Shown here: in pieces, positions 1 through 64,000 of the stretch | Layout: every line of letters starts with the position of its first letter | Numbering within the stretch: the first letter of the stretch is position 1 | From: Stachybotrys elegans | Taxonomy: Eukaryota > Ascomycota > Sordariomycetes > Hypocreales > Stachybotryaceae | Assembly (NCBI GenBank): GCA_020746835.1 | Contig: JAGPNK010000008.1 | Span: 1,922,001-1,986,000 of the forward strand | Reading direction: 5' to 3' | Length of the DNA stretch: 64,000 bases | The notes under the pieces: generated by a model | Databases searched by the model: none | What the model was told of the DNA's origin: nothing | Seen by the model: only the letters and a program-made list of their open reading frames with translations | Program-made: the position numbers and the translations under genes

Positions 1-1945
1 CTCGGGGTTCAGTAGGTCACGATTCAGCACAGGTTGGCATTCCATCGAGAGTACATGTCTTCGGAAATCGTCTTCATTGCTGAAATCCAGAAAGCAAGTC
101 GCGCAGTACATAGTGCAATGGCGGTGACAACGTAAAATATGCTGTTTCACATCGCTAAATCGTTTGAAGTCGAATCTCCCTAGGCAATGAACATGCCTTC
201 TAGGATCAAGTTTGTAGAAAGGGCAGGCAAATGATCGAACGCCTGAGCTCTTGAGGCTCCCGGGGTGATGAGATTGCGCTGGCTGGATTTCCAATATGTC
301 AGTGGGCGTAGTGAATTGCGACAATATAGATTCTTGAAATCTTGTTGAAAGTGCGGTGTCTATGGTTGAGACGTCATCGATGCTGTTCTGGATTTGGTCC
401 ATATGTTGGGCTAGGATTCTATTCTTGGTTTTCTCTGCGATGTCTGGTGATGATGGCGGGAATCGAACCTTCACTCCTTGAATCCTCGTTCTTATATCGT
501 CGAGTATGTCTACCAGTGGTATGACATAGGCGCCCGAGAAAGAATCAACTGCAACCATATGGCCAAGGACTTCAAAAGAGTATGGATCGACAACCCATGA
601 CCCCGAATCACCTGGCCGAAGATCTGCATGAGGTTAGTGACTGTTTTCGAGCAAAGACCGACGTCGAGTATATACCATTGCTCTCAGAGGCTTCTATGGT
701 GTATGCTCGTACGAATGTTCTGCCAGGGAGGAGAAGCACCCGACTTAAACACGGTACTAAGGTGGCCAGTCTTGGGCCCGAAGAGCCGGTCAGAACTTCG
801 ACAATGCGGTTGTCTGCGTATTCTTTCAATGAACTGGGCATCTTCAACTCGAATAGATGATCTCCCTCCCCCTTGAGTATATTTGGTTTCAGCGGAATCA
901 TTTCCAGCGGAAATCGGAACAAGGCCCAGTCGTGGAAGGGACCATCTGAGCCTCTCTCCAAGGAGGAATAGTCGATAGGTAGTCTTGTTGTCTGGGCTGG
1001 CTTGCACTCTATACTGCGTCCAAGTGATTCGCTTTCCTCCTTGCTTTCGAGGTTCCAGTCAATTTCAATGAGAGATTCTTCCTGGTACTCGCTGTTGCAA
1101 GATGACTCTGAAGAAGAGTCGGACAACTCTAGATCCTCTTCCTCTAAAGAGCAGCCAGGAGAGATCTCTGGGCACATGTCCGCACCATGGGCTGCGGTCA
1201 AGCCGTAAACTTGAGTGACGCCGTTAGGAAGCTCAAGTTGCAGCAGACCCCCCATTGTTGCTAGATTAGGGGAATGTTCCGTGGCAAGGTAGATGGGTAG
1301 GCCGCAATAAGTATACTCGAATCTTTCCAGATTCTCAAGGCCAAGGGGGATATCAACATCAAGGCTGGCGGACTTTCTCAATCCATCGCGATTGATGTGG
1401 ACGTCAAACGAGGGGAGCGTGTCGTCCTCTGGCTTGTACAGCTCCAGTGCTCGAGGTTTTCGAAGGAAGCGTTTGATCTTATCATAGACTCCTTTTGAAA
1501 GGTTGGCGCAGAAGATGACCAGACATGTCTTGGCATCGAGGTATGAAGTTCCAAGAACAACAGGGCGAATAGCCATTGATGAGGGTTGCTTGTAATGTTT
1601 GGCCATGTACTCTTGGAGAAGAGAGCTGAGTCGTTCAATAACATCACCCGCTCTTCTCATGACTTTTGCGTCAATGGGCTTCGAGAATACCTGCAGTTGG
1701 ATAGGTCCTGCGCCGCCACCCGACGGCGACGGGTCTGCTTTCTGTTTCTTCTTCGGAGGAGCTGCTGTTGTGTCAGGTGAGGAAAGGCGGTGCTTTAATG
1801 GGGCGTTGGTATTGGCGTCGACATCACAGGGCTGAGGCTGGCTGGTATTCGTTGAGCTGCCGTAGCCCGAGTCGTCACTGCCCTGTGGTGTCATATCGAG
1901 GCTCTCCAGCTGGTTCATATGGGGAGGCCCTTGCACGATCTCCAT
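1..1945 (-). CDS. Trypsin-like serine protease domain protein with Cys/His-rich tail (3' end outside window)
   Basis: Two exons are visible: 676-1945 (ATG at 1945) and 1-623. They are joined by a 52-bp intron (624-675; GTATAT donor, CTAAC branch point, CAG acceptor). About 630 residues are seen and the frame is still open at base 1. The N-terminus is low-complexity with a basic NLS-like stretch PPKKKQK (about 64-70). The middle looks like a chymotrypsin-fold protease: candidate triad His253 (GLTAAHG), Asp339 (HDWALF) and Ser430 (PGDSGSW). The GDSG motif appears only after splicing, which supports the intron. The second exon ends in a Cys/His-rich stretch (HCLGRFDF, HILRCHRHC, CATC) resembling degenerate C2H2 fingers. 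A long acidic insert separates His and Asp. There is no signal peptide, so it is probably cytosolic or nuclear. The substrate is unknown. Proteases of this type occur as effector-like modules in fungal NLR-type proteins, but no NTPase is visible here. It is divergent from the gene starting at 2494. Confidence 0.75.
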
Positions 1946-2493
1946 TATATCGTCCTCAACAAGAGACTTCTGTAAGGAGCATCATCAGTCAGAAGATTTG
2001 TGTAGGAATGAGAGGAGAATCGCGGAATGAGGGGAAGGAGGAAGAAAGGCTGCAGTTTGATGCACAGCCACCAAGCGCAGACCAATGACTAGACATATCA
2101 ACACACCTTAGCAAGCGCCAGCCTCACAGTCTCAACCCTCTCCTCCATCGGGCATAGTCTCCAGGCAGCTGAACACGCCAAGGCCAATATGTGTGAGTAC
2201 GCGGCCAAGCAGGGCATGCATATCACTGTAACACCAGAGAGCCTCCTGCATAAGCAAGGGAGAATCCCTGCCTCATGCAGAAAACACAGCCCGACGCGCC
2301 TGAATGGATACGATAGTCAGCCAATGTTTATGCCTACCAGCATGCAGTCCTGAGGTGCGACCAGTAGTAGCTCGAATCAGCCAGGCGCCTATCTAACAGC
2401 AGAATCCCCAGGCCCCGGGTCGGATGGTCAGAAATTCTTTACGTCGTGATTTCTACTACCGTGAAGATTCGGCTTTTACATAAACATTCAAGC
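1946..2493. promoter_or_regulatory. Divergent intergenic region
   Basis: About 550 bp lie between the divergent starts of the protease-like gene and the membrane-anchored protein gene. It should hold both promoters. I see no clear TATA box, repeat or RNA gene. If the downstream gene starts at the upstream in-frame ATG (2446) the region shrinks by 48 bp. Confidence 0.5.
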
Positions 2494-3710
2494 ATGGTCA
2501 GCATACCTCAACCCTATCCTCTTCGTAATGTCACGGATGACAACCTGATGGGCCTTGCCAAAGCTCTTTGGGGCTGGGAGTTTTGTGAATCCTGCCAAAG
2601 GGCCCCAGGTAAAGGATGCTCCCTACAAACATGCCAGGGAATCCGTTGGAAAAAATTGGAGTCCTTCTTCGACTACTACAAGCAAAGTGCGGCCTCTTAT
2701 ATTCCTGACTTCATCGCGGGGATCCCTCCTGCTATCAAATGCCATGATGACTTATTCGCCATCATCCAGCTCCTGAAAGCCAATCCTGGCACGATAAAAT
2801 CGGAGCTCATTGATGCCCATTTCGCAACAGATGGAGGAAGAGTAGCCACCCCCGGCGACCAAAGACGGGCGTTTGACCTAGCATTGCAGATAATGACCAT
2901 GATCAAGTGCCAACCAAGCATATCGGCAGACCAATTGGAAAAAGGACTGCAGCCAATTTCCTGGGAGGACAACATGTCCTTGACGCAGTTCCTTTCTGGC
3001 ATATTCCCAACAGTCGACTCTTCAAGTTCAGAACGCGACGTCGACTTGGACAAGACACTGCACGCAATCAACAATCTGGTTACGGCTAGAAAGCTTATCA
3101 AAGTTGCACGGCTTACCTTCGTGCCTACCGATGACCTGAGAGACCATCTTCGACTAGACCCGCACGATGGCACCATCAGGCTATATCACCACACGGCATT
3201 TCTCAAGGAGAGCCTGATTGCAAGCCAGAGAGTAGCTGGGTACGTTTACGGCGACGGTGTTTACTTGTTCGACTAGAATAACATTGACTGACATATCCCT
3301 GGGGAAGCCACATTCCCCGACAGCTCGCTATTGAAGTTCTTGACTCGATCCAAAGGACCCTGTTCCTGACGACAGCCGATGGGTCTCTTCATCTCCACGC
3401 ACTCGTTGCAAAGCACAGAATGGACCCCGACTCCTTGACCTTTGAGCCGTCCACCTACCAACTCGAAGGCGAGGGGGGCTGCGGGTACAAATATCTTCAA
3501 CCGCGACTGGCGATACTGTATGAGGAGATAGCTAACCCGACACCACGAGGTCTTTTCGAGAGGTGGATAGAGAAGAAGAGCGGTGCGCGATATGTGATGA
3601 TGGCGACACTGGGAGGGCTGGGGATTGCCATACTCTTGGGCGTGTTATCGCTGGCTGTTTCCATTTTTCAGGCATGGGTTGGGTGGCAGCAGTGGCAGCA
3701 TCCAGTTTAA
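2494..3710 (+). CDS. Hypothetical protein with C-terminal transmembrane anchor
   Basis: Proposed exons are 2494-3239 and 3308-3710 (382 aa). The intron has a GTACGT donor, a CTGAC branch and an AAG acceptor, and restores one frame (junction ...RVAG/HIPRQ...). An alternative donor at 3232 with the acceptor at 3323 also keeps frame, so this junction is not certain. An in-frame ATG at 2446 would add 16 residues. A Cys cluster (CESCQ, CSLQTC) lies near the N-terminus. The C-terminus has one strong hydrophobic helix (MMATLGGLGIAILLGVLSLA) followed by an aromatic-rich tail ending WQQWQHPV. This C-terminal pattern is common in lineage-expanded fungal proteins of unknown function. No catalytic motif is recognised. 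Its divergent position next to a protease-like gene may mean co-regulation; that is only positional evidence. Confidence 0.7.
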
Positions 3711-3979
3711 CCATTAAAGTCGTAATGCGACATGCGGGTGTGTAGGATTTGAGATGGACACAATTACTCGGCTCAGTGCTGGTTGGTCCAGAGGAATGTC
3801 TTGGATACCTTCAAGAGTGGTTGATTCAATCAAGAGGATAAACCGTGTGTACAAAGCGAGGTCAAAATGGACATGTGATGTAAAAATAGGCCGTTCTATT
3901 CGTTTATTATACAATTATTCACAAAGTGCTCAATTCCGTGCATCCACTCCAAACACGCTCAAACCAACAAAAGCTGACA

Positions 3980-5628
3980 CTATCGCGTTTCAGGAGACAC
4001 CTCCTCGGGAGCCGGTTCCTTCTTCTCTCCAATCACCGCGGGCAGATCGGGCTTGCAGAACTTCTGGAAAGGAATAAACGGCTCAGCCTCCAAGTCGGTA
4101 AAGACGCCGCCGTACTCGTCCTGCATCTCGGTCTCCATCGGGTAGTTCTTGGGCGCGATCCACAGGCGGCCATCGACGATGCCGGGGTGGACGGGCTCGC
4201 TGCGGTCGTACTTCTTCCTGTTGTGGCGCAGGAGCGTCTTGATGATGGGGAAGTGCCAGGATTCGCGGTGGCGGTCGACGAAGCCTTCCTTTCTGCATGT
4301 GTGGTGGTAAAAGGCATACATGTGCTGGGTCGCGACGTTGGTCGAGAGGGGGAGCTCACGGATCCATTTGTTGGCCGAGGAGGAGGGTCGCTCGTCCTTT
4401 GGAAGCGCGTTCCACAGGTTGGTGAAGGCACGGTGAACCGCCGCGGGCATCTGGACCTTGTAGGGGCGGAACCTATCACCCTCTTCCATCGTATCGCGCG
4501 TGACATCGGCCGTGTAATCGATGCCCGAGTATCGGAGCTTGTGCATAAAGGCGTCGTTGTGGCATCGGGTCTGCGTGAAGGCGTACTCCTTGTCGGTGAA
4601 GATGTGAAGCTCCGCCTCCTCATCATCGTGCAGGGCCGGAGGAAGCTTCTTGCCTCCAGGGACCTCGAAAGGATACTTGCCGCCAGACATCTTGACGATA
4701 CGGTCGTACTCTTGGCGGGCGTAGAGCCTTCCGATGTAGTACTGATCCGAGTTTTTGTATTTCTCCTCCTTGTCCCACGCGTAGTCAATCAACTTGAGGG
4801 CGGCATCAATCATCTTGCGCATGTCGCCCAGCGGGCCCATGGCGGTGCCCGAGTTGAGGAAGCGAGAATCACTGTAGGGGAGGGGCCCGGTGGCGTCCGA
4901 CTTTGGCCCCCAGGCGTAGCGGCTCAGGTCAGAGAAGGGGATCAGCCAGCACTGGGCTTCGTCGCCCTTGGGAGGGAAGCAGCCCTTGTCGGTGCCCCAG
5001 ACCAGTGTCTGGCGGACGCCCTGTTTGCGTAGCTCCTCGACCGTGATGCCGCGCTGGTTGGCGAGTTTGGTATCCTCCTTGAGGGTCATCTCAAAGTATC
5101 GCTCGATCATGACCTCGGCGGGGAGTTGGGGGAGGACATCGTAGCCGTCGACTATGATGACGAGATCATCGTCATTCGAGGTCGCGTTGACACTGTAGAG
5201 ATAGCGCTTGATGGTTCGGAGCTTGGCGATGTGCGCGGCGTGCGCATCAAACTCGCCCTGGCCCTTGTAGCCTAGGATTCGGGGTGGCGGGTAGCCGTTG
5301 GCGAGGGCGGCGGCGATGCCAGAGCAGACGGTGTCCTTGGAGTTGGTGGCGGGAATTAGGTAGTGAAGATGGGCGACCCGTCTAGGTGCCGCGGCCTGCT
5401 CCTCTTTGTAGTTGTTGTAAATGTTTACCTCTTGTCGCGAAGGGGGAAATGACGGGGTATATGGAGCATCCTCGCGAAGCACCTGGGGAGTGTTAGCCGA
5501 CGATGGTTTGATGGAAGGGAGGGAGGGAGACGGACAAAGGCGTAAGCAGACGCAAGAAATAGAATGACAGCAGAGATGCCTAAAGCAAAGTGAATTTGCC
5601 GGCGGTTCAGAGTGGCCAAGACCGACAT
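3980..5628 (-). CDS. Type II membrane glycosyltransferase-like protein
   Basis: Exons are 5536-5628 and 3980-5482 (531 aa), with a 53-bp intron (GTCCGT donor, CTAAC branch, CAG acceptor). Exon 1 encodes a short basic cytosolic end and one signal-anchor helix (about residues 13-30), typical of Golgi/ER type II enzymes. The lumenal part has a D-rich motif, DDDLVIIVDGYDV, fitting the metal/nucleotide-sugar site of GT-A enzymes, and conserved-looking FLNSGTAMG and DQYYIGRLY stretches often seen around the acceptor-side loop. It probably transfers a sugar to a glycan or protein in the secretory pathway; donor and acceptor cannot be told. It resembles fungal proteins related to PLOD/procollagen-type glycosyltransferases. 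A 368-aa reading frame on the opposite strand is a codon-bias shadow. Confidence 0.7.
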
Positions 5629-7370
5629 GGCGATGCTGGGCGGGAAACGAGCGACGAAAAAACCAGCGAACGTGACAAAAGGGAGAGGGGACACGAGCAA
5701 CTTGCGAGCAGCAGGTAAGAAAAGGGAAGAGAGCGGAGGTGCCTGGATTGTCGGGAGACCAGCTGCTACCTATGGAGAAGAGGAGTGCATGGGGAGGAAG
5801 GAGACCCCAGCAGGACTAATATGGGACATCAGCTCTGCATGGGAGGGTACCGTACCAAGGGGTGGCAAAGCCATGGCGCAACATGTGGTGTGTAAGCCTC
5901 TCCTTTAACAGTTCAGCACCTGCATCCGGCCAACCAAGCACAGCACACAGGACACTGTATGTGGTAAGGACATGTAAGGTTGATGCCGTTCAGCTGTCAT
6001 AGACATCATCGGCAGACTACGTAGCTAGTAGAAACCTACTTTCTGAGCACGTACAACTAGTACTCGGTACTCCGTCCGCCAGGCGGTAACTACATGTATG
6101 TGGCGGGCTAGTCAAGGAGAACCAAGTGGAGATTATCGGGGCTGACATGGATAGGATTGGGTGGGCGAGTCTCAGACAGTGCTGCTCACTCAGCCTTACT
6201 CTACAGGCCTTACTCTACAGAGTATGAAGATACGAAGAGCGGTAGCCGAGTGGCAGCAGCCATATATTGAGCCCCTGGAAAGCCCCTGGAAAGCCCCTGA
6301 GTCCAGATCCAGCCAGCCCATCTCGTCCATTGCGCGTAACGTCCAATGATGGCCAAACGTACATAGTTGGACAACCTTGTCCGTGTGTCAAGCCTTGGTA
6401 CCGCCATCGACTAGCAGGGGGTGGATATGGAGAAAAGGGTTAAAAAGGGGGTGGTTTGACGGCTTCTGAGCCGCATGGAGCGTCTGCCAGTCCAGGCGCC
6501 GCCAAGTGGGAAAGAAATCGCACCAAGAAATGACGACCTGCATCTGCTGCAAACAGGTTCCTACGATGCAATTGTGCGCGTAGCTGACGTGGTATATGCG
6601 TAGTATTGGCCGGTTGCGGCGAGACACTGGGTACTTTTCTGTACTTTTCCGCCAAGATCCCTCCCCCCTTGGCAATGTGGGCAGTAAGCATCTTGTGTTT
6701 CATAATGCTTCTTCCTGGTACCGATTGCCGTCAATGAATCTTCCAGAGCAAGACAACCAGACCTTCTGCCGCATCTCCCTTGTTCCCCAGATTCTGTCTC
6801 GCCTTAAGGTTAACAACTAAAGACTGCGCCATACGATCCGTTCCGGCCATTAAAAAATAAAGACGAGGGGAAAAAAAGAAGACTTTTCCCGCCGGGCCGG
6901 TTTCAGCTCGCCTCCACTTAACCTCTTCTTTGCCGGGAAGACGCCAAGCACAGCCACGGTTGGGACGGCATAAACGAGCTGACGACGAACTGACACAGTC
7001 TGAGGCCAAGCGCGCAGATCATATGTAAGGGAAGTTTCCGTCCTGCTCTGATCCCAGAAACGCCACAAAGCCACAAGCTGAGGCGGGCTAAAGTTAATGA
7101 TACGGCTTGGCAGGAAAAAGAAAAACAGGAAAGGCGAAAAAAGGGAGGGAGAAAAAAGGGGCTAAGAAAGAGGGGGCCTCGGCGTTTAGGGTCTTGTCCG
7201 ATGATTGTATCCATAAAATCCCCATAAATGTCAGGGCGGGCACTTCAGACACGCTCGGTGTTCTTGGACTTTCCCGCACCTCCTGGTGGCTGAGGTACCC
7301 GCAGACCCAAGAAGCCAAGAAGAAGAGGGCAGAGGAACAAGAGAGAGAGAGAGAGAGAGACAAGAGAGAG
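5629..7370. promoter_or_regulatory. Long divergent intergenic region
   Basis: This 1.7-kb stretch lies between the glycosyltransferase-like gene and the Zn2Cys6 regulator. Short direct repeats are visible (CCTTACTCTACAG twice near 6192-6220; GGAAAGCCCCT units near 6270-6300). A (GA)10 microsatellite occupies 7341-7360, directly upstream of the regulator ATG at 7371 and probably inside its 5' UTR. I found no convincing gene, tRNA or transposon. Confidence 0.45.
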
Positions 7371-9738
7371 ATGCCGGCATCAGGCGCCGTGGCCGTGAGG
7401 GTGCCCGCCGCCAGCCCCGAGCCGGAGCAGCCGGAGCAACCGGAGCAGTCCGAGCAGCCTGTGCAGCCCGAGCCTCAAGCTGGCTCTTCCTATCACGCTG
7501 GCTCCTGGCCAGTATGTAGACCACCCGCGTGAGATGACACTTCCCTTTCATATGTCTGCTGTCGCGTGAGCCATGCAAACGAACCCGCGTGTCGCTAACG
7601 GGCGAGATGGGCGGCCGGACAAAGATGCGATCGCTGCCGCAGCAAGAAGATCAAGTGCAACGGTGACCAGCCCTGTGAAAAGTGTAAAAAGACCAACAAT
7701 GCCGCCTCGTGCACCTATCCCAAGCGCAACAAGACCATCAAGGTTCCACAGAGGTGACACATATACACACATATACATCATGGCGATGGCATGGCTGACT
7801 GCGCCAGGTATATCGACGGCCTGCTCAGAGAGATTGAGCGTCTCAAGAGGGGAGATTCCAGCGAGCCCGAGGACGAGAACCGCCCGCCCAAGAAGAAGCG
7901 CGAGCCCAAGTCTCGCCGCCCTCCCCCCCTCGACTGGCATGCCGACATCAACGCCACCGGGAACCGTGCCCCGTGGTTCATCGACCACCGCAACGTCTTC
8001 CACGCCCCGATCCTCGTCAGCGAGGCCGCCGACGCCGCCTTCGCCACCCGCTTCCGCCAGGCCATCTCCAACCCCCAGGGTCCGGAGCCCGCCCATCTGC
8101 TGCGCGTCAGCTACCCTTCCGACGAGCAGCTCATGTCCCTCTCGGAGAAGGGCAAGAGCTGGCCCACGGCATACCGCGCCAACTTCCTCCTCGAGGCCGC
8201 CATCCAGTACGTCAGCCGCTGCTTCTACATTGGCCATCGCGATACCCTGCAGCAAGGCTTCGACCATGTCCAGTATGACCCGGAGGCCGCCGACCCCGTC
8301 CTGCGCTGCAAGTTCCTCGTCCTCTTTGCGCTCGGTGAACTCAGCTCGGCGCGCTCCTCCTCCAATCCGGAGCAGTATCCCGGCATGGCCTACTTCTCCC
8401 TGGCCTCTACCATCCTCGGCTTCCTCCAGGAAAGACCCCGGCTGGAACTGATAGAGACCCATCTACTGCTTGTACGTGCACTGTAACCTCGCCCGAAGCC
8501 CGTCATCTAACGCTTGTAGTCGCTCTACTGCATGGCCATCAACCGGCGTTATAGCTCCTACGTCTTCTGTGGAACGGGACTGCGATGCGCCATCGTCATG
8601 GGGTTACACATGAGCACCCCAGAGTCGAAGCTGCCAAATCTGGGAGCACGGGAGCACAGGCAGCGGCTCTTCTGGACTGCCTACATGTTTGATCGGCTAT
8701 GGGGCGCTCACCTGCGGCATCCCGCCGGCATCCAAGACGACGAGATTGGCGTCGAGCTCCCCTCTCGGCACATCTCGATGCAACAGCCCATGGTGCGCAC
8801 CTCGGCTTTTGATCATGTCGAGTTTGAGTACTACCAGGCCAGCATCAAACTGACGGGTCTGCTCACCAACGTCACGCGTCTGGTGTATGGCCTGGGCGAG
8901 CAGCACCAGGACAAGCCGCTGTCGGAACGAGTGCAGCAGGCATTGAATGAGCTGCAGCTATGGGTGAGCCACTTGCCAGCCGCGCTGCAGATCGACGGAG
9001 TGCTTGAAGCCAGAACTGATCCCAGAATTGTTTCTCTACATCTTCTCTTCTACCAGGTACGTCTGCTGTCCATGCGTTGTTAAACATCTGCTGACATCCC
9101 AGTGTGTGATACTGGCCACTCGCCCCATTCTGCTTCACACCGTCAGGGTCAAGGTCACGTCTATGCAGACCAGCATGTACTCGATTGCAGCAGCAGTCCC
9201 TGCCAGTGCCTGGGCTCTGTCGGAAGCCTGCATACGTTGTGCCAGACACTCGAGCAAGCTTCTCCGGCAGGCGTGGATCAACGGGTCGTTTGCCATCTTT
9301 GACTGCTTCTTCACCAAATATCTCTTCTCGTCCCTCACCATCCTGGCCATGTCAAGTCTTCTTGACAGCAAGGACAGCCGTACTGACCGGGACTCCTTTC
9401 AAGAGGCCGCGCACCTCCTCGAGCAGCTCAAGGTCGCTGGAAATTTTGTTGCCCAGGAGAATGACCCTCATGTCCAGAGGATACACGAGGCTCTCGAGGA
9501 GTGTAACCGACTTGTGACGCGGCCAAGCAGGATGGATATCGGCCAAATCACCAACACGGATTTCATGCAGACTTTCGGCGCCAACGACCCTTTGGCCATG
9601 CATGGGGAGTGGCCGGAGCCGTCGCTGCAATCCCTCCTCACCCAGCCCGCGCTCGACATGCAATTCCTCGAGGGTGTTGGCGGCGGCGACTACACGGAAG
9701 ATCTGCACTGGACGGATGGACCGTATGCAACCTGGTGA
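7371..9738 (+). CDS. Zn2Cys6 fungal-specific transcription factor
   Basis: Five exons: 7371-7528, 7625-7753, 7808-8471, 8520-9056, 9103-9738 (707 aa). Exon 1 gives a Pro/Glu/Gln-rich N-terminus. Splicing at GTGAGA (7529) to an AAG acceptor makes the canonical start ACDRCRSKKIKC of a binuclear zinc cluster (six Cys: C-x2-C-x6-C-x5-C-x2-C-x8-C). After it come YIDGLLREIERLKRG, a short dimerisation coil, and the fungal_trans middle domain with the FWTAYMFDRLWG signature. The C-terminus is a likely activation region. It should bind CGG-containing DNA in the nucleus. Its closest neighbour is a convergent MFS carrier 140 bp downstream, so it may be that carrier's regulator; this is inferred from position. 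Upstream in-frame ATGs exist, but the residues there are low-complexity, so the ATG at 7371 was preferred. Confidence 0.88.
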
Positions 9739-9881
9739 GGACAGATACAAATTACGATTGTACGAAAAACAGGGACATGGACAACTGAGCCCTTACGGAA
9801 TGATGGATAAAGGATATGATACGGACGGACTTTGGCTATGGTGGGAAAAACGGTTCTATGTCTATTTTGTCTATTATACCT

Positions 9882-11348
9882 CTATGAACTCGTCTCATAT
9901 TTACTCCTCGCTCGAATCCTTGGGCCATATGCGAAGAACAGCCACGGGATAGGGGCCATCAAGACGGTACAGCCCGCCAGAATCGTCGTCGCCCAGCCCA
10001 CGCCGAGAGCCTGGAAGACTCTGAGGGAGAAGAGCGGAAAGGCGAAGCTGAGAAAGTACCGACTAAACATCATGGCGCTGGCAGCCGAGGCGCCGTACAG
10101 CGGCCCGTACGCATCCAGCATGAAGAGATTGGCGCCGGCGTAGATGAGCAGCGACGCCACCATTGTCATGCCCTGGAAGAAGATGGGCACCATCCAGTGA
10201 ATATGGAAGTGGGCCGTCCAACCGGCGATGATCAGGCTCGTGGGTAGCAAGATACTGCCAACCATGGCGGAGATGAGACGGTGCTCAGGACTCATCTGCT
10301 CCTCGCTGCCGCGGGCCGACTGCCATGTCTGCAACCGCCGCTGATAATAAAAGATGTCAATCAAGACAAAGGGGACGCATGCGACGAGAGTCCCGAGAGT
10401 GATGCCCAGGTAGGACAGCGACTCACTCGTCTGGTTGAAGCCGTAATAGTGCTGGAATATCCACGGGACAGAGACGACAAAGGCATACAGTAGGCCAATG
10501 ATGAAGCCGTTGTACAAGCTCACAAACGTGACAATGGGTTCTGTGCAGAGCATGTGAAACGGCCGGAGAATAAGGACGGTGAAGAAGTGCCGAATGGCCC
10601 TCCCGAGCGTCATCCGGTGCGACGACGTATCCGACAGGCCCATCTTGAGGGCTCGGCGGCGCAGCACCACCCTCTTGTACGTCTCAGGGGTGAAGAGAAC
10701 GGGCACGTACGCGGCGACGGTGACAATGATGGCAACCCACTGCGTCCACCGCCAGCCCTGGCTCCTGACCACGAAGCCCCCGACGAGCGGTCCGACGGTG
10801 GCGCCGAGCGACGGCATCGAGTAGTAGATGCCGAGGCTCAGCCCGCGGTACTGCCCGCGCGTGTAGTCGAGGATTGTGGCCGACGCATTGTTGATGTTGG
10901 GCGAGGCGAATATGCCCGCAAAGAAGCGGCAGGCGACGAGGCCGGCCATGGTCCTGGCGAAGCCGGCGCCCAGCATGAAGAGCACAAAGACGGGCGTCGT
11001 GGCCACAAAGACAATCTTGCGCCCGTACCGCTCCGACAGGGGCGCCCCGACAAGAGGGCCAAAGGCCAGCCCGAGGTTGTACAGCGACAGCGGCAGGACG
11101 GCGACGAGGGGGCTCTCGCGGAACTCGTCCATGACGAGCTCCTGGGCGGGCGCGTAGATGGCGCCGGCGAAGCAGCTGACGAAGGCGAGGGCGGCGATGA
11201 CGGAAATGCTAAAGATGCGCTGGAGGGCTGGGAAGTTCCTCGGGTCGTCTGGGTCGTCTGGGCCGTCCCAGTCGTAGGCTGCGTTGATGCGCCTTATGAT
11301 TTGTGGTGTTTCTCCTTGAGGAGGATTGGTCTGGACGGTCACTCCCAT
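9882..11348 (-). CDS. MFS multidrug/polyamine-type transporter (DHA1, 12 TM)
   Basis: A single exon of 488 aa. I chose the ATG at 11348 (MGVTVQTNPP) because upstream in-frame residues are not family-like. The cytosolic N-terminus carries the DHA1 hallmark WDGPDDPDDPRNFP before the first helix. Motif A-like GAPLSERYGRKIVF lies between TM2 and TM3, and the family GWRWTQW motif precedes TM6. Twelve hydrophobic segments can be counted, with a large central loop. Members of this family (Tpo1/Flr1-like) export drugs, polyamines or secondary metabolites across the plasma membrane by proton antiport. It lies between two Zn2Cys6 regulators, which suggests locally regulated export, but the substrate is unknown. 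A 266-aa opposite-strand frame is an artefact. Confidence 0.9.
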   Translation of the reverse strand: MGVTVQTNPPQGETPQIIRRINAAYDWDGPDDPDDPRNFPALQRIFSISVIAALAFVSCFAGAIYAPAQELVMDEFRESPLVAVLPLSLYNLGLAFGPLVGAPLSERYGRKIVFVATTPVFVLFMLGAGFARTMAGLVACRFFAGIFASPNINNASATILDYTRGQYRGLSLGIYYSMPSLGATVGPLVGGFVVRSQGWRWTQWVAIIVTVAAYVPVLFTPETYKRVVLRRRALKMGLSDTSSHRMTLGRAIRHFFTVLILRPFHMLCTEPIVTFVSLYNGFIIGLLYAFVVSVPWIFQHYYGFNQTSESLSYLGITLGTLVACVPFVLIDIFYYQRRLQTWQSARGSEEQMSPEHRLISAMVGSILLPTSLIIAGWTAHFHIHWMVPIFFQGMTMVASLLIYAGANLFMLDAYGPLYGASAASAMMFSRYFLSFAFPLFSLRVFQALGVGWATTILAGCTVLMAPIPWLFFAYGPRIRARSKYETSS

Positions 11349-11648
11349 GGTTGAGTCTTGAGCCAGGATGTTATCAAGTAGGAGTAGAATGAATATTGAA
11401 TCAATATCAACTCCCACCACGGCAACGACGGCAGCTTTATAACCGACCACACGTACATCAGAACGTCATGTACCGAGGTAAAGTCGCTGCTTACAACTTC
11501 CAGCGACATCGGCCACCAATCACCATCCCGACGTCCCTGTGGATTGGGGGTTCGGCATCAGGGGTTTTCACCGAGAGGTGGAGAGCGCAAGTCGCCCTTC
11601 TAGCTTGACGATCGCGCCGGCTCCCGCTTGTTCCTAGTGGGTAAGGTT

Positions 11649-14017
11649 TCAACTCATGGCCGCCGCTTCGTTCTCCATCTCGGCGAACAGCCCAAATGCC
11701 TTGGGCGCACGTCAGTTTTTAGTCTGGTGGATAGCGAGATAATGGCGCCGTTTCTTACCGATGAATCCAGCTGCAGCCAGTCCGTTGCCTGCCATTGACT
11801 CAGCGGGTTGAGGAGCGACGAGTACGTGTACTCTGGGTGGTCCTCGAACAGCGTGTCAAAGTCGTTGTCTAGGAGATCCAGCACGCCGCCGTTGTGCTCG
11901 TCTCCGTTCACGAGGCCCTGGTCTTGATCCTGCACTCCGGCGTGCAGGCGCGCGTGTCCTGGCAAGGAGCCGTGCCGCGCCTCGATCCGGAGCTCCTCAA
12001 TAATGATACTGTACCTATGGCTCACGGACTCGCAAGACGTCGCCTTGGTCAGGTGGCTCTGGCACCGCTCCGCCAGGTTCAGGAGGGCCTGCCTCTCCTC
12101 GGTCAGCTGCGTCGCCTTCTGCTGAATCTCCCAGACGTAGACGACGGCCAGGGCGCAAAAGGTGACGTAGGGCGTCCACCACAGGATGCAAAACGGCACC
12201 GCCTTGTTGGAGAACATGGCGTCGATGGTCTCGAGCGCCGCCTTGGCCACCTCGATGCACTCCGTCACGCGCTCGCGCGACTCGACGCCATCAGCACCGC
12301 CCGCCTGGTCGAGCAGAAACGGCCGGTTGACGTGCATGACGGCGTGGAAGTACGCCAGCTTCAGCGCCGTGGCTTGTCGTCCGAATATCGGGATCAGGCT
12401 GGATGGCCGCACGGTTCCGAGATAGGGCGGGAGTTCCCGCCGCCACGCGTGCAGCCTGTAGGTGAGCCTTTGTGCAGCGGCGAGCCTGTCTGCCTCGCTC
12501 ATGGGTCTCAGTGAGTATACCTCCCGAGACGTTTCATCAAGAAACTGAGCGATTCTTATCCTTGTTAGGGCTTATAGTGAAGGAGGGGGTTCGGTACCAA
12601 CTTTGCATGAAATATGAGCGAGTCAATGTGACAATCCACCTGCGGCTCAGCAAACGAAGGCCCTTCGGCCGTCATATCATCGTCATTAACGCGTTCCGGA
12701 AAGTCCTGGTCAACATCGTCGCTGTGGTAGAATCGGGGCCTGCCAAACACCACGGACAGATACTTGTCTATCGTGTACGACACCCAGTACACCCGTTTCC
12801 TGCACTCAAAGGTTATGTAGTCCATGTTGGGCGTTCGCGTCCCGCTCGACTTGTGCCGCGCCGACTTGCGATGGAGACCTAAAGCCGACACAATCGGCAC
12901 CGTGCAGCCAAAGACATACCACGCCTGGTTCATGCGAGACGACTGCAGGAGGTAGAGGACCTGCAGCAGTCGAGCCTGCACGGATTCCAGCCGCGGAAGT
13001 CCCGTCTCGGCGCCTGTCAGCTCCATCGAAGTGCCAAAATACTGCTCGCTCTGCTGCAGCCCGTCGGTTGTCTGCTGGCCGTGTTGCGAAGGCTGCGTCT
13101 TGGACTGCCGCAGGCTGGCTATGGCCAGTATGTTGACAATAATGGCCGCCTTGGCGTGATTTATACCGCTATACAGCGGGATGCCAGTCTGGAAGTTGTG
13201 CAGAACCATCTGAAACCACGACAGACACTGCTGGCGGTTCAACAAGCGGTACGTCACGACGCAGTTCTCAAAGTAAAACTCAAACAGCTGCTCGGCCGAC
13301 GCCGGGTTCGCAAACATCAGGTCCCGGCCGCCCGTGGCCGTGAAGGGCCTGTCCCCGGCCTGCATGAGTGGCTGCGTCTGCTCCGAGTCGGCATGCAGGT
13401 TGGGGAGGTGCTTCTGGGACTGCAGCGCCAGCTTCTTCCACGCCCGGTGGATGAAGGTCAGGTTGGACGTGGAGTCGACGAGCTGCCCCTGAATCTCTGC
13501 TGTGCCGAGCCCAGGGGAGATGCGGGTTGTTTGAGAGGGCTTGGTGGGATTGTCTTTGCTGCTTTGAGTGGCTTGTCTAATACGTGTCAACCTACTGCCC
13601 AACAATCAGGAGAGAGACTTACACGCCAGCAGCTCCTTCGCCCACCGCACTGGATCGTTCTGTATTCACTGAGACAGGCTTTGGTGGCTTGCCCCGTCTG
13701 TACTGGGCATCATATTGACAGGACAGATTCTTCTTGGTGCAAGTGCTGCAGGGAATCGTGCCGGTACACTTGAGCTTCTTGCCCTTGCAGTAATCGCATG
13801 CACGGCTAACCTTGGACGCCTTGCGACGATTCGGAAACCCATCTGGCGTTTCCAAGCTCCCCTCTGAGGGCCGCTTGGAGCGAGCCCTCGAGGACGGTAT
13901 ATCTAATTCTCGCGATGATGCATCAGAGGCTGGTGTAAGCCCAGCCAGGGAGAGCGGCTGGTCGGGTCCGGGACTGGCCATGGCGTTTCCGGGAGAGAGA
14001 GATGATTCTCCGGGCAT
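11649..14017 (-). CDS. Zn2Cys6 fungal-specific transcription factor
   Basis: Four exons on the minus strand: 13623-14017, 12598-13576, 11759-12544 and 11649-11699 (736 aa). The first intron is short (46 bp; GTAAGT donor, TAG acceptor). The last exon adds only 16 residues (AFGLFAEMENEAAAMS). The zinc cluster ACDYCKGKKLKC...CSTC...C lies near residues 73-101, after a Ser/Pro-rich start and a basic RARSKRP stretch. The middle homology (fungal_trans) domain contains FEFYFENCVVTYRLLNRQQC and the YWVSYTIDKYLS signature. It acts in the nucleus. It is upstream of, and on the same strand as, the aldolase gene at 14496-15422, close to the divergent permease, so it could be the pathway regulator of that group. 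The function is inferred from position only. Confidence 0.85.
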
Positions 14018-14495
14018 GAGGCGCTCCCAGCCTAGGGTGATTCGGGAGCAAGGGCAGGAACTCGGAAATGCAGAGGGATGTGGGGGAGGACTCGGATTTA
14101 TACCCCAGCTTGCGAGTCAGCTTGGTGAGGGGAAATCGTGGGGAACCAGACACTTGAGCCAGTAGTCCGTCAGCTACCCGGTCAATCCGGAACATGCCAC
14201 TGCAGTAGTGCCTGACTGGCGGCTGGGCTACCATGGTTCCATACACAATAGTCATGAGGAGAATAAACAGGAGAAGTGACATGAAGATGACGTGAAGCTG
14301 TGGTAAAGATCATGATTTGTTCTTGGTGGATGGCAGGATCCAACATGATGGCATGGTGTTTTGATTGTTCTACAATGGACCTCTACAGTAAAGGGTGTAA
14401 TTTTAAACTTTTTTTATTAACAGCAGTTTATCTACTCGAAAGTTTCACGAAATACGCCTATGGTATGCTGTGTTGTGCAGTCTTATGTACATGGA
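14018..14495. promoter_or_regulatory. Intergenic region between regulator and aldolase
   Basis: About 480 bp: promoter of the minus-strand regulator and 3' flank of the minus-strand aldolase gene. Near 14398-14420 there is an A/T-rich stretch. No gene is seen. Confidence 0.4.
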
Positions 14496-15422
14496 TTATG
14501 CCACTCTTGGCAGAGACGCCGAGGTAATGGCAGCGTGGATCTCCTCTGCGGCTCCCTCGGGGAGAGGCAGTAGTGGCGATCGTACCGTGGCATGGTTCAG
14601 GATACCCCTGGCAACGAGCGCATGCTTGAGAGCCACGGTGCCCTCCATGTGGGAGCCGCGGTGGTACACCGACTTGGTGACGGGGAGCAGCTGGTCGTGG
14701 ATCTCGCGGGCGCGCTTGTAGTCCTTGGCCTTGCCGGCCTCGATGAGCTGGATCAGCGGCTCCGGGGCGATGTTGCCGTAGCCGACGAGCATGCCGTCGA
14801 CGTCAAAGGCAGTGTGGAGGAGGTACTCGTCGTGGCACGTCAGGACGGGCACGTTGGGGCGCTCGCGGCGGAAGACGGGGATCTCCGTGTCCCAGCGGCG
14901 CATGTTGCGCACGCCGTTCTTCATGGCGATGACGCCGGGCAGGGCGGCAATGTCGAGCAGGGTCTGGAGGTTGTAGGTTGCCTTGGTGTTGTCGGGGTAC
15001 TGGAAGAGGATGAGGGGCAGCTTGGAGACCTCGTAGACGCGCCTGTAGCGGTCCTGGGGCGCGCCGGGCTGGTATCCGAAGCGCAGCCACCCGTGCGAAG
15101 GGTACAGCAGGCCGGCCTGGGCACCGGCGTCGACGGCGCGCTTGGCCTCGAGGGCGGCGACCTCGGTGCCCTCGCCCGTGATGCCGGCAATGATGGGGAT
15201 CTTGTTGTCGACGGACTTGACAAAGGCCTTGATGACGCTCACTTGCTCCTCCTGGGTGAGAAAGGTGCCCTCGCCAGCGTGGCCGAGCACGACGAGGCCC
15301 TTGACGCCCTCGATGCTGCCGAGCCAGGAGCCGAGACGCTGGATGGCGTCATAGTCGACCTGGCCGTCCTCGGTGAAGGGAGTGACGGGGGCGGGGACGA
15401 GACCCTTGAGATCGATGGACAT
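14496..15422 (-). CDS. Dihydrodipicolinate synthase (DapA/NAL)-family aldolase
   Basis: A single exon of 308 aa; the ATG at 15422 gives MSIDLKGLVPAPVTPF, the usual start of the family. The TIM-barrel family forms a Schiff base with a 2-keto acid. Visible active-site residues are Lys168 (GVIAMKNG) as Schiff-base lysine, Tyr142 (LFQYPDNT) as the catalytic tyrosine, and the GHAGEG loop (47-52) in place of the usual G-T/S-T-G-E. Fungi lack the DapA lysine route, so members usually cleave or form 2-keto-3-deoxy sugar acids or related keto acids to give pyruvate plus an aldehyde (for example the D-galacturonate aldolase LGA1). The exact substrate is not visible. It is divergent from an ACS-type permease and next to a Zn2Cys6 regulator, suggesting a small uptake-and-cleavage group. 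A TATAAA lies on its strand at 15571-15576. Confidence 0.85.
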   Translation of the reverse strand: MSIDLKGLVPAPVTPFTEDGQVDYDAIQRLGSWLGSIEGVKGLVVLGHAGEGTFLTQEEQVSVIKAFVKSVDNKIPIIAGITGEGTEVAALEAKRAVDAGAQAGLLYPSHGWLRFGYQPGAPQDRYRRVYEVSKLPLILFQYPDNTKATYNLQTLLDIAALPGVIAMKNGVRNMRRWDTEIPVFRRERPNVPVLTCHDEYLLHTAFDVDGMLVGYGNIAPEPLIQLIEAGKAKDYKRAREIHDQLLPVTKSVYHRGSHMEGTVALKHALVARGILNHATVRSPLLPLPEGAAEEIHAAITSASLPRVA

Positions 15423-15673
15423 TTTGACGGAAGAGTGATTGAGTGAGACTGGATGATGGTGGAAGATGTTGGAAGTTGATGGTGGAGGAGAATGGTTGAG
15501 TAGAGTGTTGTGATGATTGTGATGGTTGTGATGTCTTCCAAATCTGGCATATCGACATCTTTTCGACATCTTTATAACTTCTTCCCTCGACTCCAGATCG
15601 TCGCCTTTCGGCTTCAACAACTCAGTCTCCGGCGGTTTCACCCACGTTTCCGTGACGCCTCAGCTCGGACTCT

Positions 15674-15813
15674 CGGATTAGGGAGTCCATCGAACCCGGA
15701 TTGTCGAGTAAATAGCCCAGAGCACACCCAATCCACCAGGGTCCGCCACCCGGATTTCCCAGCCCGGATTCTCGGATTCCTCTCGACCCACCTCACGATG
15801 GAGATGCCGGATT
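15674..15813 (+). promoter_or_regulatory. Six direct CGGATT repeats
   Basis: Copies start at 15674, 15697, 15751, 15765, 15773 and 15808, all in the same orientation, mostly extended to (C/T)CGGATT. Each carries a CGG triplet, the half-site recognised by Zn2Cys6 proteins. Six same-strand copies in 140 bp is far above chance expectation. Likely binding sites for a pathway regulator; this is inferred. Confidence 0.55.
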
Positions 15814-15970
15814 TGCAGGACGCACCAACGGCCAATAAAAGGGCCCAGCAGCGGCGGGAACTAGCTAGTTTGGGTTCTCCGAGGTTCAGCTCTCCTCGGG
15901 GAAGACGAGCCTAGTCGAAAACCACGCCGTTCTCGACCGTTTCCCCGACCACCAGGCCAATTTTCCCCTT

Positions 15971-16025
15971 CCCCACGATGACCGCAGAGTCTGGGGAACC
16001 TGGGGTCGTAGGTCTTGTCGTGGGG
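15971..16025. promoter_or_regulatory. Cluster of CreA-type (SYGGRG) sites with inverted repeat
   Basis: Within 55 bp there are CCCCAC (15971, minus-strand site), CTGGGG (15991), CTGGGG (16000) and GTGGGG (16020). All fit the Aspergillus CreA consensus SYGGRG. TTCCCCACGA (15969-15978) and TCGTGGGGAA (16018-16027) form a perfect 10-nt inverted repeat. They sit 15-75 bp upstream of the permease TATA box, fitting carbon catabolite repression. Confidence 0.55.
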
Positions 16026-16137
16026 AACGGTTCAGAGCTGATATAAAGCAACTCCTGGTCCCTTGGATCCATCTTCCTTCCTTCTCCATCCTCCACCACC
16101 TCCTGGTCCTCTCAATACAGTCCTTTGTGTCCTCACC

Positions 16138-17923
16138 ATGGCTGACAATCGAATCTCTGCGGACGGCTACGCCGACGAGAAGGCCGAAGTCAAGCATCAT
16201 GAGCGTCAGACGGGCGGGATGATGACGGCGGAGGACTTTGAGTTTCTCGACAACTTTCCCGAGGAGAGGAAGAAGAAGATTCTTCGAAAGATTGACGTGA
16301 GTCGTCCACTCTTGTCCAAATATTCATGTCGGTTCTAACCGTTACAGTGGCGTCTGGTTCCCATGCTGGTGCTTCTCTATCTTGTTGCCTACCTTGACAA
16401 GACCAACATCGGTGGGTAAAGGCGTCTCACAGGTTCGCAATTGCTGACATTGTGCAAGGAAATGCAAAGATTGAGGGCATGACTGTCGACCTCGGCCTTC
16501 ATGGCATTCAGTACAACGTTGCGGTGGCCATCTTCTTCATCCCCTTCATTCTCTGTGGTACGTACAAAGCTCTACCGGCCCATGAGCCTGCTGACATTGG
16601 TGTAGAGGTCCCCTCCAACATGATTCTTCACAAGTTACACCGACCCTCCTGGTACATTGGCGGCCTTGTCTTTACCTGGGGCACCATCATGACCTTGACT
16701 GGCGTTGTGCAAAACTATGCCGGCCTGTTGGCCATCCGATTCTTGCTCGGTATCTTTGAGTAAACCGCCCTTCATCTCAGTACAAAACATTATACTAATA
16801 TAGTATTCAGGGCCGGTTTCCTGCCTGGAGCCATTCTCATCATCTCCAACTGGTATCTCCCCAACGAGACGCAGACCCGAATCGCGATTCTATACACGTC
16901 GGCCGCCACCGGAGGTGCTTTCTCGGGTCTCTTGGCCTTTGCCATTGCCAAGATGGACGGCATGGCGGGCCTGGAGGGCTGGCGATGGATCTTCATCCTC
17001 GAGGGCATCTTCACCGTCGTCGTCGCCGCCATGTGCTTCACCTTCCTCTGCGACACACCCGCCCTGTCGCATGGCTGGCTCGAGCCCGACGAGATCCGCT
17101 ACCTCGAGCTCCGCCAGCTGAGCCGCCGCCTGACGACGCCCGGCGACTACAAGGACAACGACAGCCACTTCAACTGGGCCGTCTTCAAGGACATCTTCTG
17201 CGACTACAAGATCTACCTCTTGACCTTTGCCAACTGGTCCAACGCGGTGCCCAATTACGCCATGAAGTTCACCATGCCGACCATCCTCCGGGGCATGGGC
17301 TACACCTCGTCGAATGCGCAGCTGATGACGATCCCCCCGTACATGATTGGTGCTATTTCGGCCTACGTCTTTGCCGTTTTCGCGGACCGCCAGTCCTGGA
17401 GATACCCCTTCCTCGTGGGGCCTCAGATTTGCGTACTCACGTCCTTTATCATTCTCATTGCCACGTCGGGCAATGTCGAGAACAATATTGCGCTCAACTA
17501 CTTTGCCGTGTGCCTGGCTTGCTTTGGGTAAGAAGGTAGCCATCTATATTTTAACGGTTTACTGACTTTAGTAGAATGTATCCCATTCTTCCCGGCGTGA
17601 ATGCTTGGAACGTCGCCAACACACCTGGACCAACCAAGCGATCCGTCAACATTGGACTTCTCATCTGCATCGGCAACATTGGAGGTCTGATTGGATCTTA
17701 CATTTATCTCGACAGCGAGGCTCCGCGCTACCCGACGGGCTACGGTACTTCTCTCTCCTTTGCCGGAGCGGGCATCGTTGCGGCGTCGCTCCTCGAGTTC
17801 CTTTTGGCCAGAGGCAACGCCCGCAAGGCTCGGATGACGGAGGCTGAGATCCGCGAGAAGTACTCGCAGGAGGAGCTTCAACGCATGGGAGAGAAGAGCC
17901 CTCTATTCAAGTATGCTTTGTAA
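16138..17923 (+). CDS. MFS permease, anion:cation symporter (ACS/Dal5-TNA1-like) family
   Basis: Six exons: 16138-16296, 16348-16411, 16459-16557, 16606-16759, 16811-17527, 17575-17923 (513 aa). All junctions keep frame and use GT-AG ends. Family features: a cytosolic N-terminus ending KKILRKIDWRLVP, TM1 LVAYLDKTNIGNAKIEGM, the EVPSNMILHKL motif after TM2, GRFLLG-like RFLLGIFEAGFLPG in TM4, and the PGVNAWNVAN/TKRS region around TM10-11. The ACS family imports organic anions and vitamins (allantoate, nicotinate, sugar acids) with protons at the plasma membrane. Position opposite a keto-acid aldolase suggests uptake of that enzyme's sugar-acid or carboxylate precursor; this is inferred. The last acceptor could be either of two nearby TAG sites; the one giving CFGMYPILPG was preferred. 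Confidence 0.88.
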
Positions 17924-18949
17924 ATGTTCCTACATCGCGCTGTTATATAGGCTCCACGGTGGAGTGTACAGTAGTCTTCCATATTCAGAGCCAATATTAT
18001 GAATGAGTTATGAGCGCTGTCTGTTTCTCCTATCGAATTGCCTGTGTTAATACGTATAAATGCGACAAAGCGTTATAGATTGTTAATGCACAGAACCGAA
18101 ACTATTAAATTTTGTGCTGACCAAAGAGAACCTCGAAAAGCAAAACAAAACAAAAGGAAAGAAAATCAATTAAAAGAAAGAGAGTTGTCAATCCAGAGTC
18201 ATAAGTTGGTTCTACTACGCAGTGAATTTCATGGCGATCATTCCTCGATATAGGGTAGGATGAGGCCAAGTATGAGTTGGACACAGATTGACTCTGTATG
18301 GGCATTTTATACGAAGCAGGGGTCAGTCAGACTGGGCAAATTGAATCCCTATCAACAGAGGTCGTTATCATCAGGGATTGTTGAATGGTTCCTTGTGGCG
18401 CAGTAATACCACACCATTGATCCACCCCTAACGTTCAGGAACCCGCAAAAAGGTAAAAGGCAAAACATACAACAGCCGGTGTTCGCTGGTCGTCACCGAC
18501 CCAACTACTAATCTGCCGCTTGCCTGCTTAATTAAGGGAGAGCGGACGGGATCCCATGGTCTCAGGTAGCTATGGTCGTATGTGACAGCTTTGGAAGCAA
18601 TTCAGTATTTATTTCCCAGAATGGTTGCGAGGTTGAAGTTGAAGGATTGCTGTGGATACGGAATGAGCCGTCCTCCCGCCAATATGGATGCCTTTAATAT
18701 GTTGGCTGTATAGGCGGGCTCAGCCACACTTACTAGCAGGCAAGGCGCTCTCGAGGCGCAGTGTTGGCTCTGGTGGTGCCTCCGAGGCGGAAGCTCATCT
18801 GACTCACCTAGACCTGATCCGGGAATGAATCATCGCCGGTGTGGTATCATTTCGTATCTGGCTCGTTGTCTTGTTGGGTATAAGTATGCAAGACAACCTC
18901 CATTCGCTCCCACTCATCTCTTGTTTCCTACATTGCAACTACCATCATC
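17924..18949. promoter_or_regulatory. Intergenic region with TATA-like box before the vWA-RBR gene
   Basis: About 1 kb: permease 3' flank, an A-rich purine stretch (about 18125-18185), and the promoter of the next gene. TATAAGTA at 18879-18886 lies about 70 bp before the ATG at 18950. No further gene is seen. Confidence 0.45.
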
Positions 18950-21900
18950 ATGGCCGCGCATCAAGGCCAAGGCCACCAGGCCTACGATCTTCTCATCATC
19001 CTCGATGGCACCGGATCGATGAGCAGCTATGTTAGAGGCCTCAACCGCTCCCTCCCCCAGATCCTCGGCATGGCCGCCTTGACAGATTGCTTCCAGCGCA
19101 TTGGCGTGATAGCATACCGCGACTACTGTGTCAAGAACAGCAGAGACATCGTCGAGTGGTCGGGATGGTGTTCTCCCTCTGGCACGTATACTGCCCCCGA
19201 CCTGGTGCCGCAGCATAAGGTCCTCGAGATGGCAGGCAGGATTCGGACCATGGCAAACCTCGACTGGGACGAGGCAGCAAAGACCGGGCTGGCTTTCGCC
19301 CACAGCAAGATGCGAGCCGATGCCACCACCATTATCCTGTTTTACACTGATGCTGCCCCTCATTTCCGGAGCGTCGGAGGACCCAACTGCTCCGAGGAAA
19401 TAGACATTCTCAGCTCTCCCAACAGCTATGGCGGATCTGGTCCTCTCTTCCTCGACTGGGTCCAGGCTGCTTGGACGCTCAAGTCGGGGCCCAAGAAAGC
19501 CGCCGTCTACAGCATTCTGTCCGATGGGTACACGTACAATCTAAGCCCATACCTCTACCTGTCAACAGTGACGGACGGGTCCTTCTTCACCATGCAGAAG
19601 CCCGACGCAGACGCAATATCTCGTATGACGCTGAACATTCTGCTTACATGGATGCACGTCGAAGGCCTCGCCACCCAGAACGATGTCCTCCTCGGCACGG
19701 CCATCAAGTACAAGTCATCGGACGGCATCGACACGATATCGAATGAGAACGATCGCCGTCCCCTCAAGCGCTTTTTCGCCAAAAGCAATCAGGCAAGCTT
19801 CGAAGCCTCAGTCAACAGCAACACTGAGCGCACCTCGGTCACCATCACCACCATGCCCAGCATAATGCTTCAGCGCGGACCAGCCATTGACTTGGTAGCG
19901 CGCTACAAGTCAGACCACGTCTATCGAGAACTTGTTGTCGCTCAACTGCATGACATCATCAGCGCAGACGTCACCGCCATAACCGTCAACCCTGTCTTTG
20001 GGACGCTTTGGCGAACCGTGTGCAGGGACCGCAAGAACGAGGCCCGCAATCAGCTCGTCACGCTGTTTGGATCACAGGTGGCCCTGATTGAGAGCGACAC
20101 CCAAAGGGCCTTCCTGGAAGCTTGGCTCGAAGAATCATATGACTATGCGGGCGAAATTGAAGAGGCGCTGGAGTCGCTTCCCAAGGAAAAGCGCTTCCCT
20201 GCCGTATACCTGGACCGCAATCTGAAATTCACCGGGTGCGGGCAAGATCTCAGACGCCCTACCGATTTTACACGGAAGGAGCTGCTTGAGATTGCGAGAT
20301 CCTGCAACCCTGTGATTCTTGGACGCCTGGGCAAGGTCCTCACGCAACTCGTGTTCGTTCAGCGAGAGCAGGACGTCCCAGACCGCTCCAAGGCTGGGCC
20401 TGAACAGTCGGCCCTCATCCCCCTGGCTCTAGCCGAGGAAGAGCACGGGTACAAGTTCTGGAGCTTCCTGCTTCACACGGTTCTCCCGGGGACACAGCTC
20501 GCACAGCGTCCAGCCGCGCTGTTGGCCGCCTTGACTCTGCGCCTGGGCATTGCGCCGCTCAGGGCAGTGGCCGAGAGCGAACTGCTTCGCTATAGGGACC
20601 ATTGGAATACTCTAGAAATACCCGAGAACTGGAGCATAGAATGCCTGGGCCTGCTACTTGACGCTGACCAGGACCATCGGCAGCGAATGGAGAGCGACAC
20701 TACCCAGAGAAAGCCGCATGTTTCCCTACTCAGAGAGGCGGATCGCAGCTTGTTCAGAACCCTGGTAGACTACAAGATGCTGGAGCTCAACCTGCTGACG
20801 ACGCTCAGTGCCAGAGTTGGCTGGACTCCCGATAAGAGCATGGTGGCTCTGGGACCAGTTGCCGTTTGCTCAAGGTGCAAGTTTCCTCGATCCGTCACCG
20901 TCATGACCGATGAACAAATCTGCGGACTGTGCGCAAGATCGTGCAGCTGCCCAGTATGCACAGCGTCCGGGATACAGGACATAAACAAGTGGCTGCTCGT
21001 CAACGTCAGCGAGGCGCATGATGAGCGCACCGAGGTTTGCTGGGTCGAATGTAGCCGCAAAGCATGCCGGGCGCAGTACGTCGTGTACCATCCAAAGAAC
21101 CTCAAAGGAGAGGCAAAATGCTTTTACTGCCGACACGAGGGTGAGCAAAGCAAGGGCGAGGCACCCACGGTTCAATGTTCGACGTGCATGAACCACATCA
21201 TCTGGCCCAAAGCGCATCGTCCCAGCGGTTTCGACGACAGCCAGTTCCGGTGCTACGCATGCGTCTCGGGCATCAGCAGCGTTGTGATGAAGGAGACGAA
21301 TGCAAAGTTGCTGGCCAAGGAGAATGGCACCAACTGGCTGGTTCGGAACGACGAGCGCGCCATCCCTACGCTATTCGCCGGGCAGTCAATGTTCAAGACT
21401 GCCTCTGGCGTCGATCTGGATAGATTTAGCAGGGATGTCGCGCTGTTCCCTACCACCGGGGATCGTCTCACTCTCTCGGGCAAACTGGTGCAGAATGAGC
21501 AAGATGTCAAGGCCAACCTCAGAAACTGGGTTGTTTCTCGGCAGGTTGAGACTGGCACTTGCAGCCTTTGCTTTTCCGAAGACAAGAAAGCCAACCTCCA
21601 CAGGGCCTGCGGCCGCTCGGGTTGCCATCAGCTCGTCTGCGATGGCTGCAGAAATTCATGGTATGGCATGAACCGAGCAGGGCACATCATCAATGTCCCT
21701 GCGCTATGCTGCCCATTCTGCAGACGGCTGCCCGCTGGCAAGGTCATCCACAAATTCGACCTCGTCTGGCTAGGTGGACTGCGTGCAGCCGTGGAAGAGG
21801 CCAGCACTTGGATCTATGGCTGGTGCGTTGCATGTGGTTATGCGCGGCAATACATGGAAAGAGTGTGTGGCACAGGGGAAGCGCCAGTGGAGGATCAATG

Positions 21901-22204
21901 GAAATGCGAGGAGTGTATCGAGAAAGAGGCGTACGAGGAGTCTGCTCAAGAAGATGTCGTTTGTCGCAATCACCGTTACCGGGAGTGCCCGGCGTGCGGC
22001 GTTATGACATCCAAACTTAGCGGCTGCGATCACATCTCGTGTCCTTGCGGAGCTCATTGGTGTTGGAGTTGTGGCTGGCAGGAACCTCCTGACGGAGAAT
22101 TTCCAGAAGGACAGGGGGTATATGACCACATGTATCAGAAGCATTACGGGATCTGGAATCCGGGAGAAGAAGAAGATGAATGGGAGGACAATCAGGTTGA
22201 GTAG
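18950..22204 (+). CDS. von Willebrand A-domain protein with RING/IBR-type (RBR-like) C-terminus
   Basis: A single long exon of 1084 aa. Residues 12-220 form a vWA domain with MIDAS signature DGTGS (D19-x-T21-x-S23) and the downstream IGVIAYRDY strand. The middle (about 250-630) is unassigned. From about residue 640 the protein is Cys-rich: CSRCKFP...CGLC...CPVC, then CWVECSRKACRAQY...CFYC, then CSTC...CYAC. From about 870 it looks like a RING-between-RING unit: CSLC...CDGC...CPFC (RING1-like), CVACGY...CEEC (IBR-like), and CPACGVMTSKLSGC...CPCGAHWCWSCG (about 1013-1043), the typical IBR/RING2 zinc-ligand pattern. In RBR ligases RING2 carries a catalytic Cys that accepts ubiquitin. A metal-dependent substrate-binding vWA joined to an E3 is a plausible reading. 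It is probably intracellular, with no TM or signal peptide. E3 activity is inferred. Confidence 0.75.
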   Translation: MAAHQGQGHQAYDLLIILDGTGSMSSYVRGLNRSLPQILGMAALTDCFQRIGVIAYRDYCVKNSRDIVEWSGWCSPSGTYTAPDLVPQHKVLEMAGRIRTMANLDWDEAAKTGLAFAHSKMRADATTIILFYTDAAPHFRSVGGPNCSEEIDILSSPNSYGGSGPLFLDWVQAAWTLKSGPKKAAVYSILSDGYTYNLSPYLYLSTVTDGSFFTMQKPDADAISRMTLNILLTWMHVEGLATQNDVLLGTAIKYKSSDGIDTISNENDRRPLKRFFAKSNQASFEASVNSNTERTSVTITTMPSIMLQRGPAIDLVARYKSDHVYRELVVAQLHDIISADVTAITVNPVFGTLWRTVCRDRKNEARNQLVTLFGSQVALIESDTQRAFLEAWLEESYDYAGEIEEALESLPKEKRFPAVYLDRNLKFTGCGQDLRRPTDFTRKELLEIARSCNPVILGRLGKVLTQLVFVQREQDVPDRSKAGPEQSALIPLALAEEEHGYKFWSFLLHTVLPGTQLAQRPAALLAALTLRLGIAPLRAVAESELLRYRDHWNTLEIPENWSIECLGLLLDADQDHRQRMESDTTQRKPHVSLLREADRSLFRTLVDYKMLELNLLTTLSARVGWTPDKSMVALGPVAVCSRCKFPRSVTVMTDEQICGLCARSCSCPVCTASGIQDINKWLLVNVSEAHDERTEVCWVECSRKACRAQYVVYHPKNLKGEAKCFYCRHEGEQSKGEAPTVQCSTCMNHIIWPKAHRPSGFDDSQFRCYACVSGISSVVMKETNAKLLAKENGTNWLVRNDERAIPTLFAGQSMFKTASGVDLDRFSRDVALFPTTGDRLTLSGKLVQNEQDVKANLRNWVVSRQVETGTCSLCFSEDKKANLHRACGRSGCHQLVCDGCRNSWYGMNRAGHIINVPALCCPFCRRLPAGKVIHKFDLVWLGGLRAAVEEASTWIYGWCVACGYARQYMERVCGTGEAPVEDQWKCEECIEKEAYEESAQEDVVCRNHRYRECPACGVMTSKLSGCDHISCPCGAHWCWSCGWQEPPDGEFPEGQGVYDHMYQKHYGIWNPGEEEDEWEDNQVE

Positions 22205-22401
22205 GTGGTAGCGAAGACGCCGTTCTGTTAAACTATTAGTACTGTCGATGCATTCAGATATCAAGACTATACATTCCATGCATAATCTTTTGTGATTATC
22301 CCCCTACTATTTAATACACTATCTCATGAGTCCTAAATGAATGTTGCGGCTGAAGCGGTGCTTGTGACTGCATATATCAGATGAGGTTGTACTTGTATCT
22401 T

Positions 22402-23391
22402 CTATTTGGATGCGTTCCTTCGCCAGAAACCAGGCGCCTGGTCGAAGTCGTCCTCAAAGCGCATAAGTGGCGGCCTAACATACATATCCGCCCAGTCACC
22501 GCCATCCCGCAGTTGATTCTGAACGTCGACGTATTCATAGGCATTGACGTACATCCAACCAACATCCTCGTATTCGCTGTTTGTCTCTCCGCCCTCCCAG
22601 TCGAGTCTCTCCTCCTCTTCGGGTTCGTCATCTTGCGAGTCGGGCGTCCAATCTCTGCTGACGAGTTTGACGACCGGGTTGTCCATCTTTTCGAGCGATT
22701 CGAGGCAGATATCGTCGACGAGGAAACAGAAGTTGTAGCGTGGGCCAGCACGTTCCAAGTAATCGGTGCTATCGGTTGCCGGCGCAAGACCTGAACGCCA
22801 ATTGCGTCGTAGCTCATTGACGCACCAGTCGGTGAAGTGACGACGAATTGTCTCCAGGCTTGCCCCTTGGAATTTTGCCTTGTCATCCATAAGCACCAGC
22901 TGATGCCTGGAAGAGAGCTGCGGCTGAAGCTGCTGGTACTTTGCCAGCGAAGAGTCGATATCCTGGCGGAGCGAAGAAACCATGCGATCCCAGGCGGCGT
23001 CATCACTGTATGACACGCGGTATACAACCAAGCCCCAAGCAGCATCGGGCTTGAGAAAACTGCGCTCGTCCAAGACAGTCAACGGGTCAGCCATTTTGGC
23101 TTCCAACTCTGCGCTGTAGGCCTCTCGGAGCTCGTCGTCGATGGGGTGAGCCTTGGCCACCTCTTCAAGGGCCGCCTTGACCTTGTCGGGGTCGTACTCT
23201 GGAATGCTGGCCATGGCCTTTTGCATCGCATCTAAATAGGCTTGCGCGCGAGCTCGGTCCTCGTCTGTGAGTGGGCGTGGCATGGCTGAGACTGCTTGGA
23301 TGGAACTGGTAATTACTGAGCGGTTGGCTGATACGAAGCACTTGGTTGCGGTCCTTGCGATGATTGGGGCTACGCGGCGGAGAGTAGACAT
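22402..23391 (-). CDS. Hypothetical protein, possible mitochondrial presequence
   Basis: A single exon of 329 aa from ATG 23391. The first 35 residues are Arg/Ser-rich with no acids (MSTLRRVAPIIARTATK...), fitting a mitochondrial presequence. A second in-frame ATG at 23283 (MPRPLTDED) would give a cytosolic form. The core contains WGLVVYRVSYSDDAAWDRMV, RHQLVLMDD, FTDWCVNELRRNW and CFLVDDICLESL, a pattern I associate with an uncharacterised fungal family, followed by an acidic Glu/Asp-rich region and a Trp-rich C-terminus. No catalytic motif is recognised. It converges with the vWA gene (197 bp between stops). Confidence 0.7.
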   Translation of the reverse strand: MSTLRRVAPIIARTATKCFVSANRSVITSSIQAVSAMPRPLTDEDRARAQAYLDAMQKAMASIPEYDPDKVKAALEEVAKAHPIDDELREAYSAELEAKMADPLTVLDERSFLKPDAAWGLVVYRVSYSDDAAWDRMVSSLRQDIDSSLAKYQQLQPQLSSRHQLVLMDDKAKFQGASLETIRRHFTDWCVNELRRNWRSGLAPATDSTDYLERAGPRYNFCFLVDDICLESLEKMDNPVVKLVSRDWTPDSQDDEPEEEERLDWEGGETNSEYEDVGWMYVNAYEYVDVQNQLRDGGDWADMYVRPPLMRFEDDFDQAPGFWRRNASK

Positions 23392-23522
23392 GAGTGCGAG
23401 CAAGAGATGAAGAAGAAGAGGCCTGGGATGGGCGGGGATTATCCAGCTATAAGTAGTTGTAAATTGGCTTACCACTAGGCACCACCTCTACTGTTTATTT
23501 GCGCTCTACTGCTTACACCTCA

Positions 23523-23745
23523 CACTGCACACTCTTTTCCTCATCATAAATTGGCTGACTAATATAATATTCAAAAGAGAATAAAGAGAGAATTCTCTTT
23601 ACAAAAAACTAAAAGGCTGTAGCCTAAGTAATAGCTATAGTAGAGAAATAGCCCTATTCATTATTTCTTTTCTCTTTGACTCTATGTAGCTGTATATTAA
23701 TTAGCTTTCTATATTGACTGCTATAAAGTTTACCAAGTATTAGGA
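23523..23745. repeat. A/T-rich, TpA-rich island abutting the chitinase stop codon
   Basis: The sequence between the unknown gene and the chitinase stop at 23748 turns abruptly A/T- and TA-rich (ATATAATATT, palindromic AGAGAATTCTCT, TATATTAATTAG). This differs sharply from the balanced composition around it. TpA enrichment is typical of repeat-induced point mutation (RIP) of a former mobile element in ascomycetes. No element-coding sequence or terminal repeat is recognisable, so its origin is inferred. Confidence 0.45.
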
Positions 23746-23747
23746 AA

Positions 23748-26700
23748 TTACAGCTCGGGAGCCTGTGTAATTAGCATATGCAACTCCTCCAAAGTCTCCG
23801 TCACTGCATCGCCACTCAGGGATGTAGGCACTGTATCCAGCGTTGTGTAAGCGCTGGTCACCGGCGGCTCGATATCATGTAGATTTATACGCGGCAGGTA
23901 ATCCACCCCGAGCTCCTCCATCTCATCCTTGCATTCGCTGTCCTTGCACTGGAGGAACCCGTAGTTCTCAAACAGCTCTTCTTCGGTTGCTTGGCGCGTT
24001 GAGTTACCCTCATCGACTACAATGTCCTCTGGGTCCACGGCCAGGTTATACCCAGGCCGGCTCTTCTTGCCACTGGTAAACTCGGGCCCAGGCCTGTGCT
24101 GGTAAAGCTGTGTATATTTCTTGTTGGTCGGGTGGGCGTTGTACCAAGGGTCGTTGGTCATGAGGGCAAACCCCGGGTCCGGCACCAGCATCTCTGGCCA
24201 GCACGGGTTGTCCGGGATGCCATAATCACGCAGCGCCGGCATGTTGATGAAGCTCATTGACACGACCGTCCTGGTCCGCGTTCGCGTCTCCACAAAGTGA
24301 GACGTCCGTCGCTTGCAACCTCTCTCAACACGGCCTCGACGAGGTTTCCTGTCCGCCGGTCCAACCTTGAAGCGGGCAGGGCATACGTTGCGGAAGAGGC
24401 TGCCCGCGCCCCTGTTCTGTGCCTGGGGCAGAAGCCGGATCCAGACGCGCTGGTTGCGCGCTTGCCATATCGCAGCAGGTGGGAATTCGTCGCGCTCGCA
24501 GCCCACGTTCTTGGCCCGCATCCAGCCATTAATCCATCCCTTATCGTGATCCCATACATATTGATGCACGACCTCGCGGATGTCGCCGTTGTTTTTGGTC
24601 GTGCAGGTCATGAGGGCGTTTTCTGGGTGCTTGTCGATCACGGAGCTGTAATGGAGACATGGTTGCGGCCATTTTTCGCCATCACACACTTTTGTCACTG
24701 TCGTATGGTGTTCCTTGAACCTCGTCTCCGTCTTGGAGAGGGGCCTCAGACGTGCACGCTTTTCCAGTGCCTCGTCCGCTAGTTTGCAGTGACCATCCTT
24801 CTCCGAGGGCCTGGTGGGCTCGGCTTTGGAACCACGGTCGTTCTTGGTGGTCAAGGGCTTGTCGAGCTTGACATCGTAGTCTTTGCCGCGGAATTTAAAG
24901 ACAGACTTGCCGCCTTTCGCAATGCCCTTGGCACACACGTTGGCCAGAGCTGGCACGGCTGCCTGGACCGCAAGTCGAATAATCCAACCTAGAAACTGTC
25001 AGGCAAAATTTCCACATGCAGGCGTAGAAACTCACCGACAAAGGGAATAAAGGTCAGAGGAGTCAACGCGGCAGTGATGGCGATCCTGCAAAACGCCTTT
25101 GCCGCGAGCTCTAGGGCCAATGCCTCTGCCACAGCTACCGCCTTGTCTGCCGCCTCGTCCTTGAACTTTCTCTGGACCTGCTCTTTCGTCACCGGCGGCG
25201 AGAAACCCGCACAGCAATAGCTTTGGGTCCCTCCGGTACAACTCTGATCCTCCTTGTCCGAATGGTGATTGGTGTTCTGAGTCACCTCTGTTTCCAGGTC
25301 TGCACACCCGCCAGTGCAAGGCAGCCCGAGGCCTCGGTAGCCGCGCCACCGACACTTGCCCATAATTGTCCCCTTGGTGCAGCAAAGCCGACGATAATCG
25401 CCCTTGGGGCAACGTTCCATTGTGGACAGCTGACCAGGCTGTCCATTCATCTGCGAGGCTTCGTGGTCGCCTTTTCGACACTTGTCGCCGCATTTAGTCG
25501 TGTAGCAGACGCCGTTGACTACTTCGTCTCTCGCGGCGCTTTCAGCCTCTGCAATCTCTTCTTTCGTCCACTCTTTGGGGTAGAGCAAACTTGTTGACTT
25601 TTGGTCGACCTGATCAATGGCCCAAACCATCAACCCACCTGCGAAAGAGCTGAGCAACTAGTGGTTACGTCGGCACGGAAGACTAACCTAAGCAACGGGA
25701 ATTTGCGAATTCCTTCTTCCGCTGCAGTGTCTCGTCGTCGTCGTAGGATACCCACTGATCTTGGTCCCAATGGATCCCTTCTATGATCTTAGTACAGTAT
25801 CTCGTTTGTATGCTGAGACTTACATTTGACGCCGGCCTTGTTGTCAGAAAAAGGCTTAAGCTTTTTATCTTTAATAATCTCTAGAATCTCCTGCAAGGTT
25901 AGAATCCCAGAGGCTTTGGAGCAGCGTCCTTCTTTGGCACCGGCAGAGAACTCGCAGATGCCATTGGGCTTGTTGCACTTTGGGTCCTTGAGTGTGAACG
26001 AACGACCGTAATCTGGCAAGCTGTTAGTATCGAACAGACAGGATCTCGGTAGTCTTACAGCCTTGACCCAGAACCACCTTTTCGGGTTTCAACCCAGCCC
26101 GCCACAGCAAATCCAGGCCCATGTCAATCTCGGTGATGTTGGTATGTGCAGCAACCTTGGGTCCTATCCACTTGGACGCTGCATCCCAAACCCCGTGAAG
26201 GTCGTAACTCATCAGGTTGAACCAATCAACGTGGGGCTGGTGTTTGGCCAGGTCGAAATGCTGCAGGTACCAATACGAAGCTGGCAGGGTGATGGAGTAT
26301 CCGTACTTTGAGCCAAAGGCAGCCTTGATTTCTTTGGACAGCAAGACAAAGTTGGCAGAATCCTCGGCACGGCCACCGCGGTCGGCTGGCCAATGTTAAA
26401 TAGGCTCATGATGATGACGTCGGACTAACCTGCTGTGGGATACTCCCAGTCCAAGTCCATGCCATCAAATCCATACGTCTTCATAAACTTGAGCAACCCA
26501 TCGATGAAGCGCTTCCGGTTCTCAGCCGTCATAGCCATATCACTAAAGGCTTTTTGATAGGGTCCAGCTTCACCACCATCAGCAGTGTACCACATTGAGG
26601 GAGGCAACTTACGATCATTAAAAGACCAACCGCCAACGCTTACCCACGTCTCCAGCCCAGACTTTTTCTGCTTAAGTTTTGTGAACCGATTCAGCAGGGA

Positions 26701-27399
26701 CCCAGCATTCTTATCCATGGGGATAATCTGAAATGTAACTGGGTCGAAGAAGACGAAAGCAAAGTTGAGATGGGTTAGGCCATCCAAGTTCAGGTCTTCG
26801 GGGGAAACCTTGTGGCATGATCTAGTATTCGCCCACGACTCGTAATAGCCGATCGAGCGGCGGCTTACGCTTCCGCCGTCCTTGCTGCAGGATGGCCGCT
26901 TCACGTCACCACAGCCGCCGAAGCCTTTTTGACAACCAGCATCACAAAAGTCAGAGGTTGAACCACAAAATCTGAAAATACGTTAGCATCGCATTGCATG
27001 ACAGAATTATTTTCCTACCCAAACTTGGAGCAGCAGACGCCTAGTGGGCAGTTTTGCTTGCCAGGTTGCCCATACTTGCCACACTCTGCCTTGGCATCAC
27101 AGTTGGACGTGCAGTTCCCGGCACCACACTCGGTGGGGGAATAGCCACACAATTTTGTAATCTACCTTGTAAGTCTTGTACTGTTATCCAAAGGAGTAAC
27201 ACACCTTGCTGCAACATGCGCCGTTTACGCATGGAGTGTGCTCATTGCATGTCCCAACAGGGAGCTCAAGGGTCTCAGCAGACAGGTAGTTTTGAAGAAT
27301 CCCATATGGCGAGTTGCGGTTGAAATATGATTCGGCAGCAATTTTCTGAACAAAAAATGCGAGAAAAAGGCTGCCCAGAGCGCTGGGTCGGTACTTCAT
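23748..27399 (-). CDS. GH18 subgroup-C chitinase with hevein domain and C-terminal NucA/NucB-like nuclease domain
   Basis: Eight exons on the minus strand: 27205-27399, 27019-27161, 26430-26971, 26059-26385, 25824-26012, 25688-25777, 25036-25638, 23748-24988 (1109 aa). Order: signal peptide (1-22); Cys-rich hevein (CBM18) region (about 50-134, ECGAGNC...CCSKFGFCG); GH18 barrel (about 152-508) with WVSVGGWSF, the complete DGMDLDWE (282-289, Glu289 proton donor), MSYDLHGVWD and VMVWAID-like end; two Cys-rich modules ending in CC (about 530-650); a LEKR Kex2-like site (771-774); then a domain (about 797-899) with RDEFPPA (862-868) and NRGAGS (888-893), matching the RDE(W/F)P and NRGAGS signatures of extracellular NucA/NucB DNases. 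A Cys/Asp-rich tail follows. Secreted; hydrolyses chitin. The DNase activity and killer-toxin-like delivery are inferred. Head-to-head with a LysM gene. Confidence 0.88.
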
Positions 27400-28243
27400 G
27401 GTTTGAGTCCAGGCAATGTCCAACCGAGTTGTCACAAAAATGGATATCTAGGCTCGGCTGCAAATCTGCGGCCTAGAAGCAGGATTGGACTATTTAAGAA
27501 AAGAAGACGGACTACATGCTGATCTGAGAATTTATACATCCGTAAGGCGATCCTAGTGACCGGCTCTGTATATCGCCGGTCCACCAAGGAAAAGGGGCTG
27601 AGCATTGAGTGCAGCACTGAGGCAGTTCTCTATTCAAGGCAGCTGTTGAGAGAAGGCAGCTCCTACTCGCTTGTCAAGTTACCCAGCTGACTGTTGTGTT
27701 ACGACTTGACCCGATGGTGGTCAGTCTGACGTGCCCCTTTAGTGGCAAAGCGCGCACACAGATTCTCACCACAATCATCCACATGACTGAGCTCACTGAA
27801 GTAGGGCACCATACAGTTTGCGTCTTCCTTCGTCGGCTTTGGATTAAATGAGAAGTCAGTCTCTTTTCGGTGTGTCAGGTGAGACAATAGCATGTGCGTA
27901 CGGCGCAACTACTGTCGAACGTTCCAGGCTCGGACAAAGGCATAAGCTTATGACCTTGCAAGTGCAGGCGAGAAAAGAAGCTGCATGATCGTGAGCAGCT
28001 GACCAAACCATGGCTTAGGGTTGAGATTTGTTCGGCGCTCGCCAACCCGCTGCACGATACCGAACAAGCCTCGACCACTTCCTATTATAGGTGATGACGA
28101 TGAGTGCTTTGAGCCTTTAAAAGACCTCCAGGGGTGGCTTTTCCTTCCTTCTTTGGCCGTAGAGAATAATCACAAACTGTTCTCCGGATTTGAATTAACG
28201 GCCTTGCTACTGTGACACTTGTTTAAGGAAAGCTCATCACAAG
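27400..28243. promoter_or_regulatory. Bidirectional promoter of first chitinase/LysM pair
   Basis: An 844-bp region lies between the divergent start codons of the nuclease-bearing chitinase (27399) and the LysM gene (28244). Its size and layout mirror the region 35249-36439 in the second pair. No strong repeat was recognised. Joint expression of the two secreted chitin-binding proteins is likely but inferred. Confidence 0.5.
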
Positions 28244-30221
28244 ATGGTATTATACCCGGCTTTAAGATCGATACTGGTCGTGTCCTGCGCCTTGGTGGTA
28301 TCGGGGTTTACTCTTTACCCTTTGATCCCACCCCACGCGATGGGAGAGATTCTAGGCATCAGTCAACCGTGTCTTGCCGCATTGTACGTGCAGCCGCTGT
28401 GCAGCCGCCGTTGCCAGCATCAGCTAACCGCGTCCAGGAACACCACATTACCTTGCGACCCCAATATATTCCAATGGACCATCAAGATAGATGACGTGTA
28501 TTGGACTGAAAAAGATGTGGGCGCCTTGTGCGTCCCCAACTGTATTAGCAAGGCCCGCGACTGGAGCAAAGCCGTCCAAGTCGCATGCCGCGATGACTGG
28601 ATGACGGCTGGTGAACGCGCTGTTCCGGCAGAGTCGCTCAGTCTACGCTTTTTGGAAGGACTTGAAATGGCGTGTATGCGCTCAAAGTCGAACGAATGGT
28701 GCCTCCTCAAGTCCTACGAGTGGGTGGGATCGGACGTGGTACAGGTCGACTGTGCGGCGAAACCCAACGACCCGTGGTGCATTGACAAAGGCAATGTGTC
28801 GGCTGAGAACAGCAGAATGTCAAGTCTATATGACGATGACATATTATGCTCCGAGTGCTTCCTCAAAACATTGCATGCGCGCTTGAGCTCCGAGTTCCTG
28901 CAGGACACTGACTACGCCGACTATCTTGTCGACGAGTTTCAAGATATTCAGTCTGTCTGTAAAACAACAGTAGGAGATCTGACAACGCGCGCAATTCCGG
29001 GATACCCCGCCGCAACGGAAACCAGCAACCCCGGACAACCGGAACCTGATCCCGGGCACGACGAGCCCCCAGAGGACGAAGATCCAGACGATGGAGATGA
29101 TGCTGAGGATCCCCAGCCCGATATTCCCACCAACTGCACTGGTCGCGCCATCGACGTCAGATATGCCAGTGGAGAGGGCGTCGCCGCCTGTAACGAGCTC
29201 TCACTCAAGTATGGTGTGGCAACGGGCGAGTTGATGTTGGCCACAAACAGCGAAGAGTGCTACTCGTTCAACTTTGTCTGTGTCCCGGAGCGGTGTCAGT
29301 TGCTACGTGTTCAGCAAGGAAATACATGGCATGTAAATCTCAAGAGACTGGGACCTGGCTAACATGTCGAAGTGAATCTATTGCGAGCGCTCTTTCGAAT
29401 GCGACGGACCCTGTGAATATGGCACAAATCGCTACTTGGAACCCCAATATCCAAGGTGCATGCGATTTTCTTGTCCAGGATCAGTATATTTGCATCAAGT
29501 CAGTATATACACGTTCAACCTGTCTGCCGCTAACAAATCCAGTGCACCGGGAGGATCGTGGATCCGTCCCCCAGAGTCTGAGCTGCCTAGTGACGGGAAC
29601 GGACCTGTACGGGGTGGGCCAGGCAGCACGCCCACGCTCCCCATCATCGAGGACCCTAGGCTAGTCCCATCAGACCGCGTCCAAAAGGGCATACCGTCCA
29701 ACTGCCGTCGCTTTGTGAAAGCAGACTCGGCCGGCGCAACGTGCTGGAAGGTCGCCAATGACGCCAAGATCAGCCAAGCCGAACTCTTCAAGCTGAATCC
29801 TGTGCTGGGCGCCCAAGGCGAGCACTGCAATACTCAGCTCTGGCTGGGCTATTACTACTGCGTCGCTGCAGGCACTGCGCCTGGGTGGACTACCCTAACA
29901 ACTATACCCACTGCCACGACCACAATCCCGTTGAAGCCTTCGCCGACACAGGACGGGTTTAATGCAAGCTGCAACAAGTGGGTCAAAGCGGCGGCCGGCG
30001 ATAGCTGTTGGAAGCTCGCTGAAGACGCCAAGATTGAGATTACGCAGCTATACAAGTGGAATACAGCACTGGGGGCCAAGGGGGAGAACTGTGCTACGAT
30101 TGTTTGGCCTGGCTACTACTACTGCATCGGTGTATCGAAGGCTCAAATGGAGGCCCATCCGACACAGACCGCGGAACCTTATGCAAAGCAAGAGGTGGGC
30201 TGGGCCCCTTTGGACTTGTAG
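28244..30221 (+). CDS. Secreted multi-LysM chitin-binding protein
   Basis: Exons 28244-29328, 29373-29498, 29543-30221 (629 aa). A hydrophobic signal peptide covers about 1-24. The N-terminal half has many Cys and an acidic Pro-rich linker (PEDEDPDDGDDAEDPQ). Then come a degenerate LysM-like unit (about 296-347) and three LysM domains: about 350-403 (QQGNTCESIA), 458-510 (CWKVANDAKISQAELFKLNP) and 547-598 (CWKLAEDAKIEITQLYKWN). LysM modules bind chitin oligomers in the wall or apoplast. The first intron (29329-29372) has a GC donor (TG/GCATGT) and AAG acceptor. No GT donor gives the required phase, and splicing there completes the conserved GNTCESI motif. The gene is head-to-head with the upstream chitinase, as seen for LysM genes beside subgroup-C chitinases in Trichoderma. 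Likely roles are self-protection or chitin masking (inferred). Confidence 0.85.
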
Positions 30222-31442
30222 CGACTTGTCGTGTCTGCTACTTGCGCTTCCAGACTCCTATTATTTTAGCTACTCATGTCTCAGCGGTGAATGGTATGAA
30301 GTCAGTGCCTTAACCGTGTACAAGAGGTTAAATAGGTTGCATGGTCGAGATGACTTAATTCGTCGGCATCGTAATCCTCCAAGTCATCTTCCTCGTTTCT
30401 CTCCCGTATATTTTGCTTGATGACTCCTGCTCGCGACGTCTTAACAGCTTGCAAGAATTCTTCCCGTCGGAACTTATAAAACGCGCTACATGCTACCTAC
30501 TGTCGGCTTGTTGGTGCGTTGTAAAGGCGGTGTAAATACTAATCCCTCGGCGCTGCTATTCTCGATAATGCGCGCCCGCCATATCCCCGACTTCGGAGCT
30601 GGGACGACGTGAAGGGTCGAAATCTGATTGTAAATCTTGTCAAAGTACGTTTAAACCGCTACTGGCTTCTGGGTTTGCCACGGTTCATCAGGCTCGTCGT
30701 CGGAGCAAGAGTCATCCGAGGCATCGCGGTCGTCACGGAGATATCGCAGTGGAATGTCTCGACGTATACCTCAACGTCAATGCTGGTGTCTGGCTTTTTG
30801 AGGTATGGGATGTGCCACAACAGATCAATGACCTTTCAGAACGGCCTGTGGCGCGAACCATGTTGACATGAAGCTGTTCGTCGGTCCAGCCATCCGCCGA
30901 GGGGCGCTGCACCGAGGATGAGGAGAGGTAACCCATCTGCTCTAGGGTTGATAGTGGCAGTCCAGACATCTGACAACCACGCCTGGTCGTAGCCGGGGTT
31001 AGATCGGGTGCGTCTTGGCATATGCACTGCGGTACTAGCAGGGCTATCACAGAGTAGTCGTCTGTAACACCGCAACGTTGTCGAGCGCATGTAATGTGTT
31101 CACGCTGGTTTTGGTCAGATAAAGGGTGCTTACATGGACAGCATGATTCACGCAACCGGATCCAGATTGTTCCGTAGGGATGCCGAGGCGGTTGGCTGTT
31201 GCTGCGCCTCTATTGTGACAATGTATAGCCATATCGCGCTTAGGTGAGTCTTAAACAACAGGTGTTGGCAAGTCAATTATGGATCCTTCTGCATAGCAGC
31301 CGTAGAGGCCTGACAGGGCATCCGCGAATCACTCGTCTGATAGTGGTAATTATTGCAGTACCAATATTCACGTTATTCACCTTACACACAGCGTAAGACG
31401 ATGACTGGTTTTAACCGACATTACTACATAACAACACCCATC
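30222..31442. other. Intergenic region with possible degenerate coding remnants
   Basis: The 1.2 kb between the LysM gene and the second chitinase contains protein-like minus-strand segments in different frames. One at about 31130-31230 begins MAIHCHNRGAATANRLGIP. Another at about 30740-30834 reads VIDLLWHIPYLKKPD. A short acidic stretch follows. They are separated by stops, and I could not join them with good splice sites. They may be a decayed gene of a fungal family of unknown function, or chance. No function is assigned. Confidence 0.25.
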
Positions 31443-34400
31443 TCATGACTTCTGCCACTTGAGATCACTGACCTTGTTGGCATAATACGAACACGTATGG
31501 AGCAGCCGCTGGAGGTGGGCACTCTGAGCAGCGACGCTCGCCGGCACGTTGAAGGTGACGTAGTTGTTCATGTCAAGCACAAACATGCGCGCCTTCTGGA
31601 CGACGGCCTCCTTGTACACAGGCATGAATTCATCGAATATGGCCTTGATGCCCCTGAGCTCAGCTGGGAAGCAGTTAGTGAAACGTGGTTCAAAGTGGAT
31701 GGGAGGGGCACCAACGCATATGATCCTCCATGTTTTGAATCTCTTTTGTGATGGCCCTCATCGTCTCGTCCTCGACAATCTCCGTGATTCCGTCGTTCAT
31801 GTAATTGAAGGCTGCAAAGACGTTTTTTATGACAATTTCGATCTTCTGGGCGCTCTTGACGGTTCCCTTGAGCGCCTCTGTGACGTACTTCTTCCTCTTA
31901 TCCGCAGCCATGGGATTGTTCAGACTGAAGAGCTGGCCCTTGACCCAGTTGACGTCACCCTTGATCAGGAACATGTTCCTCATGTTGCCCCAGTCGCCCA
32001 GGGCCGTCATGAGGCGATCGGCCGGCGTGTTGAGGGGCGCCACCCACGACGGGTCCATGCCAGAGACGACCTCGTAGAAGGAGTTGAGGGCGATGCCGGC
32101 AGCGTAGGCCTTGTTCCAACCGGCCAGCAAATTAGCCTCGGCCAGCATCGCGGCCTGCATCGGGAGCTTGCCCAAGACGCCGGGCAACAGGCCCGTGACG
32201 CACGTCTCGAGGAACACCTTTGGCCACTGGACCTCGAAGAAGTGCTCCGTCTGGAAGAACTTCCTGGGGAGCTCCGACACCTTGAGGAAGGTCAGGGCGG
32301 CGTTGGTGCAGACGTTGTCCGGGGAATCGTAGCCTCCCTTGAGCAGCATCGTGGCCAGGCCGGTACCCGAGCGGAAGAGGTAGTCTCGCTTGTCTCCTGT
32401 CGGGTACGGACGAGACCACCAGGTGAGAACCGCGCCAGAGGACAGCAAGAGGTCAATCTTGCGCCGAGAACCAGGCCTGTTCCTGGTGCGGGCCTCCAAC
32501 TCGTTGTAATGGCTCCTCCGGGCCAGGCTGCTAGACTCATCGCCCAGGCCGTCATAGCAGTCAGTCTCGTCATCCGCACATATGTCAACGTCGCAAATAT
32601 CCTCCTCCAGAGCGTCGGAATTGGGCGTGCAGCACAGCGACTTGTGTCGCCACCAGTTGCACGCCCTCGAGCCGTCCGTGTCTCCGAAGTTGTTTGTATA
32701 CAGCGTCACCTCGGTTTGAGCGCACGAGTTCTGTGCGCAGTCCCCCTTGCCGACCCAATGGCACTGCTGCAGCGGCATGGGACGGTCCTTTTTGCAGCAG
32801 TACCGGTATCCGTTGCAGAAGATGGTCGCGTAGCCCCCGCGGTCCCACGCGTATGCCACCTCCTGCTCGTCACTCTTACACTGGTTGTCGGTGCAGCTCT
32901 CGGTCCAGCGGCAGTGTTCGGTGAGACTGTCGAACTGGGTCGCCTTACAGCAGAAGGCCTTGCCGCCGCGGCTACACCGGCTCTCCCCAGACGACTCACC
33001 CGGGCTGCCGCCCCAGCTCGAGCCCGAGACCTTGACCTCGCCGTCGTGGCACCGCCCGTTGCAGTCGCCGCCGGAGCCGCGCCATGTGCACTCCCCCATG
33101 CTGTGGCCATTGGGGCAGCAGATGGCCTTGCCGCAGCGCGTCTGGTCCTTTTTCGAGCACTTTTCGCCATCCCAGTCGGAACCAACCTTGGTGAAGCCCT
33201 CCTTGCAGAATCCCGTACGGCTATCTGTCTTGTAGCACTTTCCGCCGAGGCTGGTATCGACGTCGGCGACACTGACTGGGCCCTGCTCAACTAGCTTCTT
33301 GGCCGCCGACTTGAGATTCGTGTTTCCTGTAAGTGCCTTGTGCGCCGAGAACTCGTAGTCATCTGTGAGGCATCAGCGAATGAGACTTTGGGTTTTGGGG
33401 AATGGCCAACGGCGTCTTACCTAGGTCTGATGCCCAGATGAGCGAGCCTGAAAAGCCGATGTCGTCTGCCCACTTGATCTTCTGCTCAAACGTTTCATGG
33501 TCATCGTACGAGATCCACTGGTCATTGTCCCAAGTCATGTACTTGACAGCAGCCTCCTTGTCGTGGACTGGTGTGATGCCGCGTTTCTTATTCTTGCCGA
33601 TGATGTCCTGGATCTCGTAGTGGGCGAGATCTGCATATTCATCAGTCAACCGCTCTCCTATTCGAGATGCACAACTTACATCCACTGGTACCTGTGCACA
33701 CTCCAGGCTTTGCGCCACTGGCAAATCGGCAGCCAGGCGTCGTACATCCTGGGTCAGCCAGAGTGAAAGCTCGTCCGTAGAATCCGAAACCAAGTGCGAG
33801 TTTGGAGGGAGGGATATCGACACGCCAGAACAGCTCAGCGGCCAATTTGATCTCGGTCAGATTGGTGTGACCTTGAACGATAGAGCCAATGGGATTAGAA
33901 CTGTCCCAAACACCGTGAAGATCGTAAGACATCTGAGAGTTCCATGTCAGCAGCGAATCATGCATTTGCAACGATAACTTACAATGTTGATCCAGTCCAC
34001 GTGTTTGATCATACCAGGCAGATCGAACCAGCGAAGATACCAGAACGACGACGGCGCGGTAAACGTGAGACCGATCTTGCGGCCCGAATTGTCAAACGCC
34101 TTTCGAAGTGTCTCGACGAGTGCCACATAGTTCTCGGTGTCGTCCTTTTTACCACCGCGGTCCGGAGCGCCAGGATACTCCCAGTCGAGATCCACGCCGT
34201 CATATCCGTACGTGTCCAAGAACTTAAGCAGATTGCTGGCAAACTTGTCACGGTTGGATGAGCTTCGCGCAATATCACCAAAGACGGGCTGCGTGGCCGT
34301 GCCATTATCCGAAAAAGTCCAGCCACCGAGACTGACGTAGAGCTGCAAGTTCGGGTTAGAGGTCTTCAAATCTGCCACATCTTGGAACGTCTTGGCAGGC

Positions 34401-35248
34401 GTGGCGGCATCCATGGTCGTGATTTGGAATGACTGGGGGTCAATGTAGGCAAACGCATAGTTGAGGTGGGTGAGGCCGTCAACTGATGGATGTCAGTCAC
34501 AAACATCACCAGGGGAGAGATGACACGCACTAGGAAGGTCAGAAGCTTTGGTCTGGTGACACTTGGATCTATCGTTCCACGCTTCATAGTAGCCGATGAC
34601 TGTAGCAATGATGAGCTTTGTCTACCAACAAGTTGGGGTTATACCTTTGTCCAGCGTCTTTCCTCCACCACCCGGTGGCTTGGGATGCTCAACGCAGTTG
34701 GACTGGCATTTTCCAGTGCAGAAATCTAGTTCCTTTCAGTAACTTTGATCCCGTCTAGAAAACACGTCAAATACCTTTGGTTGTGCCACAAAAGCCGTGC
34801 TCGGAGCAACATGTGTTGAGAGGGCACTTTTTGTCCTTTGGCACGGCATACTGGCCGCACTCGGCGTGCGCATCGCAGTTGCTTGTGCATCCATCGCCAC
34901 AATATGTTGGTCCATAGCCACACCAGCCGTCCTCTGTAAAGTTTGTCAGTGTGCTTCGACAAGAGGAGATGGTCACATACTCCCACAACATGCACCGTTG
35001 CCACAAGCTCCTGTAGTTATGCAGTCAGTAGGAATTAAGTAGGCGGAAGGAATGTAAGGTCACTGACTACCAGGACCACAAGTAAAGTCCTCTCTTTTGT
35101 GCAACGCTACTGCTGCATCTTGATACGCAAGAGCACGGCGTTCAAGGGAGGAGAATCGCCTGTGGACGGTTGGCTCTGAGCTGCTCAATTCAGCCGCAGT
35201 GCTGACGACCAAGGCCAGCACAAATGGCAGATAACAATAAGGCCGCAT
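31443..35248 (-). CDS. GH18 subgroup-C chitinase with hevein domain and unassigned helical C-terminal domain
   Basis: Ten exons on the minus strand: 35071-35248, 34981-35010, 34775-34933, 34645-34725, 34531-34599, 33983-34482, 33680-33932, 33421-33630, 31716-33362, 31443-31663 (1115 aa). Order: signal peptide (1-20); hevein/CBM18 region (about 58-140, CGYGPTYCGDGC...CCSEHGFCG); GH18 (about 150-495) with YVSLGGWTF, intact DGVDLDWE (267-274, Glu274), MSYDLHGVWD and SLIWASDL; four Cys-rich modules (about 536-738), each ending in CC; a dibasic ARR site (774-776); and a C-terminal domain of about 340 residues, largely helical by composition, with no recognised family. It shares the whole N-terminal plan with the chitinase at 23.7-27.4 kb but not the last domain. 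Secreted. The last intron uses GTTGGT and could be off by a few residues. A 576-aa opposite-strand frame is a shadow. Confidence 0.88.
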
Positions 35249-36439
35249 ATCTGCAACACGTACTAGCATTACTTGCCTGGTTACAGACAAAACCCCTTGG
35301 ACATTGTTTGTATATAAGAGAAAAGAAAGGTCATGCCATTCTACCCGCTCAACTCCGTCCCACCCCTTCCTGCCTCAGACTCACCTCATAAAAATGTGTG
35401 CATACCTACAGGCATTAGGATCTAGACTATTGTCCATGCTGACAGGAATCCCGTCGGCGCCTCCTCAATGCAGTAAAACCCGCGTCTATATGGAACACCT
35501 GCCACCTCGAAGCATACACATGATATATTGAAGGAACTATGTAACCACACAGCCAAGGGTGGGAGCCAGGCTCCGATGTAAGCATTACTAAATGTAAGCA
35601 CCGGTAATAGGAAATAACGTCTGATTTGTCGAGCCAGACAAGTTGCTGCTCAATATCGGTCATCAATATTGCAATTAACTTTGCATTAGGCATGTCTATT
35701 CCCTGCCTCGGACGTTCCGACAAGTCCTCTTCCCCGCAAGATTGATTAGTTCGTTTCTATCCTAGCTGATATCGGCAAGTGAGTTTTCTTAGAGGGCCTG
35801 AGCTGTAAGCAAGTCAGAACATCAAATGCGGGATTTCCTGTTTGTGTGCCTCAATTGGATACAGACTAGCGACTTTGAGGAGGCACCTCTGACGATGAAG
35901 ACGCTATCAAATCAATAGATGAAAATTGGCAAGGGGATTCAATTCAGGAAAGCTTGTGGCTACGACGAGAGGGACATGAAATATTGCATACCTAGCAGCC
36001 ATTTTTAAAAGATACATCCTGACTCCCCCTTCCCACCTGGTGAAGAGGTTCCGGTATTTACACAACGGAAGCCGCATGCTTCACCTTCTTTTCCTCGGCG
36101 TTTGCCAAATCCGTCAAGATGGAAGACTCTTTGCGATTTTCCCACTGTATCATCCCATCGCCTCTATTCGTGGTAATTTCCGGACAACACCAACGTTATA
36201 TGGACTCGGGCTTGGCTGACGTGATGCCAACCAAAAGATAACTATTGCTGACATGCATATCGGCAGGCGGCGCTAGTTCATTATTGTGACCTTCTGATCC
36301 TTTCTAATTTCCATTGTTGTACCGCCTGTTCAAGACGCTCCGGCAGTTACTATACTCGCCCGATGCCAGTTTGAATAACTGTGTGTTTATCCCCCTATTC
36401 CGCCTACCTGTCACAGTCTTTTCTCAACTTTCAAGCATC
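35249..36439. promoter_or_regulatory. Bidirectional promoter of second chitinase/LysM pair
   Basis: A 1.19-kb region lies between the divergent start codons of the second chitinase (35248) and second LysM gene (36440). A TATATAAG at 35311-35318 (read as CTTATATA on the minus strand) lies about 65 bp before the chitinase ATG. No gene is seen in it. It is the counterpart of 27400-28243. Confidence 0.5.
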
Positions 36440-38486
36440 ATGCTGTCGTCTTCGAGAGTGCTGGCAGCTCTGCTGTTTGCTTTCCATGGCGTCTTGGCCC
36501 AACAGCTGCCTGGTTATACTGTTCCATATAACGAACTGGGTCTGAGCAGTGCGTGCTTCGATGCAGTTAACAGCACCGTCTCGGCTTGTCCCGCATGGCT
36601 GCCGGCCTTTGCTGGGTTGTGAGTTACCATTTGACAGCCTCAACCTCGTTTGAACTGTGCTTCTGACGATTCTCTTAATCTAGCGAAGACTCGAGTTTCG
36701 ATCTTCTTGGGGCTTCTCGACTCAAAGACTTGTGTGACACCACTTGCCAAGCCGACCTTACGAGTCTCAAGAAACGAATTGCCTCAGCATGCACGGACAA
36801 GACAGATGTTATGGTTCCCAATGATATTGCTTACCCAGGTGAGCCTATCATTTAATTCTTCTCACAACGCAGTTCGTATCTAACTTCATCAAGCTTCCTT
36901 GTTCATTGATCGACTTCTTTACGCGGCCAGCCTCTCATGCCTCAAAGACTCGTGCGTACCCATCATTTCAATCTCTTACGTAGTACTCACATTCTGATAG
37001 CGATTCTGGCGAGTACTGCGACCTGCTAGTTGCGTCCTGGATAAGCCAAAACACGCCGTATACCAAGGCCCAGAACTGCTCTTCGTGCCAGCTGGAGATC
37101 CAAGCCAAGCAGCTCGGTTCGCCTTTTGGGTACGATGAGGAGGCTGCTTCTCAGTACGCTTCAAGCACGTCCAGCTGTGCTGTCACCAAGTACACCTATG
37201 CAAAGCCTACCTCCTACGCCGTAAACTCTACAACGGCAGTTCCGGATGGGCCTGCATGCAGCACAGGCAGGGCATACACAGTCAAAGGAGGAGACTCTTG
37301 CAACTCGATTGCTGAATCGCAAGGTGTTTCGACTCCGGCATTGACCACTCTCAATGGCATCGATTCGGAATGCAACACAATGCCACCAGTCGGGAGTGAG
37401 ATCTGCCTGCCTCCTCCTTGCAAAATCCACCAAGTTGAGATCGGGGACACATGTGACTCCATTATTGATGCGGAGAAGATGACCAAGGCTCAGTTGCTTG
37501 CCTGGAACCCTGCCATCAGCCCTGGATGCGGCAACCTTGGTCGCTTGCGAGGCCGCTTCATCTGCCTAAGCTCGCCCTTGGGCACCATCACAGTCCCTGA
37601 CGGCGACTCTGCTACGACCGAGGCCCCCAAGCCCACCAATGCCCAAGGAGAGTCAAACGTCCACTGCGGCAAGTGGTACGAGGTGGTCGAGGGGGATACA
37701 TGTGCTACCATCTCCTTGGCTTTTGCTATCACGCTGGCAGACTTTTACTTTCTCAACCCTCACGTCGATAAAAAGAACTGCAACAACTTGTGGCTTGAGA
37801 CTTCGTATTGCGTCAAAGCCGTCGGAAATATCCAGACGTACCCAGACTACCCTATTGAGGTGCCATCGACGTCTTTCCCTCGCCCGCCGGAGCCTACCAA
37901 AGAAGTTCCACCCGAGTTTGATATGCCCGAGCTGAACCCTCGCGCGCCCGGGACCATCGGCAACTGTGATGAATACGTGAGTGCATGGTCCGAGCAGATA
38001 TTGGCCACAGACTCGACGGCGAACTCCTGCGACCGCTGGGCCAATTGGGCGGATGTCAGGGTTGTCCAGCTCAGGCGATGGAATCCGAGTCTGAGAGAGA
38101 ATGACTGCGCCTTCCAGGAGCTGTACAGCTACTGCGTTCTGAAGAGAGATGATATGGATGGTCAGTCAACTTAAGTATTTGTATAGCTCTTATTAGCGCT
38201 GACAACCATCCTAGACCCCCCAGCAACTGCTCCCCCTCCAAGCACCACCAAGGCCCCGACAGCCACGACTACTTCCGCCACTGGTGGTGCCTCGCCACCT
38301 GCCGAAACGCAGCCTGGAGTCATCAAGAACTGTCAAAAGTGGCACGTCGTATCCGAGGGCGATGGCTGCTGGTCTATATCCGACAAGTACGGCATATCAT
38401 TGGATGACTTTTACGAGTGGAATGAAGGCGTTGGTTCGGACTGCGGTGCTCTGTGGTTGAACTATGCGGTGTGTGTAGGTGTTTAA
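36440..38486 (+). CDS. Secreted protein with five LysM-type domains
   Basis: Exons 36440-36618, 36684-36838, 36894-36951, 37001-38160, 38215-38486 (607 aa); all junctions keep frame. Signal peptide about 1-20 (ends VLAQQ). A Cys-rich N-terminal region (about 25-200) precedes LysM 1 (about 218-267, YTVKGGDSCNSIA), LysM 2 (271-320, IGDTCDSI...LLAWNP), LysM 3 (353-402, VEGDTCATIS...FYFLNP), a degenerate LysM 4 (453-509, RRWNP), a Pro/Thr linker and LysM 5 (557-605, SEGDGCWSIS...FYEWNEG). Binds chitin outside the cell (family knowledge). It is head-to-head with the second chitinase and resembles the 28.2-30.2 kb protein in plan, suggesting that the chitinase/LysM pair was duplicated as a unit. 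Confidence 0.88.
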
Positions 38487-38875
38487 GACGATATAGATAA
38501 AATAAATCCCTGAAAGTTGAAAGCAACGATAGGTGGTGAAGAAAGGGGGGATCTTGAGTGATGAATCCTGCCGACCATTTGAAGCATCCCTAGCAATTTG
38601 CATACATCTGCGGTTCCTCACAAAGTCCGCCTCTTACGTCACGCACAAGCGTTACTTGATTGTTCTTGGTGTTGGGTAGTCATGATGATGTCATTATTAG
38701 TGAAAAAACAGAGGGAGCTTCGGCTGTCTGCCAACCCCGCAACTGGGCATCGCAACTGGTGCATTTAGTGCCTACAACCAAGTCGGAATAGAAACAAACA
38801 AACTTCATCCCACTCTTACAACCTCACGGTGGCTTCCCAAGTCTAGGGCGATCTTGTTATGCATGATTTTATAAG
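38487..38875. promoter_or_regulatory. Intergenic region
   Basis: About 390 bp between the LysM gene and the 2EXR-type gene, both on the plus strand. It should hold the LysM terminator and next promoter. No motif stands out. Confidence 0.35.
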
Positions 38876-39988
38876 ATGGGGACGTATGAGAAGAGTCACC
38901 AAAGTAATGACACAAGCGGGAATCCTGCGGACCCCTCTACCTCCGGAGGTGCGGACGGCTCCTTGGATACAGAAGCCGCCGAATCAGACGACGTGTCCCT
39001 CTTGCACTCACGAGACGAAGAATATGCTGGTGCTGCGACTTTTCATCTGTTCAGTCGCTTACCGCCGGAACTGAGACGCCATATTTGGAAACTCTTTTGC
39101 CCCGAAATCACCCTCAAGTCGCGGTTGCTGGACATTACCGTTGGACCACCTTCGGAGAACCATGCACGGGAATGCTCTTGGCCTCCGGGTATGCGCCCAT
39201 GGGCTGCACGCGATGGCCACACCCTGAAAATTATGACGTTGAACACGCGACGGGTTCTTTCAGTGGACCGAGAATCTCGAACAATAGCCCTGAGAGCGTT
39301 CCCGGACTGCCTGAGTTTGGATCTGGCGTCCGGTGATGCTATCGTACGCTTCAACAAGGAAACCGATGTCATTTTGCTGACGGGCCACGGCATGGATTAC
39401 CACGACACCAGAAATTATCATTTTCCCGATTTTGCCGCGCAAATTAAGCAGCTTGCGATATCGGCCACGCTGGGTTATAATTCGACGGCGGGCGATTCGG
39501 CCGATCTCCAAGTTGCTTTCTTTCGGCAATTCCCGAACCTGGAAAGAGTATTCTATCTCCTAGAGAACGTGCAGCATGGTACTGCCAGGAATCTACGGTG
39601 GTGTATACCTGAATATGTTCACGAGCTGGTTGTCGACACCTTCAGAGAGACATCTAGTCACGGCGAGGACATGCATATGGTCTTCTGCTGGCCAAATCTA
39701 AACGAGTACAAGACGTTTCACGATATACATCGTAGAAAATGTCACTTTCTACCCAAGGATGAGTTGCGGGAGTTGGGAATTGAATCCTACCCCATGGCCA
39801 TCTTTCAGTCTGGGTCGGGACTGGCTTGGTATAGGAACTTGCAAGCAAAGCTGGCATCTAGGTCGCCCGATTTCATGTCAGACACTGATACGGGGTCCAG
39901 AGAAGCGCCTGACGAAGTTTCGGTATCGGACCAGTACGAGAGCGATGGTATAGACGATGACCCCATGAGTGACATTGATGAAGATTAA
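38876..39988 (+). CDS. 2EXR domain-containing protein
   Basis: A single exon of 370 aa. After a disordered Ser/Gly/Asp-rich start, FHLFSRLPPELRRHIWKLFC (about 56-75) is the signature of the fungal 2EXR family, followed by family-typical RVLSVDRESRTIALRAFPD and DVILLTG. The C-terminus is acidic (ending DDDPMSDIDED). The family is large and lineage-expanded in Pezizomycotina. Its F-box-like L-P-x-E-L-R motif has led to suggestions of a protein-interaction role, but no activity is established. There is no signal peptide or TM. Often found near HET genes; a HET gene follows about 1.1 kb downstream. Confidence 0.82.
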   Translation: MGTYEKSHQSNDTSGNPADPSTSGGADGSLDTEAAESDDVSLLHSRDEEYAGAATFHLFSRLPPELRRHIWKLFCPEITLKSRLLDITVGPPSENHARECSWPPGMRPWAARDGHTLKIMTLNTRRVLSVDRESRTIALRAFPDCLSLDLASGDAIVRFNKETDVILLTGHGMDYHDTRNYHFPDFAAQIKQLAISATLGYNSTAGDSADLQVAFFRQFPNLERVFYLLENVQHGTARNLRWCIPEYVHELVVDTFRETSSHGEDMHMVFCWPNLNEYKTFHDIHRRKCHFLPKDELRELGIESYPMAIFQSGSGLAWYRNLQAKLASRSPDFMSDTDTGSREAPDEVSVSDQYESDGIDDDPMSDIDED

Positions 39989-41081
39989 GGGAGCGAAGTT
40001 ATGAGACGGTATCGCAGCAGGTTCGACGCCCCCGTTTATTCCTAGCTAGGGCGGATTTACAGATGGATAGTTCATAAATAAGTGTGAATTTTTCTTCTTC
40101 CCTTTCTTTGACACGGCTCGCAACGGCAGCACCAAGATATCACGCTGAAAAAGCGGCACTCCTAGTTGGAACCGGCCGGCTATTGGTCACCATGCTGCTG
40201 TCATTAGAATAACTCCCTACTCGGAACAAGGATGCTTCCGACGAAGCCCGATCTTGTCCCTTTAGCATCCTAAAGGGGCCTTTAACAAACCTGCAACTCA
40301 TGCTGACGGGCACAACTTACCACGAGCAACTGAAACCTGGGCCTATTTTGTATTCCAGACTCTGATTGAGTCACCAGGCAGAAGCCTTCCCGTATGTTCA
40401 GGCGCCCGACGCCACGGCGGTATCTTCTAGGCAATTGCAGTGGCTGGAAAACTTTGATATCTGCCGTAGCTACAAGCGTCAAGCTTTTCTCAATCGAGTG
40501 TATTTTCTAACCAATTGTTATCTATTAATCTGATATTGTCTTTATCGTCAGAGGGGGCCTCCTCGAAGTCACTGGTCTGTATCCCATTGGGGCACACAAA
40601 CGGGAAATCCTACATTTTGTGTTCCAGACCCTACCGGCACTGTCCTGGAGCTATCTATGTTCTTCCAAGGCATTGACAGATGCGTGCCTTGACCTTAATT
40701 AGGATGTAGACGTGGCGATGCACTTAGGATCATAACTGGAAAATTACGAAACAGAAGCAAGACGAATGAATGAATGGATTATATCAAAAGGCAAAACGGG
40801 AGAGTAACTTTTGTGAGTGGCTAGATACATGGTCATATAGGGTGTGGTAGAATCTGACCAGCCTAATGCCAGACCCCGCAAGACAATCCTTCGTCAGGCT
40901 GAATACGAGCGGGGATGGCTATATCAAGTTGGATTAAGCTGTTCAAATCAGCCCTGCGTCCCACCTTGTGTTGGTGCTGTGGTCTCGAGGCATAAATAGA
41001 TAATATCCGGCACCGCCAGCCCGGAACTTGGATCTCAATAAACAAAATCCCCATGGTCTGTTCATCTTGGTGTTGGCCAAC
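39989..41081. promoter_or_regulatory. Gene-poor intergenic stretch
   Basis: About 1.1 kb with no supportable gene. Two similar segments (around 40348 TTTGTATTCCAGACTCT and 40613 TTTGTGTTCCAGACCCT) lie 265 bp apart, perhaps an old duplication. The promoter of the HET gene should lie in the last few hundred bases. Confidence 0.35.
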
Positions 41082-43309
41082 ATGGACTCGCTTACAAAAC
41101 CCTTACCTCAAGCTCCCGCAGGAGTCATGATGATTCGTGGGACCTTCTGCCACGCATGTCAGATGATTCTCAGTGGCAACGTGAACAAGGTGGTACCGAC
41201 AACACCGCCAGCCTACATACACCACGAGACAATCGCGTCGTTTGCCTCTTCTCAGAAGCAAGGGTGTCAGTTGTGTAAGAGAATTCAGCACCGGCTTGAC
41301 CGTGTCTCGAAAGAGGTGATCAAGGATGGCTCGTTCATATCAATTCGTGCCAAGTCGGAGGATGCATCCAAAAAGGAGCGCATCTCACTCGAGTTCAATA
41401 TTAATGAGCCAACCGAGGAGCGTAGCTTCGACGGAATGACCTATGTATATTCCGTCATCGATCCCTTGAATCCCGAGCAAACCTTGACGGCCAACATCTT
41501 CAAATACAACAATGCTACGTACCTTCCTCGGCATACTGTCCGACTTCTCCTCTCGCCGTCGTGTAAGTACGTAATCCTACACCCTCCCGCTTGAATCGTT
41601 GCTGAATCTTCGAAGCTGGTCTCGATTCTCGCGAAGTCGACAACCTGGGTAACAATTCAGGATCCAAGGAATCATGTCAACTAGCTACAGGATGGCTGCA
41701 GAACTGCCTCCACCACCACAACCATGGTGGCCAAGAGGCATTCTTCCCAGATCGAGTCTTGGAGATTATCCCTGGAGAAAGTACCACCGTCAAGCTTCTC
41801 TGCAGAGAAAAGAAGAGTCTACCTTGTGGAACTGAGCCGTATGCTACGCTGAGCTACTGCTGGGGGAGGGGTGATCACTTGAAGCTGACTTCGGCTGCCA
41901 TGGATCAACTCATTTCGGGTGTTGAACAAAGTGGACTCCCAAAGACGTTCACCGACGCCATATCCATGGTTCAGAGTCTGGGGATCAAGTATTTGTGGAT
42001 AGATTCTTTGTGCATTCTCCAGGACTCGAGGGACGACTGGAAAGATCAGAGCGCCATGATGGGGAAAGTCTACCAGAACTCTCGCCTCACTATAGCAGCA
42101 GCAGCAGCAACAGATAGCCATGACGGTCTGTTTTTTGACCGTGATCCCCGTGAAGTGGCGCCCGTGCAAGCTTGCACGAGGATCTTGGATGCTTCATGGC
42201 CCGTCAGATGGTACGATATTGTCGACCAAAATGCCTACACTCTTGATGTCCGGACCGCACCGCTCAACGCCCGAGGCTGGGTATATCAAGAGCGCATGCT
42301 GTCGACTCGGATTCTACACTGCACAAAAGGCCAACTGTACTGGGAGTGCGATGAGATGCTTGCCAATGAATCATGGCCTTGTGGGTTGCCCAATGAGTCC
42401 GGCGAAGAGCCAGGAGAGTTCAAGCGACTGCTCAAACGACGGGACTCGATCACGAGTGTGCTTTCGAGCTTCGAATGGCTGAGCCTAGTCAATAAATACA
42501 GCCGATGCCACCTCACCAAGAACGACGACATTCTCGTCGCGATTTCTGGTATCGCCAAGTCCTGGGGCGCCGTGTTCCCAGACAAGTACCTCGCTGGCCT
42601 ATGGCAAAAGTCCCTCCCCTACGGCCTTTTGTGGTACGGCAGGCCGAGCTTTAAGCGCCGGCTGGACAACGACAAGACGTACCGCGCGCCCTCGTGGTCC
42701 TGGGCGTCAGTTGCAGGCGAGACAGTCTGGAGCGACACACTGACTGAATTGAAGTTTGACACGACCAAGGTCATTGTCTTGACGCACTTGCTAGAGAACA
42801 CGACTACGGAGCTTGACTCGGCCGATCCAACGGGCGCTGTGCGAAGCGGAAATCTCGTTCTGCAGACGGCCTTCATGAAGGGCGAGGTGGGAACTCGGCC
42901 GCTGCCAATCGACTACCGAATGTCGCATGTGGGATTTCGCTCCATCTTTCTGAGATCGGAGACGACGGTGTGGATGGGTGCCTGCTGCTTCGACACACAT
43001 GAAAAGATGCTCGAGGTTGACCAGAATCCAAAATACCCGCTCTTCTGTCTTCCCATGATTCTGACTGCGGACCCCGATCCAACCGGACAGACACAGCTTG
43101 CGACCGTGGAGGGCATAACCACTGAGAAGGACACCGTAGCCAAACATCGACGTATTGGGTACTTCTGGGCTACTGCTCAGTTCATGAATCCGACGCCTGA
43201 CAAGGATCTGTTCTCGTTTTTGAAGGACCTTGACGTGGTATCCAAGCTTCGAAGTCTTGGGATGCTGGGTCCTCAGGGATATGGGTTCTACATGGTGATG
43301 ATCGAGTGA
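41082..43309 (+). CDS. HET domain-containing protein
   Basis: Exons 41082-41562 and 41616-43309 (724 aa); intron GTAAGT...AAG. The N-terminal part has CHAC and CQLC pairs (a possible zinc site). The HET domain (PF06985) spans about 236-400: YATLSYCWG, LPKTFTDAISM, YLWIDSLCILQD, WKDQSAMMGKVYQNS, then the typical downstream GWVYQERMLSTRILHC and SWSWASV segments. HET domains mediate heterokaryon incompatibility and programmed cell death in filamentous ascomycetes and resemble TIR-type folds (established for the family). The architecture is the common one for orphan HET paralogues; whether this one takes part in allorecognition is unknown. Cytosolic. Confidence 0.88.
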
Positions 43310-43462
43310 CGGCACTTGTTACACTCACTATTGACGGGAATCAGCAGGCTCTGAAGTTTTTCTTTTAAGTTCCCTTGTAAACTGTGTTCTGTACCCGAGT
43401 CTATGAGCCTTTTCAATACAATGCAAAACCTTCCGTGATTCATGAATAATGGTCCTCCGTAG

Positions 43463-43685
43463 CTATCGCTCAGGAATTGGAATGCCTTTCCCCCCTTCGT
43501 TTTTTGACTTCTCTGTAGCCTTGCGCCTCTCCTCCTGCGCCTCCTGCCTGTTTCTAGTCTTGTTAGTCAATCCACAGAAAGGAAGACAAAACCTACGAGA
43601 TGCACACAAGACATTGGGCCGCCGTTTGGCTTCCGGAAAGAATAGTGCCGCACCCTCCTGGGCAAGGCGAAGGAGCCTTAGGCAT
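43463..43685 (-). CDS. Small two-exon protein with CxxC pairs (59 aa)
   Basis: Exons 43597-43685 and 43463-43553, joined by a 43-bp intron (GTAGGT donor, GACTAAC branch, TAG acceptor). The protein starts MPKAPSPCPGGCGTILSGSQ, has CxxxC/CxxC pairs (CPGGC, CLVC) that could hold one zinc, then a highly charged helix (RQEAQEERRKATEKSKN) and ends GIPIPER. Compact introns with a good branch point and unbroken frame argue for a real gene, despite its size. I do not recognise a named family; it looks like a short conserved fungal zinc-ribbon-type protein. It sits between HET and alcohol dehydrogenase genes. Confidence 0.55.
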
Positions 43686-44207
43686 GGTGATGGCGATTGC
43701 GCTGGTGTTCAAAGAGCTGTAAGTAGCACGTGGAGATAGGAAGGGACAGCAGAGCAACGAAGGTTGTCAGCTTGTTTCTTTAAATTGTTATCAAGATATC
43801 GAAGGCAGACGGCTCTTATGGAACGTGAACATGGCAAAGCCTGAATAATACTGTGCAGTGAATCAGTGATGAACGAATCAAGCAGCACGGGTTCACAGGG
43901 TTTGGAGCGTCGAACACCTGTATATTCTACATTCACTATGCCCAACAGCCATATGCGTCCTACTATAGCTGTACATAGTAGATGTACCTCGAATGCAGGT
44001 CACGCCCTCTGAACTTGGAAGGGAGGTTTAGTATGGGCTCGCTAACTACCTAATCACGCTTTGTAGTTGCTTTTGTCAAGAACTAGTTTCTGATGGCTGG
44101 GAAGCTGTTAAGCAGCGAAAGAGGTAGTGGTTGGTTAGGATTTATGGCCTTTGGGAGATTGCTAAGAAGCCTCCGATCCATCATCTTCATATGACTGACT
44201 ACTCATT
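43686..44207. other. Intergenic region
   Basis: About 520 bp between the small gene and the alcohol dehydrogenase stop. It holds the small gene's promoter. Nothing else is recognised. Confidence 0.35.
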
Positions 44208-45367
44208 TTATCCTGAAAGAGTCACCACTATTTTACCCTTAAAGCTCTCTGCTTCATACACGTCAACCAATTCCGAGGCCCTGTCAAATGGCACTACAGT
44301 GAGAGCGGACTTGACACCCATCTCCTCTACTACCTGCATCATTCTGGCCACAGATTCTCGATTGGCGACGTAGCTCCCCCTGATATTCAGCTCACGAAAC
44401 ACAAGGGCAGTAGAATCGAATCGAAGCTGCTCTGGTGGTAGGCCCAGGGACACCAATGTTCCACCCACTCGGAGGAGATTGAGCGCCCATGAGGTGGCCT
44501 CGACGGAGTCTGTACAAACTATGGCGGCAGCAACTCCTTCACCCTCCGTGAAGTCAAAAATCTGCTGTTGTGCATCGCTTGAAGTAGAATCGACAATGAG
44601 ATTAGGAGTAAGGGCAGGCGGGACCATGCTGGCCAGGTTCAGCGCAGGTGGCCGTCGATCAATGGCAATGGTGCGGAATCCCAAGGATTTAGAGAACTGG
44701 ATGCCGAGGTGACCAAGGCCGCCAATACCAACAATGGCGACGGCTGCACCTGGCTCCAGATCAGCCGTTGCCTTCTCCAAGGCTCCCCAGATAGTAGCCT
44801 GAAACACGTCAGTCTTGCTTTGGTTTGGTTTAGACGGTGGTACCTTACCCCAGCGCACATGAGAGGTGCGGCCTGCTCAAAACTAATCTCATCCGGTAGA
44901 TGGACAGCGGCAGCCGGATCAACGACCATATATCCCGCCAAACATCCGTCATGCTTGAAGCCAGCCGTCTCCCTGTTCTCACAAAACCTCGGGTCGAGAC
45001 ACCCATGACAGCGCAATTTCAGCAAGCAGCTCGGGCATTTCGCACATGCATTCTTGGAGTTCAACGCGCCGATGCGGTCTCCCAACTTCCAGCTTTCATC
45101 GCAGTCCTTGCCCACTTGTACCACCACACCTGCACCTTCATGGGATGGTATTAGAGGTAGCTTGCATTCTGCCTCGCCCTTGATGACTTGGTAGTCCGAG
45201 TGGCAGAATCCGGCTGCGTGAACTTTGGCGAGGAGCTCGTGATCTTTGATCTTGGGCACATCGGCTGTGACGATGCGATATGACTCATGAAGCTAGAGTA
45301 ATAATGAGCGATGTTTCAACGGAGTGATGGGGTGGCTACAAACATTTTGAAGCAGTGCCGCCTCCAT
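44208..45367 (-). CDS. Zinc-dependent alcohol dehydrogenase (MDR family)
   Basis: Exons on the minus strand: 45344-45367 (8 residues, MEAALLQN), 44849-45292 and 44208-44798 (352 aa). The tiny first exon is supported by family alignment (LLQN/LHESYRIVTADVPK) and a GTTTGT...TAG intron. Catalytic zinc region: CHSD and HEGAG (GroES-like domain). Structural zinc loop: C-x2-C-x2-C-x7-C-like (CAKCPSC...CHGC...CEN). Rossmann motif GIGGLGHLG, followed by AIDRRP; an Asp at the end of beta-2 favours NAD over NADP. It resembles the tetrameric yeast ADH class, oxidising or reducing alcohols and aldehydes in the cytosol. Next gene on the same strand is a secreted phosphatase; no operon-like relation is implied. 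Confidence 0.88.
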
Positions 45368-45654
45368 GCGTGATGGCAAATGGCATGAAGAGTCCATATT
45401 ATTCACAAGACTCATCTCTTAACACGATCCTCGCTATTGCCAGATGGAAGTTGGGGATTGGAGAAACATGCACTGACTACGTCACGCCACAATCCGCACA
45501 GTCTGTAAACGAAACGCGCACAGTTTACTGTAACGATGACGATATCTCCTTGAACCAGGCATGATGCAAGCGTACACTTTACGATGGCCGAGAAAACAGC
45601 TATCTCACGATATGTCTTCTCAATTGTAATGCTATAATATTTGCGCGCATTCCG

Positions 45655-47033
45655 CTAGTTGGGGATGTTCGGTTTGTAGTCATCCCATTGGAAACCTGGT
45701 GCAATTTTAGTAATGTAATAAAGCCACCAAGAAAGAAACAGTAGCCAGGATTGAGCTTACACTCTTCGCAGAAACTCTCACGGTATGGGGCTTCAGGATA
45801 GATGTCCTCGTTATAGGTGGCATTCAAGGAGACTTCCCCTACGACTTCTCCTGTCTGGAGACGAACCCAAGTTTCAAACTCGCCATTGATAATACCGTCT
45901 TGCCGTAGGAGCACCTGTCGAGATCCTCTCTGCGCCTCGTACGACCCACCAAATCCAGAACGCTGTCCGAAGCAGATATTGATACCCTTGGAGTCGGGCT
46001 GCACGGGGTAACCAGGGAGAGTCTCGTCCGTCCACTTGTAGCACCATGAGTTTCCGTGCAGATGGGCTACGAAGAGTCCCATCAATCCTGGCGTCGTAAC
46101 GAGAGACTGCATGAACGGGATATCCAGGCCGCCGTAGGGGCAGGTGCCGTTTCGTACGCCATCAGAGCAGAAGCCCGCAGACTGTCCAATCTCGAAATTG
46201 GTGTTGGCTCCAGGATTCCGCTGAGGATCGACGCCGGGTCCCGTTTGGATGGCGTAGTATGCGTGGATGGGAATATGGACAAAGGCGAGAGAGGGAATGG
46301 TCCTCGTATACTTGGAAGCAATGCTCTCACGCTCCGTAACAAACCATTCAATAACACCAGGGTGAACCCAAGTCTCTCGGGTAACTTGTGCGCCCTGGTC
46401 ATTGGTTTCGTTGTAGTTGAATCCACCGCGACTGTCAAAGAACCAGATGATGAGCTCAGGCTCACAACCACACCCAGATGGACAGTCTGCTCCAAATACG
46501 GGCAGATAGTAGTTGGTCACGCCGACACGCTGATGATCCGACAGCATCGACCGCGTGCGAGCGTTGGGGTATCGCTGCTCTCTGGCGAACACGTCCTCCA
46601 CATTGCGGGCTCTGTTCGACTCGTGGTTTCCATACAGCATGGCCCATGTCAAATTTCGCTCAAGGAAGGGGGTGAGAGCCTGGTCGAGGTATCCAGTGCT
46701 GTTAGACATGAGGTTGTCACGTGAAATTGTGTCGCCATTGATGACGACAAAGTCTGCCGTCTCTGCATCCAGAATACCTGCAACTGTCCTGGTCGTGAGA
46801 GCATCTTGAGTAGGGCCGTATGTTGCGGGGGCTAGATGCAATGGTCAACAACTCATATCACTGGGATTCTCGGATTCATCGGACATGCCTTCGCCATAGT
46901 GAAGATCCTCAAAGATGGCAATCTGGAATGTCCCCTCGGGACTAAAGGTAAGAGCCTCTCCGATGCCATTGCTTCGGGTGGCTGCAATTGCCCAGCCAAA
47001 GGAGGCTACCAGATATGGAACATGGAACCTCAT
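45655..47033 (-). CDS. Secreted calcineurin-like metallophosphoesterase (Dcr2/purple acid phosphatase-like)
   Basis: Exons 46889-47033, 45761-46831, 45655-45695 on the minus strand (418 aa). A signal peptide (about 1-20) precedes metal-binding motifs in order: DLH (EDLHYGE), GD (VVINGDTIS), GNHE (LYGNHES), VHIPIHAY and the final AHLHGN. Together they complete the dinuclear metal centre. N-glycosylation sequons are present (NST, NLT, NET, NGT, NAT). Intron 1 (46832-46888) has a GC donor, AAG/GCATGT, with TAG acceptor; no GT donor gives the right phase. The last exon gives FQWDDYKPNIPN. Such enzymes hydrolyse phosphomonoesters outside the cell or in the vacuole; substrate unknown. Confidence 0.86.
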
Positions 47034-47448
47034 ATCGTCAAACTGTGGCCAATCTGCTTGTAAGGAAACAAGTAGATGGTTCGAAATGAGAATGCCAGGA
47101 ACCCAAGCGAACTGTCCACCTGGGCTGGCCTCATGTTATACATTCCAGACATGCCAAGACACTCAAAGAGTTCAGAATCGGGCAGCTGTCCACGTGGGCT
47201 TAAACGGCTTGGTGAGAGTAACGGGCGAATATCCACTTCGTTCGGATGCCCTGTCACATATGATTACAAAATTCTCAACTGGCCAATAGGCGAAACGACC
47301 ACGATTTACATCAACCAATAAATAACCGAACCTTGAAAACGTGCCAACCTTCAACTCAGAACGGACCCAATTAAATGCATGTCAGCCGTGCGTTTCCGCT
47401 TAATTGTCTCCGGAATCTTGTGGACAGGGTCGAACTTCCTCGGAGACC
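47034..47448. promoter_or_regulatory. Intergenic region
   Basis: About 415 bp between the phosphatase start and the end of the HATPase-NOV gene (both minus strand). Probably the phosphatase promoter. No motif was assigned. Confidence 0.35.
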
Positions 47449-50400
47449 TCACGACGGTATCCCTCTATCATACACTTGATAACCAGTCGGAGATACGAAA
47501 GCCAGGACTCCCTCCAATGAGAGACGCCACGGACGCGGGTAAATCTTCACATCCGGGATGTTGTCAATATTACAAACTCGCAGCAGGATGTACGCATGCT
47601 GGGGATCAGAATCGTAACGGCGCATCTTTGACACAGACAAGGTTAGCGAGGAAGCAGCATAATTGCACGGGGTCGCAGATACATACCATGGACAGCTGAT
47701 TCTGGCTTACATGGAATGGCTCACTGCAAGCTCCGGTGGTCGTCTTGACCTCTAGGTGGTATGTCGTACTTCGTGACCATCCTCCATCGGTATTCATGCC
47801 TGCTTGTTGTAGAAAGGCACTCATCTGGCCGTCGCTGTCGACAAAAGTGAAATCAGAAAAGCCCCTCTCGTGCATCTGAAAAGCCGGGTGGCCAGCATCA
47901 ATCCTCAGCTTGCTAGTCCAATTCTCGAACGTCCACCCACGAATCCGTTGTTCAAAAAGGGTATGTATCTACGACGAGGTGGTTAGTCTGGCGATCTGAG
48001 AATTTGAGCACTGCATGAGGGGCTCACAAAGTATTCTCCGAGGTAACCAATTTCTCTATTTCTGACCTGTTCGCTGGTTGGAGGTGAGGTCTGGATTAAC
48101 GGCGCATCGATGATTTGAACATCTTCGCTCTCAACCCTGTGGTCCAGCTGGCTCTCTGTCTCTGACAGAGTAGCCAAGTCGATCGTGACCTGCTGTTCAG
48201 GCACTTGGGACTGGTGGTGTCTCTCGCCCCTTAACCGAGCATGCGAGGCCCCTCGCGCGATATGATCTCTTGATATCCGAAATTGCCTAGCATTGCTAGC
48301 GACAGATTGCTGGCGTTGCTGGAAAGAAGGTACGAGATCTCGCAACCGGAACTGGTCTTCAATGCTTAATGTGATAGATCTTGGAGCTCTCGATGTCGTC
48401 GGACGTGTTGCAGCTGGAGAGGCTGGAGAAACTGGAGGAACCCGTGGAGCTGAATGCGCTGAGGGTGCTGAGGGTGCTGAGGGCGCTCGAGGAAATGTTG
48501 GTATTGTTGGTGACCTCGTGATAGCTGGTTGTGGGCCACGTATCTCTGACGTTTCTTGCAAAAGCTCTAAGGCCACTCTATCTGGGAGATAACGATCGTT
48601 AGAAATCATAATTTCTGCGAGGTCTTCCAGAGGCGCACACAGCAATGAGTTGACTATGTTTTTATCCTCGGGCCGTATAGAACACTGCTGGCAAAAGAAC
48701 TCGGAGAGCATGAAGGTGACGTTGTACCCCTTCGATTGCGGTATTCTCTCACGAAAGTAAACATTGGTTAGCCCCGAAGTCTCCTGAAAGGTCACCATGC
48801 TGTTGTCTTCTTCAGTTGTGATTGTTCCCAGGCGTCTTGTGATGACAATTGATGGCACAATCCAGGTACGGAGTTGCACAATATCTTCACTTTGAGTGAC
48901 ATTTTGCCTGTTGCCAAGGCTGTGGTCGGTTAGCGATTGAACCTATTAGCGCAAACAGTGTTCGGTAACTGAATGTGTTCAACTTACCATGCGATGCACC
49001 GTAGCCGTATTCTAAGGTCCTTCTCCTTTGCCAAGTCACGAATGACGAGCCCACGTGGCTCCACCTTCTCTTCGACAACAGAGGATAGATACTTTGGTCG
49101 ACAGCCGAGCTTGGAAAGAACAGCACAAAATGCTTTATTATCTCTCACAGGCAGATCAAGCAGATCAACTTTGCTGCGGTAGGCTGTGTCCAGAGTCAAT
49201 CGATCTGCGATGTACCAGTTCTCGTCCTGTAGTATAGAGCGAAGAACTACTCTCGGCTCCGTAGCATCCTCTGCAACTGTCGCTTTGATGATGGGGAACA
49301 CACGCGCATGTCTTAGGCGCAGAAATTGAGTCGTCGTAAACATATGGTCATCTCCTGAGTATTCTTGGAGAGTCCCAAGGAGCTCTTTGAACCGCTGCAT
49401 TGTATCGTCTAGGCTGCTCTCTTGTAGAGAGCAAAATTCGTTCACCACGTGTTCGATGGTGGCGGATGACACACCCAAGAGCTCGCAGAATAGGGTTCGA
49501 CACTCGCCATAACGGTTTGACAGTTTCGTTACAAGCTTCAAAACGGCCGGGGCGTTCCAGACGCAGGACTTGTGCGAAACCCATTCAGGGTGCGGCCTGG
49601 TGATGAACACCAGTGGCTTGGATTCAAACGCGTTTCTGAGAGATGTGAGTATTAGCTTCACGGCATTATAGCAGGACTTCATACAGGATGTCTGCCTCAT
49701 CAGCACTTGAATTTGCTTGCAGACTAAGCCCTCTGTAGCATTCCTCAACCATGTTTCTCTCAACCGACGATACTGGAAGTCTAGACAAGGCGTCGAGCTC
49801 TTGCAAGCGAGTAGCTGTCGTCGGGGATATTGTGATGTTAAAGCGGGAGAGAAAAGTCCAGTCCATGCTAGTAGGCAGATCAGCAAACAAAATATGTGGA
49901 CATGCTTGCCGGAGCGAGCGAGTTGGTACAGCTGTCTCAGCCAGGATGCAATGCGACCCGTCCATGCACTTGACCGTTAACTGCGGCACCTCGCTCAAGA
50001 GCCGAGGATGAAGCCGATCATTGTCGCAATCGGCTTTGACAACATGGAGAAGGTCAACTACGTCAGTATCTCTCAGGAACAACCACTCGGGAGTAAGCTG
50101 AGAGTCGCGAACGAGAACTGGAAGTGTAGAGACACCTTGGGCCTCCACCAACCACCGATGGAATGCGCCCCTTGTCATCCAATCATCGCCGCATATGGCA
50201 CGCTCATAGCGCTCATCCAGAAGAAAGAATGGGCTCCTGGCCACATCCTTGTATTTGTTGACGACTTGTGAGCCTTCCAGACTTGTAGTGACGTAGACCT
50301 GGTCTTTTCGACAAGATACCTCTCCATGCCAACTCACAACAAAATATATGCTTGGGGGACTTGCTTCCAGATAAAGCGATCTGTGTCGAAAAAGATATGC

Positions 50401-52330
50401 TGTATCGGTTATCATATCCGAGACGTTTCGATGTCTCATGCTTGATGGAGTACCAGAGTGAAGCTCTCCAATCAATTCGCACACCTGTCGGGTAGTATAA
50501 GTTGGGATGCCCAAGAATTGGTAGAATGACCTCCTAATAGGGTCTTGGGATGCATGTTCATCAACGAGATATATGGATATGCCTTCTGGGACATGCTCAT
50601 CGTCGATATCAGAGGTAAGATATAACTGATCTGTGCGTGCATCAACCCAAGACCCGTCCACGAGGGGGACTATGGGAAGCGTCACGAGGTATTGCCGCAG
50701 GTCTGTCTCTCCGCTGAACAAGGAAGCCATATGTCGGTGCCATTCGTTTGACTTGTTGCTCAACTCAGCAGGGCCGTTGTCTTCCAGCCATGTCGCCAGC
50801 TGTTCAACCAAATCCGAGACACTAAGGGTTCGCATTCCGATGAGTCGAAGCTCATCGTAGGCTTTGTCGTAATTGAAGGACAAATGTGTCTTTTTAAGCG
50901 ATGGACAATCAAATAGAGGTTCAGCTCCAAATCGAAATCTTTTCGGGACATAGCGAAGGTTCACAGCCTTGTAGTATGGGGCCGTGGGATCGCGGGATTG
51001 GATGATGGGTTGCAAACCAATATCCCGAATTATCGCCTTATGTAGCAAGTTCCAGAAGAGTTCCCCGCTCTCGTGATGCTTGATATACTTTGGCCACATA
51101 TAGCGTAAAGACTCGGGTCCCCCAGAGCTAGCAGTTGCAAACCGGCGAATTGCTTCCGAAAACGCCTGCACAACTTCGCGCCGAATAGCATCATTCCAAT
51201 CCCGGTCATATTCGAGACAGTCCCGGCTAGCAACGACGATAAAATCTGCGTGTATAAGGAACTATGGGCAGTCTGGTTACTCCGTATCCAAAATCGTATG
51301 AGTTCTGTCACTTACATAGAAACCATAGTCGTTAATCGGCAGAAAAGCAAAGACTTTTTGTCTTTTGGTCACTGGTACGCCCAAACCCTTTACTGGGAAC
51401 GCCAGAACGACCTCGGACGCGGTGACTCCCTTGCGGTGTTTGTCCGGGGGCATGTGGTCGATAGTATGGCGTGCCATTACAAATTTCTTTTCCACTGGAA
51501 TCCCATCGCTTAGATTCGAGATGGATATGACACTGGTCTCACCAAACTGGGTGGTAAGAGACAGATCGCTTCGGACACTGTATACCTTCGTGGATTGCCG
51601 GGTTCGAATCTGCAGACGTCGAAGCTTTCTAAGAAATAGCAGGAGTTGCGGTTCTATGTCTCGTAGGTCTCGCTCGATTCTGTCGTGGACCTTCATGCTC
51701 TTCAGCTCCAGGAGAAACTGAGTATGGTTCTGTAGGCGCTGCGCTGCTGGGAATTGGGAATGAATCGGTACAAGAATGCCGGCCAGCTCCTTTTGGTCGA
51801 ACTTGAACTCATAGTAGCCACTGGCTACATGCACAACTTCTGCAGCCTTGAAAACGGACTTGAAGCCGATGCCCTTCTCTCCAATGAAACCTTTGCGGCC
51901 ACCGTGTGCAGATTTCTTTGTGCTTCTACCCACAAGGGTTATGGCACGCAGATTAGCATACGTAAAGCCGACTTCGTTGCAATCGGAACGGAGGTACGAA
52001 ACACTGCCCTCTGAAGACAGGGTAAAGTTCAGGCTAGCTGTTTCTCCATTGGGAAACTCGTTGTCGTCGGCATTTTGAATAAGTTCGAGCATAAAATGGC
52101 AGGAATCTCTGTACAGTTGCTCGGCAATGCTGCGTTCCGTTAGGGCTTAGCATGGAAGCTCTCCTTCGCACGTACATTTCTAGCGACCCTTGGAGACTGG
52201 ACATGAGGCCGGACTCTGGATCCAGTTGGCCATGACCGCATAGATCTTGGCGGCGTGTCTCTATCTGAGCATCTGCCTCTGCCTTGGAACTCGCTGATCC
52301 ATCCATTGTAGTCAAGATGTGATTGTCCAT
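47449..52330 (-). CDS. GHKL (HSP90/sacsin-type) ATPase with C-terminal NO VEIN (DUF3883) domain
   Basis: Seven exons on the minus strand: 52176-52330, 51316-52129, 49685-51261, 48988-49635, 48028-48919, 47687-47968, 47449-47625 (1514 aa). Each junction restores family motifs, for example DYGFY/FLIHADFIVVASR. The N-terminal ATPase shows LIQNADD (69-74 region; Asn/Asp Mg-ATP site), ITLVGRSTK and the lid GEKGIGFKSVF (135-145), as in sacsin and histidine-kinase-like ATPases. A long middle follows, then a disordered Ala/Pro/Ser linker (encoded about 48380-48520). The last 150 residues are a DUF3883/NOV_C domain with FSDF, LEVKTT (1434-1439) and HVSQNQL, an arrangement like a PD-(D/E)xK nuclease core (D1401, E1435, K1437). 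In plants NO VEIN acts in development; fungal roles are unknown. No signal or TM. Chaperone- or nuclease-like action is inferred. Confidence 0.85.
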
Positions 52331-53471
52331 GTTGATGATTTAGATGATCGTAAAAATGATGTCAACCCAATCGATGGGTCAGTTGGCTGATGGGTTTGTG
52401 ACTGTGGTCACACGCTGTGAAGAGCTTCCCAGCCACCTCAATTGACCGGGATCTTCCGTGACATGAGGTATTAAAGGAAGATGCACGATCCATCCACTCT
52501 AACACCAGGGTGGGATATCCGTAGCTTAGTGGATTGGCGGCTGCTTTTTCTATGCGAGAAGATATGGCGATATGATGGATAAGGTGGTGGGAGTGCCCCG
52601 GGTATGAACATGATTACATATATCATGGCCAATGGCTATACATTGTGTAGTTTTTACAGTTCTTTGCAGCTTCTGAAGGCTGAGCAGGATGCCAGGGTTT
52701 CGTTTCCGGGGCACAGGTGGCAGGGCAGACCCTCAAGTCGGCCTTTGACGGGGCGCAGCCGGAGTTAGTGCTTCAGCTCGGCCAAGTCACAACCAATCAT
52801 TTAGCCGCTTTACGGATTAGGAAATCTTCAACTACCAACTGCATTCCGCCCGCCAGAAGCTATTACCAATCAGGCGATATTACAAGACCGTTCAGGGGTC
52901 GATGTAGCAGGCACCCGTTGAGGATTCAGGTTGTTCATGCACCGCAATATTTACCTCTGAATGTGCCTGGCCGGACCAGGTCCTGCGAAGCAGTAAGCAC
53001 GAGCAAATGATGGACTATTGGTTGACCCAACATACGGAGACAGCCCCCATATGCGGATGATTCTTACAGCCACCCACACCCTGTTGCTTGGTGCGTCATT
53101 GTTAGCGCAGCACAAGTAGCCTTTTTTGCTTCTCTTTTCCATGACCTTCCGTACAATCAGATGGCTTTGTCGGTTGGTGAATGCTGGATTAAACTGTGCT
53201 ATGCAGATATTGAAGCGAACATCTCTTCATGTCTTGCTACACGCTATTATCCCGAGACATCCTAGTCTGTTCTCCCTTTTGTCCAGGAGCCTAGTTTCGG
53301 TTGAATCGCCTTGTTTCTTCATGTCCGAAACCACACACAAACGTCAAATCGCGCGAGATGGATTATCTAGGACTTTTGAGGCCATAGCAAGATATTGGGC
53401 CGATTCCCACATTGATGCAGGTTCCACAGTAGCGAATTCACTTTTTTTTCTAATTCCGTGATCTGGATGAT
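52331..53471. promoter_or_regulatory. Intergenic region
   Basis: About 1.1 kb between the HATPase-NOV gene start and the MFS gene end. A 111-aa plus-strand frame (53126-53461) lacks any family feature and was not called. No repeat or RNA gene was seen. Confidence 0.35.
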
Positions 53472-55286
53472 CTAACTGGCAGCCCGCCTGCTCCATCGAC
53501 GAATTTCCTCACCGTACTTAGCCTGTTAGTCTACGTTACACATCACAGGCAAGGATAAACGCACATGATAGAATATGAAGGGGGCAGGTACGAATAATAT
53601 CGCGAGCCCTCCCAGGAGAGAGTTTCCTGGTCCTATGCCTAGTTGACCGAACAGAGAGTGTGCCTAACTGTATGAGTGACTGTGCAAGCGAAGATAAACA
53701 GCCGCGTGGCTACTTACAAAAAGCGGAAAACTGGCACCGAAAGAAGCTCGGAACAGAGTGCTTCCAGCAAAGACAGACGCGGCAACATGTGCGTAAGTTA
53801 TGCCCAGATATGTGAAGAGTGGGTTGAACAAGGTGACAATTCCAATGGAAAATAACCCGGAGCCAATTACCGGTACGATCCAGTGGACTTCCCCTCTTGA
53901 AGTCCACCCAAATACAAACAGGCAAATAGGGAGCGCGAGGCACCCAACAAACATGGGTGGCAGTACCATCTCGGGCTTGAAGTCCTTGGAGGTGAGATCC
54001 GGCGCAAGGCATTTTCGAATCCATAGGAGGTAGAGGGGTACAGTAATGGCCGCAAAGACGAGGATTCCAAGAAACACGAGCCCCTGTTGTTGTAGCGTGA
54101 AGCCGTAAATGCCGCCGAAAACTAGCGGGAATGACTCGAACCAGATAAACAGTATTCCGTATAACAGACCAGCGTACAAGTTCATGAGTAGAACGATGGG
54201 TTCAAAGAAGGTGAGTGTGAATGCCCTTGATAGCATGCTTAGGTTGTCCTTGAGTGTGTGGTTTCGTGCATCAATCTCGAACTGGCTTTGTAGGCGATGG
54301 TTGCCAGTCAACTGCCTGAATCTCTTGGCTCGGTTGTAGAGAATATTTGACGCACTCGTCTCGGGGAATAAGAAGAACATGATGATGAGGACCAAGCTGC
54401 ACAGGAAGGTAAACGCCCAGATGGTCCATCGCCAGCCCATTGCTGGGGCCAGGAACCCTCCAATGATCGGACCGAGCACTGGCCCTAGAATACCTGCCGA
54501 CGACCAAATGCAGAGTAGATACGGGACTTGGGCTGGAGGATAGATATCTGTGATTGTACCGCCTCCAGTGGCCAGACACGGACTTCCACAGAAGCCGGTG
54601 ATCCATCGAAAAACGAGGAATACGGTGATGTTGGGTGCGAAGCCGACAGGCAGCTGGAACAGAATGAATGCCAAGAGCGTCCAGAAGAATATGCCGCTGC
54701 GCCCAAGTTTCGGCATCTCGGATAGAGGAGACCAAAGCATCGGACCGAATCCGTAGCCTCTAGAAAGCTGCTGGTTAGTCTGATCAATTTGGGGGTTGAG
54801 GTATCTTCTCACAATGTGAAGAGAGAAAGGCCCAGGATGGCGATAGTTTCGTCAACCTCAAACTCTTGCATGAGCCCAGCGGCCCCTGGCACATATATTG
54901 AACTGGCAATGTATACGGCAAAATTCAATATGCACATCTGAAAGGCGATCAAGTGTTTGAAGCCGTCTGGCCAGTTTTGTGGATTCTGATAGCAAGGCTC
55001 AGCAGGTGGATGTAAAAAAGAAAAGTAACGAACGTACCTCTGGATCATCTGGTCCGTACCAGCCAACGATTTGATCCCCTCCGTCGTCGGCTTGATCTGC
55101 CTTACGAGTCTCAATCTGTCGGCCCTCCACGACTCCCGTGCTTTCAGATGGGTTGGTAGTCGGCTGGTTTGGTAACGAGGCTGTCCACAGGGTATGGTCA
55201 ATCTCATCCGGATATTTGAAGTACCTGTTTCTTGTAACCAGACGCACAAGCTGGCCAAAAACGGAGCTGCGCAGGTGGATATCCAT
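53472..55286 (-). CDS. MFS transporter (DHA1 drug:H+ antiporter type)
   Basis: Five exons on the minus strand: 55038-55286, 54813-54985, 53718-54759, 53565-53663, 53472-53522 (537 aa). The hydrophilic N-terminus ends VGWYGPDDPENPQNWP, the DHA1 signature before TM1. The TM2-3 loop reads WSPLSEMPKLGRSGIF (motif A-like). PCLATGGGTITDIYPP and GWRWTIW mark TM4-6. Twelve TM helices are counted, with a cytosolic tail EEIRRWSRRAAS. Exports drugs or metabolites at the plasma membrane (family knowledge). It is head-to-head (1.1 kb) with an acyl-CoA-synthetase-like gene, so it may export that pathway's product; inferred from position. Confidence 0.88.
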
Positions 55287-56390
55287 GGTGCTTATGCTTA
55301 TTGTAGCTTAAAGCTTAAATGATTCTTCGGCTTGTTGCTTTGATGGTGCGAGAGGAGAGAGGAGAGGGAGCTCAAGGGCAAGGTCAACCAACCTTTAAAT
55401 AACCTTCATTGATTACCTGCGGGAATTGGCCTAATGGTTATAATAGGTAAACAGACAGTGGAATACTAAACTACGAAGAAAAGCAAGGCATTCTGCAGCA
55501 ACTGATGCATATTTCTAAAAAGAGGGTTGCAATGCTCTGAAGCTATCCCTGGCTTGAGTCCCAGCCTAAGCCGTAAAAGTCGGATTTGGACACGATCAGC
55601 ATTCTTCTTACCCTGAAGGGCACACCATCTCCACTGCTTAGTGGGATCTGGATACCTTCACTCTTCCCAGACATGCACAATTCCACGGACTCATGAAGGA
55701 GAGTCGGATTTTTGCGGTATTTCATAACCTAAACGCCGCTAAAGACCGTTAAGTCCAGGAGATTTGTCGTTTCTCCGTCTCCTGCATGGCGAGGAGTGAC
55801 ATCGAGCTTATATTGACGTGGAGGATCGGCAAATCGTGTGTGACCGGGGGCAACTTGTGCGAACTTGGATAACAGGCGATGGAGCCAAAAACGCAATTGA
55901 TCCAATCTCTTTATTTGATAGTCCAACTTACTCCAACTCCTAGCCAACTGCTACGAGGCCCACTACACCGACAGAAGCAGCAGCTCCGTCGCACATTGAT
56001 TCACAACAATACAAGCCAGTCAATCGTCACTGCCCATTTGGTCCAACCACTCACCCAGTAGACATCCACCCACGAGATCTTGGCGCATCAGTAATTAGCG
56101 TTGAACTGGCGCAGGGAACAAGGGAGCGCATCAGTAATCAGCCCCAACCAGCTTCCAGCTTTGGTGGCGAGCTCACAACAGGGATATTGACTGGCCAATG
56201 GTCTGTCCAGCAACCAACAAGTGCGGAGAAGCAGATAGCATGGTTGCCGAGGCATAATGTTCCCAGCGTTTGAATGATAAGGTCCGAATGACCACCATCC
56301 GCCCCCAACTACTCTGGCCGATTGGCGCATCTTCTGTCGCGACATAACGGCTGTGTCTAACCAAGGCGGTACCAGTCAGAACCAACCATC
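55287..56390. promoter_or_regulatory. Divergent region between transporter and ligase-like gene
   Basis: About 1.1 kb. A 13-nt direct repeat GCGCATCAGTAAT occurs at 56083-56095 and 56126-56138, and GGCGCATC recurs at about 56320. A tRNA-like D-arm stretch near 55419 does not fold into a tRNA. Likely a shared promoter. Confidence 0.4.
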
Positions 56391-58258
56391 ATGACGTACA
56401 ATGAAGGAAATGCGGTCGAAATCCCGAGCTTCGATCTTTTGACGTTGCTGTTCGGTACGAGAAACCTATCACCACTCCCAAATCCTCTACTGACCGCCGC
56501 AGACTCCAAGCATTGTCTCGCCAAAGAGGACACGCCCATTCATGCGGAGGCAAGGGACCCGGAGCGAGTAATCACCAAGCGTCGCGCCCGCGACCTCACC
56601 AAGCAGTTCGCCCACTTCCTGCGCCACGAGTATGGCATAGGCAGCGACGGCCCCGGAAAGGACGTTGTCGTCGCCGTGTCGACGGGCCAGATGGCTTCGG
56701 CGTGTCTCTTCTACGGCGTAATTGCCGCTGATGGCGTGTACTCGGCTGCCTCGCCCATGGGCACTCCTTCGGACCTCGCCAGGCAGATCAAGGACGGCCC
56801 TGCGAAGCTGCTAGTCTGCAGCAGGGACATTGTCAAGGTTGCGCTGGCGGCGGCAGACTTGGCCGGGCTGCCCCGTGATAGGGTCCTTGTTCTTGAATCG
56901 CACCCGGAGGTCAAGCTGGAGTCGCATGATGGAGTCAAAGCTTGTGATTTTAAGAGAAGCTTGGACTGGAGAGTCATTACCGATCCGCATGAGCTCGAAC
57001 ATAGCAAAGTGTGTATCTTGTATTCGTCGGGAACCACTGGTCTTCCCAAAGGTTGGTTGTTCCATGATATCACTACCGGAATATCACTGCCGGAATATCA
57101 CTGATACAGCAATAGGTGTCCTCGTGTCCCATTTGAACCTCGTGGCAGAGGCAGACATTGTCATTCAGCTTCGGCGGCCTATCTACGAACAATGGGCCAA
57201 GGAAGGCAAACCATTTCCGCAGAGAACGCTCGGCCACCTCCCTGTCGCCCACATTGCAGGTATCCAAGGCTATTTCGTGAACCAGTTTTATGACGGCGGC
57301 ATCGTATACTGGATGCCAAGTTTCAACTTTGACGACTTTGTGCGGTACACGGCCAGTCTGAAGCTCACCAATTTTTTCACCGTGCCTCCCATCCTGATGG
57401 CCATCGCCAAGCATCCCGGCGTCACGGACCAGTTTAAGCACGTGAGAGCCATGATGACGGGAGCAGCGCCCATGAATGCGGATCTGCAGAAGGCTGCGAG
57501 CGAGAAGTTCCCTCAGACGGAGATTGTGCAGACGTGGGGCCTGAGTGAGACGACGGGCTCGGCCACGTACTGTCCTCCCAATAAGCCTGTTGTTTTCGGC
57601 AGTATTAGCCCTCTAATGCCGAATATCCTGCTGCGGTATGTTATGTTCCATTGGCCTTACGGAAAGAGACTGACCAGCTTCAAGGCTTGTAGATGAGGAT
57701 GGAAACGAAGTGCCTGATGGTGAACCTGGCGAGGCGCTCGTCAAGGGCCCTACCATCAGCAAAGGCTACCACAACAACCCCATGGCAAATGAAGTAGGCT
57801 ACACCAAGGATGGATGGCTCAAGACTGGTGATGTTATCCGGATGGAGGGCATATACCCATTCGTCGTGGATAGGAAAAAGGTGAATAGCACTTGAGTGTG
57901 TGCTTGATCGCGCTAACATGAGCAGGAACTCATCAAGTACAAGGGCCTGCAAGTCGCCCCTGCCGAGCTGGAAGGTCTCATTGCATCTCACGATGCCGTA
58001 GCGGACGCCGGCGTCATCGGCGTGCCCTGGCAAGACACCGAGGCTCCCAGGGCCTATGTCGTGCTGCAGCCTTCAGCAAAGGGCAAGGTCTCGGCCGAGG
58101 ATATCGAGGCGTGGGTCGCCTCCAAGGTCGCCAACTACAAGAAGCTGCGGGGAGGCGTCGCGCTCGTCGATGAGGTGCCACGGAGCCCAAGCGGCAAGAT
58201 TCTCCGAAAGGAGCTGCGCGAACTTCAGAAGAAGGAGTCAAGACAATCCAAGCTTTAG
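56391..58258 (+). CDS. Peroxisomal acyl-CoA synthetase / 4-coumarate-CoA ligase-like enzyme
   Basis: Exons 56391-57051, 57116-57635, 57685-57880, 57926-58258 (569 aa). Adenylate-forming enzyme: it activates a carboxylic acid with ATP to an acyl-AMP, then to a CoA thioester. Motifs in order: YSSGTTGLPKG (A3 P-loop, interrupted by intron 1), the LPVAHIAG region, MMTGAAPM, TWGLSETTG (A5), KTGDV, DRKKELIKYKGLQVAPAELE (hinge) and PRSPSGKILRKELR with the catalytic C-terminal Lys. The protein ends SKL, a consensus PTS1, so it should be peroxisomal, fitting beta-oxidation-type or side-chain-activating roles. Substrate unknown (aromatic or medium-chain acid). Intron 1 holds a 14-bp tandem repeat. Neighbours: divergent MFS carrier and a downstream bZIP-like regulator, suggesting a small metabolic group. 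Confidence 0.88.
57067..57105 (+). repeat. 14-bp tandem repeat inside an intron
   Basis: ATATCACTACCGGA (57067-57080), ATATCACTGCCGGA (57081-57094) and a partial third copy ATATCACTGAT lie head to tail within intron 1 of the ligase-like gene. They do not touch the splice sites and make the intron slightly longer than its neighbours. Confidence 0.8.
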
Positions 58259-58739
58259 GGAGGGCCCGCGACACTTTATATAGACTTACATCATGCCGAG
58301 TATTAATGATCTGTCTTTGCTAAGGAATTTGCTTTGATTGGTGAGTTAAATTGAGTTGGGAGATTCATCTTCAACTCTCCACAACGGTTGCAATTACATT
58401 TGACTCCGCCATTTCTTCTTTGGGAGAATGTGTTTGGCAGAATATATAATTAATTCTTCAATCGTGCCTCTACAGCTTCCTCTTCGTTTCCTTTCCTTTC
58501 CTTCGATAGGTGAAAGGGTCCCATGTTGCAGTTGATTGACTAGGGTTCCCTGTTTCAGCATAACGGTCAGCAGCATTCAGACAAATCATTTGTGCTTGCC
58601 ACTCTCGATTTGTCAGCTCCGTCCTTCTTATCTTCAGGCAGACCCGCCCAGGTCCGTGGATAAAGACAAATTGTCGTCAAGTCACGCACCATCAACCAGC
58701 AGCCCGCCTATCCGCAATTTGTCGTCTTGGCTCATTAAT
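58259..58739. promoter_or_regulatory. Intergenic region
   Basis: About 480 bp with pyrimidine-rich runs (CTTCCTCTTCGTTTCCTTTCC, near 58475). Ligase 3' flank and promoter of the bZIP-like gene. Nothing else is seen. Confidence 0.35.
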
Positions 58740-60236
58740 ATGGATACGCGATCGGAAATTCACCCCCGGCTCGTCACAAAGACGAAGGCTCGGCTCGGCC
58801 GCCCGAGGATGCAGGATGAGCCCGTCGCGCCCGAGGATGAAGCCGCAGTATGTTTGTTTGAATACGCAATTCTTCAAACAAGACCCCCGACTAACACGTA
58901 GTCACAGCTCCGTAAAGAGCGCCGCAGGGTGGCCCAACGGGATTATCGCAATCGGCGGGAAAACACGCTGCAGGCGGCCAATGCAAGGGCCAAGAAGCTA
59001 CAGGCAGCCCTCGATCAGTCTATGAAGTGTTTTGGCGCATTCCATGACTATGTCGTCAAACGTCCTGGTGATCACCTGCCTCCCGATGTCATCTCCAGGC
59101 TTGCCGCAACTTCGATGGAGATGGCCTCCATCGTGAGACAGGCGTACTGCAGTGATGTAGATGAGATTGGCGATTTACCCAAGGGTGACGACTTCGACTC
59201 ACTTCCCCTAAAAGAAAAGGAGCTGATAGACAACAACTTCTCCTATCAAAGCAAACCAGCCCCGGACAACACATCTCATCTTAGCATTATTAATGCCGTG
59301 AAGCCATGCGCCTCCAACCCCAGAGGAGAAGCGCTTCTCATGCGTAGGCTCCTAGATGCCTATGTGCAGCGGGCGGTCGACATCTTTCAGCATTGCATGC
59401 CAAACGGCCACATGCAATCGTCTATTCCCAGGTCAATGGAGCTTTACAAGGTGTCTGACGGATCCAGAGACGCATACATCAGCAGCTCAGCGCGAAGCTA
59501 CTACCAGAGTGCCTGGAAAGACATCAACTACAGCAAGGCCATCCAAAAGTGCCTACCTAGGCTATTTCGAATCGTCGAAGGAAACACCAACGTCATCGCG
59601 CCTCGCTCCGCCCCTCCCTACATCCAGAAGCTGCAGTTTGCCAAGACGCGCACCGTGGTAGACACCAACGATGCCAATTTGAAAGGAGAATGGCTGGAGG
59701 CCTCGGATGTGGTCGAGTATCTTGCAGAGAGAGGCATATACCTCCGCAGAGACGGGCAGGACGTTCTAGAGCTGACCGTGTCTCCGAACCCTCCCAGTGG
59801 CTTCGCAAACGCGCAGAACGCTTTGCAGGGCCATCTCGAGACACACCAGACGGCTGGAGCGTCAACCACCTCGTCGAATATTTTGCGGTCCGCAGATGGA
59901 CAGGGAGTGCTGCCTTTGAGCCAAGATATCAGCATGGCAGAGATCTTGAAAAACCTGGAAGGGAAAGACGACTTCCAGCTGGGCATGTTTGACTTTAACT
60001 CATCCCCTGAGCAGTCAGCGGCGCTTGTAGATTCCTTCAGCAATGACGAGCACTGCGAGCACGAGCACATTCATGCAGGGGCTCTCAAGCTCCAGGTCAA
60101 CCTCGACACTCTGTTTCGAGTCCTGTCAGACCATGCAATATGTCTAGGACCTTCACCCGGGATCCGCCGGGTTGCAGTGGACCTGGCGATTCGGCAAGCG
60201 GTGTTACCAGCTTCTCCGACCATGGTTTCATGCTAG
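58740..60236 (+). CDS. bZIP-like transcription factor
   Basis: Exons 58740-58847 and 58908-60236 (478 aa); intron GTATGT...CAG with CTAAC branch. Residues 37-70 form a basic region and the start of a zipper: KERRRVAQRDYRNRRENTLQ then AANARAKKLQAAL. The pattern R-x3-A-Q-R-x-Y-R-x-R matches fungal bZIP proteins (usually A-Q-R-A-F/Y-R). The leucine heptads are short, so dimerisation may be weak. The rest, about 400 residues, has the helical layout common in fungal bZIP proteins of secondary-metabolite loci (RRLLDAYVQRAVDIFQHCMP near 150). Nuclear. Could regulate the adjacent ligase and MFS genes; inferred. Confidence 0.8.
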
Positions 60237-60325
60237 AAGGAAGGATATTCGACATCACTGGAAGGAGTTGGCGTCTTGTCGGTTGCGGATAAATTCTGTT
60301 CTTATTTATTTAGCAATGTGGACTT

Positions 60326-60601
60326 CTACAACTTGTCTACTCGCACGAAATATACTGCGTCGTCCCCGTATCCGCGGAACTTGTCAGTGTCGACTACGTC
60401 CGCTTGTGCAGGCTCAAAGCCACAGCGATGCCAGAAAGGACGTGCCATAAACAGAGACAATACAGGTTCATAGCGGCTGGACTCCGCGAGAGACGAGCTC
60501 TCCAAAGACAATGTCGCGCTCGGGCAATCCCGGATAAACGACGTCGGCAACGGGTGCAGCCCTGGGACGTCGTGAATTGTCATCCTGCGCCATGCTGACA
60601 T
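60326..60601 (-). pseudogene. GNAT-family acetyltransferase relic (frameshifted, internally deleted)
   Basis: Minus-strand remnants of a fungal GNAT can be read in two frames. MTIHDVPGLHP shifts frame into VADVVYPGLPERDIVFGEL (the family's N-terminal helix region). It then reaches a stop, and a second segment in the original frame, PFWHRCGFEP...FRGYGDDAVYFVRV, matches the family's C-terminal end. Normal members are about 200-230 aa; the acetyl-CoA-binding middle (about 120-130 residues) is missing. The order and spacing suggest an internal deletion plus a frameshift. Assignment is from motif memory, without a search. Confidence 0.5.
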
Positions 60602-60929
60602 GACGGCGATTTAATAAGAAAGAAAATATCCTTTCACTTCATGGCGTTTAACTCGAATTTTGAGGAGATCATGGGGTGACATGGCAATGCGCACTCTCCA
60701 GAGTAGAAATTCAAGGCTTGGCTCGGGCAAATCCGAGATACAGAAGCGACGGGATCCTCCCGAAACTCAGCTGAGCTGACTATCTATTCCTAATCTTAAA
60801 TTAGAATACTGAGAAGCCGGACTATTGATAAACCGACAACGTCGCTATCGTAGCCTTACATTCATGAGGGTTATTGTAGACGACTGCTGTGCCGCATCAG
60901 TGATTTCAGTTGCCCTCCCGTACAACACC
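60602..60929. promoter_or_regulatory. Promoter region of HET gene
   Basis: About 330 bp before the HET ATG at 60930. An in-frame ATG at 60861 would add residues that do not look like the family, so it was not used. No clear motif. Confidence 0.35.
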
Positions 60930-62993
60930 ATGGATAACCCTAGACTCTACCGCCCTCTTGACCCGCAGTTCATTCGCGTTTTTGAACTCGAGGCAGGCGA
61001 GTTCTCAGACCCTGTAGTTGGGCGGCTGGTGACCCAGGCAATTGACGGGGAACCGTACGAGGCACTGTCGTACGTATGGGGCGACTGGCGGAAGCGACGC
61101 GACATCACCATCGACGGCGAGACGCTTTCCGTTACGGCGAACCTGCACGGGGCGCTGACAGCTTTCCGACATGAGCTCTTGCGCGAGAGTAGTGACGGCT
61201 CGGCACGACAGGTGCGGCGGCTATGGGCAGACGCTGTGTGCATCAATCAGGGGGACTTGCCGGAGCGCACCTCACAGGTAGAGCTGATGGCGCGCATCTT
61301 TGCCGGCGCGCGCCGCGTGCTCGCCTGGCTGGGCTGGGAGGAGGGCCATGAGGATCGCCGGCACATGCAGGCCGCCATCCGCTTCATCCATTCCTTTATG
61401 CAAGATCCGGAAGCGGGCCTGCGCGATGCACACATTCTCCTTCATGATGACGCCGACCCTACCGGGCGCGTTGCTCTCTTGTCCGAGGATGACCAGCGCC
61501 GGTTCCAACAACAGGCCCGTACGTGGGAAGCCATCAAGGCCTTCTTCGAGATCGAGTACTTCCACCGCACCTGGATCGTCCAGGAGCTCGGCCTAGCCCG
61601 CGAAGCCATCCTCTGCATGGCGCTGAAGCCCGGCGACGAAGCTGCGGCCACCAGGACCAAGGGCAAAGACTTGGAGCTAGATTCCATTGACTGGCCGTTG
61701 GTTGGTCGGTTCGTCAAGTTCCTGGACAACAACGGTGCATCGCTGGTGACGCATCTCGGTCTGCTGACGTGGGTCGCCCATCACATATTGATGATATGGG
61801 AGACCAAGGAGGACGGAACACCAGATTGCGATTTCCTTACCAGCATGCACTGGGCACGGATTCTGGGCGTGACGGACGCACGAGATCGTGTCTACTCGCT
61901 CCTCGGTCACCCGATGGCCGTCCTAGACGGTCAGCTCGTAATCGAGCCCGACTACACGACTACGCGCGGCGTCGTGTATACAAAGCTCGCCGCCAGTTTC
62001 ATCCAGAAGACGAAGAACCTGGACATCATCAGTTTTGTTGACCACGAGGACGACCCATCCGCAGAGGCGAGGGACTGGGATCCGCAGGACGAAGGCAGGA
62101 TGCCCAGCTGGGTGCCCGACTGGCACAGCATCAACCGAACAACGCCGCTTGCCTACCCAGTGGCCGCGGCCGAGGTCAATGATTCCGAGATCCAAATAAT
62201 TGGGAAGACAGAGGGTACGAAAGGAACGTCCATGCCGCATCTTCTGGTCCGCGGCTGGGTAGTCGACGAGGTTTCGGCCGTGTCACATCGTATGGAGACG
62301 TCTGACTTCTTGGTGACGCACCTGACGCGAGAACGAGCCAAGAAGAATCCCTTCTGGCTCGACCGCATATGGGAATTGGTGTTCCCTGCCGACGACTCTG
62401 CGGATCGCGACGCACTCTTCGTGCTGGAGACGCTGTCGCTGGCCCTGTCACTCGGAACCCGAGAGAAGGACCAGCCGGCGAGCAGTGCAGGACAACAGCA
62501 GACTCTGGAGGAGCACCAGCGGTCGTTTGCCGCCTACGTACTTGAGTATCACGAATTGCGGAACGCCGCGTCCGAGCCCAGCGCCCTCCACGACAGCTAC
62601 CTGCCCGCCCGCTCGCTATATGACAGCTTACCCATTAAGGTGCAACTTGAACTACGGCGAAGGGCTGAGGGAGCCACCGGGCGGAAGTTTGTTGAGAGCA
62701 TGACGTGGCCGTCTATGTGCCGGGTCGTGTACCGGACAAGATCAGGTCTCGTGGGTATGGGCTCGCGCATCACACGGCCGGGCGACCTTGTATGCCGTGT
62801 GAGGGGCTCTCCTGTGCTGATGACACTGCGTCGGATCAAAGACTCCAAGGCCCAGGCGGCCGACATTGAGACTGATAATCCGCTGATTTACTGTACTTAT
62901 ATTGGGCCCACTGTCGCGCCGGCGTGTATCAAGGGGACTAACATGGGTAGCGGAGGATATGACGAGAAGCCTGCTGGCTTTGAAATTATATAA
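60930..62993 (+). CDS. HET domain-containing protein
   Basis: A single exon of 687 aa from ATG 60930 (MDNPRLYRPL). The HET domain (about 43-205) is near the N-terminus: YEALSYVWG, VRRLWADAVCINQGDLPERTSQVELMARIFAGARRVLAWLG, then FEIEYFHRTWIVQELGLAREAILC. Later family segments include HWARILGVTDARDRVYSLLG (about 305-325), PDYTTTRGVVYTKLA and a C-terminal GDLVCRV...YIGPTV beta-rich part. This is the long, intronless class of HET proteins, distinct from the 41.1-43.3 kb copy, whose HET domain starts after 235 residues. Linked to incompatibility and cell death in the family; individual role unknown. Confidence 0.9.
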   Translation: MDNPRLYRPLDPQFIRVFELEAGEFSDPVVGRLVTQAIDGEPYEALSYVWGDWRKRRDITIDGETLSVTANLHGALTAFRHELLRESSDGSARQVRRLWADAVCINQGDLPERTSQVELMARIFAGARRVLAWLGWEEGHEDRRHMQAAIRFIHSFMQDPEAGLRDAHILLHDDADPTGRVALLSEDDQRRFQQQARTWEAIKAFFEIEYFHRTWIVQELGLAREAILCMALKPGDEAAATRTKGKDLELDSIDWPLVGRFVKFLDNNGASLVTHLGLLTWVAHHILMIWETKEDGTPDCDFLTSMHWARILGVTDARDRVYSLLGHPMAVLDGQLVIEPDYTTTRGVVYTKLAASFIQKTKNLDIISFVDHEDDPSAEARDWDPQDEGRMPSWVPDWHSINRTTPLAYPVAAAEVNDSEIQIIGKTEGTKGTSMPHLLVRGWVVDEVSAVSHRMETSDFLVTHLTRERAKKNPFWLDRIWELVFPADDSADRDALFVLETLSLALSLGTREKDQPASSAGQQQTLEEHQRSFAAYVLEYHELRNAASEPSALHDSYLPARSLYDSLPIKVQLELRRRAEGATGRKFVESMTWPSMCRVVYRTRSGLVGMGSRITRPGDLVCRVRGSPVLMTLRRIKDSKAQAADIETDNPLIYCTYIGPTVAPACIKGTNMGSGGYDEKPAGFEII

Positions 62994-63291
62994 GCTTTAC
63001 TCATAATTCTTGCGTGGATGCCATGAAGCTCTACCTGAGTCCAAAGTAGCAAGCCGTTTAAATCTACCACCAGTCTATGTGTATCACAATCCCGCCGCGG
63101 AGTGATCAGCCTGGTCCGTGGTGTATTGAACCCGCTAACAGCCCTGATTGAACTCTCTGTCTTGTCACACTCTTTACTTCAGGCGATGATAAAAAGGGTA
63201 TGGAGTCCGGCGTGAAGAATCAGTAGATAGCCAACGCAGTAAAGGTAGTGCGTAGGTCACCAGCAGTAAAAGTGACCGCATGAATTTCTAT

Positions 63292-64000
63292 CTATTCTAC
63301 CAACCCAGTCGCCCTCCTTGTTCCATATAGGTCTGCTCGAGGCTCTCCGGTAGCCAAGGGAAGCCGAGTCACGGTCCATATAGGCCGCGACTCTAGCGAA
63401 TCGGGTATACCGGCCAGCCTCCCATCGAAGGTGTTGTCGTCTCCAATGAACCACTCCACGCAGCCCCAGTCCCAGTTCTCCACGTACGCACCTCCGTAGC
63501 TATCGTCGGCAAACTCATCACAATGCATACCAATCCACTGCAGGGCGTCGAGGCAAAAGTCCTCGAGCGGCATGGCCGCCCTGGGCGCGCATCCCTCCTG
63601 GTTATCGGCCCATGTGACGGAAGCCACGAGCCCGCTGGGCCCCCGGACTGCGAAGCCAAATGTGTTTTCTGGCGGGAGCTCCTCAGCCGTGCCGCATAGG
63701 GCTATCAACACGTCGTCTGCTTGGTCGGGGGTGAAGACTCCCCAGCGGCCCTCCTCGTTATGGTCGCGAAAGCAGTATGGCGCGCCGCTCTCGCCCGGAA
63801 CCAGAGTCGGGATGGGGAGGTCCGGCTCCGGTTCTTCCGTTGGAGTTGGTTCTGGTTCTGAATCTGGAACGTCGGAATAGTTTCCTTCATCGACCACCTC
63901 ACCGCCGAGACCACCGTCACCGAGCCGGGGAACAGTATCACCTCCTGGCAGTTGCTCTGTAGGTGGTCTGGTAGGGCACCTATGCGGCGCAGAGAGAGAT
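63292..64000 (-). CDS. Hypothetical Cys/Trp-rich protein, probably secreted (5' end outside window)
   Basis: About 235 residues are visible, with the stop at 63292; the frame is open to the window edge, so the start and any signal peptide are missing. An acidic Pro/Glu-rich linker (PDSEPEPTPTEEPEPDLP) leads to a domain with spaced Cys (CFRD, ALCG, EGCAP, DFCLD, MHCDE, WGCVEW) and Trp-rich strands (YGGAYVENWDWGCVEW). This spacing suggests disulfides and an extracellular location. The pattern occurs at the C-terminus of secreted fungal proteins of unknown function. No catalytic residues are recognised. Confidence 0.6.
   Translation of the reverse strand, partial: SLSAPHRCPTRPPTEQLPGGDTVPRLGDGGLGGEVVDEGNYSDVPDSEPEPTPTEEPEPDLPIPTLVPGESGAPYCFRDHNEEGRWGVFTPDQADDVLIALCGTAEELPPENTFGFAVRGPSGLVASVTWADNQEGCAPRAAMPLEDFCLDALQWIGMHCDEFADDSYGGAYVENWDWGCVEWFIGDDNTFDGRLAGIPDSLESRPIWTVTRLPLATGEPRADLYGTRRATGLVE

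Follow-up and report, generated by a model that had tools for sequence, protein, structure and literature searches.

What does a chitinase of Stachybotrys elegans, a fungus described as a mycoparasite in the available portion of PMC4546130, carry behind its catalytic domain, and what might the added part do? The gene is located in contig C60 at 1.92-1.99 Mb (43.4-Mb assembly, 61 contigs), within a stretch of 64,000 nucleotides that is hereafter referred to as the window.

Gene model and chitinase carrier

The exon model of the window joins eight exons of the minus strand through GT-AG introns into a single open frame of 1109 amino acids. Along the chain, a leader is followed by a CBM18 domain, a GH18 domain, a Cys-rich module, a hydrophobic segment, a linker with the motif LEKR, a nuclease-like domain, and a conserved C-terminal part with an acidic tail. 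The exons and the modules of the carrier are as follows.

27399-27205, 27161-27019, 26971-26430, 26385-26059, 26012-25824, 25777-25688, 25638-25036 and 24988-23748, minus strand: exons 1-8 of the eight-exon model
23748-24988, minus strand: exon 8 (residues 697-1109 plus stop)
27334-27399, minus strand: N-terminal secretion leader (residues 1-22, end approximate), assigned by eye from the translation
26926-27086, minus strand: CBM18 or hevein-like chitin-binding domain (residues 91-128), split by the intron 27018-26972; Pfam PF00187, E = 1.3e-9
25610-26859, minus strand: GH18 chitinase domain (residues 151-505, exons 3-7); Pfam PF00704, E = 7.3e-63
26466-26443, minus strand: GH18 catalytic motif DGMDLDWE (residues 282-289), from a motif search
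25190-25537, minus strand: Cys-rich module with 12 Cys (residues 530-645), within the carrier common to both tail classes described below
24945-25093, minus strand: hydrophobic segment (residues 678-711) by Kyte-Doolittle analysis, spanning the exon 7/8 junction (intron 25035-24989)

The original prediction, made from the letters of the window, had put the last exon at exactly 24988-23748, in agreement with the model, and had read an intact GH18 domain and a hevein domain in the nuclease-tailed chain, both of which were recovered by Pfam with DGMDLDWE intact. Its further motifs were also found in place, namely LEKR at 771-774, REVV at 834-837, RDEFPPA at 862-868 (within CERDEFPPA at 860-868) and NRGAGS at 888-893. 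Residues 678-711 are the sole stretch of the protein with a 19-residue Kyte-Doolittle mean of at least 1.6, a cut-off by which 65 of the 94 proteins checked have a hydrophobic stretch.

The combination of a catalytic GH18 domain (DxxDxDxE) and a CBM18 is that of group C chitinases. The accessible text of PMC4392113 has this subgroup defined by LysM modules within the protein, and the Pfam scan of the window chain gave no LysM match at E up to 10, so the protein was not filed as a canonical group C chitinase. A LysM domain is found in the divergent neighbour at 28244-30221 on the plus strand (PF01476, E = 5e-7, in 29376-30218); the same portion of PMC4392113 reports chitinase/LysM gene pairs such as Trichoderma tac6/tal6. 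A second chitinase occupies 31690-34492 on the minus strand, with a GH18 match (E = 1e-38) at 34492-33947 followed by a 560-residue frame at 33372-31690 that comprises a Cys-rich part and another tail, the exons being left unjoined; this frame had no Pfam match and no NucB-like motif by eye. The neighbour at 23487-22405 had no Pfam match at E up to 0.01. Elsewhere in the genome, another chitinase (L009/L116, contig C10, 143458-144873) combines a related Cys-rich module (36%, E = 2e-4) with a long, different tail containing several KR dipeptides.

The public model of the gene (P0001, 'hypothetical protein B0I35DRAFT_504515 [Stachybotrys elegans]') matches the window protein with 100% identity in the region used for the search. 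It comprises 611 residues, starts within exon 7, ends at the same C-terminus as the window protein and omits the chitinase. Given that the chitinase exons are found directly upstream in the window, this model hides the fusion.

Identification of the NucB-like domain

The motif order in exon 8 had been likened to that of the bacterial NucA/NucB nucleases, with a PF14040 search and a structural comparison with Bacillus NucB proposed as checks. The relevant features, paired residue by residue with NucB, are listed below.

24246-24713, minus strand: NucB-like nuclease domain (residues 789-944)
24651-24653, minus strand: H809, paired with NucB H53
24576-24578, minus strand: R834, paired with NucB R77
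24474-24494, minus strand: RDEFPPA (residues 862-868), paired with NucB R92-D93-E94
24399-24416, minus strand: NRGAGS (residues 888-893), with N888 paired with the NucB metal ligand N117

The first of these checks failed, as PF14040 did not match the domain at E up to 10 and, when searched across the genome, retrieved two other genes and missed the chitinase-nuclease gene. The identification therefore rests on profile, residue pairing and fold. Comparison of 33 fungal domains with 80 bacterial NucB-like sequences yielded a profile-profile score of 32.7, which was reached by none of 200 column-shuffled controls (mean 11.9, maximum 20.7), and the reversed-alignment control scored 13.5. NucB residues H53, R77, R92, D93, E94 and N117 all have one-to-one partners in the window protein. 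In the structural check, Foldseek alone gave no significant match for the domain, and a second look at Foldseek's own candidates with VIA-align matched the predicted structure to the NucB fold, including the beta-beta-alpha motif, with the catalytic residues paired. The tail domain is thus very probably a NucA/NucB-like nuclease by identity; as PF14040 does not match it, we call it NucB-like rather than filing it under that family. NCBIfam added nothing for the tail, and in a PDB sequence search with the family alignment, chitinases filled the best 60 of 214 rows.

As far as the available text of PMC5758888 and PMC3482391 shows, the window domain shares with Bacillus NucB/NucA (ComI), and with the Tox-ComI of polymorphic toxins, the beta-beta-alpha fold, DRDE-like and DNRG-like motifs and counterparts of NucB H53, R77 and N117. 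At an identity of about 20%, it differs in an insert with H844, a further conserved C-terminal part, its fusion to a chitinase and its invisibility to PF14040.

The two PF14040 genes of the same genome (L001, C60:1699789, E = 6.6e-18; L002, C4:1318824, E = 3.1e-10) have no entry of the genome's GH18 match list within 100 kb of them, and a PDB sequence search with L001 returned antibody-type chains only. A weak partial relative of the tail (positions ~1090-1910 of L004, on contig C11; 29% over 114 residues, E = 0.19) carries MNGGAETL and NPCWP motifs by eye and is either a relic or a diverged copy. Beyond this match, no other paralogue of the tail was found in the genome, and the viral contigs provided no confirmed relative of the domain.

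Linker sites and tail classes

A search with residues 690-1040 (E up to 0.01) matched 38 proteins, 32 of which have a GH18 Pfam domain, and the fusion recurs in many ascomycetes, with genera including Colletotrichum, Rhynchosporium, Xylaria, Alternaria, Elsinoe, Cadophora and Pseudogymnoascus. The tail is kept without a GH18 Pfam domain in P0001, P0002, P0004-P0006 and P0028. An alignment of 33 rows was assembled from the window protein and 32 relatives, with P0001 left out as a duplicate and P0004, P0007, P0008, P0011 and P0037 excluded. Two features flank the nuclease.

24756-24767, minus strand: LEKR at residues 771-774, a Kex2-type dibasic motif that precedes the nuclease, from a motif search
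23751-24056, minus strand: acidic C-terminal tail (residues 1008-1109, net charge -20 by charge count)

LEKR had been proposed as a Kex2 site at which the nuclease could be cut free. The site itself stood up as a conserved sequence feature, with KR present between the hydrophobic module and the nuclease in 60 of the 67 nuclease-tailed proteins in which both were found; in the window protein, a further KR lies within the NucB-like span. Within the alignment, KR occurs in the upstream linker (752-782) of 28 of 33 rows, in the downstream linker (985-1022) of 27 and in both linkers of 23. Its density per 100 residues is 2.99 and 2.31 in the two linkers, respectively, compared with 0.08 in 793-905, 0.69 in 906-984 and 0 in 1023-1060. 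Residues 906-984 contain KR in 14 of 33 rows, so the dipeptide is not confined to the linkers. Past the GH18 domain, the window protein has KR only at 773-774 and 922-923, the downstream linker site being absent, and a cut at 922-923, inside the NucB-like span, would harm the domain unless the site were buried. Release of the nuclease by Kex2-type cleavage at KR is put forward as a putative step.

The acidic tail is net negative in 32 of 32 rows (median -11.5, window protein -20), P0021 having been dropped as too short. Only 14 of the 32 have a nuclease part with a net positive charge (median 0, window protein +10), which weakens, as a general one, the idea that the tail masks it. The tail may act as an inhibitory propeptide.

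With the carrier as the query (residues 530-745), 101 proteins were retrieved, or 109 when pooled with the set from the tail search. The nuclease was detected in 76 of these (HMM, E <1e-3) and not in 33, of which 22 have a second tail motif (HYxLxxG or a variant, then NNC). The remaining 11 are cut short, have an incomplete motif or end otherwise; one of them, P0088, keeps the DPGFALL C-terminal part and misses the nuclease stretch, as a result of either a deletion or a gene-model gap. The second-tail proteins fall within P0109-P0139, correspond to 18 clusters at 90% tail identity and come from hosts that include Letharia, Talaromyces, Phlyctema, Pleurostoma and Leptodophora. Each of these proteins carries a KR no more than 80 residues from the module.

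Between 60 nuclease-tailed proteins and these 22, mean identity, taken in blocks of 20 residues, is 39-78% across the Cys-rich and hydrophobic modules, 24-27% over the three blocks of the linker and 9-12% past it, so the drop begins before KR. Aligned by hhalign, the second tail scores no better than noise, with 11.4 for the fungal nuclease and 10.1 for bacterial NucB. A scan of five second-tail proteins gave at best a faint similarity to the PPPDE peptidase family in one of them (P0112, E = 0.17), and the tail is perhaps PPPDE-like or of a permuted papain fold. A carrier tree computed by a quick method from 70 carriers (45 with the nuclease and 25 with the second tail, including P0114, P0121 and P0130, which lack the strict motif) needs a single change between the two classes, with a support of 77. 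Frequent tail swapping is not supported by this tree. A third kind of tail is possibly represented by the Hce2 domain of Podospora Pa_5_1150, which accompanies chitin binding and GH18 in the available text of PMC3689799, the likeness being one of domain list.

A conserved carrier with non-homologous C-terminal domains is what characterises polymorphic toxins and is seen here, and their release of the C-terminal domain by processing might have a counterpart at the KR found in the linker of both tail classes. Judged from these alignments, the protein looks like a carrier with exchangeable tails. We tentatively extend this to filamentous ascomycetes at large, which might possess chromosomal polymorphic-toxin-like proteins with a CBM18-GH18-Cys-rich-hydrophobic carrier. 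Its exchangeable tails (the NucB-like one, the HYxLxxG/NNC one, which is perhaps a peptidase of permuted-papain type, and Hce2 in a relative known from the literature) would each be set free at the same Kex2 site to enter competing fungi, and an acidic propeptide would protect the producing mould.

Proposed function, alternatives and precedents

We favour, at a probability of roughly 0.55, the reading of the window protein as a secreted one-chain killer toxin in which a chitin-targeted carrier would deliver a nuclease cargo. By family function, CBM18 and GH18 would bind and open the chitin wall, and the hydrophobic module may help the chain or the tail to engage the exposed membrane. Kex2-type cleavage at the KR present in the linker would then free a metal nuclease of the NucB beta-beta-alpha type, in which D863 and N888 would hold the divalent metal and E864 would be the general base, supported by H809, R834 and R862. 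The putative enzyme would cut the DNA, possibly the RNA, of a chitin-walled competitor, and the acidic C-terminal tail may mask it inside the producer. That the protein is secreted and cut by Kex2, that the nuclease is active and on which substrate, that it crosses a membrane and harms other fungi, and that the tail protects the producer are all inferred. The zymocin-like delivery advanced in the original prediction fits in its architecture, and in its delivery, target and toxicity stays conjectural.

Against a killer role, deletion of chiC2 left activity against F. graminearum unaffected, which would count if chiC2 has this tail, and no immunity gene was identified, the neighbour at 23487-22405 having no Pfam match. 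Some genera of the relatives are plant pathogens or lichens, and the family occupies many niches, so these lifestyles do not point to fungi in particular as the target. This breadth also favours an extracellular scavenger whose nuclease, at chitin surfaces or released, would digest DNA outside cells, such as that of dead prey or of plant or insect DNA traps, to feed the fungus or to evade defences, and would stay out of living cells throughout. A secreted DNase that breaks down the DNA of biofilms is known in Bacillus NucB, as stated in the accessible part of PMC5758888. We regard scavenging as rather unlikely, because it leaves unexplained the hydrophobic module and the recurrent KR between chitinase and nuclease, as well as the unrelated tail behind the same linker in relatives. 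Even less probable is a self-directed role in wall remodelling and programmed death or heterokaryon incompatibility of own or sister hyphae. It draws on the 3.07-fold upregulation of Pa_5_1150 during incompatibility reported in the portion of PMC3689799 available, and the extra domain of that protein is a different one.

The conservation of the active site bears on a further alternative, in which the NucB fold has been kept for binding DNA or some other polymer that it no longer cuts. In the 33-row alignment, D863, E864 and N888 are kept in 33/33 rows, H809 in 30, R834 in 32 and R862 in 25. In a wider set of 141 proteins plus the window protein, 105 of which have the domain, counts over the rows covering each site (P0001 left out) were 99/99 for D863, 98/99 for E864 and 79/81 for N888, compared with 72/92 for H809, 77/97 for R834 and 71/99 for R862. 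The metal/base core is thus nearly fixed and the support residues are looser; the H844 insert is present in 33/33 rows of the alignment and 79/96 of the wider set. Replacement of H809 by N in 20/92, and differences at R834 in 20/97 and at R862 in 28/99, count against the favoured reading and, together with the drift of the domain beyond PF14040, lend binding without cutting some support. The near-constancy of D863, E864 and N888 and the presence of all six paired residues in the window protein make it quite improbable here. Finally, that exon 8 is a separate gene joined by a model artefact is hardly credible: the chitinase exons are missing from P0001, but even this public model crosses the exon 7/8 junction, and homologues such as P0003 (1118 residues, GH18 and CBM18, continuous across the junction), P0009, P0012 and others have GH18 and nuclease in one predicted chain.

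The killer toxin reading has a close precedent, which the original prediction did not cite. In the available text of PMC8472843, ORF2p of the Debaryomyces hansenii element pDH5A has a predicted signal peptide, a chitin-binding domain and a full GH18 domain, and a single transmembrane region is predicted. A fragment of a NucA/NucB domain completes the chain, and two of its five Kex2 motifs precede this DNase part. The likeness to the window protein, which has chitin binding, GH18, a hydrophobic region, Kex2 motifs and a NucA/NucB part in one chain, is by description and not by sequence, and it means that the idea of a chitinase-NucA/NucB killer chain is not new. ORF2p belongs to a cytoplasmic linear element of a yeast, and only a fragment of its DNase domain was recognised, whereas the window gene is chromosomal, from a filamentous ascomycete and part of a recurrent family, and its domain spans the whole NucB fold. 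The same portion of that source states that DNase activity was not identified in any linear-plasmid protein and that curing experiments in D. hansenii gave no link between the linear element and killing. Zymocin of Kluyveromyces lactis, in which a chitinase helps a nuclease toxin into the target and Kex-type processing occurs, keeps its tRNase on a gamma subunit of its own, whose gene is carried by a linear plasmid, as far as the accessible parts of PMC8715425 and PMC8472843 describe it. The window protein has the chitinase and a nuclease-type part at the level of sequence and fold; this part is NucB-like, on the same chain and chromosomal. It may work like zymocin without being a member.

Tox-ComI is listed in ascomycetes and basidiomycetes in PMC3482391, which raises the possibility that fungi put bacterial toxin domains to use in conflicts; 'chitin' and 'chitinase' are absent from the part of its text covered. 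A search of the literature, mostly by titles and the beginnings of abstracts, retrieved no filamentous-fungal chitinase with a nuclease tail, which is not proof of absence. Within it, we did not find described a complete, Pfam-invisible domain with an active site, its recurrence in filamentous ascomycetes, the dibasic bracketing or the tail exchange.

As Pfam is blind to the domain, it goes unannotated, and in several public models (P0001, P0002, P0004-P0006) the tail stands without any GH18 domain. With killer toxin-like (group C) chitinases, the protein shares GH18, a chitin-binding module and a neighbouring LysM gene, as far as the available text of PMC8715425 and PMC4392113 shows; it differs in that no LysM was found in its chain, and the extra domain of Pa_5_1150 is Hce2 rather than a nuclease (PMC3689799, accessible part). 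Such chitinases are hypothesised, in the portion of PMC8715425 available, to open walls for antifungal molecules. A built-in nuclease with an active site would give some of them a defined warhead, an idea that would become directly testable by point mutation, and if tails can be exchanged after a single protease site, the principle of bacterial polymorphic toxins would apply to moulds as well.
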